Source: Tilletiaria anomala UBC 951 | Taxonomy: Eukaryota > Basidiomycota > Exobasidiomycetes > Georgefischeriales > Tilletiariaceae | DNA length: 64,000 nucleotides | Assembly: GCF_000711695.1 (NCBI RefSeq) | Contig: NW_013546932.1 | Span: forward strand, 1-64,000 | Direction of reading: 5' to 3' | Part shown: one piece after another, positions 1 through 64,000 of the stretch | Layout: the number at the start of each line of letters is the position of its first letter | Numbering within the stretch: the first letter of the stretch is position 1 | The notes under the pieces: generated by a model | Told to the model about the DNA's origin: nothing | Seen by the model: the letters and a program-made list of their open reading frames with translations, nothing else | Databases searched by the model: none | Translations under genes and position numbers: made by a program

Positions 1-1572
1 GGCAAGTGATACGGGTTTCCTGCCGAAGGTGGCGACGGTAAGCCAGATAGTGGGAGAGGCAGCGGCGGCGCAGAAGGCGCTGCCTGCTGCGAGTGCAGGT
101 GGGTATGCGTATATTGAGGCTGGTGGGGGTGGAAGTTGGAGCTAGTCGCGTGCGTTCCTTGCTGCAGGAACGAACTCGGTCTTTGCTGCGGCGGGATTGG
201 CAAGCCGTCTCTCGGTGGCGGAGTGGGGAGAGGCCGCGAAGCCAGAGCCCCGCCTTCTCCGCCGGCGCCAATGACTGATGCCGGTTGCGAGTCAAGCCCT
301 GATCCAGGGACACCTTGTGGAATGCTGAGGAAGGCAGAGCCCGCTGGTAGGGTAGGAGGCGCGCTCCCGCTCGGCGGAATGGGCAGCGTGAGACTACCCC
401 CGGAAGGCGGAGTCATCGGCAAGGGCGGCGGTGGTGACTGTGACTGTGAGCCACTGCTGGCAAACCTGCCATCGCTCGAGGAAGGCTCGCGCGAGACGGG
501 ATGGCGCAAGGGCATGGAAAAGTTGGGGGAGCCAACGGCGGGAGATGAGGTGACGCTAAGCTGCGCCTTCCTGCGCGCTACACTCGCACTGCGTTCTCGT
601 TTGCGTGCTTCCTCGTCCGCATCCCCTGGCGCACCAAAGGGGGCAATGGAATCGCTCTCTGAGATTCCGGGTGAGATGGCAGTCGCCACTGCCCCACCTG
701 GGGCATATTTGTCTGCATCAGTCACAGATGGTGCAGATGGTGGAACACTCGGCGCACTGCTCGCTTCGTTCATGAGCTTGGCCATCTCCCGCGCGACGTA
801 GTCATCTTCGTCCTGGTAGGGCGGCCCGCCCTTGATTGACGGCTCGGACTCTAGTCCACCCGGCGGTCCCGGTTGCGGTGTGCGACCTTCTCTGAAAGCT
901 TTTGCAATGTCCCCTGCCTTCCACTTTGCATATTTAACCTTCTCCTCGATCTGTTATGAGCAAGTTGTCAGCTTGGAACCGTGCAAGGCTTGAAGCACCC
1001 ATCCGTGAGTGGCATACCTCTGGTTTGAGGTCACCGAAAAGCTTAAGCAGCTCAAGAAAATTGCTGGCAGCGATAAACTTTTTGGCAGTATTCCTGTACA
1101 CATGGAAGCGCTCATTTGCGATTAGACAAGTCAAAGCACGGTGAGTTTGGCGTTGTGAGCTGAACGCACCGAGTCGCCTTGCCCGTGCGATCTTCGTTGT
1201 CAGCGCCGACGAAGACCTTGAGCGCAAAGTTTTCCACATAAGCGTTCCCAATCGTGTCGTCCGTGATGGCGGGTTGTTGCTTTAGTGCGATTTTTCGCTG
1301 CAGTACATGCCAAAGGAGTTATGTCAGCGCAGTCTTCAGGGCCAAGTCACGACACATCGACAACGGGGACGGACCACCTCGAGCGAATCGAGCACTTTCA
1401 TCAGCATTTCGGTGGACTCTTTGTCCTGCCGCTTAGCGCTGATCCCTTGCTGCGCAGCATAGAAAGTGCACCAGTATGACATGATGGGGTCCGCCTTGAG
1501 AAGCTCATTGCTGCGCTGAATGAACGGCGTCAGCGCTTTGAGCTCCGCGGGGGGTAATGGTAGCGGCTCCAT
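1..1572 (-). CDS. VTA1: Vta1/LIP5, ESCRT-III/Vps4 regulator (3' end outside window)
   Basis: Vta1 activates the AAA ATPase Vps4 and binds ESCRT-III at endosomes during multivesicular body sorting. Exons read on the minus strand are 1572-1378, 1297-1170, 1093-1018 and 950 to below 1, and the joins keep frame. The start at 1572 gives MEPLPLPPAELKALTPF, which is the usual Vta1 N-terminus. The tandem MIT-like N-terminal domain follows, with the conserved stretches SYWCTFYAAQQGI, AYVENFALKVF and FLELLKLFGDLKPE, then EKVKYAKWKAGDIAKAFREG at the end of the domain. After it comes a long Pro/Ser-rich linker that runs to the left edge of the window. The C-terminal Vps4-binding helices must lie beyond position 1. 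The first intron donor (GTGGTC) is weak, so the exon 1 boundary is the least certain. The family assignment is firm. Confidence 0.9.
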
Positions 1573-2497
1573 CGCTGCCCCGAGTGCAAGCTGACCGCCG
1601 ATACGAGGGTTACTTTGCCACCACCTTAAGTGGCTGGATTGATGCGATGCCGAATGCGTTTGGAATGTGGCCCGCTGCGAACATTTAAGCTTCAAATGCA
1701 AAAGTGATAAGAGGTATTTATGGAACGTGCTGAGGTTGCGAGTTGCGCGGCGATCTCGAACTTCGCAGCCTTCAACAGTGACACAACGCGCTCTACGAAT
1801 AAAATCGGTCACGCCTTGCAAATCAATCCAAAGGTCTCATAGTCTCGTGCTGCAGACCTGCGGTTGTGTCGAGCGCAACATGACATGGATCCAACCGATG
1901 GTTGCCAGGTAGTGAAGTCCACAAGGCCCATCAGCGGTGCCACTCGAAAGTCACACCACACCACGCCACACTCTGACCTTTTCCTGATCATCGGATGATC
2001 TGTATCTGACCATGTATGCTCCATATTCAAGTTCTTGGATTACAGTCATACAAGGCAATGGCAGTCTGGTTCGAGTGTGCTTGCATGAAGATTCGCCGGT
2101 CGCAGCGACAGATGATGTAGCTCCCGTTTCGTTTTAGCGTCCCTCACGATCTTCGCGGGCTCCAAAAAGACTAGTAATGCTCGCTCATCCCGCTCAACGC
2201 GCGAGGTCAGCCTCGTGTTCCCTTATGCCTGCTTACGATATAACAGCTGCGTCATACCTCCGAATTTGCGTGCTTGATCAGCGTAGCGGATGCTACACTG
2301 GTGCTTCTTCGAAACAGTATCTCGTTTTGCAGGCGTAAACCAGTCAACCGTGCGGCATGTGGATGACTGGTTGGATGGGAAGGGGGCCTGAATGTGGTCT
2401 GATAGTGCGAAGACATAAATGTGCACACAAGCCTCGATATCGACTTGTGCCTTCAAGGCTTTCAACGGCCTTCGCACAACAAATTCCATTGAGCGCA
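1573..2497. other. Intergenic, divergent promoter region
   Basis: This stretch lies between the start of VTA1 (minus) and the coiled-coil orphan (plus). Short open frames are present but none has family similarity or splice-linked continuation. I see no repeat or RNA gene in it. Confidence 0.5.
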
Positions 2498-3025
2498 ATG
2501 TCCTCGCATGGGCCGTCCACGTCTCCGATCACGAAGGAGAAGCAACAGCGGCAGCTACAGCAATCGCCGGAGCCTGCTTGCGGTCTCAAGGTACTCGAAG
2601 CGGCCGTCTACGCAGCGAACGCCTCCTCGCAAGCGGCTGCCGAAGCGCTGGAGGACATTAGCAAGATCGACTGCACGCTGCACAACGTAAGCGATGGCAT
2701 CCATAGCGTCCAACAGGGCATTCACTCCGCCCAAGCTGCTCAGGCAGAGTTGGGGAGGCGATGGGCGGACCATGAAGCGCGCCTGAGCAGGTTGGAGGAG
2801 CAGATGCAGAAGCTTTCGATGAGAAATGACGGAGATCGGATGCAGGAGAAGGACAATGTGCGCGGAGCACAGCCCGAAACGTGCTCCCGCAAAGATCAAG
2901 GAGCGCACGACTGCAAAGGCAAGCGTGATGCAGCAACTGTGCCACGCCCTCGAACTGCAGAAGCTAGCCTGGGCGATACGAAAGTGGGTCAGCCCTTGGA
3001 GAAGCGTGCCACTGCAGCGTGCTGA
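2498..3025 (+). CDS. Unrecognised 175-residue coiled-coil protein
   Basis: I do not recognise this protein. A single exon opens at the ATG at 2498, and an in-frame ATG further upstream at 2357 could extend it by 47 residues. Residues 30-115 are rich in Ala, Glu, Gln and Ser with heptad-like spacing: EAAVYAANASSQAAAEALED, then IHSVQQGIHSAQAAQAELG and ARLSRLEEQMQKLSM. This predicts a long amphipathic helix or coiled coil. The last 60 residues are charged and low in hydrophobics, so probably disordered. There is no signal peptide or membrane segment. A long open frame on the opposite strand overlaps it, but its composition is that of an antisense shadow. The coding call rests on composition alone. 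No function can be offered. Confidence 0.5.
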   Translation: MSSHGPSTSPITKEKQQRQLQQSPEPACGLKVLEAAVYAANASSQAAAEALEDISKIDCTLHNVSDGIHSVQQGIHSAQAAQAELGRRWADHEARLSRLEEQMQKLSMRNDGDRMQEKDNVRGAQPETCSRKDQGAHDCKGKRDAATVPRPRTAEASLGDTKVGQPLEKRATAAC

Positions 3026-4502
3026 CTTTCGTCGCGACCAATCCCAGCCGTGCACAACGCCATCAGGAAGCGTCTCTGAAGGAGCGCTGCCCGCTGTCAG
3101 ACCAGCCAAAAGCTTCTGGAGGGAGCGATACGCGGTTCGACAGCGGAAAGAGGGGATTCCTGCGCCAAAGGACCTGCCAAGCGGCAGGGAGAGGCCCCGT
3201 GAACAGTATCCTGAAAGGCTGTACGATTGCTTTTGAAGGTGTCTGGATGGGAAGGAAGGGCTCGGCGACACCAGCAGGCTTGTGCCTCTTGCCATATTCA
3301 GTGCAAACTATCAATCAAAGCACGCGCTTCTGCGTCCTCTGTGTTGCATGTATTGCGCTTGAGGTCACTACTGCTCATTTATCGTCATATCCTGTTATCT
3401 CTTCCCGTTTTCGGTCCGGCACTAGGTATCCAGACAGGTGCAGGAATTCCATCATCTCAGTTGGTGTAGGTTGAGTCCGTGGCTTTCCCGCTCAGAGTAC
3501 TCACGTGGGTAGGAAGTGGGGATTCTCTCCGACTGCTTCCAGCCATAGCGCTTCCTAATTGGTGGAACAGTGACGACCGCGATCGGCCCTATGCGCAAAG
3601 AGCAGAGGGTTATCAGTACTCGATAAACTAGCCTCATAAATCGACCATCAGACCACGAGGCTGGACGCGAGGAATGCGGCTTGAGATCTATTAGGCCGAA
3701 GTCCGTCAGGCAATATACTGCACTCACCGAGCGATCCGATAAGAAGCGAGAAGAAGATGACCGGTTTTTCGTGGGCGGTCCGTTGCTGAGAAGTGGGTCA
3801 TAGTAGAAGATGAGAAGGGGAAGCGACAGATAAAGTCCGTCAGTCCACTTTCTGCCAACGGGAATGCTTGCCAGCGCCAGATCTATGCCAGCGCTGTTTT
3901 CTCAATTTGCAGGATTCCCCTCACGGCCGCGCGGCACTAGGAACTCACAAGGTACCGGTAGGTGTTTCGGAACGGGCTGAAGAGAGCTGCCATCTTGCTT
4001 GGCTGACGACGGAACTAGTGACAGATGTCCTCCTGCTGTTGCCTGGCCTAGCAGGTGTATTAGATGTGGGAGCAGGGTTGTAAGCTGTCCAACACGAGGC
4101 AGATGGGCTGGTTGGATGGAAGTCAATGAACGATGGGAAGCGTGCTGGAACAGCGCTGGTCACTGGGCGGCAGCCAACAGTCGTCGCTTGCCCGTGTCTC
4201 TCTCTCATCAAGCAAGAAAGAGCTGTCACAGCTGCCTTCTCGGCCGAGAGAAAGCGATTCTACGATTAATGCATGAGCCGCCGCCATTCCTGAAACATTT
4301 TTTCTTTAAACCTCGGACAATCCATTCGCCGCCACTATTGTTTGTCGTGCTAGTCGATCCTGTCTGCATGCTTGGGTGGACGTGCGTGACTAAGAGTCCT
4401 GAGGATATTCTCTGTAGTGACAGAAAGCCAGAAGCAGCACCGGCATCCTTGACCGTGGATCAAAAGCGCTACAGTGTCTGCGAGTAGCCAGCATCGTCCG
4501 CC
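3026..4502. other. Intergenic, no supported gene
   Basis: About 1.5 kb between the coiled-coil orphan and DPH3. The open frames on both strands are short, and I found no recognisable domain, repeat or RNA gene. Confidence 0.5.
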
Positions 4503-4869
4503 ATGCCGCGGCAGGCCATCTACGACGAGATCGAGCTGGAGGACATGTCGTACGATGCGAGCAAGGACCTCTTCCACTACCCTTGCCCGTGCGGCGACCG
4601 ATTCGAGATTACGCGCCAGCAACTGAGAGATGCCGAGGACATCGCGCGCTGTCCCTCGTGCAGTCTGCTGATCAGGGTTGTTTTCGACCCAGTGAGTGAC
4701 ACATTCTATGATGGCGTCGGAATTGAGTTCAGTGAATCGTGTTTCTCACTCATTCCTACGGACTTGGGTTGTGCAGCTCGATTTTGAGGAAGACGATGAT
4801 GCGGATCAAACGGCTGCACAGCAGGTTACCTCTGAAGGCATAGCGACCGCTGTCGCTTCAGCTGCTTGA
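4503..4869 (+). CDS. DPH3: Diphthamide biosynthesis protein 3 (Kti11-type CSL zinc finger)
   Basis: Dph3/Kti11 is a small electron-donor protein. It supports the Dph1-Dph2 radical enzyme, which begins diphthamide formation on eEF2, and also works with Elongator in tRNA wobble-uridine modification. Exons are 4503-4691 and 4777-4869, giving 93 residues, the normal size for the family. The CSL zinc finger is complete: CPCGDRF supplies the first Cys pair and [10 protein letters not shown] the second, and YDEIELEDM at the N-terminus is typical. The intron (GTGAGT..CAG, 85 nt) falls right after the zinc finger. The second exon encodes only an acidic tail beginning [10 protein letters not shown], which is variable among fungi. 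The cytosolic/nuclear role is inferred from the family. Confidence 0.95.
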
Positions 4870-5915
4870 GTCGACTGCAAACTTATGGCGCATGACCGCA
4901 ACCGCCACTGGCAACCGCTCTCCGTGCACTCTTTCTCAACTGCAATATCCAGCGCTTGCCTTGCCATATTGCAGCAACCACCTCTTTGGCAACTCTTCTG
5001 ATGAAGCAGCAACATCACTCGCAGATCAAAGCGCGCATGCATCCCGCGTCTCAGCTCGCCCTTCTCACCCACAGCACCTCGCAGCACGCTTTAAAGCAGG
5101 GAGGTCCGTGCAGCACCATGCCGCCCGAGATATGTGCTCAGTCAAAAAATGATGCCAGTCTCGGTACGATTGGCCCGACAGTAAGCGGGCGTACAAGTGA
5201 TCTAGGGACGAATAGTCAGTCAGAAGGCCTAGACGAAACTTTGGAGCGGGCAGACTCGAGTTCGCCACTTCTCAATCTTCTCTGAACCGATCAGTTAGCT
5301 CTGTCCGCCGCGAAGAGCGGGGCCCTGAACAGTCTATATCGGATTCCTGCTGGCTGCCTGCTCGCGCATCGACACAAATGACCTAGTGTCCTGGAACGCT
5401 CGCACACCAACCACTACATCGCGCTTGCTGCAGCCCATGATTCGGAGGCTACCCAACCGCATGCTCTCGTCAGGTTGTTGACAACCTCCTTTAAAGACAG
5501 TCCGGATCTGCATCTCTGCGCGCGCACAAGCCACAGGCAACCTTTTCGCGCAGTCCTTACATACAATTCCCTTGAGTGTTTAGCGAATGTAGCGATGGGT
5601 GCTTTGGAAACTGTAAGAAAGAGTACACAGCACCACTGGTGATGCGCCTAGGTGCAAGGCGCGTCGGAATACAGATTGTCGGAGCGATTACAAAAGATAT
5701 ATTCCTCTGGTTTGCGGTATGCCATGACGTTGATAAAGAAGAATGAGTGTCCGTTATGAACCCCGGTCGCATGAATTAATGGGTTGTAGATGGGTGTGGG
5801 GGCGTGCATGCGATAATGGTAACGAGCAACTGGGATGGGGGCATCCTGGGGGATTCTTCTGCGAAGGTGAGAGTTGATAAGGGAAAAGCGACCCGTGCGC
5901 GTGCTCTCAGGGGTC
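4870..5915. other. Intergenic between converging genes
   Basis: DPH3 (plus) and the membrane protein gene (minus) both end into this stretch of about 1 kb. It holds presumed 3' UTRs. A 109-codon open frame at 4956-5285 has no recognisable features, and I see no RNA gene or repeat. Confidence 0.45.
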
Positions 5916-7729
5916 CTACCGCACAACTGGATGGCCCGCCCGCTGCGCATCCGCCTCTGCACCTGCAGAGGGAGGCAGTAGCAGTGGCATTTGCAAACCG
6001 GCAAACACATCGCCCGCTGGGCGCTCGAGAGCGGATGCGAACGAGCGCGAGCTCGGGGGCGAGGCGGCGCCAGGAGCCCTGGGAGCGGCGGCGCCCATTT
6101 CGGGACATACTCGTGTTGACGACGGCAGTGGCTCCGGCGGATGTCCATACTGATTGCTGACGGTGTCTATGGCTGTATTCGCAAGCAAGAAGAGAAGGAA
6201 GCGGATACGGTGAGATTGGAACCACATCATTTTACTGAAGCCTGGATGGAGTACTCACGAAGTGTATATTTCGGCAACCGGCTCTGCTTTGCCTCCCATT
6301 GGCTCTGCCGGTAGCTCGGCAGATCGCGCAGCTTGCCCCCCTCTTCTAGGAGCGAAGGGCCATCTCCGCCGTCCTGTACACGTCGATTCCGCATCTCGAA
6401 AGAATCAGCAGCTGCGCGCCTCGCTTCTCCCCTCGCGTCCGGGTCGTGCCGTAGATGGTCATGCGACGGCCGCCCCTCAAGCCCGCCTGGTTCGGCAACG
6501 GTGCGACTCGCCTCGAGCCCAGGTACGAGGTACGCCATATAGCGCAGGCCAGCCATACGGCTGGCGCTGGCGGCAGGAGGCGCAGCAGTGGACGGCGTGG
6601 TGAGGATCGCTCTGCCCATGTTAGATAGAGGCCATGCAATACGCCGCCTGCCACAGCTTCTTCCACCACTCGTTGCGACAAGTCGGCCGCCACCCTCGCT
6701 GGGAAGATTCCCAAGCCCTTGCCCCTGACCGTGTGCTGATTCTGGTAGTGCTGGTCCAACGGTGGCGCCCGGGCCTGTGCCCATGTCGTAACCCCCGTGC
6801 CCGCGTCCGAAAGAGCGAGCGATGCTTCCCGCGTCGCTAATCCTGTGCAACGCTGCCGCTTCGTCCCACTTGCGCTTCTCGTCGCGCCGACGGACGCTCA
6901 TGCAGATGACGAGGACGAGTAGGAGAGCGAGCACACCGCCGAGGACGCCTGCGATTCCCTTAATCGTGTTGTGCGAGTACTTCGATTGGTGGCCCCCGCC
7001 TGTCGCCGCGGATGCCGAATCCGGGTCGGCGCCGTCGGGCGATGCATCGGAGCCGAGGCGGTCGTCGGCGTCGAGGCAGATCGTGCTGTTACTCCCAAGC
7101 GCAACAACATCGCGGCGGACGTACATTGCGTAGTCCGGGCTCGTCAGGTTGTCCGGCGATGAGGTGACCTGCATGCGCAGCAGCGTCCGCGCGGGAAAAT
7201 TCACGGCAGGCCACTGCCAGCCGTCCAAGATGGGAGCGGGAAGACTGACGTCGAGCCGCTGATAAAAGTCGTGGAAGTCGGCGATGAGGATGTGCACCGC
7301 CGCGTTGGGCGATACGGCAATGCCGAGATGCGCAGGTTGACACTGCACGAATCCGCCTGCGGGCATGGTGACGTTCAGCAATCCCGTGCCCGTCTTGATC
7401 TCCGTCAGCGGAGTCGCAGTGGAGTGCGGTCGATGGGTAGTTGTACGCGTGGTACCGGGGTCCTTTGGCGTCGAAGCCATGTTTCCAGGCGACGCGGGGG
7501 AACTCGAAGGATGACGCCGCAAGGAAGTCGACACGTCTGAGCCTGACCAAGTTGATGACGACGATGACATGCTGCCGGCCTGTCGAGCTCCGAGATGACG
7601 GGACGAGCCGGCGACTTCAGCATCTATCTTGCGCTTTTTGTGCAGTCTCAAGCTGTGAGTGCCCAGCATGTTATCAGATCGCACCCTCAGCGCGCGCGGA
7701 TCATCGAGATGGCCCTTCATAGTGGCCAT
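5916..7729 (-). CDS. Single-pass membrane protein with Ser-rich N-terminal half, orphan
   Basis: Exons 7729-6259 and 6172-5916 join in frame (86-nt GTGAGT..CAG intron), giving at least 575 residues. I do not recognise the family. The N-terminal 230 residues are Ser/Thr/Pro-rich, with a globular-looking stretch around FHDFYQRLDVSLPAPILDGW and several N-x-T/S sites. One strong membrane helix follows at about residues 257-277 (GIAGVLGGVLALLLVLVICM), flanked by RRRDEKRK, which predicts an extracellular N-terminus and a cytoplasmic tail of about 300 low-complexity residues. The layout resembles fungal wall-sensor or receptor-like proteins. The first ATG at 7729 does not give a signal peptide, so the true 5' end is probably in upstream exons (see 8539-9548). 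Another frame around 7470-7550 also looks coding, so the exon structure in the ectodomain is uncertain. Confidence 0.6.
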
Positions 7730-8538
7730 GTCAACCGACCTTTGGAGGGTAGGAGCTAGACAAGCTGAAGCCCTGCAGCGACTGGACCAAGTTCTGCGAG
7801 GCGATTTCGCAAGGAGCAGGCAGTATCAGGCCGGATGGTCGCGTCGTGATGTGCGCATGTGCGTCCCGTATCGTCGACCAGCGGCTGGAGGTCCGCAATG
7901 CCTCCCGCTTTCTTGGAATCGCCGGGTTCTCGATTATACAGTGTGCGCCCTAGTGGACGATGGAAGCTGTGCGTAGAGTATCAATTTTGAAGATTGTCCG
8001 CAGCTGGTAGCAAGCAAATACAAAAGCAGATTCCCCTCGACCCATGGGACGGTCAACTTTCAGCTGCATTGCGTGTATAATAGTTATACCTCGTAAGCTG
8101 GATGACTGTCTGATACGCAGGCACAACTGCCGTACGCCCAAACACCCCCCAAGCTGCGGGGAATCCAGTACTGTATTTCCGGTGATTGTGGCTATTCTCC
8201 TCATTTCTGGTGAAATTGCGTGCATTTCCACGCTGCGCTTGCCGGCTGTTCGGCGCGTCCATGTGGCATTCGGTGACATTTTCACCCTCCGTCACAGGCT
8301 CCTGCGGACTGGCTAGGCACATCCTACGTCGTGTTGCACATGTGTATAGTAACAGTCATCAGGAGGAATATCCAAGGGGAATCTTGGGAGGTGAGAAATT
8401 AGCAAAAGACGATCAGAGGAGAAAGATGCAGTTCCGTACTGGCACATACCTGCAACATGTGATCTGAAGTCTACGTCCAGGGCGTTGGAAACCACTCGTG
8501 TATATATGGAGTGAGCTCAGATATGCGATAGAACTCAC

Positions 8539-9548
8539 AACTCAGCCTGATCGACCTCGAGCATGGTTTCCGACGCGACCTGCGCGTTTCCTTTAAGACC
8601 GATGGGACAACCAATGGCGACGTCGGAGACGGATCTGCAACGTTGAGACACTGTGTCCACAAACAAGGCGCGAATGTTTATGAAACCAAGGCCGAATACT
8701 CGGAGATGCATAATATGTGCATTAGCTGTCGGAAGCTAGTAGAGGATGCTCGGAATCGGAAATTCAGGATGCACTTCACTTGATAATGTGAAGGATGGCA
8801 CTTCATGCCCCTGGTGTGAACGTTTTCATTCTTCCCGTAATGAGAATCGAACTGCGGGTGTGCTGGCATAACTTTGCCGTGCGTTCTGTCTTGAAATGGG
8901 CCTGTCGAACAACAGAGGAATATTAGATGGAAGCGTTCGGTCATGACAATGGGGTGTAACGCCGACATCCACACTCTCTTACGGTTGGCCACTAAGGTGT
9001 CGAACGGAGAAACACACTTGGGTACCGAGTGCGGAGCACAGCGCTAGCACAAGGAATTGATCATCGGCATCATGCCCCACGGATTGGGGTCTTAGGGGCT
9101 GCTGCGCCATGCTGCACGGTGCAATGTCTACAAATCGCCTAATGAAATGAATCACAGGCTCACCTTCTACGTCGCAAATAGCTATGCAGCGCTGAGACTT
9201 ATGTCGTATTCGCCATATCAATGCATATAGAAAGGTTGATCGAACATGCTGGTATCCCCCAGGCCTAGGACCTTAAGGTATTCACTTACGAATGTCCGGA
9301 TGGCTTTGGGCAAGTCCAACAAAATAATAGCTGCCCATGTCGATAGGGGCAGCGACTGATCCATCTGGCATGGCCTCGGGCGGAACAACGTAATGGATGG
9401 TGTCTTTACGACAGGCATCGCTGTAGGATGAAAATATCAACGAGGTAAGTCGAGAGAACAAGAGACGTAATGAGGACGAGGGACTCTCTCCGGCTATTCC
9501 GCCACCCCGCGTGCCAGTCGCCGACAGAAGCCGGTGCATTCTCCACAT
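8539..9548 (-). CDS. Candidate upstream exons, possibly the ectodomain of the membrane protein gene
   Basis: Two segments on the minus strand read like real exons with good splice sites. At 9420-9290, acceptor CCTACAG is followed by DACRKDTIHYVVPPEAMPD and ends at GTAAGT. At 8634-8539, acceptor TTGCAG is followed by SVSDVAIGCPIGLKGNAQVA and ends at GTGAGT. A start at 9548 or a signal-peptide exon nearby would place the promoter opposite that of the short-chain dehydrogenase at 9741. I could not link the two segments to each other or to 7729 in one unbroken frame, so they may be 5' exons of the membrane protein or a separate gene. No family is recognised. Confidence 0.3.
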
Positions 9549-9740
9549 GACTGCCTACTGTATAGTATACACTACCAACCACCGATAATCGCTACCATCG
9601 ACTCCAGACGTAGATAGACATGTAGTGCACACCATCCTCTCTCTTGTGTTTACCCCGCTATCTCCCGCACACACCAAATCCAGCACCCAGGTTGACTTGC
9701 CATTCGTTCAACGCACAGAACTGTGATTGATCCGATCAAA

Positions 9741-11071
9741 ATGTCTGGCGCACAAGCAAGAGTATCGCAGCTGAAGAACCAGCTCGGCGTCTTTGGCAGC
9801 GGTGTCGGACGTGAGTCGATCCCGTCTTTTCGTACTACGATTGACTTAACCCTTTTGTTTTGAGGAGGCTCACTAAAACTGGCCTCGTGCGCTTCATTCC
9901 ATTCTGCCCTGCAGCTGGTCAGCTGCTCAAGGGCGAAGTTACGATCATCACAGGCGCCGGCAATGGCATCGGCAAGATGGCCGCCATCATCGCCGGCGCG
10001 CACGGCGCCCATGTAGTCGTACGTTTAATCGCTTTCGTGAGAGTACCGCAAAGCTAACTCTGATATTTTGTTTCGTTCGCTCCGTCGAAACCCCCAGGTC
10101 AGCGATCTAGACCCTCAAAAAACGCAAGAGACGGTCGATACGATCAAGAACAACGGCGGCAGCGCAATCGGCGTCCCTGGAGATGTGACCGCGAAAGACT
10201 TTGGCGAGACGGTCGTCAAGGCAACGATTGACGCATATGGCAAGATCAACCACATAGTGAATAACGCAGGATTCACCGCCGACAAGATGCTGCACACAAT
10301 GAGCGACGATATCTGGAACTTGATTCTCGACGTGCACTGCACGGCGCCTTTCCGCATCGTCCGCGCTGCAGCGCCGCACCTGCGCCTCAAGGACCCAGAA
10401 AAGCACGAGAACAGGTGCATCATCAACATCAGTAGCACCTCCGGTATTCACGGCAATGCGGGGCAGATCAACTACAGCGCCGCCAAGGCTGCTGTCACCG
10501 GCATGACCAAGACGCGAGTCTGTGCTGGCGGCCTTGCATGACCAGTTGGTCAGAGAGTAACAGCCGCTGACGTCTTTTGGTGACATAGAATCTGCAAGGA
10601 GCTCGGGCCTTTCAACGTCAGATGCAACTGCATCGCATACGGTAGCATTGGTACGTGGCGAGAACAATGGTAGCTAAATGCCGTCAGCCCAAAGACCCTG
10701 ACTCTACACGCCTCCAACAGACACCCGCCTCACCCAGGCAAAGGAAGACGGAGCGTCCATCACCGTCATTGGGCAAAAGATTGCGCTTGGCAGTGAGTAC
10801 ATCTGAACATTGTTCTGCGCCCTTTATGCTCTTTCGGTGACTGACCTCCTGTTTTTCTTGGTTTGTTTCGCTTCGCTTGGATTCGCTTCGCCCCACCTCA
10901 CCTGTAGTTCCCGCGTCGATGCGTGCCAACCCGCAGGCAAACAACGACGTACCGCTGCGCCGCCAGGGGAACGCGGAGGAAGCGGCCGCTGCGATCGTCA
11001 TGCTCCTCAGCCCACTGTCCAGCTACATTAGCGGACACACGCTCGAGGTCACTGGCGGCAGGGGCATCTGA
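9741..11071 (+). CDS. Short-chain dehydrogenase/reductase (3-oxoacyl reductase type)
   Basis: An NAD(P)H-dependent SDR of the FabG-like type, predicted to reduce a 3-oxoacyl or similar carbonyl substrate. Exons are 9741-9810, 9915-10018, 10098-10513, 10589-10650, 10721-10792 and 10908-11071, giving 295 residues in one frame. The Rossmann motif TGAGNGIG, the NNAG motif, the catalytic Ser in INISSTSG and the active-site YSAAK are all present. The C-terminus GHTLEVTGGRGI is the normal SDR ending. The third intron (10514-10588) starts with GCGAGT rather than GT, and only this donor restores the conserved frame into ICKELGPF. There is no peroxisomal SKL-type tail and no obvious presequence, so location is open. 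The exact substrate cannot be read from the sequence. The gene converges on PRP31, with 111 bp between the stops. Confidence 0.88.
10514..10588 (+). other. GC-AG intron in the SDR gene
   Basis: This 75-nt intron has the donor GCGAGT and the acceptor CATAG. Splicing here joins ACC-AAG-AC to A-ATC-TGC and gives the family-typical GMTKTICKELGP. No GT donor nearby gives a continuous frame. Confidence 0.85.
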
Positions 11072-11182
11072 GCCAAGGCCAGGGCACTGAGCAGGCAGGT
11101 ATTATCCCTTGTATATTAGGTCGCTGTAAATCGAAAGGCAATGGGTAAAAAGTGAAGATTACGCTACAGTATCCAGCCGTGA

Positions 11183-12994
11183 CTAGCTCTCCGTTTTCTT
11201 CGACGGTACTGGTGGGGGCCCCATTACCCGTGAAGCGGAAGCAGAGGCGGATGAGGCGGCACCGGAAGCAGAAGCGGACAAGCCCGGGATCTTGCTGCCT
11301 GTGCCCGCGTTGGGCAGCATGGAAAACGCGCCTTCTTTAAACCACTTTGCGTTGGCCTCGTCTACCTTGGTTTTGTTCCTAGATGGGTCGACCAGCTCAA
11401 TGCCCTGCACGGGTGTGAACGAGAGCGAGGATGCGGTGCCGGATGTTGCGCTGTCGAGCGCCGAAGCTGCGGACAGTGATGACGAAGTCGGCCCGCGCAG
11501 CGCCGCGAGACGATTGATATTTCGCTTGGACATCTTGGCTCGTGACTTGCTGTCCGCGACCTGCGCGCGTACGCGCCCCGTGGACGCGCTGTTGATCATA
11601 CCCATGCCGAGTATATCGTCGAACGCACCGGCCTCCTCCTCCGCTTTACCAAACTCGACGCGGTTCTGCATCTTGCGCAGCTCGGTCATGCCGTACTTTT
11701 CCTTCATCTTGCGCGCCGCGCGCCCGCCGCGGCGCTGCTTACGCCCGCCCTCCTGTGGCCGCGGGAGCGCCTTGATCATTTTGCTCGGAGGTGGCTCCTG
11801 CAGCTTCTCCAGCTTGCGCTCAAGCTCGTCGTACAATTTGCGCCCGTAACTGCCGTCGCGCATGCTCTTTGCGCCATCCATGCGCGCGGCCAGGACGGCT
11901 TTCGCGCTGACCATGCGCTGGGCCTGCCGCCGGTACTCCTCTGGCGTGCTCTCGACCAAATCGGACTGCGCGATGAAGCCGTTGTGCCGGCCGGAGAAGG
12001 CGGTGGAGAGGCCCGTGGCGGCTGTCGCGCTGCGCTTCGGCGCGCCGAGCAGGCCGATGTTGCTTGCAGGGATCTTTCCGAGCGCCGTCAGTCCGCCGGC
12101 AACACCGAGCAGCTTGGTGGCCACACGTGTGCCGACGACGGCAGAGAGGTTCGGAGCGATGAGTGTCATGCGCGACTCGACGTAGGTGAGGATCTTTCTG
12201 CGCGCTGCTTCGAGGTCAAAGACGACCTGGCATGCCTCCTCGACCCTCTCCCATGCTTTAGGCTCTAGCGGCCGGCCGTTTGTCGTGGATGCAGTCATGC
12301 TGATAACGACGATCGTTCCGTGCGGGAGGATGCCTTCCAGGTTGGCTTTGGACATGTCTTCGGTGTTGCCCAGAGCCTGTACAGCCTGCACGAACTCCCA
12401 CGGGTTGAGGATGAGCGTCTCCAGCTCCGGAAAGCGGGGTGCATAGTGATCGCGGATAAACTTGTGTGCCATCATGATCTCGTTGTCGAGTTCTACTGCA
12501 AGGTTGTTTGCCCGGACAATCAGGCTGTACTCGGGTGTCTCCTCCAGCACGCCTTCGAAATCTGGCGTGTCTAAGGTGCCGAATTGGTGGATCTGAGACA
12601 GAGTATCTTGTAGCCGGCTGCTCCGCAGCGCCTTGCAGACGGCGTGTACGCTATTGATGCTGGTCGGCCCTAGATCTAGCTGCTCGATCTCGTCGTGGTC
12701 CATCTCTTCCGCAGCTTTGACCGCATTCTTGGAGTTGGAGTTCGTCCCCTTGCCGCTTCCGTCGAGCACCCCGCCGTTCCCCTCACCATCCTCCTCATCC
12801 GTCCCTGCATCTCCCTCGAGTGCCTCGAGGTCATCCAGGTCTGCATCTTCCACCGCCTTGCGCTTGCAAAGTGCTATGGTGGAAGAAGAAGAGGAGGCAC
12901 TGGCCACTTCGCCGCTGGAGCCATCCACACCAGCATACTGCGCATCCTCCTCGGACCCGAGGTCTGCAAGTAGTTCGTCCGCCAGGTCTGCCAT
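11183..12994 (-). CDS. PRP31: U4/U6 snRNP splicing factor Prp31
   Basis: Prp31 binds the U4 snRNA 5' stem-loop with Snu13 and holds the U4/U6.U5 tri-snRNP together in the nucleus. It is a single exon of 603 residues, starting at the ATG at 12994 (MADLADELLADLG); an upstream GTG at 13042 is not the start. An acidic N-terminal region is followed by the NOSIC/coiled-coil region (residues about 100-240) and then the Nop domain with NLSAVVGTRVATKLLGVAGG and a PASNIGLLGA-type motif. The basic C-terminal part KQRRGGRAARKMKEKYG and the RKMQNRVEFG stretch are diagnostic for Prp31 and separate it from Nop56/58. The tail is Ser/Ala-rich. It lacks introns although its neighbours have many. Confidence 0.96.
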   Translation of the reverse strand: MADLADELLADLGSEEDAQYAGVDGSSGEVASASSSSSTIALCKRKAVEDADLDDLEALEGDAGTDEEDGEGNGGVLDGSGKGTNSNSKNAVKAAEEMDHDEIEQLDLGPTSINSVHAVCKALRSSRLQDTLSQIHQFGTLDTPDFEGVLEETPEYSLIVRANNLAVELDNEIMMAHKFIRDHYAPRFPELETLILNPWEFVQAVQALGNTEDMSKANLEGILPHGTIVVISMTASTTNGRPLEPKAWERVEEACQVVFDLEAARRKILTYVESRMTLIAPNLSAVVGTRVATKLLGVAGGLTALGKIPASNIGLLGAPKRSATAATGLSTAFSGRHNGFIAQSDLVESTPEEYRRQAQRMVSAKAVLAARMDGAKSMRDGSYGRKLYDELERKLEKLQEPPPSKMIKALPRPQEGGRKQRRGGRAARKMKEKYGMTELRKMQNRVEFGKAEEEAGAFDDILGMGMINSASTGRVRAQVADSKSRAKMSKRNINRLAALRGPTSSSLSAASALDSATSGTASSLSFTPVQGIELVDPSRNKTKVDEANAKWFKEGAFSMLPNAGTGSKIPGLSASASGAASSASASASRVMGPPPVPSKKTES

Positions 12995-13338
12995 ACTGCG
13001 AGCGCTCTTCCGGCGCCTGGCAGCGACGACAGGCAGCACCACCTAGCAGCGTTGTGCGAGATTAGGATGGAAACGTAATTGCGAAGTTGATGATGCAAAG
13101 TGCGAATACATGTAGGACTGGTCTTGGACTTTTGGAGAAATGAGCTTTGTGTGCTCAAAATCTCAAAAAGAGGCCTGTGCGCCGTTCCGCCCCAAAAGCT
13201 AGATTCAACAATGGCCCCATCACCACAAGCCGCCTGGTAGCTCTAGAAGGTTTGCTTTTGGATGATACGATGATACAGTGCGCACAACGTAGCGCCCATG
13301 CGCCGATTCCAGAACGTATTCTCCTGCCCTGCTTATGC

Positions 13339-14875
13339 TCAGGCTAAGCCTGCGACGCCGACCGAGTCGGGCTTGAGCCCGAGGCCGTTCTGCTGTTGCA
13401 CGTGCATCAGGTTCTCTTCAGCTGTGACGGGTGCCACGGAGTCGCTCTGCGCGTCCGCGTGTGTGCGCATACGCTTCTCCTCGAAGCTACCCATTCCCCT
13501 GAGCCCCCAGCGTGCGAGCATCATCTTGTCCTCGTCCCATCCGCTCGTGGGCGTCGTGAGCATCTTGTGGCCGGTGAAGATGGCGTTGGCGCCGGCGAGG
13601 AAGGCGAAGGCCTGCTCGGACTCGCTGAACAGATGCCTCCCGGCCGCGAGGCGGATGATCGACGTGGGCAGCACCAAACGTGCTGTCGCGATCGTGCGCA
13701 ACATCGTGCGGAAGTCGACGGGCTGCAAGGGAAAGTGATGGGGTTAGGTGCTGCGCGAATGGCATGAGGACTAAGCAAAGCGTCTCACCTTGTTGTCCTC
13801 CATAGGCGTGCCTGGGATCGCAACGAGGGCATTCACCTATGAAAAAAAAAGGTCAGCGACTGAGGGTTCGGATGAATGCAGCGTGCAGGCAAAGCCCGAC
13901 CAGACACACCGGGAATGACTCTGGGTGCTCGGGCAGCCTGGACATCTCCCAGATCAAGCCGACGCGGTCCTCTTCCTGCTCTCCGAGGCCGAGGATGCCG
14001 CCGGAGCAGACAGATATGCCGGCATCGCGGACGTTGGCGAGGGTGCCGATACGGTCGTCGTAGGAGCGGGTCGTGACAACCTTGCCATAGTACTCTCTGC
14101 TAGTGTCGAGGTTGTGGTTGTACGCGGTAAGGCCGGCGGCCTTGAGTTGCTTGGCCTGCTCGGGGGTGAGCATTCCGAGCGTCGTGCAGACCTCCATGCC
14201 CATACCGCGGATCTCGGAGACCATTTGAAGGATGCGTCCAAAGCCACGCTTGCGCCCACCAACCTCGCGCCAGGCGGCACCCATGCAGAAACGCGTGCTG
14301 CCGTTCTCCTTCGCCTTGCGCGCCTCAGCGAGGACTTGGTCGAGGTCGCTAAGCTTGGAAGGCGTTGAGGGCGTTGTATAGCGCGACGACTGGGAGCAGT
14401 AACCACAGTCCTCGGAGCAGCCGCCCTCCTTGATGTTCATCAGGGTGCACAGCTGCACGGAGCCGGCCGGGTGGTGCTGCCGGTGCACGCTCGACGCGCG
14501 GAAGACGAGTTCGAGCAGTGGCGCGTTGTAGATTTCCGCCACCTGCTCGCGTGTCCAGTCGTGACGGCTGACTCCATCGGCGACAGCAGTAGCAGGAGGG
14601 GAAGGACGCGCGGGAGCTGCGGGCTGATAAGCGGCATCCGCAGCCGAGCTGTCGTAAGTTGCCTGTGAGACGCCCTCCAACGCTGCAGGAACGGCGCGTG
14701 CCCGGCATTGGCTGTAAGAGAGAGACCTTCGGTGCGAGGCGACGGATGGACCTGCACCCGCAACTTCGCCTGCGCCTGTGGCCGTGCTTCCAGTGGTGGT
14801 GCTGGCGAGCAAGGCGAGCCGGCTGCCGGCTGCGGTGCGACCGACGCAGTTCGCAACAATGCTTCGAAGGGCCAT
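13339..14875 (-). CDS. BIO2: Biotin synthase, mitochondrial
   Basis: A radical-SAM enzyme that inserts sulphur into dethiobiotin, the last step of biotin synthesis. Exons are 14875-13910, 13836-13789 (48 nt) and 13722-13339, giving 465 residues. The first ~100 residues are rich in Ala, Ser, Thr and Arg with few acids and look like a mitochondrial presequence plus linker. The radical-SAM cysteine motif CSEDCGYC is at about residues 150-160, followed by FCMGAAWR and CSGGILGLGE. YNHNLDTSREYY contributes to the substrate site, and the C-terminal part contains GANAIFTGHKMLTTP. All family blocks are intact, so it should be functional. It is divergently placed to the CHID1-like gene. Pure ACT/TTA-type triplet runs lie just upstream (14876-15050). 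Confidence 0.95.
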
Positions 14876-15842
14876 TTTTATTATTATTATTCCCCCGCCT
14901 TGTACCCTGGTTTCCGAGCGAGCTTTATTATGCACGCAAGCGGGCAGGCAGGTGTCGGCTTCGAAGAAAGGTAGTAAAGCGATAGGAGCAATGGCTGCGG
15001 TAATGGTAGTGGTTGCGATAGTTGTAGTGGTCGTAGTAGTACATGCTTCAAAGTAGCAGGCCAGGTCGTGTGGCGGAGGCACTGGAACAGTTACACACGA
15101 TTCTTCTCATTCATTCTTTACTATTATTTCTTTTTTATTTCTTGGGGGTTGGGAATGTGTTGGCCCCAGCGAGAATCGTTGCACATTCTGGGGGGGAGAG
15201 ACACCGAGTTCAACGTGGGGCATATCTCAGATTCCTTGCTCCAGCAGCAGCAGAACATCGCCGCCCGGCCGCTGTCTGGAAAAGGATGAGAGAGGTGAGT
15301 CTGCACCTCTGTGCACCCCCGTCATCGGGAAGAGCAGATGCGGCGTGACGCGATGAACTACACAGGGGTCACCGCCTCTATTGCGCGAGGGAGCTCCCCG
15401 TTTGCTCCGACGCTACTCCACTCCATTGGATGGAGCAAGTCCAAGAGAAAGTCGGGCATTGCACTCGATGCTCGCTCATGTCTGGGCGGTCCGGTCCCTG
15501 CACATTTTGACCATCCTACCGCGCCTTTTCATGTTGTTTGCGATCTGATCCACCATGCTGTAGCCATGCAGCCAGCCAGCCTGTTCGTTCTGCTTCTGCT
15601 TTCGGTGTAACAAGGGGATGGGTGATCTCCGCCAAAGATGGAGACATGCAGTACAGAGAGCGCGCGGGACACATGCTGACGCGTTCACGCACCTTCCCAC
15701 GAACAGGCAGGCACGAGAGGAGGGGGAGCAAAGAACGGGGCTGACCAGCGGCCATGACTCTGCCAAGAGCGTGATTTAACCCCCTTTAACGCCTCGGCAC
15801 GGAAACAAGATCAAGGCGCCAGGCCGACGCGCCGCCGTCACC
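14876..15842. other. Divergent promoter region with short triplet runs
   Basis: This lies between BIO2 (minus) and the CHID1-like gene (plus). It contains a TTA triplet run at about 14878-14890, a degenerate GTA/GTG triplet tract at 15000-15050, and a T-rich tract at 15105-15145. I see no gene that I can support. Confidence 0.5.
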
Positions 15843-17468
15843 ATGCTGCTCAGCACCTTGGTGATCGCCGCCTGCGCATGTGCAGAAGCAACGCGCGCTG
15901 CAGCAGCCGCCCTCTCCTCCTCCACCGCATCCGTGTACCCGCTAGACCTGCACGGCAAGTTCCCATCCGCCGAGACGATCGCCGCGAATGCAAGCCAAGG
16001 CCTCGACGCGACAGCACTCGGCAGCACCAGCAGCAGCAACCTCATATCTAATCACACGCGCTTTCTCCCGCGTGACCGCACGGTCCTGGCGTACGTCACG
16101 CCGTGGAACCAGCCGCAGGGGCGCGAGAACACCGAGCACTACCGCGGCAAGCTTGATATTGTGGCGCCAGCCTGGTACACTGTGCACGTCGTGCCGGAAA
16201 CCGAGCAGGCGCAGCACGCCGCGTTCGAATCCACCGGCGCCACCGGCGGCGAGTATGACGTCCGCGGCGGCATCCCGAGCGATGAGGATCGCGCCTGGGT
16301 ACACAGGCTTCGCGCGCCGGCGCGTGCCTCCTCTCCCGTGCCCGGAGCAGCGGACGTCAAGCTGCCGCCGCTGCTCGTTACGCCGCGCTTCCAGCTCGAA
16401 GCATGGACCGAGCGCGACTTTCAGGCGTTGCGCAGCGATCCCCTGCGCTGGATCTCGCTGATCGGCCAGATCATGATGAAGATGAAGGACGGACCGTTCG
16501 ACGGTGCCGTCTTCGAGAGCGCTGCCAGCTGGGCTCTCCCTGAGTTCATCGAGCATCTCGGCAAGAGCTTCGCCTCCAACAATCTTACCCTCACCGTCGT
16601 CTATCCGCCGCTGCGCACCGACGGCGCAGCCGGCAATGCGAACGTCACTCGCACCGCCGAGCTGCTCGCGCAGGCCATCCACACCGCAGCGCAAAAGGTG
16701 CAGTACGTACAGATCATGACGTACGACCACACGGGCCCCACCGGCCGCATGCTCGACATGGACAAGCTTGGCCTCGCGGACGAGAACCCGCTTCGCCAGG
16801 ACGCGGAGGCGAGCCGTATGCGCACGTACGGCCCCAATCTGCCACTGGAGTTTCTCCAAAGCAACATCGACCTGTTGGCTAAGTTATCCCTCGATGATGG
16901 GCCGCTGCCAGGCGTCGGGTCCGGATGGAAAGATCTCAATGGAGCAGCAGCCGACAACTTTAACGCGTCTGCGCCGTCGTTTGCTTCCAAATTCCTCATG
17001 GGCGTGCCCTGCTACGGCTACAGCTACTCGCTTATCTTCCTCAACTCCAAGACCGCCGATGGGATCCCGCGCGTACCGACGGCGTCGCCGCCAAGAGCGC
17101 GCGCGCACCTGCCCGAGGCACAGGCCAAGGCGCGCGAGCAAGGTCTGCGCAAGGAGGCGGGCAAGTTTGCTCTGTTGCGCAGGGCCGGCAGCGCGCTCAA
17201 GCACGCCGACCTGCATGCGCTGATGCTTGCCTCGCGCCCGCTCATCTACCTCGACGACGACAGCGCCGAGATGCGCTTCGACTACATCAGCGCCAACGGC
17301 GATGACTCCAAGATCAACGACGGCCGCCGCGAGGGCATCTTCAATCGCGCCTTTATGCCCAGCGCCTACACGATGATCAGGCGCAGGGAGATCATCGAAC
17401 AGGGCGACGTTGGCGCCGCTCTGTGGGACATCGGCCAGGCGGGACCGTGGCTACTGCACGCGTTGTAA
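15843..17468 (+). CDS. Secreted GH18-family CHID1/SI-CLP-like protein
   Basis: A single exon of 541 residues. It opens with a short hydrophobic signal peptide (MLLSTLVIAACACAEATRA), then a glycosylation-prone linker and a TIM-barrel of the GH18 fold closest to chitinase domain-containing protein 1. The landmarks are VLAYVTPWN in strand 1, KLDIVAPAWYTV, ISLIGQIMMKMKDGPFDG, YVQIMTYDHTG and GVPCYGYSYS. The chitinase catalytic motif DxxDxDxE is replaced by FDGAVFES at about residues 216-224. CHID1-type proteins generally bind saccharides rather than hydrolyse chitin, so enzymatic activity is doubtful. An insertion rich in Ala and Arg (about residues 415-445) interrupts the late barrel and is probably a surface loop. 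The window has a very high-GC antisense open frame across this gene, which is only a shadow. Confidence 0.85.
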   Translation: MLLSTLVIAACACAEATRAAAAALSSSTASVYPLDLHGKFPSAETIAANASQGLDATALGSTSSSNLISNHTRFLPRDRTVLAYVTPWNQPQGRENTEHYRGKLDIVAPAWYTVHVVPETEQAQHAAFESTGATGGEYDVRGGIPSDEDRAWVHRLRAPARASSPVPGAADVKLPPLLVTPRFQLEAWTERDFQALRSDPLRWISLIGQIMMKMKDGPFDGAVFESAASWALPEFIEHLGKSFASNNLTLTVVYPPLRTDGAAGNANVTRTAELLAQAIHTAAQKVQYVQIMTYDHTGPTGRMLDMDKLGLADENPLRQDAEASRMRTYGPNLPLEFLQSNIDLLAKLSLDDGPLPGVGSGWKDLNGAAADNFNASAPSFASKFLMGVPCYGYSYSLIFLNSKTADGIPRVPTASPPRARAHLPEAQAKAREQGLRKEAGKFALLRRAGSALKHADLHALMLASRPLIYLDDDSAEMRFDYISANGDDSKINDGRREGIFNRAFMPSAYTMIRRREIIEQGDVGAALWDIGQAGPWLLHAL

Positions 17469-17895
17469 TATTAAATTTTATGTGTCATAAAGCATGGGAA
17501 AGCAGTTCTTTTTTTCCATCCATCGGCACTCGCGATGTTGAAGCAGCACAGCGATCCGATGGTTGGGACTTCGGTAATGCGCGTTGTACGATACGATGTT
17601 GCAAGCGTGATGCGCGAGCAAAATTGCATCAGAACTCGTTGTACAGAAGTTTGGCAAACGCCAGAGTCCCTCACAGCAGCGAATCGACACGTGATCCAAA
17701 CGCAAACAGGCTCGGATCAAATTAAACTTTCATGAATTGCGGTGGCAAGCTTTAACAAACAAAGGACATGCGTGCAACTTAAAAGCTTGGGACGGAAGAC
17801 TGATAAAAAGGCACCCTGATCAGGCTGAAGTAGCACCGTAGCTGAGTGTGCGGGGAGACGCCGAGAAAGCTGCTCTCGTGATGCCCCGTGGTCCT
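17469..17895. other. Intergenic between converging genes
   Basis: This holds the presumed 3' UTRs of the CHID1-like gene and the metallothionein. It is AT-richer than its flanks. Nothing else was seen. Confidence 0.5.
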
Positions 17896-18240
17896 TTAGC
17901 AATTGCAGTTGGTCCCGCATTTGCAAGGGTTGCTGCGGTTGGAAAGAGTGAACGGTCAGACGGGGGAAAGAACTTTGTAGAACAAAAGGGCCGGTAGATG
18001 ACGCAGCACTCACCATGTGCACGAGCTCGGCTTGGTCGTGCCCTTGTCGCAAGTGCAGTCCTTGCACTCGCCGTTGCAGGAGCAGCTGCGTGTCGAGTCG
18101 TTCGCGCATGGGCACTAAGAGGAGTGCCGAATGAGACAGTGATCGGACGGCAAGGGAGAGAAGGAATCAGTCAGCGCAAGTGTGAAGCAGGGGTGGCGGT
18201 GCCCGCGATAAGGGAGCCAGGCGGCAACACTCACAGCCAT
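17896..18240 (-). CDS. Metallothionein, 47 residues, 13 cysteines
   Basis: A small metal-binding protein, expected to chelate Cu(I), Zn or Cd in the cytosol. Exons are 18240-18235, 18114-18014 and 17932-17896, all with GTGAGT donors. They total 144 nt and end in TAA. The product begins MACPCANDSTRSCSC and ends CKCGTNCNC. It contains 13 Cys in C-x-C and C-x2-C arrangements, no aromatic residues and no His, which is the composition of a metallothionein. The first exon holds only ATG-GCT, so the start codon is separated from all cysteines by a 120-nt intron. A TATATATA stretch lies upstream at about 18372-18379 on the minus strand, in a suitable place for a promoter. A single TTTGCGCTGT near 18545 fits the loose yeast Ace1 pattern, but one match is expected by chance. 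Codons and frame fit all three exons, and no other reading preserves the cysteine spacing. Confidence 0.88.
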
Positions 18241-18367
18241 TGTGATTTGATCTGCTCAAAGAATGTGCGGGTTTGCGATGGAGTGTTGTTTGACAAAGGA
18301 AAGGCGAGCTGCGGATCTGATGTTCGGCGAATGGGAGATGGGTTAGATGTCAAACGACATCAACCAT

Positions 18368-18380
18368 GCTCTATATATAC
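18368..18380 (-). promoter_or_regulatory. TATA box of the metallothionein gene
   Basis: The minus strand reads GGTATATATAGAG here, about 130 nt upstream of the metallothionein ATG. That spacing is compatible with a short 5' UTR. TATA-driven expression is common for inducible metallothioneins. Confidence 0.5.
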
Positions 18381-18896
18381 CATCGCTGGGGCGCGTGCGG
18401 TGCGAGGAGCGCTTACAGTGCACGTCGCCCATCGGGCCCCTGGCCCTGCGCCGGGACTTGTGGAGCCTGGCAAAGGAGCAGTGAGCGCATTTCGCCTGTA
18501 CCTTTTATGAGTCTCAGCGGTATGGGGCACTGCAGCACTCTGCATTTGCGCTGTTTCCAGGCAGCGGCTACAGGGCGGAAAGCGTAGATGGGGTGAGGGG
18601 CAAAAATCACGCAGCAAAAACCGCGCAATGTATAAGCCTTGCAATGAGTGCCAACCTTTTTGTGCCCAGCGTGGGCGTGGCCGACATGCATCCACAGCAC
18701 GAGTAAAGGGCACATTGGAGCATTCCAATAATGGGCGGTACTTGGAGCTTGCATGTCAACTTGTGCAGAAGGAATCCATTCGATTAGGTGGCAATTATAG
18801 TTTGGCACACCCCCGAGAAGGTGTTACTGGCTCTATGTATGTTCACGTCTGTGCTACAGACTCTATCGGTGTAAATGGAAATGTTCAAGAGAGGAT

Positions 18897-18899
18897 GCT

Positions 18900-18954
<55 letters not shown>

Positions 18955-18955
18955 G
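18897..18955. repeat. Compound microsatellite (CTG)n(ATG)n
   Basis: About five CTG units run directly into about fourteen ATG units without interruption. The tract lies in a stretch without a supported gene. Read on the minus strand it would give a His run followed by a Gln run. Confidence 0.95.
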
Positions 18956-19259
18956 GGCAGCGCAGCCGGTGACCTGGGGGATTCCGTGAAGAGCACCTAT
19001 TGCCGTATTGCAGCGAATGTGCGTAAGTCGTCCGACGTCCTTCGCTATCGAGCGATGGGCTGGAGCGGAATTGCGCATGTACAGGGGGGGAGTATTGTTG
19101 CCACCTGCAGCGTTTGCATCCTCGGCGCGAGCGCCGTTGTCACGCGCTCCGTTGGCATTCACGGGCGTTCTCCGCTGCACGCCCCTCCCCATCCTTCTCG
19201 AGTTTCTTGCGAAAACACAGCGCCAGCTCCGCGTCCCGGCCCTGGCCGACGAGCTGCTT

Positions 19260-21180
19260 GTTGTGTAGGGAGAGGCAGCACGCCTAGTTCATAAAGTACT
19301 TTGCGTTCCCACCAGCGAGTCTCAGGCGCTTCGGCATAGATCAGGTCCATTTCCTCCAGTCCACGACGACGTCTGGCCAAGCACGGGGAACGGAAACCAA
19401 TGGAAGCAATGAATGGTCAGCTGCTGCGATCCTTGGTGTTGCCCACTGTGGAAGTCCGATAGAAACTCACAGCTCAGGGGAGAGGGGTAGACAATGGAGA
19501 CAAAGCACGCGTTGAAGACGGCGAAAAAGATACATGTGCGACACTGCAGATTCTTGAGCGCTGAGAGCATGAACATGATGAGTAGGGTGACTGACGCAGA
19601 CACTTGCGAGTCAGCAAAGTGAAGCCACACTTCATCTTCTATACTCATGTAGAGGAATCTGGCTCCCTAAGGAAGTTGAAGTTCCAGTTGGAAGTGGAAA
19701 GCGCCGTGGCAGAGGATTGAACGCGGATGTTCGCAATCTCCGCCGGGCACAGCTACGCCATGCCCAACCCAGCCGAGGGCGAACCATGTGCTAAAGGTAT
19801 AGAGCGCGATCGCCGCGATGTACGACTCGGGTGTGCCTTGCTGACCCTTGTTGACGACCGAGATGGAGCTGGCAAGCACAGCCATCGACGCTGCCATCCG
19901 TGCAGTGGTCCAGAGCATCGGGCTGCGGTTCCCAGCGCTATCTATGAGGAGGTGCGCGAGGATACCGGCCGCAAAGTACTCAGTCCCGTTCCCGAAGTTG
20001 AGCAGCCGCCCGCTGTACAAGAGGTAGTGAGTTGCCCCGTCCGCAGCTTGATCAAGCGGGTAGCGGTCGCTCCTGCCCGCGGCGAGCAACACTCAGATGT
20101 TGTCATTGGCGATGATAGACTTGAATAGGGTCGAGGTGTAGTAGGTGATGAGCTTCGTCCCAGGAAAGGGGATGATGAACGGCAACAGCCAGAATCACGC
20201 TGCATGTCTTTCACAGCAGGTAACTTCTTCGCAAGAATCACATTGATACCTCTCAATTGCTGGAGAGCCTGATCAATAAATACGACGGTGGCGCGGTAGA
20301 AGTTCTGATACTTGTCGTTTGTAAACAGCTCCTTGTACCAGAAATCCCTCAACTCCTTGTCCGCCTGCACCCTCGAGCCATCGAGCTGCTGAGTGACAGC
20401 CTAGACTTCCTCCTTTTCAGGGCTGACATCGTCGAGTTGCACGAAGATATCCGTCGCTTGCTGCTTGAGGACATTCCGGATACACCAGCGTAACGATTCG
20501 GGGAGGCATATGCCTCCGAAAAAGACAATGATTGGGAAGAAGCACTGCAATGCGACGAGGAAACGGCATTGCACCAAGCTGCTTTGTGATCTGGAAGAAG
20601 GCAAATGCTGCAGAGGGGTGGCTTGCTTGAGCAAGGAGATCAAGGAAATCGCTCGCATCGGCACGTTGCAATCCAGTACAACACCATGATGTCGCCGGCA
20701 CTGAGCGAGCCCTCGACGAGAACCAGCATGTCTCGATTGTGCACCTTGAAGAGCTCCGAGTGCCAGACTGGAGCTATAAATATGCGCATGCCGTTGCCTG
20801 CAGCAAGTCGAGGGGCCTGGTCAGCCTTGCAGAATAGTCAAGCTATTTCCCGTATCGCTCAGGGAACAGCCTACTCACTCAGCCCAGTAATCAGGCGTCC
20901 GACGATATATTAACCGAGAGAATGAGAGCTAGCCATAATGACAGCGCCGTCCGTCATCGTCACGCTGCCGAAGATCAGCGTCGACCTGCATCCGATCGCG
21001 TCGCCTTTCCACAAGCAGAAGTGCGGACCAAGCATGGCGGAAAGGTCGTAGCTGTCATCACGGCGCCTTGGGCATTAGGATCTTCAGCAGGGTGGCCGGC
21101 GGGACGCTCGAAAGGCGGAGATGCGATGTGTGGGAACTGGTAGAAGAATTCTTCCTCCGGCTTGGTCGGGAGTTGCACGA
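19260..21180 (-). pseudogene. Decayed MFS sugar (hexose) transporter
   Basis: Pieces of a sugar-porter MFS protein occur in the correct order on the minus strand but in different frames, with stops between them. From N to C: an EEFFYQFPHI region near 21150; IFGSVTMTDGAVIMASSHSLG-like sequence (TM2/3) near 20960; IAPVWHSELFKVHNRDMLV near 20740; FFGGICLPESLRWCIRN followed by VQLDDVSPEKEEV (20401-20560); ELRDFWYKELFTNDKYQNFY and LQQLRGINV (20260-20350); YYTSTLFKSIIANDNI near 20110; VSVVNKGQQGTPESYIAAIAL-like sequence near 19830; PAEIANIRVQSSATALSTSN near 19700; and GLEEMDLIYAEAPETRWWE at 19320-19365. Examples of damage are a TGA after ANDNI where the family has Arg, and frame changes around 20960 and 19740. 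Some breaks could be introns, but several cannot. The real protein would have been about 530 residues. Confidence 0.8.
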
Positions 21181-22675
21181 AGCGGCGAGTCGCTTTTTCC
21201 GCGCATGAATGGCACTCCCCTGCGCGAGTTCGTGCTGCTTCACGGTAAGCAGCTTCGAGACGACTCCCGGTCGAACTCAAAAGAGAGCAAAGGCGGCGAC
21301 TGCGACAATGACAACGCTGGCCTCCAGCTAGCGTCCCTTGATGTTGCTGCCTGCCAGCACGGGAAATTGCGAGGCCAATTTTGGAAGATCTTCGGAGACG
21401 CAAGTGGTGCGGTCAGCAATTCTAGCTATCCCGTGGCGCTCATGTTTATCTCTCCAAGCTCAGAATACAAAACAGCGCGCGGCAGACTTTCGTGACGGAT
21501 AGTTGGGAGCAATGTCTTCGTGGGTATAGAGTAGATGCATAGATGATCTTTGTAGTCAATGCCACCATTCCAAGAGCGCATATGCGGTTAATCGCCTCCA
21601 CTGCGCCAGCGTGTGCCGCACCCAAACGCAGCACGGAAAGAAGGAGCTCGCGCTCGACCGGTGTCTCTGGCGCTGTAACTATAAATGGATGGCTCAGCGC
21701 TGACGCACTGGTCACTGACGTATTCGAAAGAGGCGCAGCATGCAGCACGATTAGGGGGGTACGAGGATAAGAACGACCTGCTGTCCATGGTCAAAAAAAA
21801 GTTCGCGACTGCCAACCAGGACGACGTGAATTGTGCCACAGACCAGTACATGATCGTTGTGGGTACCAGTATGTGTGTGAGAGAGAAGAGGGTAAAGCTG
21901 TTGTGGCTGGGTGGCAACCCAACCCGAGAACTGGGCCATTGCTGGCACAGAACAGATGCACGATGATCTCATCCCACACCCGACCCGCAGTTGTTATTAT
22001 TCCACAGGACGTACACGCTCGTATTTTACGTAAGCGTCTCAATCTCTCTTTATGTTTGCGCGGGGGGCGAAGTATTCATCATAAGTGGTTTTCGCCAGCG
22101 GTGCATATGATTAACGAGCAGCTCTTCCTCCGCCAGAACGATCGTCTTTCAATGGTAGGAGACACAGCGCAGTGGAAGCCATCCATGTAGCATACGCCAC
22201 ACAGCTGGCGCAATGAATCGCAGTCTGCCGCAGAAGCTTACATAAATACCGCTGAAGAGGGTGACCCCCCCCCGGCCCAAATAACTCAGGCAAGGTGGTC
22301 TGCTACTTGAACAGGTTCCTCATCCACTGGACCGTGTGTAGGTACGGGACTCCTCAAGGTTTCAGGCATAATCCCTCAACAGGAGCAGAATAAGAAGCCG
22401 TTGGACCATCATGCAGAGAGAGGGGGGAAGGGTAGACTCCAGAGACCAGAGCGAAATGCATTACATAGGACCGAAAGAGTCTGAGAGACCATGAGAGTTA
22501 CGGTCAATCCCCGAGCTGCCGCATGAAGAGATCGATCGAGTTTCGGACTGACCAAGGACATAATGCTACGCCTCATGTATGCTATGAATAAGTTCTTGTG
22601 AGACCCGAAAAGCAAGAAATGCCTGGCCAAGACGCACCCGGCATTCTCCTGCGCCTACAATCCTCGTGCAGCAGG
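21181..22675. other. Intergenic, no supported gene
   Basis: About 1.5 kb between the transporter pseudogene and the PRP40 3' end. Short open frames only. The N-terminal exon of the transporter may once have lain in the first few hundred bases, but I cannot identify it. Confidence 0.45.
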
Positions 22676-25288
22676 TCACACCTCTCCTTCCTCTTTGTCC
22701 ACTTCCTCGTCCGCTGTCCTGGGACGCTGTCGGGTGAAAGCGAATATGCGCGACACGTCACCAGTTAGCAGGAAGATCTATGTACTTAGAGCGAGCTTCA
22801 GGCATCGACTTACCTTGCTACTGCTACCTGCGCTGACGGAAGCACCACCGGTCGCCGCGCGCTTCTTCCTCGAGGTAACGCGCCGAGCTTCCTCAACCGG
22901 AGACCTGCTCGTAAGCTCCTTGTCGCCATCGCCGCCGCTGCCACCTCTCTCTGCTTGCTGCTCCTCTGCTCCAGCCCTGCGCCCGCTCCGCCTCTCCGAG
23001 CGCTTGCGGTCCCTGTCCCGTTCCCGCTCGCGGTCGTCAGGCAGCGGCTCCGAGTAGTCCAACTCAACCTCGCGCTTCTCGCGCTTTCTCTCCCGGGAAC
23101 AATCCGCGCCGCCATCATGAGCTGCGCCTCCATCATTTTCGGCGTCATAATCATGTCGCGATCGACGCAGCTCTCGCCGGTCCGCGCTACCCTCCTCCCC
23201 CGCACGATGAGACCGGTCCCGTTCGCGCTCCCGGCCATGTTCGCCGCGATTACGATCGCGCAAAGCTTTCTCTGCCTGCCTTTCTTTCGTGCGCACGACA
23301 AAGTGCTGCCATGCCATCTTGCGCGTCTCATCGTCGTGGCAGTCCTTCCATTCGCGTAACGACGTCACCTCGGGCAGCACTTGGAGCTGGTCAAAGCTCA
23401 GCTCGAGCCGCTCTGACAAGGGTGGGTCGACGCGTTTCATAGCATAGCGCAGATCCTCGGCCTGGTGGCGCTGTATGCGCTCGGAGCGCTTGCGCTCTTC
23501 TTGCGCTCTTCGGATGGCCTCGCCACGAATCTGTGATATGAAATCAGGGCAAGAGTTAGCCTATGCGCAGTATCAAGCCAGTAATGGACAGGCATTTGCG
23601 CACATCTTCGAATATCAGCGTTCGTTCCTGCTCGGATGCGTCGCCATACCCGCCAACATCCTCCACTTTAGCATCAAACTCCTCCCGACTTATGCCCTCC
23701 TTGATCTCAAAGCTGACACCACGGAAGCCCTTTTCGATGCGACGAATGTGTTCAGAGAGTCGGGTGTCCAGCTCGTCGATAATGTCGTAGAAGTAGTCGA
23801 GAGGCGTGGAGCCAGGCTGGCCCAGGATCGCGATGAAACGATCGTCTTCCTTGATCAGCGGGTACACATCGGACCACTTCGAATTGGCATTGATCGTCCC
23901 ATCGTCCTTGAGCTCCTGCATCAACTCCTTGCAGGCTGTCCGGCGCTTACGCTCCGTCCGGCGCTTTTCGTCGTCTACCTGCTCGCGCCGCTCCTGTTCG
24001 CCCTTCTCAACGACGCGCATGTGCTCTTCAAAGACAGTGATCATGTCTGCAACGTCCATCTCTTGCAGTCGGGCGTCTTGCGTGTATTCCTCCGATTCCA
24101 GAATCGTACGCTGCGCGTCGCGCCAGCGCGTCATGACGTCCATTTCAAAATTCTTGAACAGGGACATGAGCATGTCCATATTTCGATGCCGTATTTCGCG
24201 GGCGGCCGTCTGCTCTGCATCCCTCATTTCATGAATGATGCTCTCGAAAACGACGCGCGCCTCTGCCTCGTCTTTAGAAAGAGCCCATTCCTGCGTATTC
24301 CCGAACCACTTTCTGGCGGTCTCGAACGAGTTGTGGCTCTTGAACTTGCCTGCAAAGAGCTTCTTCCAGGCTTCGGCAGCCTTCCCGCGGCGGATCGTTT
24401 GCTCCTCGCGCTCCTTGGCCCTGAGCATCTCGATGTACTTGTTGAATGCGGCCTTGCGCTCGCTTAGCGACTTGAGTGCCTTGTACAGAGGCTCTGTCAC
24501 AATCGTGCGCATCGTCTGCTCCCACGTCCATTCTGATGTGACACCTTTCTGTCGAAGCAGGCTAATGAATGCGTCTTCCGCCTGGTTGGCATCTTCGAAC
24601 AACGGCGCATCCGCCCGAGTGGCACTCGGTGTTGGGGCGCTGGCATCCACAACGGGCCTTATCGGGAGACTGGACGGAACTGCGCCTGCCGTGACCGGCT
24701 GTGGTCCAGAGACAGAAGCTACCGGTGTTCCTCCAGGAAAGCCAGGCGGTGGGCCGCTGTATACCGGGCGGTTTGGCAACCCATTAGCCAAACCAGTAGG
24801 TGGAGCGCCGGGGCTTCCCGAGGGTTTAGCTTCTGTTTGGGAGACAGAAGGAAACATGCCGACGACGTGAGCAGGGGCTGGGGAACCGACAGCTACTGAG
24901 GGCGACTGAGGCGCAGGGTCTTCAGGCAGATCTTTGAAGAGGTCCTGCAGCTCCTGTGGGAGCGTCCAGCTGCTCTGTTTGGTCTCCGAGTGCACATAAT
25001 AGGTCCTGTCGCCCGACTTGTATGCCTTCCATGGTGTGCCTTCCATCGCCCGCTCCCGAGGCGTCTTCAGCTCGGTCGGCTTCTCCCACATGGAACGCTT
25101 CTCATTTGCATTGTACCAGAAAATGCGACCGTCCTGATGTTTGTGCTCGGTCTGCAAGAACGACAATCCCTCAGTGCTCCGTCAGCTCGCAAGCCCAACA
25201 CAGCGGATGCAAACGTATGCGGTGTCCTCACCCATGCGCTGACGCCCGGTTGCGGCAGCGCCGGCGACGCCGCTGCTCCCATTTCCAT
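22676..25288 (-). CDS. PRP40: U1 snRNP splicing factor Prp40 (WW and FF domains)
   Basis: Prp40 bridges the U1 snRNP at the 5' splice site to branch-point proteins, and binds the RNA polymerase II tail through its FF domains. Exons are 25288-25232, 25151-23604, 23530-22814 and 22726-22676, all in phase 0, giving 790 residues. Exon 1 encodes MEMGAAASPALPQPGVSAW, and its final Trp begins WW domain 1 (about residues 19-44, ending WEKP). WW domain 2 spans about 60-84 (PWKAYKSGDRTYYVHSETKQ then WTLP). A Pro/Gly-rich linker follows. FF domains run from about 205 to 560, with AEDAFISLLRQKGVTSEWTW in the first. The last 230 residues are an Arg/Glu/Asp-rich tail ending in EEVDKEEGEV, a typical Prp40 C-terminus. 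An in-frame Met just inside exon 2 is not the start, because it would remove the first WW tryptophan. Confidence 0.95.
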
Positions 25289-25883
25289 CGCTGCTAGTCA
25301 CACTGGCGTGCTGCAAATTGAAAGCTCCGCTTCTCTTCGCACGGCCGTATTCCCGAGCCTTTACACAACGCAGTATCTCTGGAGCTACCACGCAGAAACA
25401 GCGTATAGCCTTATGCTATGTAAGCAGATGGTCTCAAAGCCTTAGGTGTATGTACAAATGAGTACATGTGACATGGGGAATCAATTGAGGATGATGGTCT
25501 CGACTGGTGACTTCGCGTCGGCGATCCCGAAAAAAAATCACCGCGCAGCTGTCAATAAAGTAAGATGCCGAGATAATTCCAATCAGCTGATGACGAGGCG
25601 ACTGCCGTACAGCAGTACATTGCACAATGCAGCAGGACAGGACGAAAACGGGGGTTTTTTTTTTTGGAAAAACTGGAGGCAGTTGCATAGGCCATGAGTG
25701 CACTGCTCTCGACGGGCTTGCACCGGTTTAGGGAGGCTGCGCAATCCGCAATACATTTCAAGTAAACCCTCCCAAAGGCCGCTCAGGCATTCCCTTGTGC
25801 AGTGCCGTACAGAGGAGTGCTTTGTATATATGTAGCATTCATCAGATGGCGCGCTGATCACATGGCAAGTACAAATGGAGGGG
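25289..25883. other. Short intergenic region
   Basis: This is the promoter of PRP40 and the 3' UTR of the MMtag gene, both on the minus strand. It contains an A7 run near 25531 and a T11 run near 25656. No gene was seen. Confidence 0.5.
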
Positions 25884-27259
25884 TCACCCTCGCCGAGGAT
25901 ACGTCGGTGTCTTATCCGGATCCTCAATATCGTCCTGACCCTGGCGCCGGCGAATGCTGAGCGGCGGCGAGAGCGAGCGACCAGGGCTCCGCTTTTTGCT
26001 TCTCTCCTTGCAGTGCGCAGGCCCGCGATCACGCACATCACGCTCGTGGCTGCGACCCTCCCGATAACCCCTGCTGCTGCTGTGTCGCGCCTCATCATAT
26101 CTCCTGTCGTGATCGCGGCTGTCGCGTCGGGGAGACCGAGATCGCGAGTGCGAATGTGATCGTTCGCGTGATGTGCGCTCAGCGTATCGCTCCTCGCAAT
26201 GGCTTGCTCGCTTGCCGTCCCGCTCGCGATCGTGACGGTCCCCGCGGATTTCTCGTTCTTGGCGCGACTCTCCGTGTCTGGCACAGCGATACGAGTCGCG
26301 CTCCCTGCGATAGCGCTCGTCGCCGCTGCTATCCTCTTCGCGCCGCGAAGTACGATATCGATCGGGATGTCGATGGTGGCTGCGAGACGACATGCCCCCC
26401 TGATCTTCCTGATGCCTATCGCGGTTATGTCGTCTGCTGGGACGCCATCCCTCGCGCTCTTTTCCCTTGCCCTTCTCGTCGCGCAACTTGCCCTTAACCT
26501 CCATCTTGGCCAGTTGCCTCGCCGCTCTGCGCTCTTCCTTGCTGAGCTTGGCTTCTAGCTCGCTCGATCCTCCTGCGGCAGATGAGTCGCCTGCCGAAGC
26601 ATTCCAACGCGAGCGCGACGGGTCAATGGTCATCTGATTTGTACCTGTTGCAGACGCACGCTGGCCTGCTGCAGTCGCACTTGAAGATGAGCCGACAAGG
26701 AGAGCGGAGCCTACCCGAGAGTTGGATCCTTCGGACCGGCTCAGCAGAGGGTTTGCACGCGGTTTAAAGCCTCTGTTCAGGAGATGTAAGCATGGAACTC
26801 GTGCAAGCCAGAAAACATGTGTGTGTACACTTACAATGCAGCAGCAATTGCTTCCTCTTCGTTTCGCTTGAGCTCCTCTAGTTCTCTCCGACGCTTCTCT
26901 AGCGATGATTCGCTCCCTTGGCCAGCGTCTGCGTCCCCCTTCGCCTTGTCTTTATTGTACCATGTGATGTCCTTGCCTTTTTGCCATCGGCCTGTGGCGG
27001 CCATGATTGTGTTCCCCAAATAATGCTCGCGGTCTTTGTCATTCTGGTCGCATGCGCGTGGGCGTCAGCGCGGCTCGAAAAAACGTTGCACATGTTTTCA
27101 GAGTGCAACTCACTTTGACTGATTCCCAGCTGAACTCAGCAGCACCGCCCCTGCGCAAAGAGAAGTATTACGGTGTCAGCATGTACCCAATCGCACCGCA
27201 GTAGAGAGCCAGGCTTGATTAGCAGCTCACCTCGTGCCACCGCGAGACGGATGATACAT
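25884..27259 (-). CDS. MMtag-domain protein with RS/RD-rich tail
   Basis: Exons are 27259-27231, 27150-27114, 27043-26835 and 26772-25884, giving 387 residues. The N-terminal 100 residues match the MMtag family (homologues of human multiple myeloma tumor-associated protein 2): MYHPSRGGTRGGAAEF, SWESVKNDKDREHYLGNTI, MAATGRWQKGKDITWYNKD, then a charged helix LEELKRNEEEAIAAALGFKP. The remainder is dominated by Arg-Ser, Arg-Asp and Arg-Glu dipeptides (RSHSHSRSRSPRRDSRDH). That resembles splicing-factor RS domains and suggests a nuclear, phosphorylated protein. Human relatives are kinase substrates of unclear function, so a splicing role here is an inference. The gene lies directly upstream of PRP40 on the same strand and shares a divergent promoter with Rab11. 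Confidence 0.85.
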
Positions 27260-27861
27260 CTCGGCGAATCGTGAGAGCAATTTCCTCTTTTACTGACAGC
27301 CACAGCAGCTGCTCCAGCAATCGACTTCTGGAGCGATGCTTGATGTTGAAGGTGCAAAGACAGCCTGTAATTTGTGACAACGAAAAGGAGATGCAAGCGC
27401 ATGCTCTCCTTGTTGACTCTTGCACAACACTTCTTGTGATAGAGGGACGCTGCCGCGAGGGAGAAGATGCAAGTGTGGGAGGCAGCGTGGGGCACTACGC
27501 CTGTTTGATTGACTTACCGTTTCCGCGTCACAGGCCCGCCTGTCATGCCAAAAGTACACCAAGCATTGCAGCAGTGTCCGTCATAGGTATCCCGCGCTGC
27601 CGGCCTGCCCCCATTTGGTCTCGTCGTTGTTACCTTGTCAATATACCACCCGGTCCCAAACCTGACCTAACCCATTCTCAGCATCCGCGGTACGCTCGAT
27701 TGACATCTTCGAAATCATCAAGCCCCTGCTGAACCCCCAAGGAAGTCTGACTTGCTGGCCCGTCCGACCACGCAGAATTCGCCCTTTCCCGTCCGCTCCT
27801 CTTATTCACCAAGAAAGAGATCCCAACGACGCAAGGTGAACTTTGAGCAGGCTTGACGACA
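27260..27861. promoter_or_regulatory. Bidirectional promoter region, MMtag gene / Rab11
   Basis: The two ATGs point away from each other, with 602 bp between them. The 200 bp before the Rab11 start are C-rich (short CCC tracts). I see no clear TATA box. Confidence 0.5.
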
Positions 27862-29146
<1,285 letters not shown>

Positions 29147-30207
29147 TCCGTTTGTTCGTTCACGATACTGCTGAACCTACTGCTAGCGGCCTAGTCGCAT
29201 CAAACCAATATCGGGAATTCACTGGAAGCAGGAGGCGCTTCAACCCGAATCTTCTTTGCGACCACAGCAGGAAGCACTTGACTTCAGGCTGGGCACTCGT
29301 TGGACCCGACGATGGCATGTGGTATCTCATTCCCGGCTTTCAGCAGCACATCTCTCTAAAGAAGACATGTAATCGGCTCGCGTCCGGCACCATTCCGTTA
29401 TCTGCACTGTACTACGTATTCCGTATGCTGTACATGGTTTCCCTTGCAAATCTGGAGAATTCTCTCTCCCTGGCAAACGTTGAAATAAGTTGCATGAAAG
29501 GAACATGTTTCATCTTAGCGGTGTGCCAGTGGCCGCGTCAGCGAACCGAGAACAGTGGTGCTTGAGATACCTTCAACATAAGGCTTGCTATCTTGGAGCC
29601 TGGTTGCGTTATAGCCAGCCGGATGGCCCCGGACTGGGATGACACGCGCCTGTCTTTCACCGGAGGAGAAGCGTCTCGACTAGACCACAAGCTGCCATCT
29701 GTGTGTGATCCGGCGCTAGCAGCACTTGAGCCAAGAAAAAGATACATGACCGTAGGGTGGTAAGGGGCGTGTATGTTGTGTGCAGATTGCCGACGACTGT
29801 GACTGCCATCGGACAGAAGATCGGATGGCGGCGTGGCGTGGCGAGTGTACGCCTGTGCGTTCGGAACTGCCACAGGTGTGCTCTGCCCACGTGCGGGCGT
29901 ACACATCACGCCGACTTTTCTTTTCCCTGATTGCCGGCAACAAAAAATTTAAATGGCTCCAGGCAGGAAAGGCCGTTCGTATTGGCAATTGGTTGCATTA
30001 AGATCATCGTGTTCTACGAAAAAATTGCGCTCTCGGTCATGATAGAGATTTTACACCGTATCTGAATTCGTGGTCGGAGGGAACGCCTGTCATGAAAGGA
30101 CGATAGCCGCAGCCTCACATTTTGCCATCATCCACGAGCGCGAGTCACCGACCGATCCCACGTTCGCCTCTCGCTCTGGCTGGAATCTTTACCCTGGCGT
30201 CAACAGC
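29147..30207. other. Intergenic, no supported gene
   Basis: About 1.06 kb between Rab11 and the carrier, both on the plus strand. It holds the Rab11 3' UTR and the carrier promoter. Open frames are short and featureless. Confidence 0.5.
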
Positions 30208-31450
30208 ATGCCGACACAGTATCCATTCTGGCTCGGCGGCGCAGCTGCATCGATAGCAGCATGCTTTACACATCCTCTCGATGCCGTCAAGAATCGCATG
30301 CAGACGGCAAAGACGAAGCAAGGCATGGGTTCCGTTTTGGTGCAGACTGCCAAGAAGGAGGGGATACCCGGACTTTATGTTGGCCTGACGGCTAGCTTGC
30401 TTCGGCAGATGACATATAGCGTTGTCAGGTGAGTGCATGCGAGTGACCACTACCGACTGCTGGAAAGGGACATTGGAAAAGCGCACGACCGAACAATTCT
30501 TCCCTTGCGCGTGTCCTCGCCCTCTGTATAGATTCGGAGCCTACGATGCGTTGAAGGAGCATTTGCGGTCCCCAAGCGACAGCAAAGGCCCACTACCAGC
30601 GTGGAAGATGGCACTGTGCGCAAGCCTTGCAGGAGCAGCGGGCGGCTTGGCGGGGAATCCAGCGGACGTATTGCTCGTACGCATGACCTCCGATCTCAAC
30701 CTGCCTTCGCAGAAGCGATACAACTACTCGAACGCTTTGACGGGGCTCGTACGCGTCTTCCAAGAAGAAGGGCCTACAAGCCTATTCAGGGGCCTCACGC
30801 CGAACGTAGTACGCGCCATACTCATGAATGCGAGTCAGCTAGCGACGTGAGTTCAACCACGATTATGGACACATTGAAGAGCCGATTGCTGATGACGATT
30901 GCATGCTCTCGCCTGGCTTCAACAGATATGACATGTTCAAAGAGTCGCTCGTAAGCTCGGGCTTGTACGCAGAAGGAACATGGCTGCATTTCAGCGCGTC
31001 GTTCCTCGCTGGCACAGTCGCGACGACGGTATGCTCCCCAGCAGAGTGAGCTTTGCAACCTGAGGCCGATGCACTGCAGAAACCATCTGATGCTAGCCTT
31101 CTCTATCTGGTCGCCTTTAACCTGCTCTCTCTTCCTCTACGTAGTGTCATCAAGGCACGGATTATGAACGGCAACGACAACGGGAACGGCGGCAATCACG
31201 GCTTTAGTGCTCTCAAAGCTGCACTTAAACGGGAAGGGCCCGGCTTCCTTTTTAGAGGCTTCATGCCCGCGTGGATCCGCTTATCACCCAACGTGAGCTC
31301 CATCGGCCCCTCGAGACGCCTATTTGAGAAAGCTGATTGACTCACGGGTTTTGCTTATGACATCAGACCATAATCATGTTTATCACACTCGAGAAGCTGC
31401 GACTGATTGTCGACTGGTCTCGTGGAAAGGGTACTCTCGTGTCTGCGTGA
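30208..31450 (+). CDS. DIC1: Mitochondrial dicarboxylate carrier (SLC25 family)
   Basis: A six-helix inner-membrane carrier exchanging malate or succinate for phosphate. Exons are 30208-30428, 30532-30846, 30926-31045, 31145-31292 and 31367-31450, giving 295 residues, the normal family length. Three tandem repeats are visible. Their signatures are HPLDAVKNRMQ, GNPADVLLVRMTSDLNLP and SPADVIKARIMNG, the second lacking the final basic residue as in dicarboxylate carriers. WLGGAAASIAACF opens helix 1. YSNALTGLVRVFQEEGPTSL and GPGFLFRGFMPAWIRL are the matrix-helix blocks. The assignment to dicarboxylate rather than oxoglutarate transport rests on the second repeat and overall similarity to Dic1, so substrate is a family inference. 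The start at 30208 (MPTQYPFWLGG) matches the family. Confidence 0.9.
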
Positions 31451-32050
31451 GCAGCCTTATACAGCTTCTGTCATCTCGACAAGACAGCTGGCGCTACATA
31501 TCTCCATCGAAATGCTCTGCCCGAGGGCAGAACTTTCGCACTGCTCGTGATTGAGCGAAGAACGATTTGGACGCAACAATAGAGCCGAAAATACATGCCC
31601 TCAAGGTCGCAATAAACCTCACCATCTACCACCCACTTCTGCTTCATCTAGGCACGGACGCCAGAACGAGAATCCTCACAGCATGAGCGAAAGCACGGTA
31701 GAGATACATTCGCATTGTATACTAGTACACAATTTGCAGGGTAACAATATGTTACAGAGACGACGAGGAATACACAAAGTCCCAAAGACTGATATCGTGA
31801 GCTGCACCCACGTGCAAATTCAAGTTACCGTGCACCCCGTGCCTGCTGCTGGGTTTCGAAGATGAGAGAGTTTTGTGCGTGCTGCCGTAGCGCTGCGAAT
31901 GGGGAAGACGTTTTTGACAGGTCGCCCAAGATCGCGTTCTGTCGAGCTTTTTCTTGCGCCCTGGGAGCACGGAGTGATTAACAAACCAGTCAACATCCAT
32001 GCGTGCGAGTGGGAGGATGTTTGTGCCCGCTGCTCAAAAGGCACTCTTAC
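31451..32050. other. Intergenic between converging genes
   Basis: About 600 bp between the carrier 3' end and the 3' end of the small basic protein gene. Nothing supportable was seen. Confidence 0.5.
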
Positions 32051-32691
32051 TCACAGCACTTTCTTCCTCTGCTTGACCGAAAAGCCAGCCGAGCTTGCTT
32101 CATTATTCTCGACGGCGCCTATCTTACCCTCGTTCCTCTTTTCCTCCTCCCTTTCCACCTCTTCTTCCTGCACTGCATCTTCCACCTCCTCCATCGCCAT
32201 TTCGAGGTCGCCGAGCCCCTGCGCGTTGCCCGCGAGCTGCTCGTGCTGTTTACGCTTCGCGCGCCGGAGCGCCGACTTGCTCATGGTGTGCGGCGGCAAC
32301 GATGCGAGTGCCAACGATCCAGCAGGTGCATGCGAAAGCAGCTCCCGCCTGCGCGCGGCACGTTTCGCTGCTTTTGTTTGCGTCCCAAGTGGCCCGTGGT
32401 CTAGAGTCACGGTGGCGCCGATTGAAGCGCTTGGGGGTGTGACATTGCCGCTGCTGCCGTCGCGAGTAGTGCGCAAAGGTGCTTTGAAAACTCTTCGCTT
32501 TAGGGCAGCTGTAGGCGACACGGCCTTCTTCAGTTTGCTGTTTGAGCTGGAAGACGATGAGGAGGGCTTCTTGCCGCCTGAAGCAGCCGACCCGCCATTC
32601 TTGCGCGACTTGATCTGCGAGCGCACCGCCTTTCTGGTCAGTATAGGCAGTCTAAGCTTCCGGGCTCCGAGGCGGAGCGACTCACAGCCAT
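32051..32691 (-). CDS. Small basic protein, possibly an Alb1-like pre-60S factor
   Basis: Exons are 32691-32686 (ATG-GCT only) and 32629-32051, giving 194 residues. The protein is Lys/Arg-rich at the N-terminus (SQIKSRKNGGS, KKPSSSSSSSNSKLKK, AALKRRVFKAP) and has a central basic patch KAAKRAARRRELL. Then comes MSKSALRRAKRKQHEQL followed by an acidic helix DLEMAMEEVEDAVQEEEVER, and it ends SVKQRKKVL. Basic-acidic-basic composition and size suit a nucleolar ribosome-assembly protein such as Alb1, the Arx1 partner, but I see no diagnostic motif. The name is therefore a guess and the nuclear location an inference. The tiny first exon is inferred from the ATGGCT followed by GTGAGT and from a fitting acceptor; other starts are possible. 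A 310-codon open frame on the other strand is its shadow. Confidence 0.55.
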
Positions 32692-35600
32692 CTCAAATCA
32701 ATGATGCAGTCTTTCGCGTGCTATCTGGGGACAATGATGCTGCAGATGAAGATGGACAAAGTGGCGAAGCAGATAATGCATGTAAAGTTCATGTAACAGA
32801 TCCTTGAAAGGGATGTGCTTTCGACCCAAATGCAGTCGGTGTTGAAAAAAAGACACGCTGCGGACTCCATGCCAGGGCCAGTGGAATATTCTTCATCGCA
32901 GACAAAGTCCTTCACATAAATACATGCGTGTCATAGCTTCGCATGACAGCGAGCGATATTATGGATTGTTCCCCTCTAGGTTTTGCTTTTGGTCAACGGC
33001 AGCATAGCTGCATCGATCAACCGCCTTGAAATTAGAGGGACCTTTCCCCCTGCTCATGGAATACCAGCCCACATGCCGGATCAGCAGGCATCCCCCGAAG
33101 GAGAAGCACCGCGATCAACGACATGTTTTCGACTACGACGCCAGGAGAGCCCGGGTCCACAAGCGTACAGGAGAAAAGATCTATCTTGGAGTCGCCGTCA
33201 GGGTCAAAGCCGTGAGAACAGGTGTACAGACTCGCTCACTCATGCCCACCTCCCGAAGGAGAAGGGCAAGAAGCTACCTGATTTTACACCTCCCAATCTG
33301 ACGGAGCTGGGTGCGAACGCAAGAGTCGAGAATACCTAGACCCGCGTGCAACGCCCATTCGGCTCCTTGGGAGAAGAGAAAAGAAGGGAAGAAGGAGTTC
33401 TTCCCAAAACACAACTATATATTCGGTCGATCAGACTTTCGACATCCTTCGGAAAATTTTGGCTTGGAAGGGCGGAACGGTGCAGAAGCATCAATTATAT
33501 CACGTGATCCTTCGACAATGATCTTTTCTGTTCGGCACGCGGCCGTCTCATGGAATGTCATTGTGACGATTCGGTCAATATATCAACACTGATCAACGTA
33601 TGGCTCAAAGCATGCTCTTGCTCTTTTTACTTCGCAACTTTCGCTGCCGAAAGCTATTAATACAAGAATGCCAAACTGTCAGTATGACGACTACACACAT
33701 ACATACGTTACCCCATGTGTACCAGAGGCCTGTACCCTTGCGTTGGATATGGTCAAGTTTTCGCATGAGTCGTGAAAAACCAATATCTGAAGCTAAACTT
33801 TGAGAACGTCACCTGTTTCACCATCGGAAGCATCGGGGGAAAATGTGATGGTTGTGACAGCATGTGGGCCATGGGCGATGGCATGGCGCAAATTTCGTGA
33901 CAGTCGAATGGATCAATAAGGCGATGAAGCATGAATCATGAACAGCGGCCGGATTCTTTTGATATATACATAGACTGCACCGGGTTATCATAATGATCCT
34001 TTGTCAACATTGTTTCCGTTGTTGGCTGCGTTGTAGCGTTGTCCACGCTATCGTCGCCACCGTCGGCTCCACTTTCTGTCTCTGCCTCCTCGTAATATGG
34101 ACGATGGGATTGCTCATGACTTTGGCCTTTTGAGCCCACGTGCACGACCAACGTGGTCCACGAGACATTTCGACGCTGTTCGAGCACCTCTTCTGGTTGC
34201 AGAGTGCGTTGTAATGACTTAACCCCAAGCATGCCATGTTCTTTCAGCGGCATTTCTAGCAGAATGGCAACGTGATCGCGTATGTCTGCCTCTTCACCGT
34301 TAAACTTTTCGCAAAGCGAAACCATCTCCCTTGATCCTACCTAGCTGCCGATTCGTACTTCCAAGCATTGCCCGGCCTGGCGGAGCGTCGAGTACTAACG
34401 AATACCCATTCACTAGCTTTGAATTGACCTGAACAGGTTCACGGCAAGTGGCGCTTAACACTGAACCGATTCAATGTCCCCTGAAAAGCGCAGCAAGTAG
34501 AATATCTGGACCCTCGAAGAAAGCGATTCGGCGCATGTCACCACCCGGCGATGCAAAGTGACTCTCAATTCTTCCGGAAATGACTTACCACCGTCCAAAC
34601 AGGCCAACTCCATCTTCGTCGATGTCCCAACACCTTTGATTCATCTGCAGATTAAGAGGACCGGTGCATTCAGTAGAGGCCGCGCACATCGTGCTCTTGT
34701 AAGCAGCATGCGGTCAGATCGCGTGCCGAGAAAGCATCCAGCATCGCAAAGCTTTTAGCTTCTGTGGCCTTCGTTTGCTGCAAACGGGACTCTCTTCTCA
34801 TGCTGAGGCTGCGATTGGCGGTTTCGGTTGGATGGCCAATGTGCGCGTTTTTTTCTGGGCAAAGAACCCCCGGTAAGCCGCAACGGGACAAATATCCACA
34901 CCTACAAAGCCCCTTTTACTTCATTCTGCCCTTACTACGAGCCCGTCACCGCATTAGGTACGGAGCAAGCAGCAGTTTGAAGAATATGCTTGTTGAGTTC
35001 CTCCGACACTGGTATGAGTTTGCATAAGATATCGACACGTAAAGAGTAACAGCACCGCTGTGCAAATCCATGAGCCACTTGGTGTAATTCGGAAACCTCA
35101 TTGGGAAGTATCTTGAGCATCAGCCTTACCTCTCGAGCGAGGACGTGCTTCGTAGCATCCACTACATGCAATCCAACCTGTGACTAAAAACCTGCCTCCC
35201 GGCCAGGAAAGACTTGCCGCCGAAAATTCCCACCGCTGAGGAGATTACAGATGCCGCAGCGAACAAAGGCGGACAGTCATACCTGGGTGCTAGGCCCATT
35301 GAGTCCTCGATGGAAGCCCGTTGACAAGGTAAAAAAAATTGAATGGAAGATGGCGGGAAACATGATTAAGGGTTTGGCGTGAGCCAGGCGGTCACCTTCG
35401 GGAAGTAAGTCGTCGACCTGCAAAAAGGTTCGAGCATCAAGAGAATGCCGAGTGACGGGACACGCGCTTGGATAGTGGGCTAGACCGAGTATTCGCACAT
35501 GCGATGTATGTATCGTGCTCCCGGTGCTTACAGGGAGCGGGTAACAGGATGCCTAGGCAGGTTGCTATGACCATGGAAAATGCAGCCGAAGTTTGCGCGG

Positions 35601-35880
35601 CTTCAAAGTCACGGCGCTCTGATTGAATAGTAGCCAAGAACAAAGTCATCAGCAGACGCAATGTCGAAAAGTGCGCGATCAGGGGACGTGGATAATCGGA
35701 GTGTACGGTCACACCACGACAGCAGGGTATCTAGGAGAAAAAATTGCGGAAGCAGGCCGGCCCAGCAAACGAGTCGAAGGGGAAGCGCGCAGAGCAGACC
35801 TGACCGAAGAGGAGAAAGAATAAATGGCGGCCACGATGGATAACAGGTGCTTGGATGGAAGCGAGCTGGTGACAGGAAAT

Positions 35881-35963
35881 GAAGACGACCTATTAAATGG
35901 TGCCAAAAGGAGAACCGAAGCAATCGCGGATACGGCATGAAGTATGGGCACACTGTGAAAGGA
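35881..35963. repeat. Diverged direct repeat, copy 1
   Basis: An 83-bp stretch containing CCAAAAGGAGAAC, GCGGATAC and GTGAAAGGA. The same blocks recur in order and similar spacing 725 bp downstream (36606-36681). By eye about three quarters of positions agree, with small gaps. Confidence 0.6.
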
Positions 35964-36605
35964 GGGGCTCTGAGAACAGGACGGGTTGCCGCGACTTGGG
36001 GCGAACCTTGTGAGCGGACGGGCAGGACCTAAACCCGCGGCAAGGAGAGTTTGTGATGTTGCGCTCCATGTGGACGGCGCAAAGATCGACTGATTGAAGG
36101 CGAGCAAACAATTGAGTAGATGCAAAGTGACGTGAATGAAGGGTCGATACAAACGGGTCAACATATGGAGCTGGAGTGGAAAGAGATAGAAGGACCAAGT
36201 GGTGCAATTTGATGCCGAAGCCGCACTGAAGAGTGCGGGTCGGTCCCCAGGATTCGACGACACACTGGGTGTGCTCCCAAGTCCCGAGTTCTTATGAGTC
36301 CTGACCCCCGACCCCATGAAGCACACGGGTAGGGTGAAATCCGGTTCTCAGCACGACGCATAAGTGGTCGACGTGCGGGAGTGTCAGACAAAAATACGGA
36401 TGAGCGAAATGAAACGGGGCAAAATTTGACAATGAAGCATGTATGTGCTAGCGTACGGGACGCGCGCGTGCTGGCTGCAACCGCAACAGCGAGCGGAGGG
36501 GGAAATGTTGGAGAAGGTCAGAACAAGCAAGATGCTGGATAGGCCAGCTTTGGAACCCGGCTTGCGGATCAAAAGGCGGAGAAAAGTACATCGGCAGAAA
36601 GCGAC

Positions 36606-36681
36606 GGAGATGACCTATCGAACGGTACCAAAATGAGAACGGTGAAGACGCGGATACAGACTTGAACATACGGTGAAAGGA
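36606..36681. repeat. Diverged direct repeat, copy 2
   Basis: This matches copy 1 through GATGACCTATCGAACGGTACC, ATGAGAAC, GCGGATACAGACT and GGTGAAAGGA. Similarity fades on both sides. The source element is not recognised. Confidence 0.6.
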
Positions 36682-38039
36682 AGAGGGCAGATATATGGCT
36701 GAGGTGTTGGGTAGAACCAAATTGGGATATGGCGAATGTTTAGCCTATGTAAACATATTGATATAGCCGCCAGGTGCCAGCAAACTTGCGGAGGCCACCT
36801 GGCAACAGGCATCAGTTGCTTGCATTCCATCCGTGAGGAGTTGGCGCGTAAAAAGTGTTCAAGCAGGTGAGCAAAAAATCGCGATGACGCAAATTACGCG
36901 CGTCGCGCCTGCACATTTAGGAATTATTCCGCTTTCCGCACCAGCTGGCACCTCTTGTCTACTGCTTGGAGGCGCGACAGTGGCTCACTCCGGGGCTTTT
37001 TTGCCCTTTCCCGTAATGATCCCACCAGCCACCACCCCAGAGCTGTCGCCTGTACGAGGTGAACACAGCCACCATCGCCACACTGAACAACACACCCACT
37101 GTCAATACTCTGTTTAGACGTTTGCAGGCCAGAGATCGCTCCGCATTCGCTGACTGTCAAAGCACTTCTTGGCGCCCCCATTTGTGCTCTCTCTCAAGCA
37201 GTCCTCTCCAGTTTCCAGCCTCTGGACTCTCACCGCGTGGTTCGTCCAATTCCCTATGGCCAGACCTAAAACACTATTTTGTCTCTGTTTTCCGCCTACC
37301 CCTTCTCATAAAAGCAGTATCACATGACAGCACTGTCCAGTGTACAGTGCGCTCTCGACCCCAGTGATCGTCTGCACAATTTTGTTCATTGTTTTGTGGC
37401 ACGTTGGGAGTGGGTTGGAAGGGTTACGCCGCTACATAGTAACTCGACATCGAGGGCGCCAGGAACAACTGTGGATCCGTGCCACCTGAATTCCAGCGGC
37501 AACTGCCATCCTGCCCTTTCAGGCAAGAGCGTGCAGCCTAAGACTATGGAATGATGGAACATGGAGACAGCACGAATGCCCGTTCTGCTCTCGTTTGACG
37601 GTAGCAACACCAGCAAAGTGCGTCTACTTGCCTCGAAAACAATCCTGCAACAGGAGTGGCGTGGCGCCGCTGAACGCAGAGATATCTCTCTCTTTCTGGC
37701 TTGCTTTCATTTCTCGGCATTCTTGTCCATTGCCCCAAAGCAGAGGACAGGAATGAAGCGAAGTAGGAGCAACCCCGTGAATTCTTCGCACGCGCGGGAC
37801 TCGGGCTGCAATCAAACGACTGCTACGTCGTGCAACAACTGCGGGCGACATTCGATGATTGCAAGCCATTGGGTTCACCAGGAGTCTTGGCGGAGCCCTG
37901 CACTCCATCGCTCGCTTCTTCTGCAGATAAGAGAGAGGGCCGATGCGGAGGGTGCAGCTAGCAGCGTGTATTGCAGAGTTGCATAACAGGGAGCCTGGAA
38001 CATGAGCGTCTGAGGGGTCTAGAGATTCAAGTGATTGTT

Positions 38040-38455
38040 GTGTGCGCTCCTTCCAAGCCCCCCCCCTTCCAACTTCTGTTCATGCACTTCCTCACAACCT
38101 CACTCCAATACTCCTATCCCGTTGGCTTTGACCTTGGAATCCATTTTACATCTCCTCATCTCTTTCTCATCTCACACACCGTTCGCTTCTCCTTGTCCCC
38201 CCTCCATAGTGCATCAGCTCCGGCTTACTCCTGTCTTGGTCATCCCTCCGGCGACAAGCCTTTACTCACGCTCGTTTGGTAGGCAGCAAGCCCTTCGATT
38301 GCTTCCTGGTTCGTCGCTCTTTACTTCGCATCCGCTTCGACCGCGCTTGAGGTCGCTTTGAATCTCTCCTTTCTGAGAGCCCTTTCCCTGCTAAAACAAG
38401 GCTAACACCACCACCACCTCAGAGCAAAGATCCTCCCCGAGTCAAGCCAACAGCA
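38040..38455 (+). promoter_or_regulatory. Pyrimidine-rich promoter of the double-psi barrel gene
   Basis: The 400 bp before the ATG are dominated by C and T on the plus strand, with CCCCCCC near 38060 and repeated CTC, CTT and TCC blocks, and end in CACCACCACC before the start. CT-rich 5' regions often mark strongly transcribed fungal genes; that link is an inference here. Confidence 0.5.
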
Positions 38456-39645
38456 ATGGCACGCCTCACCCTGCTCGCTTTCCTCCTCGCCGCCGCGCTG
38501 GCTGTCATGTCAGGCATGGCTGAGAACAGCACGATCCTGAACGAAGTCCTCGACCATGCTCCGGGCGCAAATGACGATGACGGCAACCTGATCCGTTTCA
38601 TCAACGGCGGCGCAGACCCTGACGATGATGATATCGAGGATGAGGGACTGGCCCGTGAGCAGTAGCCGAGGAATCGAGGTGTAGCGCGGCCTGGCAGACA
38701 GCTAACCATGTGACTTGCGTCTCGCTCTTTCGCATGCGTCTGCGGACCACAGGTCGCAGGTTCCACGCTCGACACGCAAAGAAGCACAAGTCAAAGAAAG
38801 TGGGCGTTCACAAGTATCAGCCCGGCAAGAAGGTGAGTGGCCGATATGTGCAGGGCACATCTTCCGTGCGGGGCTGGGCATGTGTGTGCTGACAGTCCCT
38901 GCAATGCGCGCAGCTCTGGGTCAGAGACTGCCAGATCACCTGGTACGCCTCAAACGACCTCAAGAACCCCCAGTGCGGTAACGGGAAGTGGAACCCCCAT
39001 AACGGTGTGAGTACCTGCACCTTTTCTACATTTCTCTCTTTCCATCCTCTGGTCTTGCAGGAGTACTGATGACGAATCCGTGCCTCTTCATCGCGCGCGC
39101 CCGCTCTTGCAGAACCACATTGGCGCAGTCATGGCTGGATGGGATGGAGGGCCCAAATGCGGCGAGTTCATTGACCTTTGCCGCGGAAACGCCTGCGTAT
39201 CCGTTCGTATTGTCGACAAGTGTGCTGGCTGCGGGAAGAACCACGGTGAGTGTCGAGACTGCCGCCAAGTATACCCTTGCTCGCTTCGATAGTGGCTGAC
39301 AAGGTCTGTTGCCTTTGCTGGGGTTCTCATTTTCTCCCCCAGTCGACTTGACGAAGTCTGCATTCAAGGTGCGTTCAATTGGGACAACCCTTTGCGAACA
39401 TGGCGTGCACAGTTGACCCTCTTACTTTTGATCTTGCAGCGCCTTTCCCCATCTGGTACCTTGAAGGAGGGCAGGATCCACGGCTTGAAGATGTTCCACA
39501 ACAGCAAGCCGAACCCATGGAATCTCCGTGAGTGCCCTTGGTTTCACGCGCACTTTGCTCGTATCCTGCAGGGAACTGATCTTGCTTTCGTCCCTGCATG
39601 TGTATTACCGCAGAGCTCTTCGGTCCATACAACCTCAAGGGCTAA
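38456..39645 (+). CDS. Secreted double-psi beta-barrel (RlpA-like) protein
   Basis: A secreted protein of the RlpA-like/barwin-type double-psi beta-barrel family, which in fungi includes loosenins and the so-called riboflavin aldehyde-forming enzymes. Exons are 38456-38654, 38753-38832, 38914-39006, 39113-39245, 39343-39368 (26 nt), 39440-39527 and 39614-39645, giving 216 residues. A signal peptide spans residues 1-22 (LLAFLLAAALAVMSGMA). An acidic segment follows (DPDDDDIEDEG), then a basic stretch ARHAKKHKSKK that may be a processing site. The barrel domain runs from about residue 95: CQITWYASNDL, HIGAVMAGWDGGPKCGEF, CVSVRIVDKCAGCGKNHVDL, LTKSAFKRLS. It ends LFGPYNLKG. Cysteines pair as expected, and the VDLT Asp is the usual conserved acid of the fold. 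A long C/T-rich tract precedes the ATG, as in strongly expressed fungal genes. Confidence 0.9.
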
Positions 39646-40238
39646 GGCTTGAGTCAAAGTACAAGCGCTGACGGCGAGCAGCGCCAGAGTGTGGGGCCGG
39701 CCCCATTCTTCGGCATGCTCTGCGTCGCACCTGGTTCTCTTACACGGTTCCATTGACGCACATGCACCTTCTTCCAAACAACCCGTCAATATTCATACGC
39801 GGTCTTGATGACGCGCGGATGGCGCACACTTTTTTCGTTGTTTCCCGAGATCATCGCACTTCGACCACTTTCCATGCTCATCATATTATCTTCAATATCA
39901 CGGTCACCTCTAGTCCTCCCTACTCTGCGCACCGTACAGCCACTCTCTCCACTTCTCAGACCTGGCGCGTGTGCTGATGTACCATATTACCCGCAGCCAT
40001 GGCCGGCTCGCTGTGTGGACATCTGGGCTGCTCGCTGAGCTCTCTTGAGCCCAAGTGGCGCCTTGCTCCTGCTGCGGCCGGGAGCTGTGCGCTTGCTCTC
40101 GGACTTCGTTTGGCCGACGCGATGTACATCATGGTTTCGCACGCATCTCGCTTATTGCTCCCAAATTGATACTCATTGGTCCACAACATGCTAATGGAAG
40201 TTGATAAGCTGCAATGATTGCCGCGCACGAGACGTCGA
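39646..40238. other. Intergenic between converging genes
   Basis: About 590 bp between the double-psi barrel gene and NAS6. Only 3' UTR sequence is expected and I see nothing else. Confidence 0.5.
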
Positions 40239-41080
40239 TCACCCCCTCGGACCGAAAGCCTGCCGCACATAGTCTCTGACACGCTGCTGACCTTGTCCGC
40301 CGATGCCATCGATGTCTTCCGCAGCTTGGCCATCGCCATTTGTCCGCTCGCGGTCTACTCCGTTCTCCAGCAGGAGCACCGCCGTCGAACCGTGCGCGCT
40401 CTCCATGGCCAGGTGCAGCGGCGTGTTGCCGAGCCGGTCCTGTGGGTTGATGCGCGTCTTCTCGTGCGCCGCGCCGTCCTTGCGCGGCGGCGGCGTCAGC
40501 AGGACACGCACGAAGGCATCGTGCCCGGCCGTACACGCGCGATGCAGCGGTACCTGCTTCGCTCCGTCCCGCGCATTGACATCGGCGCCGTGCTCAAGTA
40601 GCATTCGCCCGACGTCGGCGTGGCCCTTGGACGCTGCATAGTGCAGCGGCGTCAGGCCACGCGGGTTAGTTGTTCTTGCGTCTGCCCCGCGCGCCAGGAG
40701 TTCACGGATTGCATCTCCGTTGCCGGCGGATGCGGCAATGATCAGTGCAGTCCAGCCTGATGCATCTTTGGCGTCTAGGTTTGCGTCTGCACCCTGACCC
40801 AAGAGCAAGGAGAACATCTCGGCTGTCCCCGTCGATGCAGCCCAGTGCAATGGCGTTCGGCCATCTGAATCGACCTCGTTGATTCGTTTTAATACTTCTT
40901 TCTCTGGTGCGGAGATAAGATACTGGCGCAGAAGACCAACTTGCCCTACAGAAACCCAAACGAGAATCGAAGAATGCATGTCAGAGGCAGTGAGCTATAG
41001 CGGCTCTTTCGACAGGACCTCGCACCTTCCAGCACGGCCTTATGGATGTTAAAAGCGGTAGAAGAACTTGAGGAAGCCAT
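40239..41080 (-). CDS. NAS6: Gankyrin/Nas6-type ankyrin-repeat proteasome assembly chaperone
   Basis: Nas6 (PSMD10) binds the ATPase Rpt3 and helps build the 19S proteasome particle. Exons are 41080-41026 and 40945-40239, giving 253 residues against about 228 in yeast. The start MASSSSSTAFNIHKAVLEG leads into the first ankyrin helix. Ankyrin repeats follow: DSDGRTPLHWAASTGTAEM, ASGWTALIIAASAGNGDAI, PRGLTPLHYAASKGHADV, AKQVPLHRACTAGHDAFV and LGNTPLHLAMESAHGSTAV. A capping segment ends RDYVRQAFGPRG. Repeat number, spacing and the WTALIIAASAG block typical of gankyrin support the assignment over a generic ankyrin protein. An insertion after the fifth repeat (TPPPRKDGAAHEKT) is not usual. It shares a divergent 800-bp promoter region with the AAA ATPase. 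Confidence 0.88.
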
Positions 41081-41884
41081 TTTTAAAGACCCGACAGCTG
41101 CTCGAGACGTTCGCACCGTGGTAATTGTCGTTCGCCCCTGGAGCAGAAATGAGACCTTGCATTTCAAACGAACAATCTCGATATAACGAGACCCCCCGAG
41201 TGGAACCAAAATGTATGGGTGTGCGTGGCCTTTCTCGTTATAATCTTTTTCGCCCTCTCTTCCTGTTCATGACATCAGCATGTATATATATATGCAACCG
41301 AAAAGAAAGAAAGCAAGACGGAAAGCGCGACTCGGAGGCCAACAGCAATCAACTCTTTGGGTCTCGGTTGAACTACAGTCTGCAGGATGCGTACCAGTCA
41401 TTGCGCCTCCACCATGCTGGAGCTGAGTCAACCCGCGTTCACCATCGTGCTGATTCGGCCTGGACGTAGGACACCTGATCATGGTCGTTCCTCCTATGTC
41501 CTGAGCAAGGTGGCGAAAATGCAAATAGTTTGCATTTGCGGAGGGGCCGGACCGTGCGTCTGGAAGCGGCGGACCGAGTTCATGCCGCCGACCTGCCAAG
41601 GACAATGCAAGGCGAAGCTCAAAAGCGCAGTAGCAAATGCGTAGTCATCACAGGCTGGCAATAGATGCCTCGCTGCGCAAACGCTGTGATGAGTCATACG
41701 CATGCAACACGTCCCTCACCTCGAATTTATTGGTCATGGAAGGCATGGTATTATATATAGCAAGATAATTGCAATGTGCATTTTGAAGCACCTCCCTTGC
41801 CTGCCATCTCTAATATTCTAGTTGGTAGTCATCATCTTAATTCCGACCTGCTTCTTCCCTGTCCACAAAGACCACCCAGCCATC
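41081..41884. other. Divergent promoter region, NAS6 / AAA ATPase
   Basis: About 800 bp. A (TA)n run TATATATATATG lies near 41282 and a TATATATAG near 41752. The latter is about 130 bp before the ATPase ATG and may be its TATA box. No gene was seen. Confidence 0.45.
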
Positions 41885-43324
41885 ATGCAGTCTTCTGGTA
41901 CCGAATCGATCGACATTTCGGACGCGATCTTCAACACACAACGAACAGATGTGTTGTTTACATTGTGGAAGAGAACACAACACCTGGTGCCAGGACATGA
42001 ATTAGTCACGCTCTCTGGCTCTTCGTACGACAAGACGATCGATGTTCTCGGGTATCTCCGAGAGATCGGGCAAGACGAATTTCTAGATGGAACCCGGGGC
42101 CATTTTGTGCACACCTGGTCGTCCTCAGATGGCCACAGCAATTTCGATACCGAATCCAATGACGGTGAAAGCAGGTGGATGATGGGCGATGATTCTGGAA
42201 AGTCAGGCTCTGTGATGGCTCAACTCCGAACCGGCAGCGCCATCACTCGCTTTCAAGGCCACACGTTGGATGTTCATCAGTATAGTTGGCGTCAAGAACA
42301 CCATGAGTGGAAAGCGATATTTATCTGTGACCGCGATTCGCCCTCTGATGAGGTTGGGAAACAACTTGCGGCAGAAGTGCACCTCTGGGCGCTACGCCTG
42401 GACAAGGAGTTGTGGACTTTCACGCATCAGTGGCAAAAAAGCAAGGCTCTATACGCTTCAGTGCAGGCTACGAACGAGTCAGACCTCATCCTGTCACCTG
42501 AACTGCTCAAGCGCCTACATCGAGATACCAATACATTCTTCGAAAGCAGAGATATCTACAAGTCCATCAATGCACCGTGGAAGCGCGGCCTATTGCTGAT
42601 TGGCCCACCTGGCAATGGCAAGACCGGCGCCCTGCAAGTGTTGCTCAAGAGCATGTCTCACATCCCAGTGCTGTACGTCAAGTCGTGCGGTCACGCACCT
42701 CCGAGCATTTCAGCAATCTTCGGCAAGGCCCGTCAAACCTCACCGTGCATTCTCGTATTCGAAGACCTTGATGCGCTCATCAATGACATGACGCGCGCGT
42801 ACTTTCTCAACGAGGTCGACGGATTGGAGAACAATGATGGCATCTTGATGATTGCTACGACCAATCACCCCGAGAGGATCGACGATGCCATCATGAAGCG
42901 ACCGTCGCGATTTGACAGCAAATATATATTTGGTTTGCCGGACCACAACCTGCGCAAGCGCTTCATCCTCAAGTGGCTCTACGAGAAAGTGCGGGACACC
43001 AGCATCGACTTTGACTCGCGGGAATACAGCAATCCGGGCGTCAGCGACATAGACAGCTTGGCGGACCACATTGCGAGTAAAACCGAAGGTTGGAGCTTTG
43101 CATTTCTCAAAGAGCTCTTCATCAGCTTCCTACTGTCTAAAGCTGCCGGCCACCTCGGCGACGACCCGACGGCTGCTGTGCCGTACCAGGATCTGCTGAA
43201 GCATGTGGAGGACTTGCAGGAGCAAGTCCTCACAAAAGGAGGCGCTGACGAAAGGAAGCATGCGGACAAGGGAAGGAGCAGGCCGGCGGCGGTAATATCA
43301 AGTGCAAGGCCGATGTACCCCTAG
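41885..43324 (+). CDS. AAA ATPase with unassigned N-terminal domain
   Basis: A single exon of 479 residues starting at the ATG at 41885 (MQSSGTESIDIS). The C-terminal half is one AAA module: Walker A GPPGNGKT (about residues 239-246), Walker B ILVFEDLDAL (about 288-297), sensor 1 TNHPERID (about 326) and the arginine-finger region KRPSRFDSKY. A helical lid follows, with LRKRFILKWLYEK and EGWSFAFLKELFISF. The Walker B has EDLD rather than the usual DEID, which is typical of a fungal AAA clade whose closest named relatives are Bcs1-like. The first 220 residues lack the Bcs1 membrane helix and match nothing I know. The tail is charged (ERKHADKGRSRP). There are no introns, unlike most neighbours. 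The function is unknown; a remodelling ATPase is all that can be said. Confidence 0.85.
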   Translation: MQSSGTESIDISDAIFNTQRTDVLFTLWKRTQHLVPGHELVTLSGSSYDKTIDVLGYLREIGQDEFLDGTRGHFVHTWSSSDGHSNFDTESNDGESRWMMGDDSGKSGSVMAQLRTGSAITRFQGHTLDVHQYSWRQEHHEWKAIFICDRDSPSDEVGKQLAAEVHLWALRLDKELWTFTHQWQKSKALYASVQATNESDLILSPELLKRLHRDTNTFFESRDIYKSINAPWKRGLLLIGPPGNGKTGALQVLLKSMSHIPVLYVKSCGHAPPSISAIFGKARQTSPCILVFEDLDALINDMTRAYFLNEVDGLENNDGILMIATTNHPERIDDAIMKRPSRFDSKYIFGLPDHNLRKRFILKWLYEKVRDTSIDFDSREYSNPGVSDIDSLADHIASKTEGWSFAFLKELFISFLLSKAAGHLGDDPTAAVPYQDLLKHVEDLQEQVLTKGGADERKHADKGRSRPAAVISSARPMYP

Positions 43325-43851
43325 ACAGGTTAGGGCTGGCTGCATGACCATGTAGGCGCACGCCCAGCTAATAATAAGCAATTGAAATACCAATATGCTG
43401 GCTTCACAGGGACCATAATTGGCACCTCGCAGCAGCTAAGTTACCCCCTCTTGCAGCTACGACCCACGAGCTGAGATTTGCCATGGTTTGGTTGTCGGGT
43501 GTTGGATAGAGACGAAACGGATGCAGGCAGTAGGAGGCGCAATCTCCACACCTGACACAAGAGACGTAGGGTTGAGTTAGGGTTATAGTAGTACATAGCA
43601 TCGCGACAGCAAGGTGACCGCATTGAAAGGACAAGGACCCTTGAACTGCGGCATTAGCACATCGCATCAGCAAACACGCCGCGATCTTTAGCATGTCCCC
43701 GAGCCTTTAGCAGCAACAAGCGTCGCTCGCGGCTGAAAAGGACGGACGACGGAGGCAAGCACTGGTGTCCATGCCATGTATATGTAGCGCAGTGAAATGA
43801 TGGCTGGCCATTCGTGCTCTCCACGCTCAACTGGTCGTGTCATCCAGAGTC

Positions 43852-45185
43852 ATGGCGTCCACGCGCGCAAAGAAGACGACGGCTGCCAGGACGCCAGTGG
43901 GAAGTGCAAGCAGCGAGCTGCTGCGCAGAATGACGGCAAGGAGCCGGCGCAGAAACGCAAGTCGGGGTGGGGTGAGAAGAGGTCTACAGGTGCAAACGGT
44001 TGTGGCGATGACGCCCAGGACGGAAGTGGCAAGGGTGCAGAGGCAGACGGCAAAGATGGCAAGGATTTTGAGCAGCCACCCATCAAACCCAAGGAAACGA
44101 AGCTTGAAGGCTGTTCGGGTGAATGAAGGATTGTTGAGAGAGACGTGTGCGCTTCAAGCATCCGTGTCATGACAATTAGTATTCCTAAAGGGAGGCACTC
44201 TCGTGCTCGTTGCGCTGCTCCTTATAAAGCATTCACTTTCTCTACCAGCCAAAAGTGCAGTCCGTTGACGCAGCCAAGAAGACAGATCAACTAGCTGCAG
44301 ATTCCCTGGACGACATTCAGCGCACGCACGTGATCCTGCGGCCGCTTGAAAACAAAGTCTACCCAACCCGGAATCTGCGCTCGCTGCAGGTCAAGAGCCT
44401 GGTGTGCGCTTTTAGCTCTTGAGGCAGGTACGCAGTGCAAGAAACGGTGATACGCGGGAGCCTCTCCGCACTCTCTCTCACTTCTCTGATCGTCTGTAGA
44501 GCATCTGCGGTAAGACATCCGAGGCGCGCTGGGAAACTGTTGCGGAGGTCAGTCACGATGCAAGCAACATCAGTGGCAGCTTGAAGAAGCCAACGAAGAA
44601 AACGAAGACCAGAGATAGGATCGCTCCGCTACTTCTTGTACGCGCATTGGCCACGTACAGCTGGCGGTCGAGGAAGCTCTCTCTCTCTCTTTTTCCTGTC
44701 GACCGTGCTGGCAGGTCTGCAGGTCACGGGAGTGGATCACCCCACTGGACGTGGATATAACATCCTGTCAGTGTAGGATACGGGCCTGCCGTCGGTGCGA
44801 GAGGTCCGCCTGTCGTACCACCTCTCGCACAAGGCACCGGCCGAGTTTGGCGACGCACAGCGTGCGATCGGCTTGGACGCCCTGTGTGCGTCGATCCTGC
44901 TGCAGGTGCGCAACCCGACACTGCTTCCATCCGGGCCGGAAGCACCGCCAGATGGCCTGCCGTGGGAGGGGCGCGCCGAGCTCAGCGATGAGCAAATGAA
45001 GGGGACATTCGGGGGAGCGTACGTGGAGGATGGTGCGGAGGGTAAGAGAACGAGCGGCAACAGGTACAGTAGGCCCGAGCGCATGGGCCTCCTCGACTGG
45101 ATCAGTGTCGAGCTGCTGATGGTCAAGAGGAACCAGGAGCGTGCGGAGCAGAATGAAGTGGCCGCCGCCGGCGAGCAGCGAAAGG
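43852..45185 (+). CDS. Unrecognised multi-exon gene, 5' exons
   Basis: Three segments join in one frame. Exon A is 43852-44118 (MASTRAKKTTAARTPVGSAS, very basic, ending KRSLKAVR). Exon B is 44249-44389 (KVQSVDAAKKTDQLAADSLD, then IQRTHVILRPLENKVYPTR and NLRSLQ). Exon C is 44777-45185 (DTGLPSVREVRLSYHLSHKA, LLDWISVELLMVKRNQERAE). The donor of exon B and the exon between B and C are unclear, since the 390-nt gap has no obvious coding frame. A basic N-terminus, coiled-coil-like middle and globular C-terminal part would suit a chromosome or kinetochore protein, but that is speculation. The continuation after 45185 appears disrupted (see the next entry). Confidence 0.4.
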
Positions 45186-45243
45186 GTGAGTCTCTCATTC
45201 GTGTTCCATCGTCGTTGAGCATTATCTTGTTCGAAGACACAAG

Positions 45244-45570
45244 TTCAGTACGGCATGCTTCCGGTGTTCAATGAGTTAGACGAGACGACTCGAAGCTGTG
45301 CGATCTCTCACGCGGCCTGCTGGTGAATGCCTCGCAGCGCAGCGCTGTACAGCGCGCAAGGACGCTGACATGGATGACGAGAACGCCTTGAAGGAGCTGG
45401 CAACGTCGGCGGAAGACTTTCCGGTCGATGTGCTATCTGGCAACTGGCTTGGGCACCGCATCAGCCTAGGTGCTTGTTGACATGCACTTGCACTCGGCGC
45501 ACCTTGACCGCTGTATTGCCAACAACGTCGAGCTGAGCATTGACTGTTGACGACGACGATGTCTCATCCC
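45244..45570 (+). pseudogene. Disrupted 3' part of the unrecognised gene
   Basis: Coding-like sequence continues here but changes frame without plausible introns. VQYGMLPVFNELDETTR begins after a possible acceptor at 45243. It is followed in a second frame by KLCDLSRGLLVNASQRSAVQ near 45295-45360, in a third by MDDENALKELATSAEDFPVD near 45370-45430 (continuing VLSGNWLGHRIS), and then by VDMHLHSAHLDRCIANNVEL near 45478-45540. Each block has coding composition, and together they read like one protein with small insertions or deletions. Either the gene is decaying or the assembly has indel errors here. The neighbouring genes have clean frames, which favours decay. Confidence 0.4.
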
Positions 45571-46897
45571 CTGGCGAACAAGTGGTCAACGTGATGTTGG
45601 TTGTGCGCGACTCGAAAGCGGAGAAGACAAGGATGGAGTCTGGGACAGTAGGGCGCAGTGCCGTTTCGCAGCCATACCACTCTAGCGTCAGGCAGCGGCA
45701 GCTGTGTGGCCTCTAAGCGCGACGCGTCGCGTCCCGACTTCCGCGTCTCGCGCACTGGCTCGTGGCCAGCGCCGACTGAGGATGCGGCTGCGCACGGTGC
45801 ACGTCCGGCGGGACGCATTGGGCGAGTGTGCACTATGTTTGTTCTGCGCAGAACACTCTCTCCCCTTTAGGGTTTGTTTTGACTGGGGTGCACTATGGGC
45901 ACCTAGAGAGTGTCCCTGGATGGGGAATCGCGCGCGCGTGTCTGTGAAACGGGAAAAACACACATCTCTTGTGTGCTGCGCTGGGCGGTGCATGGCAAAC
46001 ACGAGTCCAACACGACTGTCCTTGTGCAATAACCCTGGCTGTGCGAGTGTGACCCACCCGTAGTTTGCCGCTGTTTTGCTGCGGGTGCTAGCGAACCCTT
46101 TCTTCTCGTGGTTGCCCGCGCCCACCATCCCACCTTCCTGGCTGGCTGGCTGGCTGGCTGTTGTTGCTCTCTCTCGCAACCCACGTTCGATAGTGTCCCA
46201 GGTCAGGCATCGTCCTCTTCCTCGTCTGCGTACTCATTCGCTCGACTGTTCGACCTTCCATTCGTTCATTGACAGAGGCTCATTTCGGTGTCGCACTTCA
46301 ACGCCTGCACCCAACCACCCCCCGTACCGCCCTCGCTCCACATACCCCCTCCACGGTGCGTAACCGTCGTGGCACCCGGCCCATCTTTGCGCCGCGCTGC
46401 CCTATCACGCCGTGCTCAGGCGCAAAGTGCCGCAGCGGCCTTCGCCCAGCGCGGAGAGAACCCGCATAGGACAAGGCTGGGAGCCTGCTCGTACGGAGCG
46501 ATGGGCAGGACACAAGGTCGAGCAGTGCAAGTGTGCTGCTGGGGACCGCTCGCAGGGACTACAGTGCTTCATGCTCTTGTTGGAATCAGAAGGATCGCCG
46601 CTGAGCGCCACCCTGAAGCTCTTTTTGTCTCACTCGAGCGGCTCTGACGCGTTCGAAGGGGTCAAAGTGCGATCTGCAGCACCGTCGAACGAGCATCCGG
46701 CCAGGCTCGAATCACCTCTTCGCATCTGTCACCAGATGTTCTTGCTGCGGACACATTGCGTGCTGTGGTCCATTGCAATTTTCCTTTGTCTCGTTGCTCG
46801 CACATTGGTCCCCGCACACGAGCGTGAGGCGAAACAGGGCGTGCTGATCCTCTTCGTATCTTGAACGCTGTCAGATTCCTATTGACGATTAGCCAAT
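45571..46897. other. Intergenic upstream of beta-tubulin
   Basis: About 1.3 kb with the beta-tubulin promoter. A (GGCT)5 tetranucleotide repeat lies at 46138-46160, and C/T-rich sequence at 46200-46350. Several open frames are present, but none has a recognisable domain. Confidence 0.5.
46138..46160. repeat. (GGCT)n microsatellite
   Basis: Five perfect GGCT units flanked by CTTCCT and GTTGTTG. It lies in the intergenic region upstream of beta-tubulin. Confidence 0.9.
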
Positions 46898-48895
46898 ATG
46901 AGAGAAATCGGTACGTGCTCTTGGGCCGACATGGTGGTGACATGATCATGGCAGCCCTGATTGACTCTGTTTGGAATTTGCCAAATGCAGTTCACCTTCA
47001 GACCGGTCAATGCGGTAACCAAGTCGGTGAGTACTTTCTGCCGCCCGCGTCCGCTTGCAGCTTCCAGTTCTAATCTCGTCATCTGCATGGTTACCGCAGG
47101 TGCCAAATTCTGGGAGGTCCTCTCCGACGAGCACGGCATTGACGGCGCTGGTGCGTACCAAGGTACTTCGGACCTGCAGCTCGAGCGTATCAACGTCTAC
47201 TAGTGAGTGTCTCCAGCGCAGTGAGCACGAGCATCTCCCCCTTGATTGCTTAATTGCCCTCTCACTGACACTCGCTCGCAGCAATGAGGCCTCCAACGCC
47301 AAATACGTCCCCCGTGCTGTCCTTATCGACCTCGAGCCGGGCACGATGGACTCTGTCCGTTCCGGCCCGATGGGTGGCCTCTTCCGCCCGGATAACTTTG
47401 TCTTTGGTCAATCTGGTGCTGGTAACAACTGGGCCAAGGGCCACTACACGGAGGGTGAGTTGACTGGCAGCCAGTGTATGCAGATGTTAGGCGACTGACG
47501 TTGGTCACTTGCACCTCGGGCATCCACGCCAGGCGCTGAGCTCGTTGACTCGGTTCTCGATGTTGTGCGCAAGGAGGCCGAGGGCTGCGACATGCTGCAG
47601 GGATTCCAGATCACCCACTCGCTCGGTGGTGGTACGGGTGCCGGTATGGGTACGCTGCTCATCTCCAAGATCCGGGAAGAGTTCCCGGACCGCATGATGG
47701 CCACCTTCTCGGTCATGCCCTCGCCCAAGGTCTCGGACACAGTTGTCGAGCCATACAACGCCACGCTCTCCGTCCACCAGCTGGTCGAGAACTCGGACGA
47801 GACGTTCTGCATTGACAACGAGGCGCTCTACGAGATCTGCTTCCGCACTCTTAAACTCCCGTCACGTGAGTGCTTCTCTAGCGCACATGCCTGTGCTGCC
47901 TTCGGTGTCTTGCGGCAGGAAACCCTGTGTTGACGTGAACCTCGCCCCCGCGCGCCCCTTGCCATCGACAGCCAAGTACGGTGACCTTAACCACCTTGTC
48001 TCTCTCGTCATGAGTGGTATTACCACATGTCTCCGTTTCCCCGGTCAGCTCAACTCTGATCTGCGCAAGCTCGCGGTCAACATGGTCCGTGAGTATCCCC
48101 GGCGCATGCAGCTTTCCATGCTTTATACCCGCCCTCCACTGACGCCCAAGGGGTGATCTCCTCCAGCGTTCCCACGTTTGCACTTCTTCATGGTCGGCTT
48201 TGCTCCGCTCACCGCAAGGGGCAGCCAGCAATACCGCGCAGTCAGCGTCCCTGAGCTGTACGTTGCCGAGTGCTTGCTCCGACGTCGAACTACATTTACA
48301 CCTTGCTGATCCTCTCTTCCCCCATGGCGGAATGCCTTAATAGGACCCAGCAAATGTTCGAGTCGAAGAACATGATGGCCGCCGCTGACCCACGCCATGG
48401 CCGCTACTTGACTGTCGCCGCGTACTTCCGCGGTAAGGTGTCAATGAAGGAGGTCGAGGACCAGATGCAAGCGACGCAGGCCAAGAACGCGGCCTACTTC
48501 GTTGAGTGGATCCCTAACAACGTCCAGACAGCCCACTGTGACATTGCCCCGCGCGGCATGAAGATGGCCGTTACGTTCATCGGCAACTCGACCGCCATCC
48601 AGGAGCTGTTCAAGCGTGTTTCGGAGCAGTTCTCGGCCATGTTCAGGAGGAAGGCGTTCTTGCACTGGTACACCGGCGAGGGCATGGACGAACTCGAGTT
48701 CACCGAGGCAGAGTCCAACATGCAGGACCTCGTCAGCGAATACCAACAGGTGCGTCGTGCGCTCTCATATCTTTGGTCGCTCGCTGACATATTGCCCGCC
48801 CTTACATGCCCTCATCTGCTCAGTATGCGGAGGCTGGTATCGACGACGAGGAGGATGGCCTTTACGAGGAGGAAGTCCCGGCCGAGGAGGAGTAA
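46898..48895 (+). CDS. TUB2: Beta-tubulin
   Basis: The beta subunit of the alpha/beta-tubulin dimer. Nine exons are 46898-46910 (13 nt), 46991-47026, 47100-47202, 47282-47454, 47533-47865, 47972-48088, 48167-48257, 48344-48749 and 48824-48895. They total 447 residues, the normal length. [15 protein letters not shown] starts the protein and carries the MREI autoregulation tetrapeptide. The GTP-binding loop [12 protein letters not shown] is at 140-151. The acidic tail ends EEEVPAEEE. Residues linked to benzimidazole sensitivity are in their sensitive form: His6, Tyr50, Phe167, Glu198 and Phe200. Met170 replaces the common Val. The first four exons are short, a fungal pattern with introns clustered at the 5' end. 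Every intron is GT-AG, 73-106 nt apart from the 80-nt first one. Confidence 0.98.
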
Positions 48896-49101
48896 TTTTT
48901 TCAACAAAGATTTCGCTTCGAGGAGGCCCAGCACGTAGTGGTGGAAGAAAAGGCGCCTGTAAACCTTTGAGATCGCTCCTTTAACATGCAACCTTTCTTC
49001 ACGCTCAGAATGTAGGCATTTGGGCCAAATTTCAGCGATGCATAGACGGCTCAATTGGGCTACGACGATGCAGCACGAAAATGTTTGTGCAGACATTACA
49101 A

Positions 49102-49748
49102 TCATCCGAAGGGCATTTGGGATCTTCTGCATGTCAATGTGTAAGCACCGTAGATTGCACTGCGGCCTTCCCTCATTGCCGACGCGATGACCACGCTCCC
49201 ACATGCCGTCTGCACCGGTCTGTTGGGATCGGGGTCGTCGCTTTCGAGGGTCAAGCGCAGGCAAAAGAAGTTTCTGCTCGCTGGTTTGACCTCCGCGGCG
49301 CGACCCGCACTGCACAGCTCCACTGCTTCGACGTCCGTGCCATAGCCAAAGCCTTGCGATTGAACGAAGACGCCGTGCCCAGAGGCAAGCTGGAAGGTGT
49401 AGCGAGCAACTAACGTTATGACGCCCGTCGCGTCAGGCGCTTGCCGGAAGCAACCAGTACCCGAGCCGACGATCAATTGTGCGCCGTGAAATGCAGAGGG
49501 AGGCTATGTGTAGAAGAGGTCAGCGATGCATCCGTCCGAATTGATCAAACGGGAATGTGACGACGTGCGTACTTCGGACGGCGAAGACAACGGAGATGGC
49601 TCACTCTCACTCATTAATGGCCCTCCCGAGTGTAATGGGTACTACATTCCGCTGCCGGGCTTGGGCTCTGCTATGCATCTATCTCCGTCGGTGAGTCAAC
49701 CACACCCTCGACGCGACACAGGGGCTGCAGCTCGGGAGACGCGGGGTG
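49102..49748 (-). pseudogene. Decayed DUF3237-type gene
   Basis: Blocks typical of DUF3237 proteins occur in order on the minus strand. HPASPELQPLCRVEGVVDSP and TEID come first (about 49750-49680), then QRNVVPITLGRAIN in another frame (about 49660-49615), then LIVGSGTGCFRQAPDATGV, ARYTFQLASGHGVFVQSQ, NFFCLRLTLESDDPDPNRP and SVVIASAMREGRSAIYGAYT in one open frame down to 49102. The first and second blocks are separated by a stop (GCA-TAG) and a frame change too close together for an intron. The second to third junction could be an intron (acceptor ACATAG at about 49505) but the phase does not fit. DUF3237 proteins are small (about 150-160 residues) and of unknown function, so most of the domain is represented. 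A gene with unusual splicing remains possible. Confidence 0.55.
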
Positions 49749-52700
49749 TGCGGCGGTCAGCAGGCTTTCGTCGATAGGAGGTGCACAGGCATGATCACAG
49801 GTTGGAGACACCGCAAGGATACGAGCATTAGCGCCTGCAAGATGCACCTCGCACCGCTGCGGCGACAGGGAACGCCAGACGCAAGCTACATACTTCAAGT
49901 CTAGGCAAGATTGACCCCATCACTCAGCCCGAATATCCATGACTTTGGACCACACATTCACGTCCGCTCCCCGTGGCGTCCATGGCGAGTTTGGCGACTG
50001 CAACTGCATTCCTCATGCTACGTGAGCTGAGGCGATGACAATGAGAATGTGGCCAACTCGCCAAGTCACTCGGCCGAGATCTTTCGCTCCTGCGGTACCG
50101 GCTCGCAACGAAGGTGCTGGTAGTGGGGCCCCTAGCTTCTCCTTTCGGAGGAGGCCTTGAAGCATTGCTTCAGAAACGAACGTCCTGCCCGCTTTCATGA
50201 CAGCTCGTGACGCCGAGCTTGAAAACGAACCTAACTTCGAGGTGGCCCCTCCCAAATATTTACTTTTCTTCTTGACCGCTCGACAGTACTTCGAGCAAAA
50301 GGATGCGACCGATTCATCCTCATCAAGGGGCACTCGAAGTATAGTTATTCATCGTTCGTGATTCATCGCCCATCGCTTATCACAGGCATTAGACATGAGG
50401 GTAATCAGCGATTAGAAAGCTTGCGAATGCAAGAACACCATCATCATGACGATAAACTTTCATCCACAAATCGGATCCTTGCCATGACCCCAGCGCATTG
50501 AGCATCTTCCACAATCGAATCCGAGGCCACGATCATCAGCGTAAGTTCAGGCTCCTTCTAGTTTCCAGGAGAGGTCTATAATATTATACACTACACGGGT
50601 ATTTCGTACATTGCATGATACATTCATATGTATCGAGGCAAGCCGTCTTTCTGTATCCCGGAGACTAGAACCTGCAAGTATCCCCAAGCATAACCACGTC
50701 GAAGCCATCGCTCATTGGAGCATCGCCGCCATGATTGCATGGGGGACCTGATGACAATATGAGCGGGTAAGTATGATGTAGGGATCGATCACTGTGAGGG
50801 GACTCAGAAGCATGCTGCGTGGTACATGCTCAGTACAGGTACAATCCGGTTGGCGGTCGCTAGTCCAATATTCCGCCATAGCGACGCGCTCGATGGGCTG
50901 GAGCCGGGCTACACACACCCTATGCCGGTATATATATATGTGCGATTATAGACAGTAGGAGAGTTTTATGGAGAGATCCTGCAGATTGCACAAATGACCC
51001 CCAAAAGCTTCTGAATTTAAAGCGCGTTCTACTGTAGTTCGTAAACACGATGATAATATAGTCCATCGCCAAACTGTCACAAACCCCGTGAGGAATCGAA
51101 ACCCTTGCTCAGTGGCACTTGAATCTTTAACACTGCAGCCAGCATGGTCCCCCATTGGCACCATCGGCTTCTTCAGTTATCTATGTGACCAGGCCCTGCG
51201 AGCTGCCAGGCCTCGCGAATTGGCGAGTGGCGAGGCAGAACTAGGGTGTGAGCTACAAGGCTGCGATCTGCAACCGTCCACGCATCCATGCGAGGGGAGT
51301 GGTAGACGGCGAAAGGTGAACGTTGAAGGTTGACGCGATGAGGCGATGACGGTGAATGATGCGTGAACAGCGAGCGCAAAGGTCGGAGTCAGTAGCCAGT
51401 GGCGCTCTAGCAGCCACATGATGGAGTCGTCGTAAACTCGGAATGCCACGTGTCGATCAACTTCAGTTCATGATTGCTGCATGTTCAACTGTAAATTTCC
51501 TGGGCGCAGGAATGCGAATGTTTCAGGAGTGCAGATCATCTTCACACATTACAGCGATTTGCAGCTTGCCATCACAGGTGTGCAGATTTCGAACGAAAGC
51601 TGCAAAGCGAAGTGCTAGGTAGTGGGAGAACCACCAGGTTGATCGTCGCTGCGTCGACATTTCGGACATGTGTGGCTTTTCGCGCGCACAGAATACGTAC
51701 GTTTATGAATTCATACACTCTCATAAAACGGGTTGCATGGTCATACACCCTCAGCACATTAGTGCCTCAGCAACTCGAATATGGCGGCGAGACGTTCGAA
51801 CGTCGATATTCGATATTCGATACTCGTCGGAGTCAGAGGTCAATTAAGGAACACCTTTTTGCAAGCATCATACGCTGGCTTCGCCATCTCAATACCCCAA
51901 CTCAATCCTTCTGGGTCTCCTTCGCCCTCTCATCAATATCCACGTAATCACCTCCATATCTTTAATATCTCTCAACTCAGTACTCATGTTCAATACATAA
52001 TATCATCTCAGTATCTCCAGAGTTCAATATCTTGAATATATCACTTGGTACTTTAAAAGTATTCGGCGCTTAACCATCAATACATACTCAACCTCTCGGC
52101 GTATGGCTGAGTCTAGTGGATGTGCACACACTTCGCACAGCTACACTACTGCTACATTGCATCTCCACCTCCTTGCGAGAGAGGCCAGGCTGGGGAGCAC
52201 ATACTGTTGGTTGTGGCCAAGCAGGCGAGTAGGTACATACTGGCCGAGTATGGAGTGAGGAGGCTCGGTCATCGGCGCTTGCGCCTGCTTGCCTGCAGGG
52301 GACAAGAAAAGCTCCCCAATCCCCAGTTTATCCGCTCGCGCGAATGCGCAGGTTTGCAATCGGGTGTTGGAGCTGTTGGCAGTCGGGCGCATCCGACTTC
52401 CACAATCCTCATCCAGTATCCACGGGCATGTACGATTGGACGTTGCAAAGACCCATAACGTAAGGACATACTCCAGCACATAGCAGGCACCCTAGCAGTT
52501 CCCATCACGAGCGTCAGACTTCCAAGGTGTGAAGGCCTGCAGCTCTGCACCCTCCTGCACCTTCTCACTTTTTGCACATGCAACCCAATGAGATGAAGTC
52601 CTTCATGCACCATATGTTGCCTTGCCAACAAGTGTTTTATACAATTACAACCATTTTACATCCATACAATATGAAAGTATGTATCTATAATGGTACAATA

Positions 52701-54953
52701 AAACGTTCGACTGGGTGTTGTGCCACAGTAATATTGTGATACTGTGCACATATGTGGAAAGGCCAAAAGAGTCTGTTGAGCCCCAGCCTGCCCCCTCTAC
52801 AAACACCGTTAAGATTGCAGGCTTTGGTCTGTCCTGCTGTTCAGACTCTGTACTGATTCCAGAGCTGATCAATGCCACATCCACTTGGCCGAAAGGCGGA
52901 CTCCACTTTGTCCTCCAGTGCGTATCCGGTTAATATAAATCCGACCTTCCGGGGTCTCCCGAGTGACTTTATATTGTTAAGAATGAGTGACCATCACGTA
53001 ACGACAATACATGTTTGCAAAATTGTAATTGCGCGATGACGCAACTGTTGGATCATGATTCCTATCCCTTGTATATACTGCCTTGTACGTAAAGCAGAGA
53101 GAATGCTGAGACGTACCAGTGTCTGAGGTCCTAGGCACAGGGCACTGGACCCTGGGTAGTGGGTGCTTCTCAGTGAACACATATATTGTACCAATGCACA
53201 TGTGCATTATGTAGTTCACGAGGGTATGTATTCACTCGAGTGAACGGGTCTGGGGGGCAACCTGGGCTACATAGTGTGGTCTAGTGTTGTCAGCACGATT
53301 ATAACCTGCCGGACTGTGTCGTGTGCGGCGTGCCCATATGTTGCTGTTCCTGGTGACACAGTTTTAAACACTTTCACGAGTGGCGGTAAGTAAAAACATC
53401 AACCCGAAGGATGTATCATCTCAATTTTTCATCAGTAGCCGACTGCCGCCGCGCAGCGCCACGAAAAGGTACACAGAAAACCAAGAAGGAGGTCTAGATT
53501 GCCCCGGTGCCGTCCATACTCAAGTTGCGAAGACATGAACCGGTTCTACGTGGTATGTCGAACTAGCTTGAAACCAATTAGAGATCGTGTACATAATTCT
53601 GAGCCCAGGTTGGCAAGTTCCGGCTAGCTCGGGCACTGGGACTGCCGAGTTATGTTTTCGACGGTGGCAGCTGGTCCAGGAACCAGGGCGGCATTAATGT
53701 ATATATACGTAATATGTACATTATTAGGGTGCTTTTGTGCTCGTGGCACTGCAACGCGTGACGCGGGTGGTACCCTAATTTATTTTTCAGCGGCTGTGTT
53801 GGCGTCATGTCTCCTTTAAGCAGCTCCAAGCCCCTCGCTGCAAAGCCATTTTTTGTTCCGACGCCCAGCTCTGAGTTTCATTCACAGGGAGACTGTCGCT
53901 ACGCCCATCACTTGCCAGTGACTCAGCTGATGACGGAGGTGATCGAGCAGCATAGTTCACACTCCTTATAACTTCTCCTTCTCCGTGCGGTTATGGCTGT
54001 GGCTGCTGAGAGGCGAGTGAGTAATAATAGGCGACAGCCGCATGTGCGACCAGAACTGTGGTATGGGCTGGCTCCTCTCCTGCTGTCTGACTTTGACGTA
54101 CAGACTGCAGCACCTCTACAGAGAAGACAGACTGCCATCGCGCTTGGACAGGCCGACGGCTCAAAAGCGCGTGCCGTACGGCACAGAGAGGGCCATAGAA
54201 GAGGCACAGAAAAAAGCTTGCAGAGATTCGGCCACTGGAACATAGTGGTTGGGTGTCTCGTTTTTTTTACTAGCGAGAAAGAGAGTATGAATGGAAATGC
54301 TGGGGGGAAGGTGGGCAGGGTGTAACTGTGCGCGTCCATCCGCCATCAGCAGCGCCACCCTCTCTCTTCCCTTTCTGTCATTGGCTACTCGCCACAGCGC
54401 AGCACGCTCCCCCATGGGGTAGAGGCGGAACAGCCACTTACTGGCAAAGGAAAGTCCGTCTCGTCCGGTCATATGTATCATTAAATTACATCACAGGTCC
54501 GTCTTATATTCGCCACCTCATCGCCATGGTCAGATGTACCCACAACGCTGTCCCATCTCCTCGCCATCCTTGCAACTCTCTGCAGCGTCAACGTCGAGCA
54601 TCGAGCCTTCTCATTTGCTCTTGCCTGCATTTTCATCTCAAAGCGTACCTTGGAGCGCTTCCTGCTGCAAGCCAAGGAAATTTTATTCGATCGGCCCAAC
54701 GCTGATATCACACGGCACAACGCCCTCGTAGAAGCCGTATTCACCCTACCCTGCACAGCATACAATACTTGCACCATTCGTCATCGTCTCCTTTCTTGAA
54801 GTTGCCTTTACGTCAACGGCACTACCTGGTTACTCCTAACCTGGACCACGCTGAACAACATTAAGCATACATCGTTCTTGTAATCACCATCATCGTCACC
54901 ACCGTCGTCACCTTCCAACTGCCGTGCTGCTTCGAGCGCATTCACCTAGCACA
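49749..54953. other. Gene-poor region of about 5 kb
   Basis: This stretch is AT-richer than its flanks, with many TATA, ATAT and short palindromic runs (for example TCACTCGAGTGA near 53233 and a TATTCGATATTCGATACTCG tract near 51810). No open frame has a recognisable domain. A 106-codon frame at 50013-50333 (minus) lacks an ATG. I looked for long terminal repeats, inverted ends, tRNA and rRNA and saw none that I could support. The last 400 bp before 54954 are C/T- and CATC-rich and probably form the 5' UTR and promoter of the zinc-finger gene. Confidence 0.5.
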
Positions 54954-56350
54954 ATGCCTGCCCACGCGACTGCGAGCTCCAGCGCGAGCCCTTCTACCAG
55001 CCTGTCCTCATTTGGCAGCAGGCGCTCCTTCAGCAATGCACACAGCATAAAAAATGACCGCACCCGTTCGCATGTATGTCTCACCTGCGGTATGTCCTTC
55101 AACCGCCTATTGCATCTCCAGCGCCACGAATACAGACACAGCGACTCTCGCCCATTCGTCTGCACTCAATGCCCCAAGGTGCGAAATCCCGGACTATAAT
55201 GTGATTTCAGATGGTGGTGCTGACAATCCATATTGTCATGTTCCTCTCCTGCAGAGCTTCACACGCCAAGACTCCCTCGTGAGACACTCCCGGTTACATA
55301 TGAGGGGACTGGGGGGAAGTGAATTTCCGCAAAAGGCGATGAAAGGTGAGTTTCGTACAGAGTATATGCGCATATGAAAGGCCATTTCTAACAGTCCGCC
55401 TTACTGCTGGATCCACAGTGTGTATGAAATGCACCAAGACAAGCAAGTGCAAGCGCTGCACCACTGTTGGAAAGCCCAGCAAGGCTCAGCAGGGCAAAGC
55501 GCCGTCCAAGAAGGTTGCGAATGCCGCGCAGAAAGCGGTCATGAAGGCCGCAGCGTTGACCATCCCTGCATCCCCAGAAGATGATGACGCATACCATCAG
55601 CCTTCACTGCAACAACAGCAGCAACGGTCTCCCTCATTGGCATCCATCGCACCATCTGACTTTTCCTGGAGCTCCTCCATGCAGCTGCCGTCGCTTGTCG
55701 GGTGCAGCAGATCGGGGACGGCGATGGCGCCGGACACGGCGGCTAGCCCATCTGCCTGGACGTCTTGGAGCAGCGGCGGGCCGGAGAGTGATATCAACAC
55801 GCCTGTCTCCGCCACCTGCTCGTGGGACATGCCTGCGATCCAGCGGATGCGCTCTCAAAGTAACGCGACTACTGCATCCTCCGCCGATGTGGCGTCCAGC
55901 CTGTTCAGCAGCTTCGCTGACGAGGACTGTGCCGCGGCTCTCTTGAGCCCACTGTGCGAATTCGCACCAAGCATGCACGATAGCCAACAGCAGCATGAAC
56001 AGCAGTTGAAGCTTGCCATGCCAGAATCAATACTGGAAAAGCAGGATAGTGCGTTGACTTTGCACAGCACGCTTAGCAGCTGGCCAATGTCGTTCGAGTC
56101 CACGGTGACGGGGGCAGTCAGCGCAACTGCACACGTCCCTATGATGACCAGCCACACTGGCGCGACTGGCTTCCTGCTGGATTTGACCCTGCAGGACTTC
56201 CAATGGAGTTCTTGCCTCGATCTCGGAAGCGTCGACACGCCTGGCGCCTACTTTGACGCCGGACGTTCGGTCCACGATCCGTGCACCGCTATGGAGGTCA
56301 ACATGCTCGCGTCACACTTTGGTGGAGGAAGTAGCATGTTCCGCGGATAA
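54954..56350 (+). CDS. C2H2 zinc-finger transcription factor
   Basis: Exons are 54954-55178, 55255-55345 and 55419-56350, giving 415 residues. Two adjacent C2H2 fingers lie near the N-terminus: CLTCGMSFNRLLHLQRHEYR-H (residues about 42-62) and CTQCPKSFTRQDSLVRHSRL-H. The second is completed only by splicing of intron 1 inside the finger. The linker between them is HSDSRPFV, close to the usual TGEKPF type. A further cysteine cluster VCMKCTKTSKCKRCTTVG opens exon 3 and might bind metal. The remaining 300 residues are Ser/Gln/Ala-rich, with acidic and hydrophobic patches (LLDLTLQDFQW near the end) that suggest an activation region. Target genes cannot be inferred. The start is the ATG at 54954, as the upstream in-frame codon at 54924 is GTG. 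Confidence 0.88.
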
Positions 56351-56721
56351 TCCATTTCAGCCACATTTTCGTCGTTCACCTCTGGGATCCTTCATTATTT
56401 ATCCATATCAACACACTCAGCATATCAAGCCGCCGACACGAGGAACCGGCCCATCTGCTGCTCCTGCTTCAACCTGCGCTTTTGCCTGTGCATGCACTTG
56501 CCTGCTTATCGAATGGGACATGTACATCCCGCACTTTTGTCTCTGTTTAGTCTGGCTCCGGGATGGATTCCAGCCGCTTGTGCGGTTGCTCGTATCGTGT
56601 TGTTTCAACAAGAGATCAAGGGGAATGCAAAATGCCACATTATGTCACTCATGCTGTGCCTCTGCGCCGCTTAAGTGCAAGAGTGCTTGTCGGATGTAAC
56701 GGGGAACAGTAGTGGGTACAT
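56351..56721. other. Intergenic between converging genes
   Basis: About 370 bp of presumed 3' UTR between the zinc-finger gene and PRP46. Nothing else was seen. Confidence 0.5.
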
Positions 56722-58414
56722 TCACAGCGCTTCTCGGTACACCTTGATAGTCTTGTCTGCTCCACCGGTCAGCAGCCTTGTGCCACTCTGATCGAACGCA
56801 GAGCAGAAGACACCCGCCTCCGCATCTAGCGAACCTGGCTGAGGTATGTCGTCTGCTGATTGGAATGGCACGCCTGTCGAGTAATCGAAGAACTGCAGCG
56901 GCGAGCAGCGGGGAATCAGCACTGCAGCCGGAGCAGACATCATCATAGGGGTTAGTCAAGACTCACTCTCAAGCTCCCATTGTCGCCACCGGAGAACAGC
57001 ACTCCGTCCGCATTGACGCTGAGCGTGTTGACGATGCCATCTTGGGTCATATTGTTCAACAGTGTCCCCTCTGGGCATTTCCACGTCTTGACGTTCCTCC
57101 CCGCAGCCGAGCCAGAAGCAAAGGAAAACTCCGTCGGATGCAGCGCAAGTGCACGCACCGATTTCTTGTGGTGCGTGAGCGTCGTCAGCGACTTGCCCGC
57201 CGCCAGGTCCCACAGGCGAATCGTTTGGTCCATGCTGCCGGTGATGACTTGCGGATCGGCTTCTTGACATACGACGCTGGCAACTGTACCGCTATGACCA
57301 CCAAGAACGTGGATCTGAGCCCGCGTCCGCATATCCCACACCCTTGCGACTGAGTCTCGCCCGGCGGTGACGACGACATCGAGCGTCGGATGCAAGGCCA
57401 GCGAGTAGATGCCCGATTGGTGGCCAATGTAGTTGCGGATGACCTTGTTCGTCTCCAGATCCCAGCATTTCACAACCTGTAGCGAAAGAGATGCACGCAT
57501 AATCAGTAGATGCACATATGAAGCTTCAGGATCAGTCATTCCGGACCTTGTCTTCTCCGGCTGAAAATAGATAAGGATGCCTGTTGCTAACTGCCAAGCC
57601 GCGCACTGTTGAGATGTGGCCGGTCAAGCTGAGCTTCAGCTCTCCAGAGGCAAGATCCCAGATCTTAACATAGGAAAATAAAGTCAGCTCTATTCGGCAC
57701 AGGAGTAAGAGCACGAAGACGTCTACTCACCTTGATCATCCTGTCGCCAGCACCAGTAGCGAACCACTTGTTCCCTGGCTCGACTGTGAGCGAGCGCACC
57801 CAACCCAAATGCCCAGAGATGACCCGCATCAACTTCCATTGCGGATGATATTGCGGCTTTTCTATCCGAGAGGCAGCCTCCTTCTTCCGAATCAACGCTG
57901 TTGATAGCGTCGTGCCCCCTCCGTTGGCAGACGCGAACCCTTCTGCTCGTCGGATGGCAACCACTCTATCTGAGGGCCCCGGCTGAGAGCTTGATGGGGA
58001 TGCACTATCTAGCTCCTGTAAAAGCTGCCCCTCAGCAGTTGCGCTCCCATCCGTCCCTTTTCGCTTCTTGCTGCCCCCCGGCAGTGCAGGCCCGACGGCG
58101 CCTTGCTGTGCTTGCACAGCTGCTGGAAGCTCTTTTGCGTGTGCATATTCATCAGCGACCTTGGATGCCAGCCGAGCTTTTCGTGATTCTGAATAGACAT
58201 CCGCTGGATTCGGCTCTGAGAAGATGGCCCGCGCTCGTTTGCTTGCCAATCGAGCCAGACCCTCGAGCGGGGGTAATGGATCTTCAGTCGCGGATAGCCC
58301 TGAGTGGCCATTCTGCGCCGGCGGCGCTTGGGTAGACGTCGCCATCCTCGTCGAAGACTGGAATTCGCACACGTCCAGGAGACCCGATACGTTGCGAGAG
58401 GCCGTCTTCGCCAT
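56722..58414 (-). CDS. PRP46: Pre-mRNA splicing factor Prp46/PLRG1 (WD40)
   Basis: A WD40 protein of the Prp19/NTC core of the spliceosome (human PLRG1, plant PRL1). Exons are 58414-57731, 57663-57547, 57476-56967 and 56892-56722, all in phase 0, giving 493 residues. The N-terminal ~190 residues are disordered, then [20 protein letters not shown] begins the propeller. Seven WD repeats follow, including [20 protein letters not shown] (across intron 1), [20 protein letters not shown] (across intron 2), [20 protein letters not shown] and [19 protein letters not shown]. The end is [17 protein letters not shown]. Intron 2 (57546-57477) has a weak donor, GTCCGG, but is fixed by the conserved EDK-VVKCWD junction. 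The first ATG at 58414 sits only ~12-20 nt from a TATATAC element, so initiation at the second in-frame ATG (58345, [11 protein letters not shown]) is possible. Confidence 0.93.
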
Positions 58415-58778
58415 GCGTCTACCGCTGTATATACATCGCAATTAGCAAGGTACCACCCTCATTCTTTAGGTATTCCTTCAAATCGCCTTGACGACAGGCA
58501 TTCGACAATCCTCAACAGGACCACAGCATTCCCTGTGATTGACTGGTTCCGCTTTCGTATAGCGGAACGAAGACATTTCATCCTCTCACCTCTCCACTTT
58601 TTTTTAATACTAGATGGTCGCTATATATACGGCCGGACAGCAATGTCACCTCGACAGAGTTGTCGATGCGGGTAGAATACAACAATCGACCGAAAATACA
58701 AGGGTGAGAAAAAAGTGAGAATAGTGAAAATGAAACCAAGAGGGCTCTATGCTTGCTGATGGATGGTCACTGAATGAT
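58415..58778. other. PRP46 promoter and TFIIS 3' UTR
   Basis: About 360 bp. GTATATAC lies just upstream of the first PRP46 ATG, near 58428-58435, and a second TATATATAC is at 58621-58630. No gene was seen. Confidence 0.5.
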
Positions 58779-60280
58779 CTATGAGAACTTCCACCTGGTC
58801 ATGCAATATTCAATGTCAGTAAATGCTGGAGGCCCAAAAATCTTGGAAGCATATAAAAAGCAGCGCGTCACGCACCTGTAGTTACAATTGACGCAAGTGA
58901 CGAAGACTGGGGGAAGGAGAGCAGCATGACGCGACAATGAGCATAATGCGTAGCGAACACTTGTGGCATGGATGCCTACCTGTCATCGGTTCATCCGCGC
59001 TCCTCGTCTGCACGTCCAAATGCGAATCAAGAGCGCGAAGTATGGGATGCGGTCAGCGCGTATCGTCCAGGCCGGAGATAGCGGAATGTCACGCACCTGC
59101 TTTTGGTAGTATCTGGTCTTGCGTTGCCTGCATCTTGAGCACTCGAACGCGTCGGTTTCTGCCTGTTGCTCCTCCGCTGCTCTGGCGTTGAACAAGTTCT
59201 GAATCATAAGTCGTTGTCGTTCTTGCCTCCGCGCGTCGCTCGCCATGTCCTCCACAGACATCTTAACGAGATCGTCCGGCAAAATGCGCCCATCTACAAC
59301 ACTTTTCCGCAGCTCCGGGTTGTTCTTGTCCTTTAGGTTGAGAGAGAGAGATCGTACCTTGGACTTGTACTCGTTGCATGTGGAACTCTTCCCGATGACA
59401 GTGTAGCATGAGCGTTCGACTGCTAGTGCGGCTTCAAACACCAAAGATTTGTCTGCGCCACCAATTAGAAGTAGCATATGAATATTTCTGACCCTACCAC
59501 ACCCGGTCACGCGACCACATACCTCCTCTGTAATCTGCCTCGAGACTCTGGTGTAGAAGCTTGAGACATGCATTCCTCACCTTGTCTTGCAGGCACTCGA
59601 AGTTTATCGGCTGTGCGGGCTTGGATGGGGTGGCGCTATCCCTCGTGGGCCCGGATCCACTCGTTGTGTCTGTGGAATCCTTCTTGACGGCGCTTGGAGC
59701 TGGAGAACTGGACGCTGCTGGCGAGGCGGCTGCTGGTGCTGGCGCACTCCCACCTTTGCTTGCTGGTGATGCTGATTCTAACAGGTAAAAGGAAAGCGAT
59801 AATATGTGAGCGAAAAGGTCAGGTGCTGCACAGTTTCCAGGTTTCAACTAACCCTCGGCGGCATGAATGCCTTTCCTCGCGTCCGGCTTGCCCGTTGAGC
59901 CTTTCTCTGCACCCACGACGGCTTTCCACTTCTTCACGATGGTCTTGGCCAAATCTGCGATCGCCGCATCGTTGGATTTTCGTAGTGGACCTATCGTCTT
60001 CCCAAGCTTCGTGGACTGCGAGCACAGAAGAATGTGTCAGGAGCTGGCTAAGGGCATGCCATCTCAGGGTTACACGCACCCGAATCAATTCCTCCGTCGG
60101 CTCTGCCTGATCCCTGAGCTTCTTGAGCAGTGCTTCGACATCCTGAAAGGGTGAACTTGATTATTCAGCTGCCGGTCGCGAGCACCGCATCTGCTTCATT
60201 CTCACCCTCCACTGAGATTCATTGACCGCCTTGCTCAGTCCTTTTGCGCACTCCTTCAGTTCCGCTGTCGACAGCGGCAT
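58779..60280 (-). CDS. DST1: Transcription elongation factor TFIIS
   Basis: TFIIS rescues backtracked RNA polymerase II by stimulating transcript cleavage. Eight exons are 60280-60206, 60142-60080, 60015-59853, 59777-59523, 59452-59097, 59007-58980 (28 nt), 58906-58876 (31 nt) and 58794-58779 (16 nt), giving 328 residues. The N-terminal LW domain runs over residues ~1-90 (DVEALLKKLRDQAEPTEELI, KTIGPLRKSNDAAIADLAK). An Ala/Ser/Pro linker leads to the central domain (VRNACLKLLHQSLEADYRGD, YKSKVRSLSLNLKDKNNPEL, PDDLVKMSVEDMASDARR). The zinc ribbon has FECSRCRQRKTRYYQKQ, the acidic catalytic hairpin TRSADEPMT and VTCVNCNYRWKFS. The family usually ends NRWKFC, here WKFS. The zinc ribbon is spread over four exons, three of them under 32 nt, and all junctions keep frame. 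Confidence 0.95.
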
Positions 60281-60680
60281 CTTGTCCACGGCGCGAAAAG
60301 AGCGACCTCAAAGCGATTCGCTTCTAATTAAAACCGATGGATGTTTGAGGGAAGGCCAAGTAGGTGGCACGGCGCGGTACCCGAACAAGAAGTGCGGCGT
60401 ACTTCAAAAGAAAGCGTACGGAACGGTGCTGCACTCGAAGGAGAGGTACAACGATGAAGGAGTGAAGTGTGGAAGGCAAAGAGCACAATGCTCATCGTCA
60501 TTCTCTCCCGAGCAATTTCATCGTTCCGCCTTCTCTGTCTCTCTCTGCTCCATCTTCATGCTTCTCATCTTCGATGTCTTCCTCGCAATTTCCACCACCG
60601 CCTGCTGTCCTGGATAAAGGAAAACGCAAAGAAAGCATACTGGTCGACAATTCATCCACACTGGGTGTACAAAAGCAACC
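60281..60680. promoter_or_regulatory. Bidirectional promoter region, TFIIS / uS8m
   Basis: The ATGs are divergent, with 400 bp between them. A C/T-rich tract at 60500-60610 lies on the uS8m side. An open frame that overlaps the uS8m start in another frame is not supported. Confidence 0.5.
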
Positions 60681-61142
60681 ATGCCACTCTATGGTGACTT
60701 TTGTGTGCGGCTGCAAAATGCCGCCCGCGCTCGCATTCGTTCCGTTCCTGTCCAGGCAACCAAGGACAATCTCTCCATGGCGCAGATCCTGCTTCAGCAA
60801 GGCTTCATCTACAACGTCACCCGCGGCACACTTGCCGGCCCGTCGCCAGCCACTTGGAACAAAGCGGGGATCGCGGACCGACGCTTATGGATCGACCTCA
60901 AGTACCGCATGGACGAGCGGCCAGTCCTGGGAAACATGTCACTCATATCCAAACCTTCGCGGCGGCTCGTGATGGATACTGGGGAGCTGCTACGCTTTGC
61001 AACAGGCAGAAGAGCAAAGTTCGTCAAGCCATTAACTCTAGGAGAGATTGGTCTTGTCAATTGCGGGTCAGCTGGGTGGTTTGAAGTCAAGGATGCTATT
61101 CAGAGAGGCCTTGGAGGCGAGTTGGTTGCCCGCGCTTCATAA
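60681..61142 (+). CDS. MRPS8: Mitochondrial small-subunit ribosomal protein uS8m
   Basis: A component of the mitochondrial ribosome 37S subunit that binds the central domain of 15S rRNA. It is a single exon of 153 residues, the normal size for the fungal protein. Family blocks are clear: MPLYGDFCVRLQNAARARIR at the start, AQILLQQGFIYNVTRG, RRLWIDLKYRMDERPVLGNM, SLISKPSRRLVMDTGELLRF (the uS8 signature region), LTLGEIGLVNCGSAGWFE and a C-terminal IQRGLGGELVARAS. As in other fungal uS8m proteins there is no separate long presequence, and the basic N-terminus probably acts in import. Confidence 0.93.
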   Translation: MPLYGDFCVRLQNAARARIRSVPVQATKDNLSMAQILLQQGFIYNVTRGTLAGPSPATWNKAGIADRRLWIDLKYRMDERPVLGNMSLISKPSRRLVMDTGELLRFATGRRAKFVKPLTLGEIGLVNCGSAGWFEVKDAIQRGLGGELVARAS

Positions 61143-61807
61143 CCACAGCAGGACGCACTGCAACACGAAATTGCACTATCGTAAGTGCTCCCTCCATGGA
61201 TTAATGGACTTATTCAGATGCTGACAATATGTTTCACCACCTTCACCAGCCTCGTACCGCTCCTAATCTTGCATTGCATATCCGACATTGTATCATACCG
61301 CAAGCGTGAAATTCCGCATCATCGCTTTCTGCGACCCGGTCTTTTCTCTGCTTATCTGTTCTTTCTTCCCAATGATGGCCAGGTTGCTGACATGGCAGTA
61401 ACGGGCCCGCGAGATCGACTGGACATACCGACCACATATAGCCAGGCATCACCGGCTCCCCTTCAATGGGGGCACGAAGGAATGTGTAAAGGTGCCTGCC
61501 GAAGACGGGACCTCTGTCGTACAACGTAACGAGAGCGTGGTATCCATAGGCAGACGTAAGACATCGCTATTTAGTATGCAGAGAACGTGGGGAACAAATA
61601 GAAAGACTGTTCAAGGTGTGTATATGTGAGCATTGACTGCATATTTTCTGCCCAAGACTGTGTGGTTTCGCAGGATTGCTTTTCCGGACTCTCGATAGGG
61701 TTGTAAAGGAGGGTATTGATCGCGAGAGAGTGAATAAATGAACCGGTCTCCGATGCTCGGAGCCCCTTCCAACATTGCGGGTACGGGTTCCGGGTTTCTA
61801 GATTTCA
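61143..61807. other. Intergenic between converging genes
   Basis: About 665 bp between the uS8m stop and the 3' end of the long disordered protein gene. No feature was supported. Confidence 0.5.
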
Positions 61808-63957
61808 TCATCTTCTCGTGCTTGAGCTTCGGCCGACGACTTGCATGGTAGGAGGGAGTGGCACATCGGGGTTGTAGCCGAAGTCCTGCTTGCTTAAGCG
61901 CTTCTTCTTTTTGCTGCTGATGCTATCGCCATCGGCAGTAGCTTTCGCTTTGGCCTCTGCCAAGTCACAGAGAGAATCAAAGTCAGCTGGAGGGCGTCGC
62001 CCACATATAACGTCGAATGAATATCATACGCACTAATGCTACCGGTTGCCTTGCCCAAGTGCATGCTGGCTGAGCTGAACGCCCGCCTAGCTCTCGAATA
62101 CTCATCATCTCCGCCAACAGCAATATCATCGTCGGACGAGTCGTCATGCTGCACCCCGATGCGCGTGGTCCAACTCGACCTGGACGAGGCGCAGTCAGCA
62201 GCGAGGTCGATAGGGCCTTGTTCGCGCATGATGCGTGAAGGCGCAGCTGGCGGTGGGGCGATGCGTAAGCTGAGCTGCGAGGCTCCATTTTTCGTGCTGC
62301 TGTGATTCGCCGTTGGGATCCCACCGGAGATGCTTGACCCTGGCGCGCTGACCTGGAACATGCTACCTGCGTCCGGACCAGGCAATGTTGGCGTCTCCGG
62401 TGGAAGCTTCGTGTCCGGGGCTAGCCGCACGCTCTTGCGGCGACCGCCGCCGCTACCAGAGGCATCGCTGACGACCGAGCCGGTCGTGTTGATGTTCAGT
62501 GCTGATTTGGGCGCAGGCGAGTGCGAGCGCATGGCAGAGTGCAGCATAGGCGGCGGTGTCATGGTCGTTGCGGCTGTTGCCGTCGAAGTGGACGGCGCCG
62601 TCGCGCTGGTCGCAGCGGTGCTTTGTGACGAGCCAAATTCCAGTTGCTTTGGCGCCGGAGAGTCTTCTTCATCACTGCTGCTGAGCTCAGGCGCGCCTTT
62701 TCCGTAGACACGGCTAGGCGTCAGCTTGCCGCTGGCGGTACTGGAGCCGAACTTGGTCCTGCTGGCAGTGGTACGAGTTACCCCGTCGGCGTGGCGTTGT
62801 TGCTGCTGCAGTTGCGTCGCTTGCTTTTGAGCAGCGGCAGCGTCAGCCTCTTCTCCAGCAGCAAGCAGCTTTTGGATGGCTTGCTGCTCGCCTGGGGTAA
62901 CGAGGCCGCCATCCAATTCATGGACTTGGGCGGGCGAGTTCTTGCGGCCATCAAGCGAGATGGAGAATGGTTCGCAGATGGGCATCTCAAGACGGGGGAG
63001 CGAGCCTTGGCATGCTTGCCTCTTTGGCGTCTCGAGCTTGTTTGACTGCTCAGGGGTAGCAACAGCAGGATTGCCACCAGAGGCAGCGCCGTCAAGCTGC
63101 ATATTCAGAGTTCCAGTGCCATCGAAGCTGCCAGCTGTCGCAAGGGCTGGCCGCTCGTTGACGGATCGGTAGCTGTTGTGCGCGCTCAACCCAGGTCTGG
63201 CGCTACTAAAGCTTTCATTGTCGTCGTCGCTTTCGTGTGTGCGCTTTTCACTGAGCTCATGCAGCTTGGGCAACTCGCTGCGGGTCTTCTCGGATTGGCT
63301 GTTGCCAGCAGCAGTGCCCGGCGTGGGTGTAGTTGCTGGCGGCGGAATGTCCACTTTACAAGCCACGGGTTCCTTGTAGAGGTTGTCCACGTTCAGCAAT
63401 GACGTAGCTGGCGGTGGGGCTTGGATGACAGGCCCCATGTCCGGGATTGGCGGTCGACGACCGGCTTTAGAGGCAGTGCTGTTGCTTCTGCTGAGAGAGT
63501 TCTTGAGCGCTGGCTTAAGCGGACCCTTGGAGCGCGAAACTGGATTGGACGTGTTGCACGCATTTTCCTGTACGTGTTGCGTAGCTGTCGAAACAGCCTG
63601 GCTCGTAGGAACTCCCTGGCCTTTTGGAACGATGCCTGCATCTGCAACAACTTCAGCAGCAGCCGTTGCTTTCTTCGGCGCTGCAGAGCCAGCGGTCGCA
63701 TCAACAGGTTTGGCGACCCAGCTACCCGTCGCGTGCTTGGCCTCCATCAAGCCGTTGCCGCTGAGGCTCTGCCTCTGCTTGGTTCTGCTGCTCTTGACGC
63801 TGCCTCTTCCGACAGGGTTTAGCAAGTCGGAGCGGCGCATGCCGCTCGAGGCGTCGCCAGACACGATGACGGTGGAGCTGCGCTTGACTGAACCGTGGCC
63901 AACAGCTCGCTGCGCGAGGAGTGCACTAGTCGAGGCGCTGGCTGCAGTGGGCGCCAT
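61808..63957 (-). CDS. Long disordered, Ser/Ala-rich protein of unknown function
   Basis: Exons are 63957-62034 and 61986-61808, joined over a 47-nt intron, the shortest in the window, to give 700 residues. I do not recognise the family. Almost all of it is low complexity (Ser, Ala, Thr, Pro, Gln), with short basic patches (SSRTKQRQSLSG, GGRRKSVRLAPDTKLPP) and acidic patches (LSSSDEEDSPAP, QHDDSSDDDIAVGGDDE). KRSSTVIVSG and RRKSVRL look like kinase sites. The C-terminus, created by splicing (TDFDSLCDLAEAKAKA, then KKKKRLSKQDFGYNPDVPLP), is the best candidate for a conserved motif. Composition suits a nuclear or cytoskeletal regulatory protein, but that is only an impression. The ATG at 63957 is the first in-frame one visible; the right edge of the window is close, so an upstream exon cannot be excluded. 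Confidence 0.7.
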
Positions 63958-64000
63958 CCGCGTGGCAGATGTGCCGATCTCACTGCCGCTGATTGAAGGG

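What the first reader, a model, noticed from the sequence alone, without database searches (positions are those of the whole stretch)
17896..18240. A 47-residue metallothionein split by two introns, with the start codon on its own exon
Seen directly: three tiny exons (6, 101 and 37 nt) with GTGAGT donors join into a 13-cysteine protein without aromatic residues. It is too small for usual gene finding and easy to miss. The Cys pattern (two C-x-C-rich halves separated by TTKPSS) may define a lineage-specific type. Metal preference is unknown.
Basis: partly seen in the sequence, partly recalled or inferred. Interest (0 to 1): 0.75.

Follow-up and report, generated by a model that had tools for sequence, protein, structure and literature searches.

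The report
Small two-intron fungal metallothionein gene
A fungus of the smut-fungus group carries a tiny, intron-split gene for a 47-residue, cysteine-packed protein, most likely a copper and cadmium buffer; the gene looks real, but it is a kind of protein already well known from fungi.

Summary
On the minus strand, coding pieces 18240-18235, 18114-18014 and 17932-17896 join across GTGAGT...TAG and GTGAGT...CAG introns (120 and 81 nt) into MACPCANDSTRSCSCNGECKDCTCDKGTTKPSSCTCNPCKCGTNCNC: 47 aa, 13 Cys, six C-x-C, no His, no aromatics. None of 1000 shuffled windows gave a spliced mini-ORF above 10 Cys. Donors match the window's beta-tubulin introns; TATATATA lies 132-139 bp upstream. By its Prp31 protein the fungus belongs with Ustilaginomycotina. 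The genome encodes at least one copper-fist factor; a protein search found only this metallothionein-like locus.

Best reading: an ordinary cytosolic metallothionein with two Cys clusters (7 and 6) that buffers Cu(I) and Cd(II), probably copper-induced. Splicing, metal and induction are inferred; there were no RNA or binding data. Its Cys spacing fits none of five fungal patterns tested, Pfam gave nothing, and no homologue was found. Fungal metallothioneins vary widely and small introns are known in them, so: new member of a known kind. "Start codon on its own exon" holds only for coding sequence.

The parts
18235..18240 (-). Coding part of exon 1, ATG GCT (Met-Ala); A at -3 and G at +4
18115..18234 (-). 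Intron 1, phase 0, 120 nt, GTGAGT...CTCTTAG; CTGAC at -60, CTCAT at -21
   Evidence: donor rank 22 of 3428 GT sites
18014..18114 (-). Exon 2, 101 nt: first Cys cluster (7 Cys), linker, Cys34 and two bases of the Cys36 codon
17933..18013 (-). Intron 2, phase 2 (splits the Cys36 codon), 81 nt, GTGAGT...CGCAG; CTGAC at -27
   Evidence: donor rank 13 of 3428
17896..17932 (-). Coding part of exon 3, 37 nt with stop TAA: rest of the second Cys cluster
18372..18379 (-). TATATATA, likely TATA box, 132-139 bp upstream of the ATG
   Evidence: sequence; 2 TATAWAW hits (one site, both strands) against 0.38 expected in 800 bp
18514..18523 (-). ATACCGCTGA, ACE1-like site, weak evidence. Others at 18694-18703 (-) and 18545-18554 (+); 3 found, 0.85 expected; consensus recalled

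Best explanation
A functional nuclear gene for a small cytosolic metallothionein. Transcription probably starts below the TATA box at 18379-18372; two small introns are removed; the 47-residue product folds only around metal, binding Cu(I) (and Cd/Zn) through 13 cysteine thiolates in two clusters, 7 Cys (residues 3-24) and 6 Cys (34-47), joined by the linker DKGTTKPSS. It lowers free copper and cadmium in the cell. A copper-fist factor of the same genome, of Cuf1/Ace1 kind, is the likely copper sensor that induces it. Shown: the open frame, splice signals, Cys content, and a copper-fist gene in the genome. Inferred: transcription, splicing in vivo, metal binding, copper preference, induction and who does it.
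For: Frame and splice sites. 0 of 1000 shuffles exceed 10 Cys against 13 observed. Both donors are GTGAGT, as in 5 of 8 introns of the window's beta-tubulin gene (my aligner gave GTGAGT/GTAAGT donors a bonus of 4 points); those introns are 73-106 nt, with CTRAY in 7 of 8. With a donor matrix from those 8 introns the two donors rank 13 and 22 of 3428 minus-strand GT sites; the third best in the locus ranks 1030. The acceptor at 18115 completes an in-frame TAG that closes the Cys frame upstream, so that frame must be entered by splicing; of 33 ATG/donor pairs within 700 nt that join there in phase 0, only ATG18240 has a GTGAGT or GTAAGT donor. GC3 is 0.81 (0.76, 25 of 33, without Cys and Met codons), against 0.64-0.81 in three gene frames of the window. 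Copper-fist domain on contig C61, 68.4 bits over a cut-off of 25, with further Cys-rich motifs in its frame. [quoted passage not shown]
Against: No transcript, protein or binding data. No homologue, so no conservation test. Intron 1 is longer than all 8 tubulin introns and its CTRAY lies at -60 and -56, outside their range of -17 to -40; only a weaker CTCAT lies at -21. Copper-type sites upstream are few: ACE1 3 against 0.85 expected, AMT1 3 against 1.7 (the same three), Cuf1 1 against 0.47, MRE 1 against 1.75, TTTGCTC 0. Real DNA of the genome holds spliced mini-ORFs with up to 11 Cys. Composition (5 Asn, 4 Lys) does not settle Cu against Zn/Cd.
Confidence: 0.8

Rival explanations
1. It is a metallothionein, but mainly a Cd/Zn-thionein or a constitutive metal store rather than a copper-induced Cu-thionein.
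For: Two-cluster layout; 4 Lys; no clear copper element upstream. All 16 Agaricomycete metallothioneins of Table 1 in PMC12508003 protect yeast against Cd as well as Cu, and AcMT2 binds Cd in the fruit body and is expressed without metal.
Against: All but one of the 13 Cys in C-x-C, no His and few Lys is usual for fungal Cu-thioneins (recalled knowledge, not tested).
Confidence: 0.25
2. Chance arrangement or dead gene: Cys-rich pieces that are not spliced or translated.
For: No homologue and no expression data; real DNA of the genome holds spliced mini-ORFs with up to 11 Cys, one of them with six C-x-C in a CR repeat.
Against: 0 of 1000 shuffles above 10 Cys; six C-x-C without repeat; intact frame; two strong donors; TATA box; GC3 as in gene frames.
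Confidence: 0.06
3. The real product is antisense: the 170-codon ATG-started ORF on the plus strand, 17998-18510.
For: It is open and begins with ATG.
Against: GC3 0.474 against 0.635-0.812 in three gene frames; no Pfam match at E<=1; it runs across both the intron 1 region and the TATA box of the opposite gene; 69 stop-to-stop frames of 150 or more codons occur in the window.
Confidence: 0.02

Closest known systems
Agaricomycete metallothioneins of the heptaCys type (AcMT1/2, HcMT, LbMT, PiMT1; PMC12508003)
   Same: Basidiomycete, 32-59 aa, C-x-C rich, small introns (3 exons in AcMT2, 4 in AcMT1); the C-terminal run CxC-x2-CxC-x3-CxC resembles CxC-x2,3-CxC-x4-CxC.
   Different: The motif C-x4-C-x-C-x2,3-C-x-C-x4-C-x-C is not met; 13 Cys against 10 and 7 in AcMT1 and AcMT2.
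Neurospora and Agaricus bisporus 25-residue Cu-thioneins (sequences recalled)
   Same: C-x-C rich, no aromatics; the first cluster (spacing 1,7,1,3,2,1) is near 1,5,1,3,1,2.
   Different: Spacing not met; about half the length and one cluster. The Neurospora query finds nothing in this genome (no positive control).
Schizosaccharomyces pombe Zym1 (PF12749)
   Same: 50 aa, several C-x-C; 30% identity in a four-row alignment.
   Different: Zym1 matches PF12749 at 44.2 bits; the window protein has no Pfam match at E<=10.
Tremella TmMT and Cryptococcus CMT repeat metallothioneins (PMC4755600)
   Same: Basidiomycete, C-x-C modules; TmMT is intron-split.
   Different: TmMT has 257 aa, 57 Cys and 10 exons; the unit CXCX3CSCPPGXCXCAXCP is absent here.

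Membership tests
Metallothionein (general sense) | Short, Cys-rich, C-x-C motifs, few or no aromatics | tested here: met
   47 aa, 13 Cys, six C-x-C, no F/W/Y/H
Metallothionein (general sense) | Binds metal through Cys thiolates | not testable with these tools
   Needs recombinant protein
Metallothionein (general sense) | Expressed, spliced mRNA | not testable with these tools
   No RNA data; splice signals only
Agaricomycete heptaCys metallothioneins | C-x4-C-x-C-x2,3-C-x-C-x4-C-x-C (text of PMC12508003), also with x5 as in AcMT1 | tested here: not met
   Pattern test, forward and reversed
TmMT/CnMT repeat metallothioneins | CXCX3CSCPPGXCXCAXCP unit (PMC4755600), or the 7-Cys spacing I derived from it | tested here: not met
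Neurospora-type Cu-thionein | CxCx5CxCx3CxCx2C (from a recalled sequence) | tested here: not met
PF12749 Metallothio_Euk (Zym1) | Pfam profile over 22 bits | tested here: not met
   0 families at E<=10; positive control Zym1 44.2 bits

The most novel reading that the evidence does not exclude
The gene stands for a separate Ustilaginomycotina type of two-cluster (7+6 Cys) metallothionein, largely missing from annotation because its coding pieces are so short. Retention of intron 2 would also yield a 36-residue, 8-Cys short form, so splicing could set binding capacity.
Probability: 0.2. Interest if true: 0.5.

Novelty: new member of a known kind. Interest (0 to 1): 0.3.

Why it matters
PMC4410428 lists phytochelatin synthase as absent from the Ustilaginomycotina (8 in its table), says it is unclear what took its place where it was lost, and mentions metallothioneins as a possibility (passages). 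In this genome, too, the phytochelatin synthase family gave no match, though without a working control. My paper searches showed no title or abstract start on a metallothionein of that group (2 of 2 papers listed; 15 of 29; 15 of 40, none of which contains the word metallothionein), and the passages I read name none; most of these papers I did not open. An intron-split 47-residue metallothionein, hard for gene finders to see, would be one plain answer and gives a query for finding others.

Tried and rejected
Homologues: no protein of the 5.8-billion set shares three 5-residue words with the 47-aa protein. A profile with three recalled fungal metallothioneins returned 1 protein of 10 candidates, Zym1, itself one of the rows put in. 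The Prp31 control shows that the set does hold relatives of this genome, the best-scoring ones other than itself at 67% identity. So the blank means that no close annotated relative was found, not that none exists.

Paralogues: the protein found only its own exon 2 (1 candidate); the Neurospora query found nothing, nor did PF12749, but neither had a positive control that rang. Phytochelatin synthase: no match, and again the control did not ring.

Internal duplication of the two halves: not supported. The alignment score of 43 was reached by 355 of 2000 full shuffles and by 1352 of 2000 shuffles that kept the Cys in place.

Copper elements upstream: 3 ACE1-like sites against 0.85 expected; suggestive only. 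The bacterial-type promoter/terminator scan is not meaningful in a fungus and was not used. Rfam gave no match in the window at gathering scores; NCBIfam none (a bacterial and archaeal library); PDB sequences none at E<=10.

Structure prediction and fold search were not run: a metal-free metallothionein is expected to have no fold to compare.

Full report
WHAT IS THERE. On the minus strand the coding pieces 18240-18235, 18114-18014 and 17932-17896 join into MACPCANDSTRSCSCNGECKDCTCDKGTTKPSSCTCNPCKCGTNCNC, 47 residues and 4.85 kDa. The 13 Cys lie at 3, 5, 13, 15, 19, 22, 24, 34, 36, 39, 41, 45 and 47, with gaps 1,7,1,3,2,1,9,1,2,1,3,1. There are six C-x-C, no aromatics and no His. All 13 Cys codons are TGC; in three other gene frames of the window TGC is also preferred (7 TGC, 2 TGT).

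IS IT A GENE. The introns are 120 and 81 nt and open with GTGAGT. Spliced alignment of a recalled beta-tubulin to 46700-49100 gave 8 introns of 73-106 nt, 5 of 8 with GTGAGT, and 7 of 8 with CTRAY at -17 to -40 (the aligner favoured GTGAGT/GTAAGT by 4 points). With a donor matrix from those 8, the two donors rank 13 and 22 of 3428 GT sites on the minus strand, and the next best in the locus ranks 1030. Intron 2 has CTGAC at -27. Intron 1 is less typical: it is longer than all 8, with CTGAC at -60, CTGAT at -56 and only CTCAT at -21. The exon 2 frame is closed just upstream by the TAG of the acceptor itself, so it needs a start from another exon; of the 33 ATG/donor pairs within 700 nt that join there in phase 0, only ATG18240 has a GTGAGT or GTAAGT donor. 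The start context has A at -3 and G at +4. TATATATA lies at 18379-18372. GC3 of the coding sequence is 0.81, or 25 of 33 (0.76) without Cys and Met codons; three gene frames of the window have 0.635-0.812, the antisense ORF 0.474.

CHANCE. With fixed splice rules the window holds one model above 9 Cys. 1000 dinucleotide shuffles gave none above 10 (12 with 10, 61 with 9, 927 with none at 9 or more). Twenty real 10-kb stretches (193.5 kb unique, two of them overlapping) gave models of 9 or more Cys in 4 of 20, with 11 Cys in two: L010, a CR-repeat product that also counts six C-x-C, and L016, with CCCC and two Trp. Real DNA is thus less clean than shuffled DNA, but nothing in it reached 13 Cys or lacked aromatics at 11.

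ORGANISM AND SETTING. The window is the first 64 kb of a 77.5-kb contig of an 18.4-Mb assembly in 202 contigs. The window's Prp31 protein (689 hits at E<=1e-30, 120 listed) has its best-scoring named relatives in Violaceomyces, Exobasidium, Thecaphora, Tilletia, Pseudozyma and Acaromyces, which I know as Ustilaginomycotina; the two best records other than itself, at 67%, are unnamed. This placing rests on one protein and no tree. Downstream and convergent is a GH18-like frame (15780-17468, 21 bits, under the Pfam cut-off of 29.6). Upstream is a (TGA)n repeat at 18911-18954.

HOW IT LIKELY WORKS. Thiolate clusters of 7 and 6 Cys bind Cu(I) or Cd(II) and lower the free metal (inferred). The genome holds at least one copper-fist protein (contig C61, 68.4 bits; the 14 control genomes of that search did not ring, the match itself is over the curated cut-off), with additional Cys-rich motifs in the same 541-codon frame. 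In the basidiomycete C. neoformans, high copper induces CMT1 and CMT2, the title of the paper gives a Cys-rich domain of Cuf1 as required for high-copper sensing, and a CMT1-promoter reporter serves as read-out of Cuf1 (PMC13343922, passages only). Whether the copper-fist protein here acts on this promoter is unknown; the upstream sites, scored with recalled consensus sequences, are at best suggestive.

PLACE AMONG KNOWN KINDS. In kind it is a fungal metallothionein. Five spacing patterns failed, forward and reversed: two quoted from papers I read, one variant from the same text, one my own generalisation, one recalled. Pfam and NCBIfam gave nothing. Pfam is also silent on the recalled 25-residue Neurospora and Agaricus proteins, so silence there means little, but Zym1 does ring. 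Agaricomycete metallothioneins are of similar size and the two AcMT genes are split by small introns (PMC12508003). The C-terminal run of three C-x-C pairs resembles their motif but with x3 instead of x4.

LIMITS. No RNA, no binding data, no orthologue. No DNA-level search of other fungal genomes was possible. The claim of a lineage-specific type is open. What I saw of papers: PMC12508003, abstract, Results part 1 of 2, Discussion part 1 of 2, and passages; PMC4755600, abstract and one section; PMC4410428, PMC8003315, PMC9036806 and PMC13343922, passages only.

Noticed in passing
G000 contig C61, 54604-54720 (-), locus L002: A copper-fist transcription factor frame (541 codons) with further Cys-rich motifs (such as CNCKGGCRCRGC), possibly the Cuf1/Ace1-type copper regulator of this fungus.
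   Followed up: partly
window 18911-18954: Perfect (TGA)n microsatellite, 14.7 copies, about 0.67-0.71 kb upstream of the metallothionein start.
   Followed up: no
window 15780-17468 (+): GH18-like open frame convergent with the metallothionein gene; Pfam score 21 bits, under the 29.6 cut-off, so perhaps a divergent member.
   Followed up: no
window 11183-13042 (-), Prp31 search: Among the Prp31 hits are records named Cichorium endivia (P0040, 54% identity) and Adiantum nelumboides (P0069, 48%), both plants, ranked among fungal hits; probably fungal contamination of plant assemblies.
   Followed up: no
window 39179-39280 (+): Short Cys-rich frame CRGNACVSVRIVDKCAGCGKNHGECRDC, no Pfam match on its own; reminiscent (recalled) of an expansin/RlpA-like exon.
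   Followed up: partly
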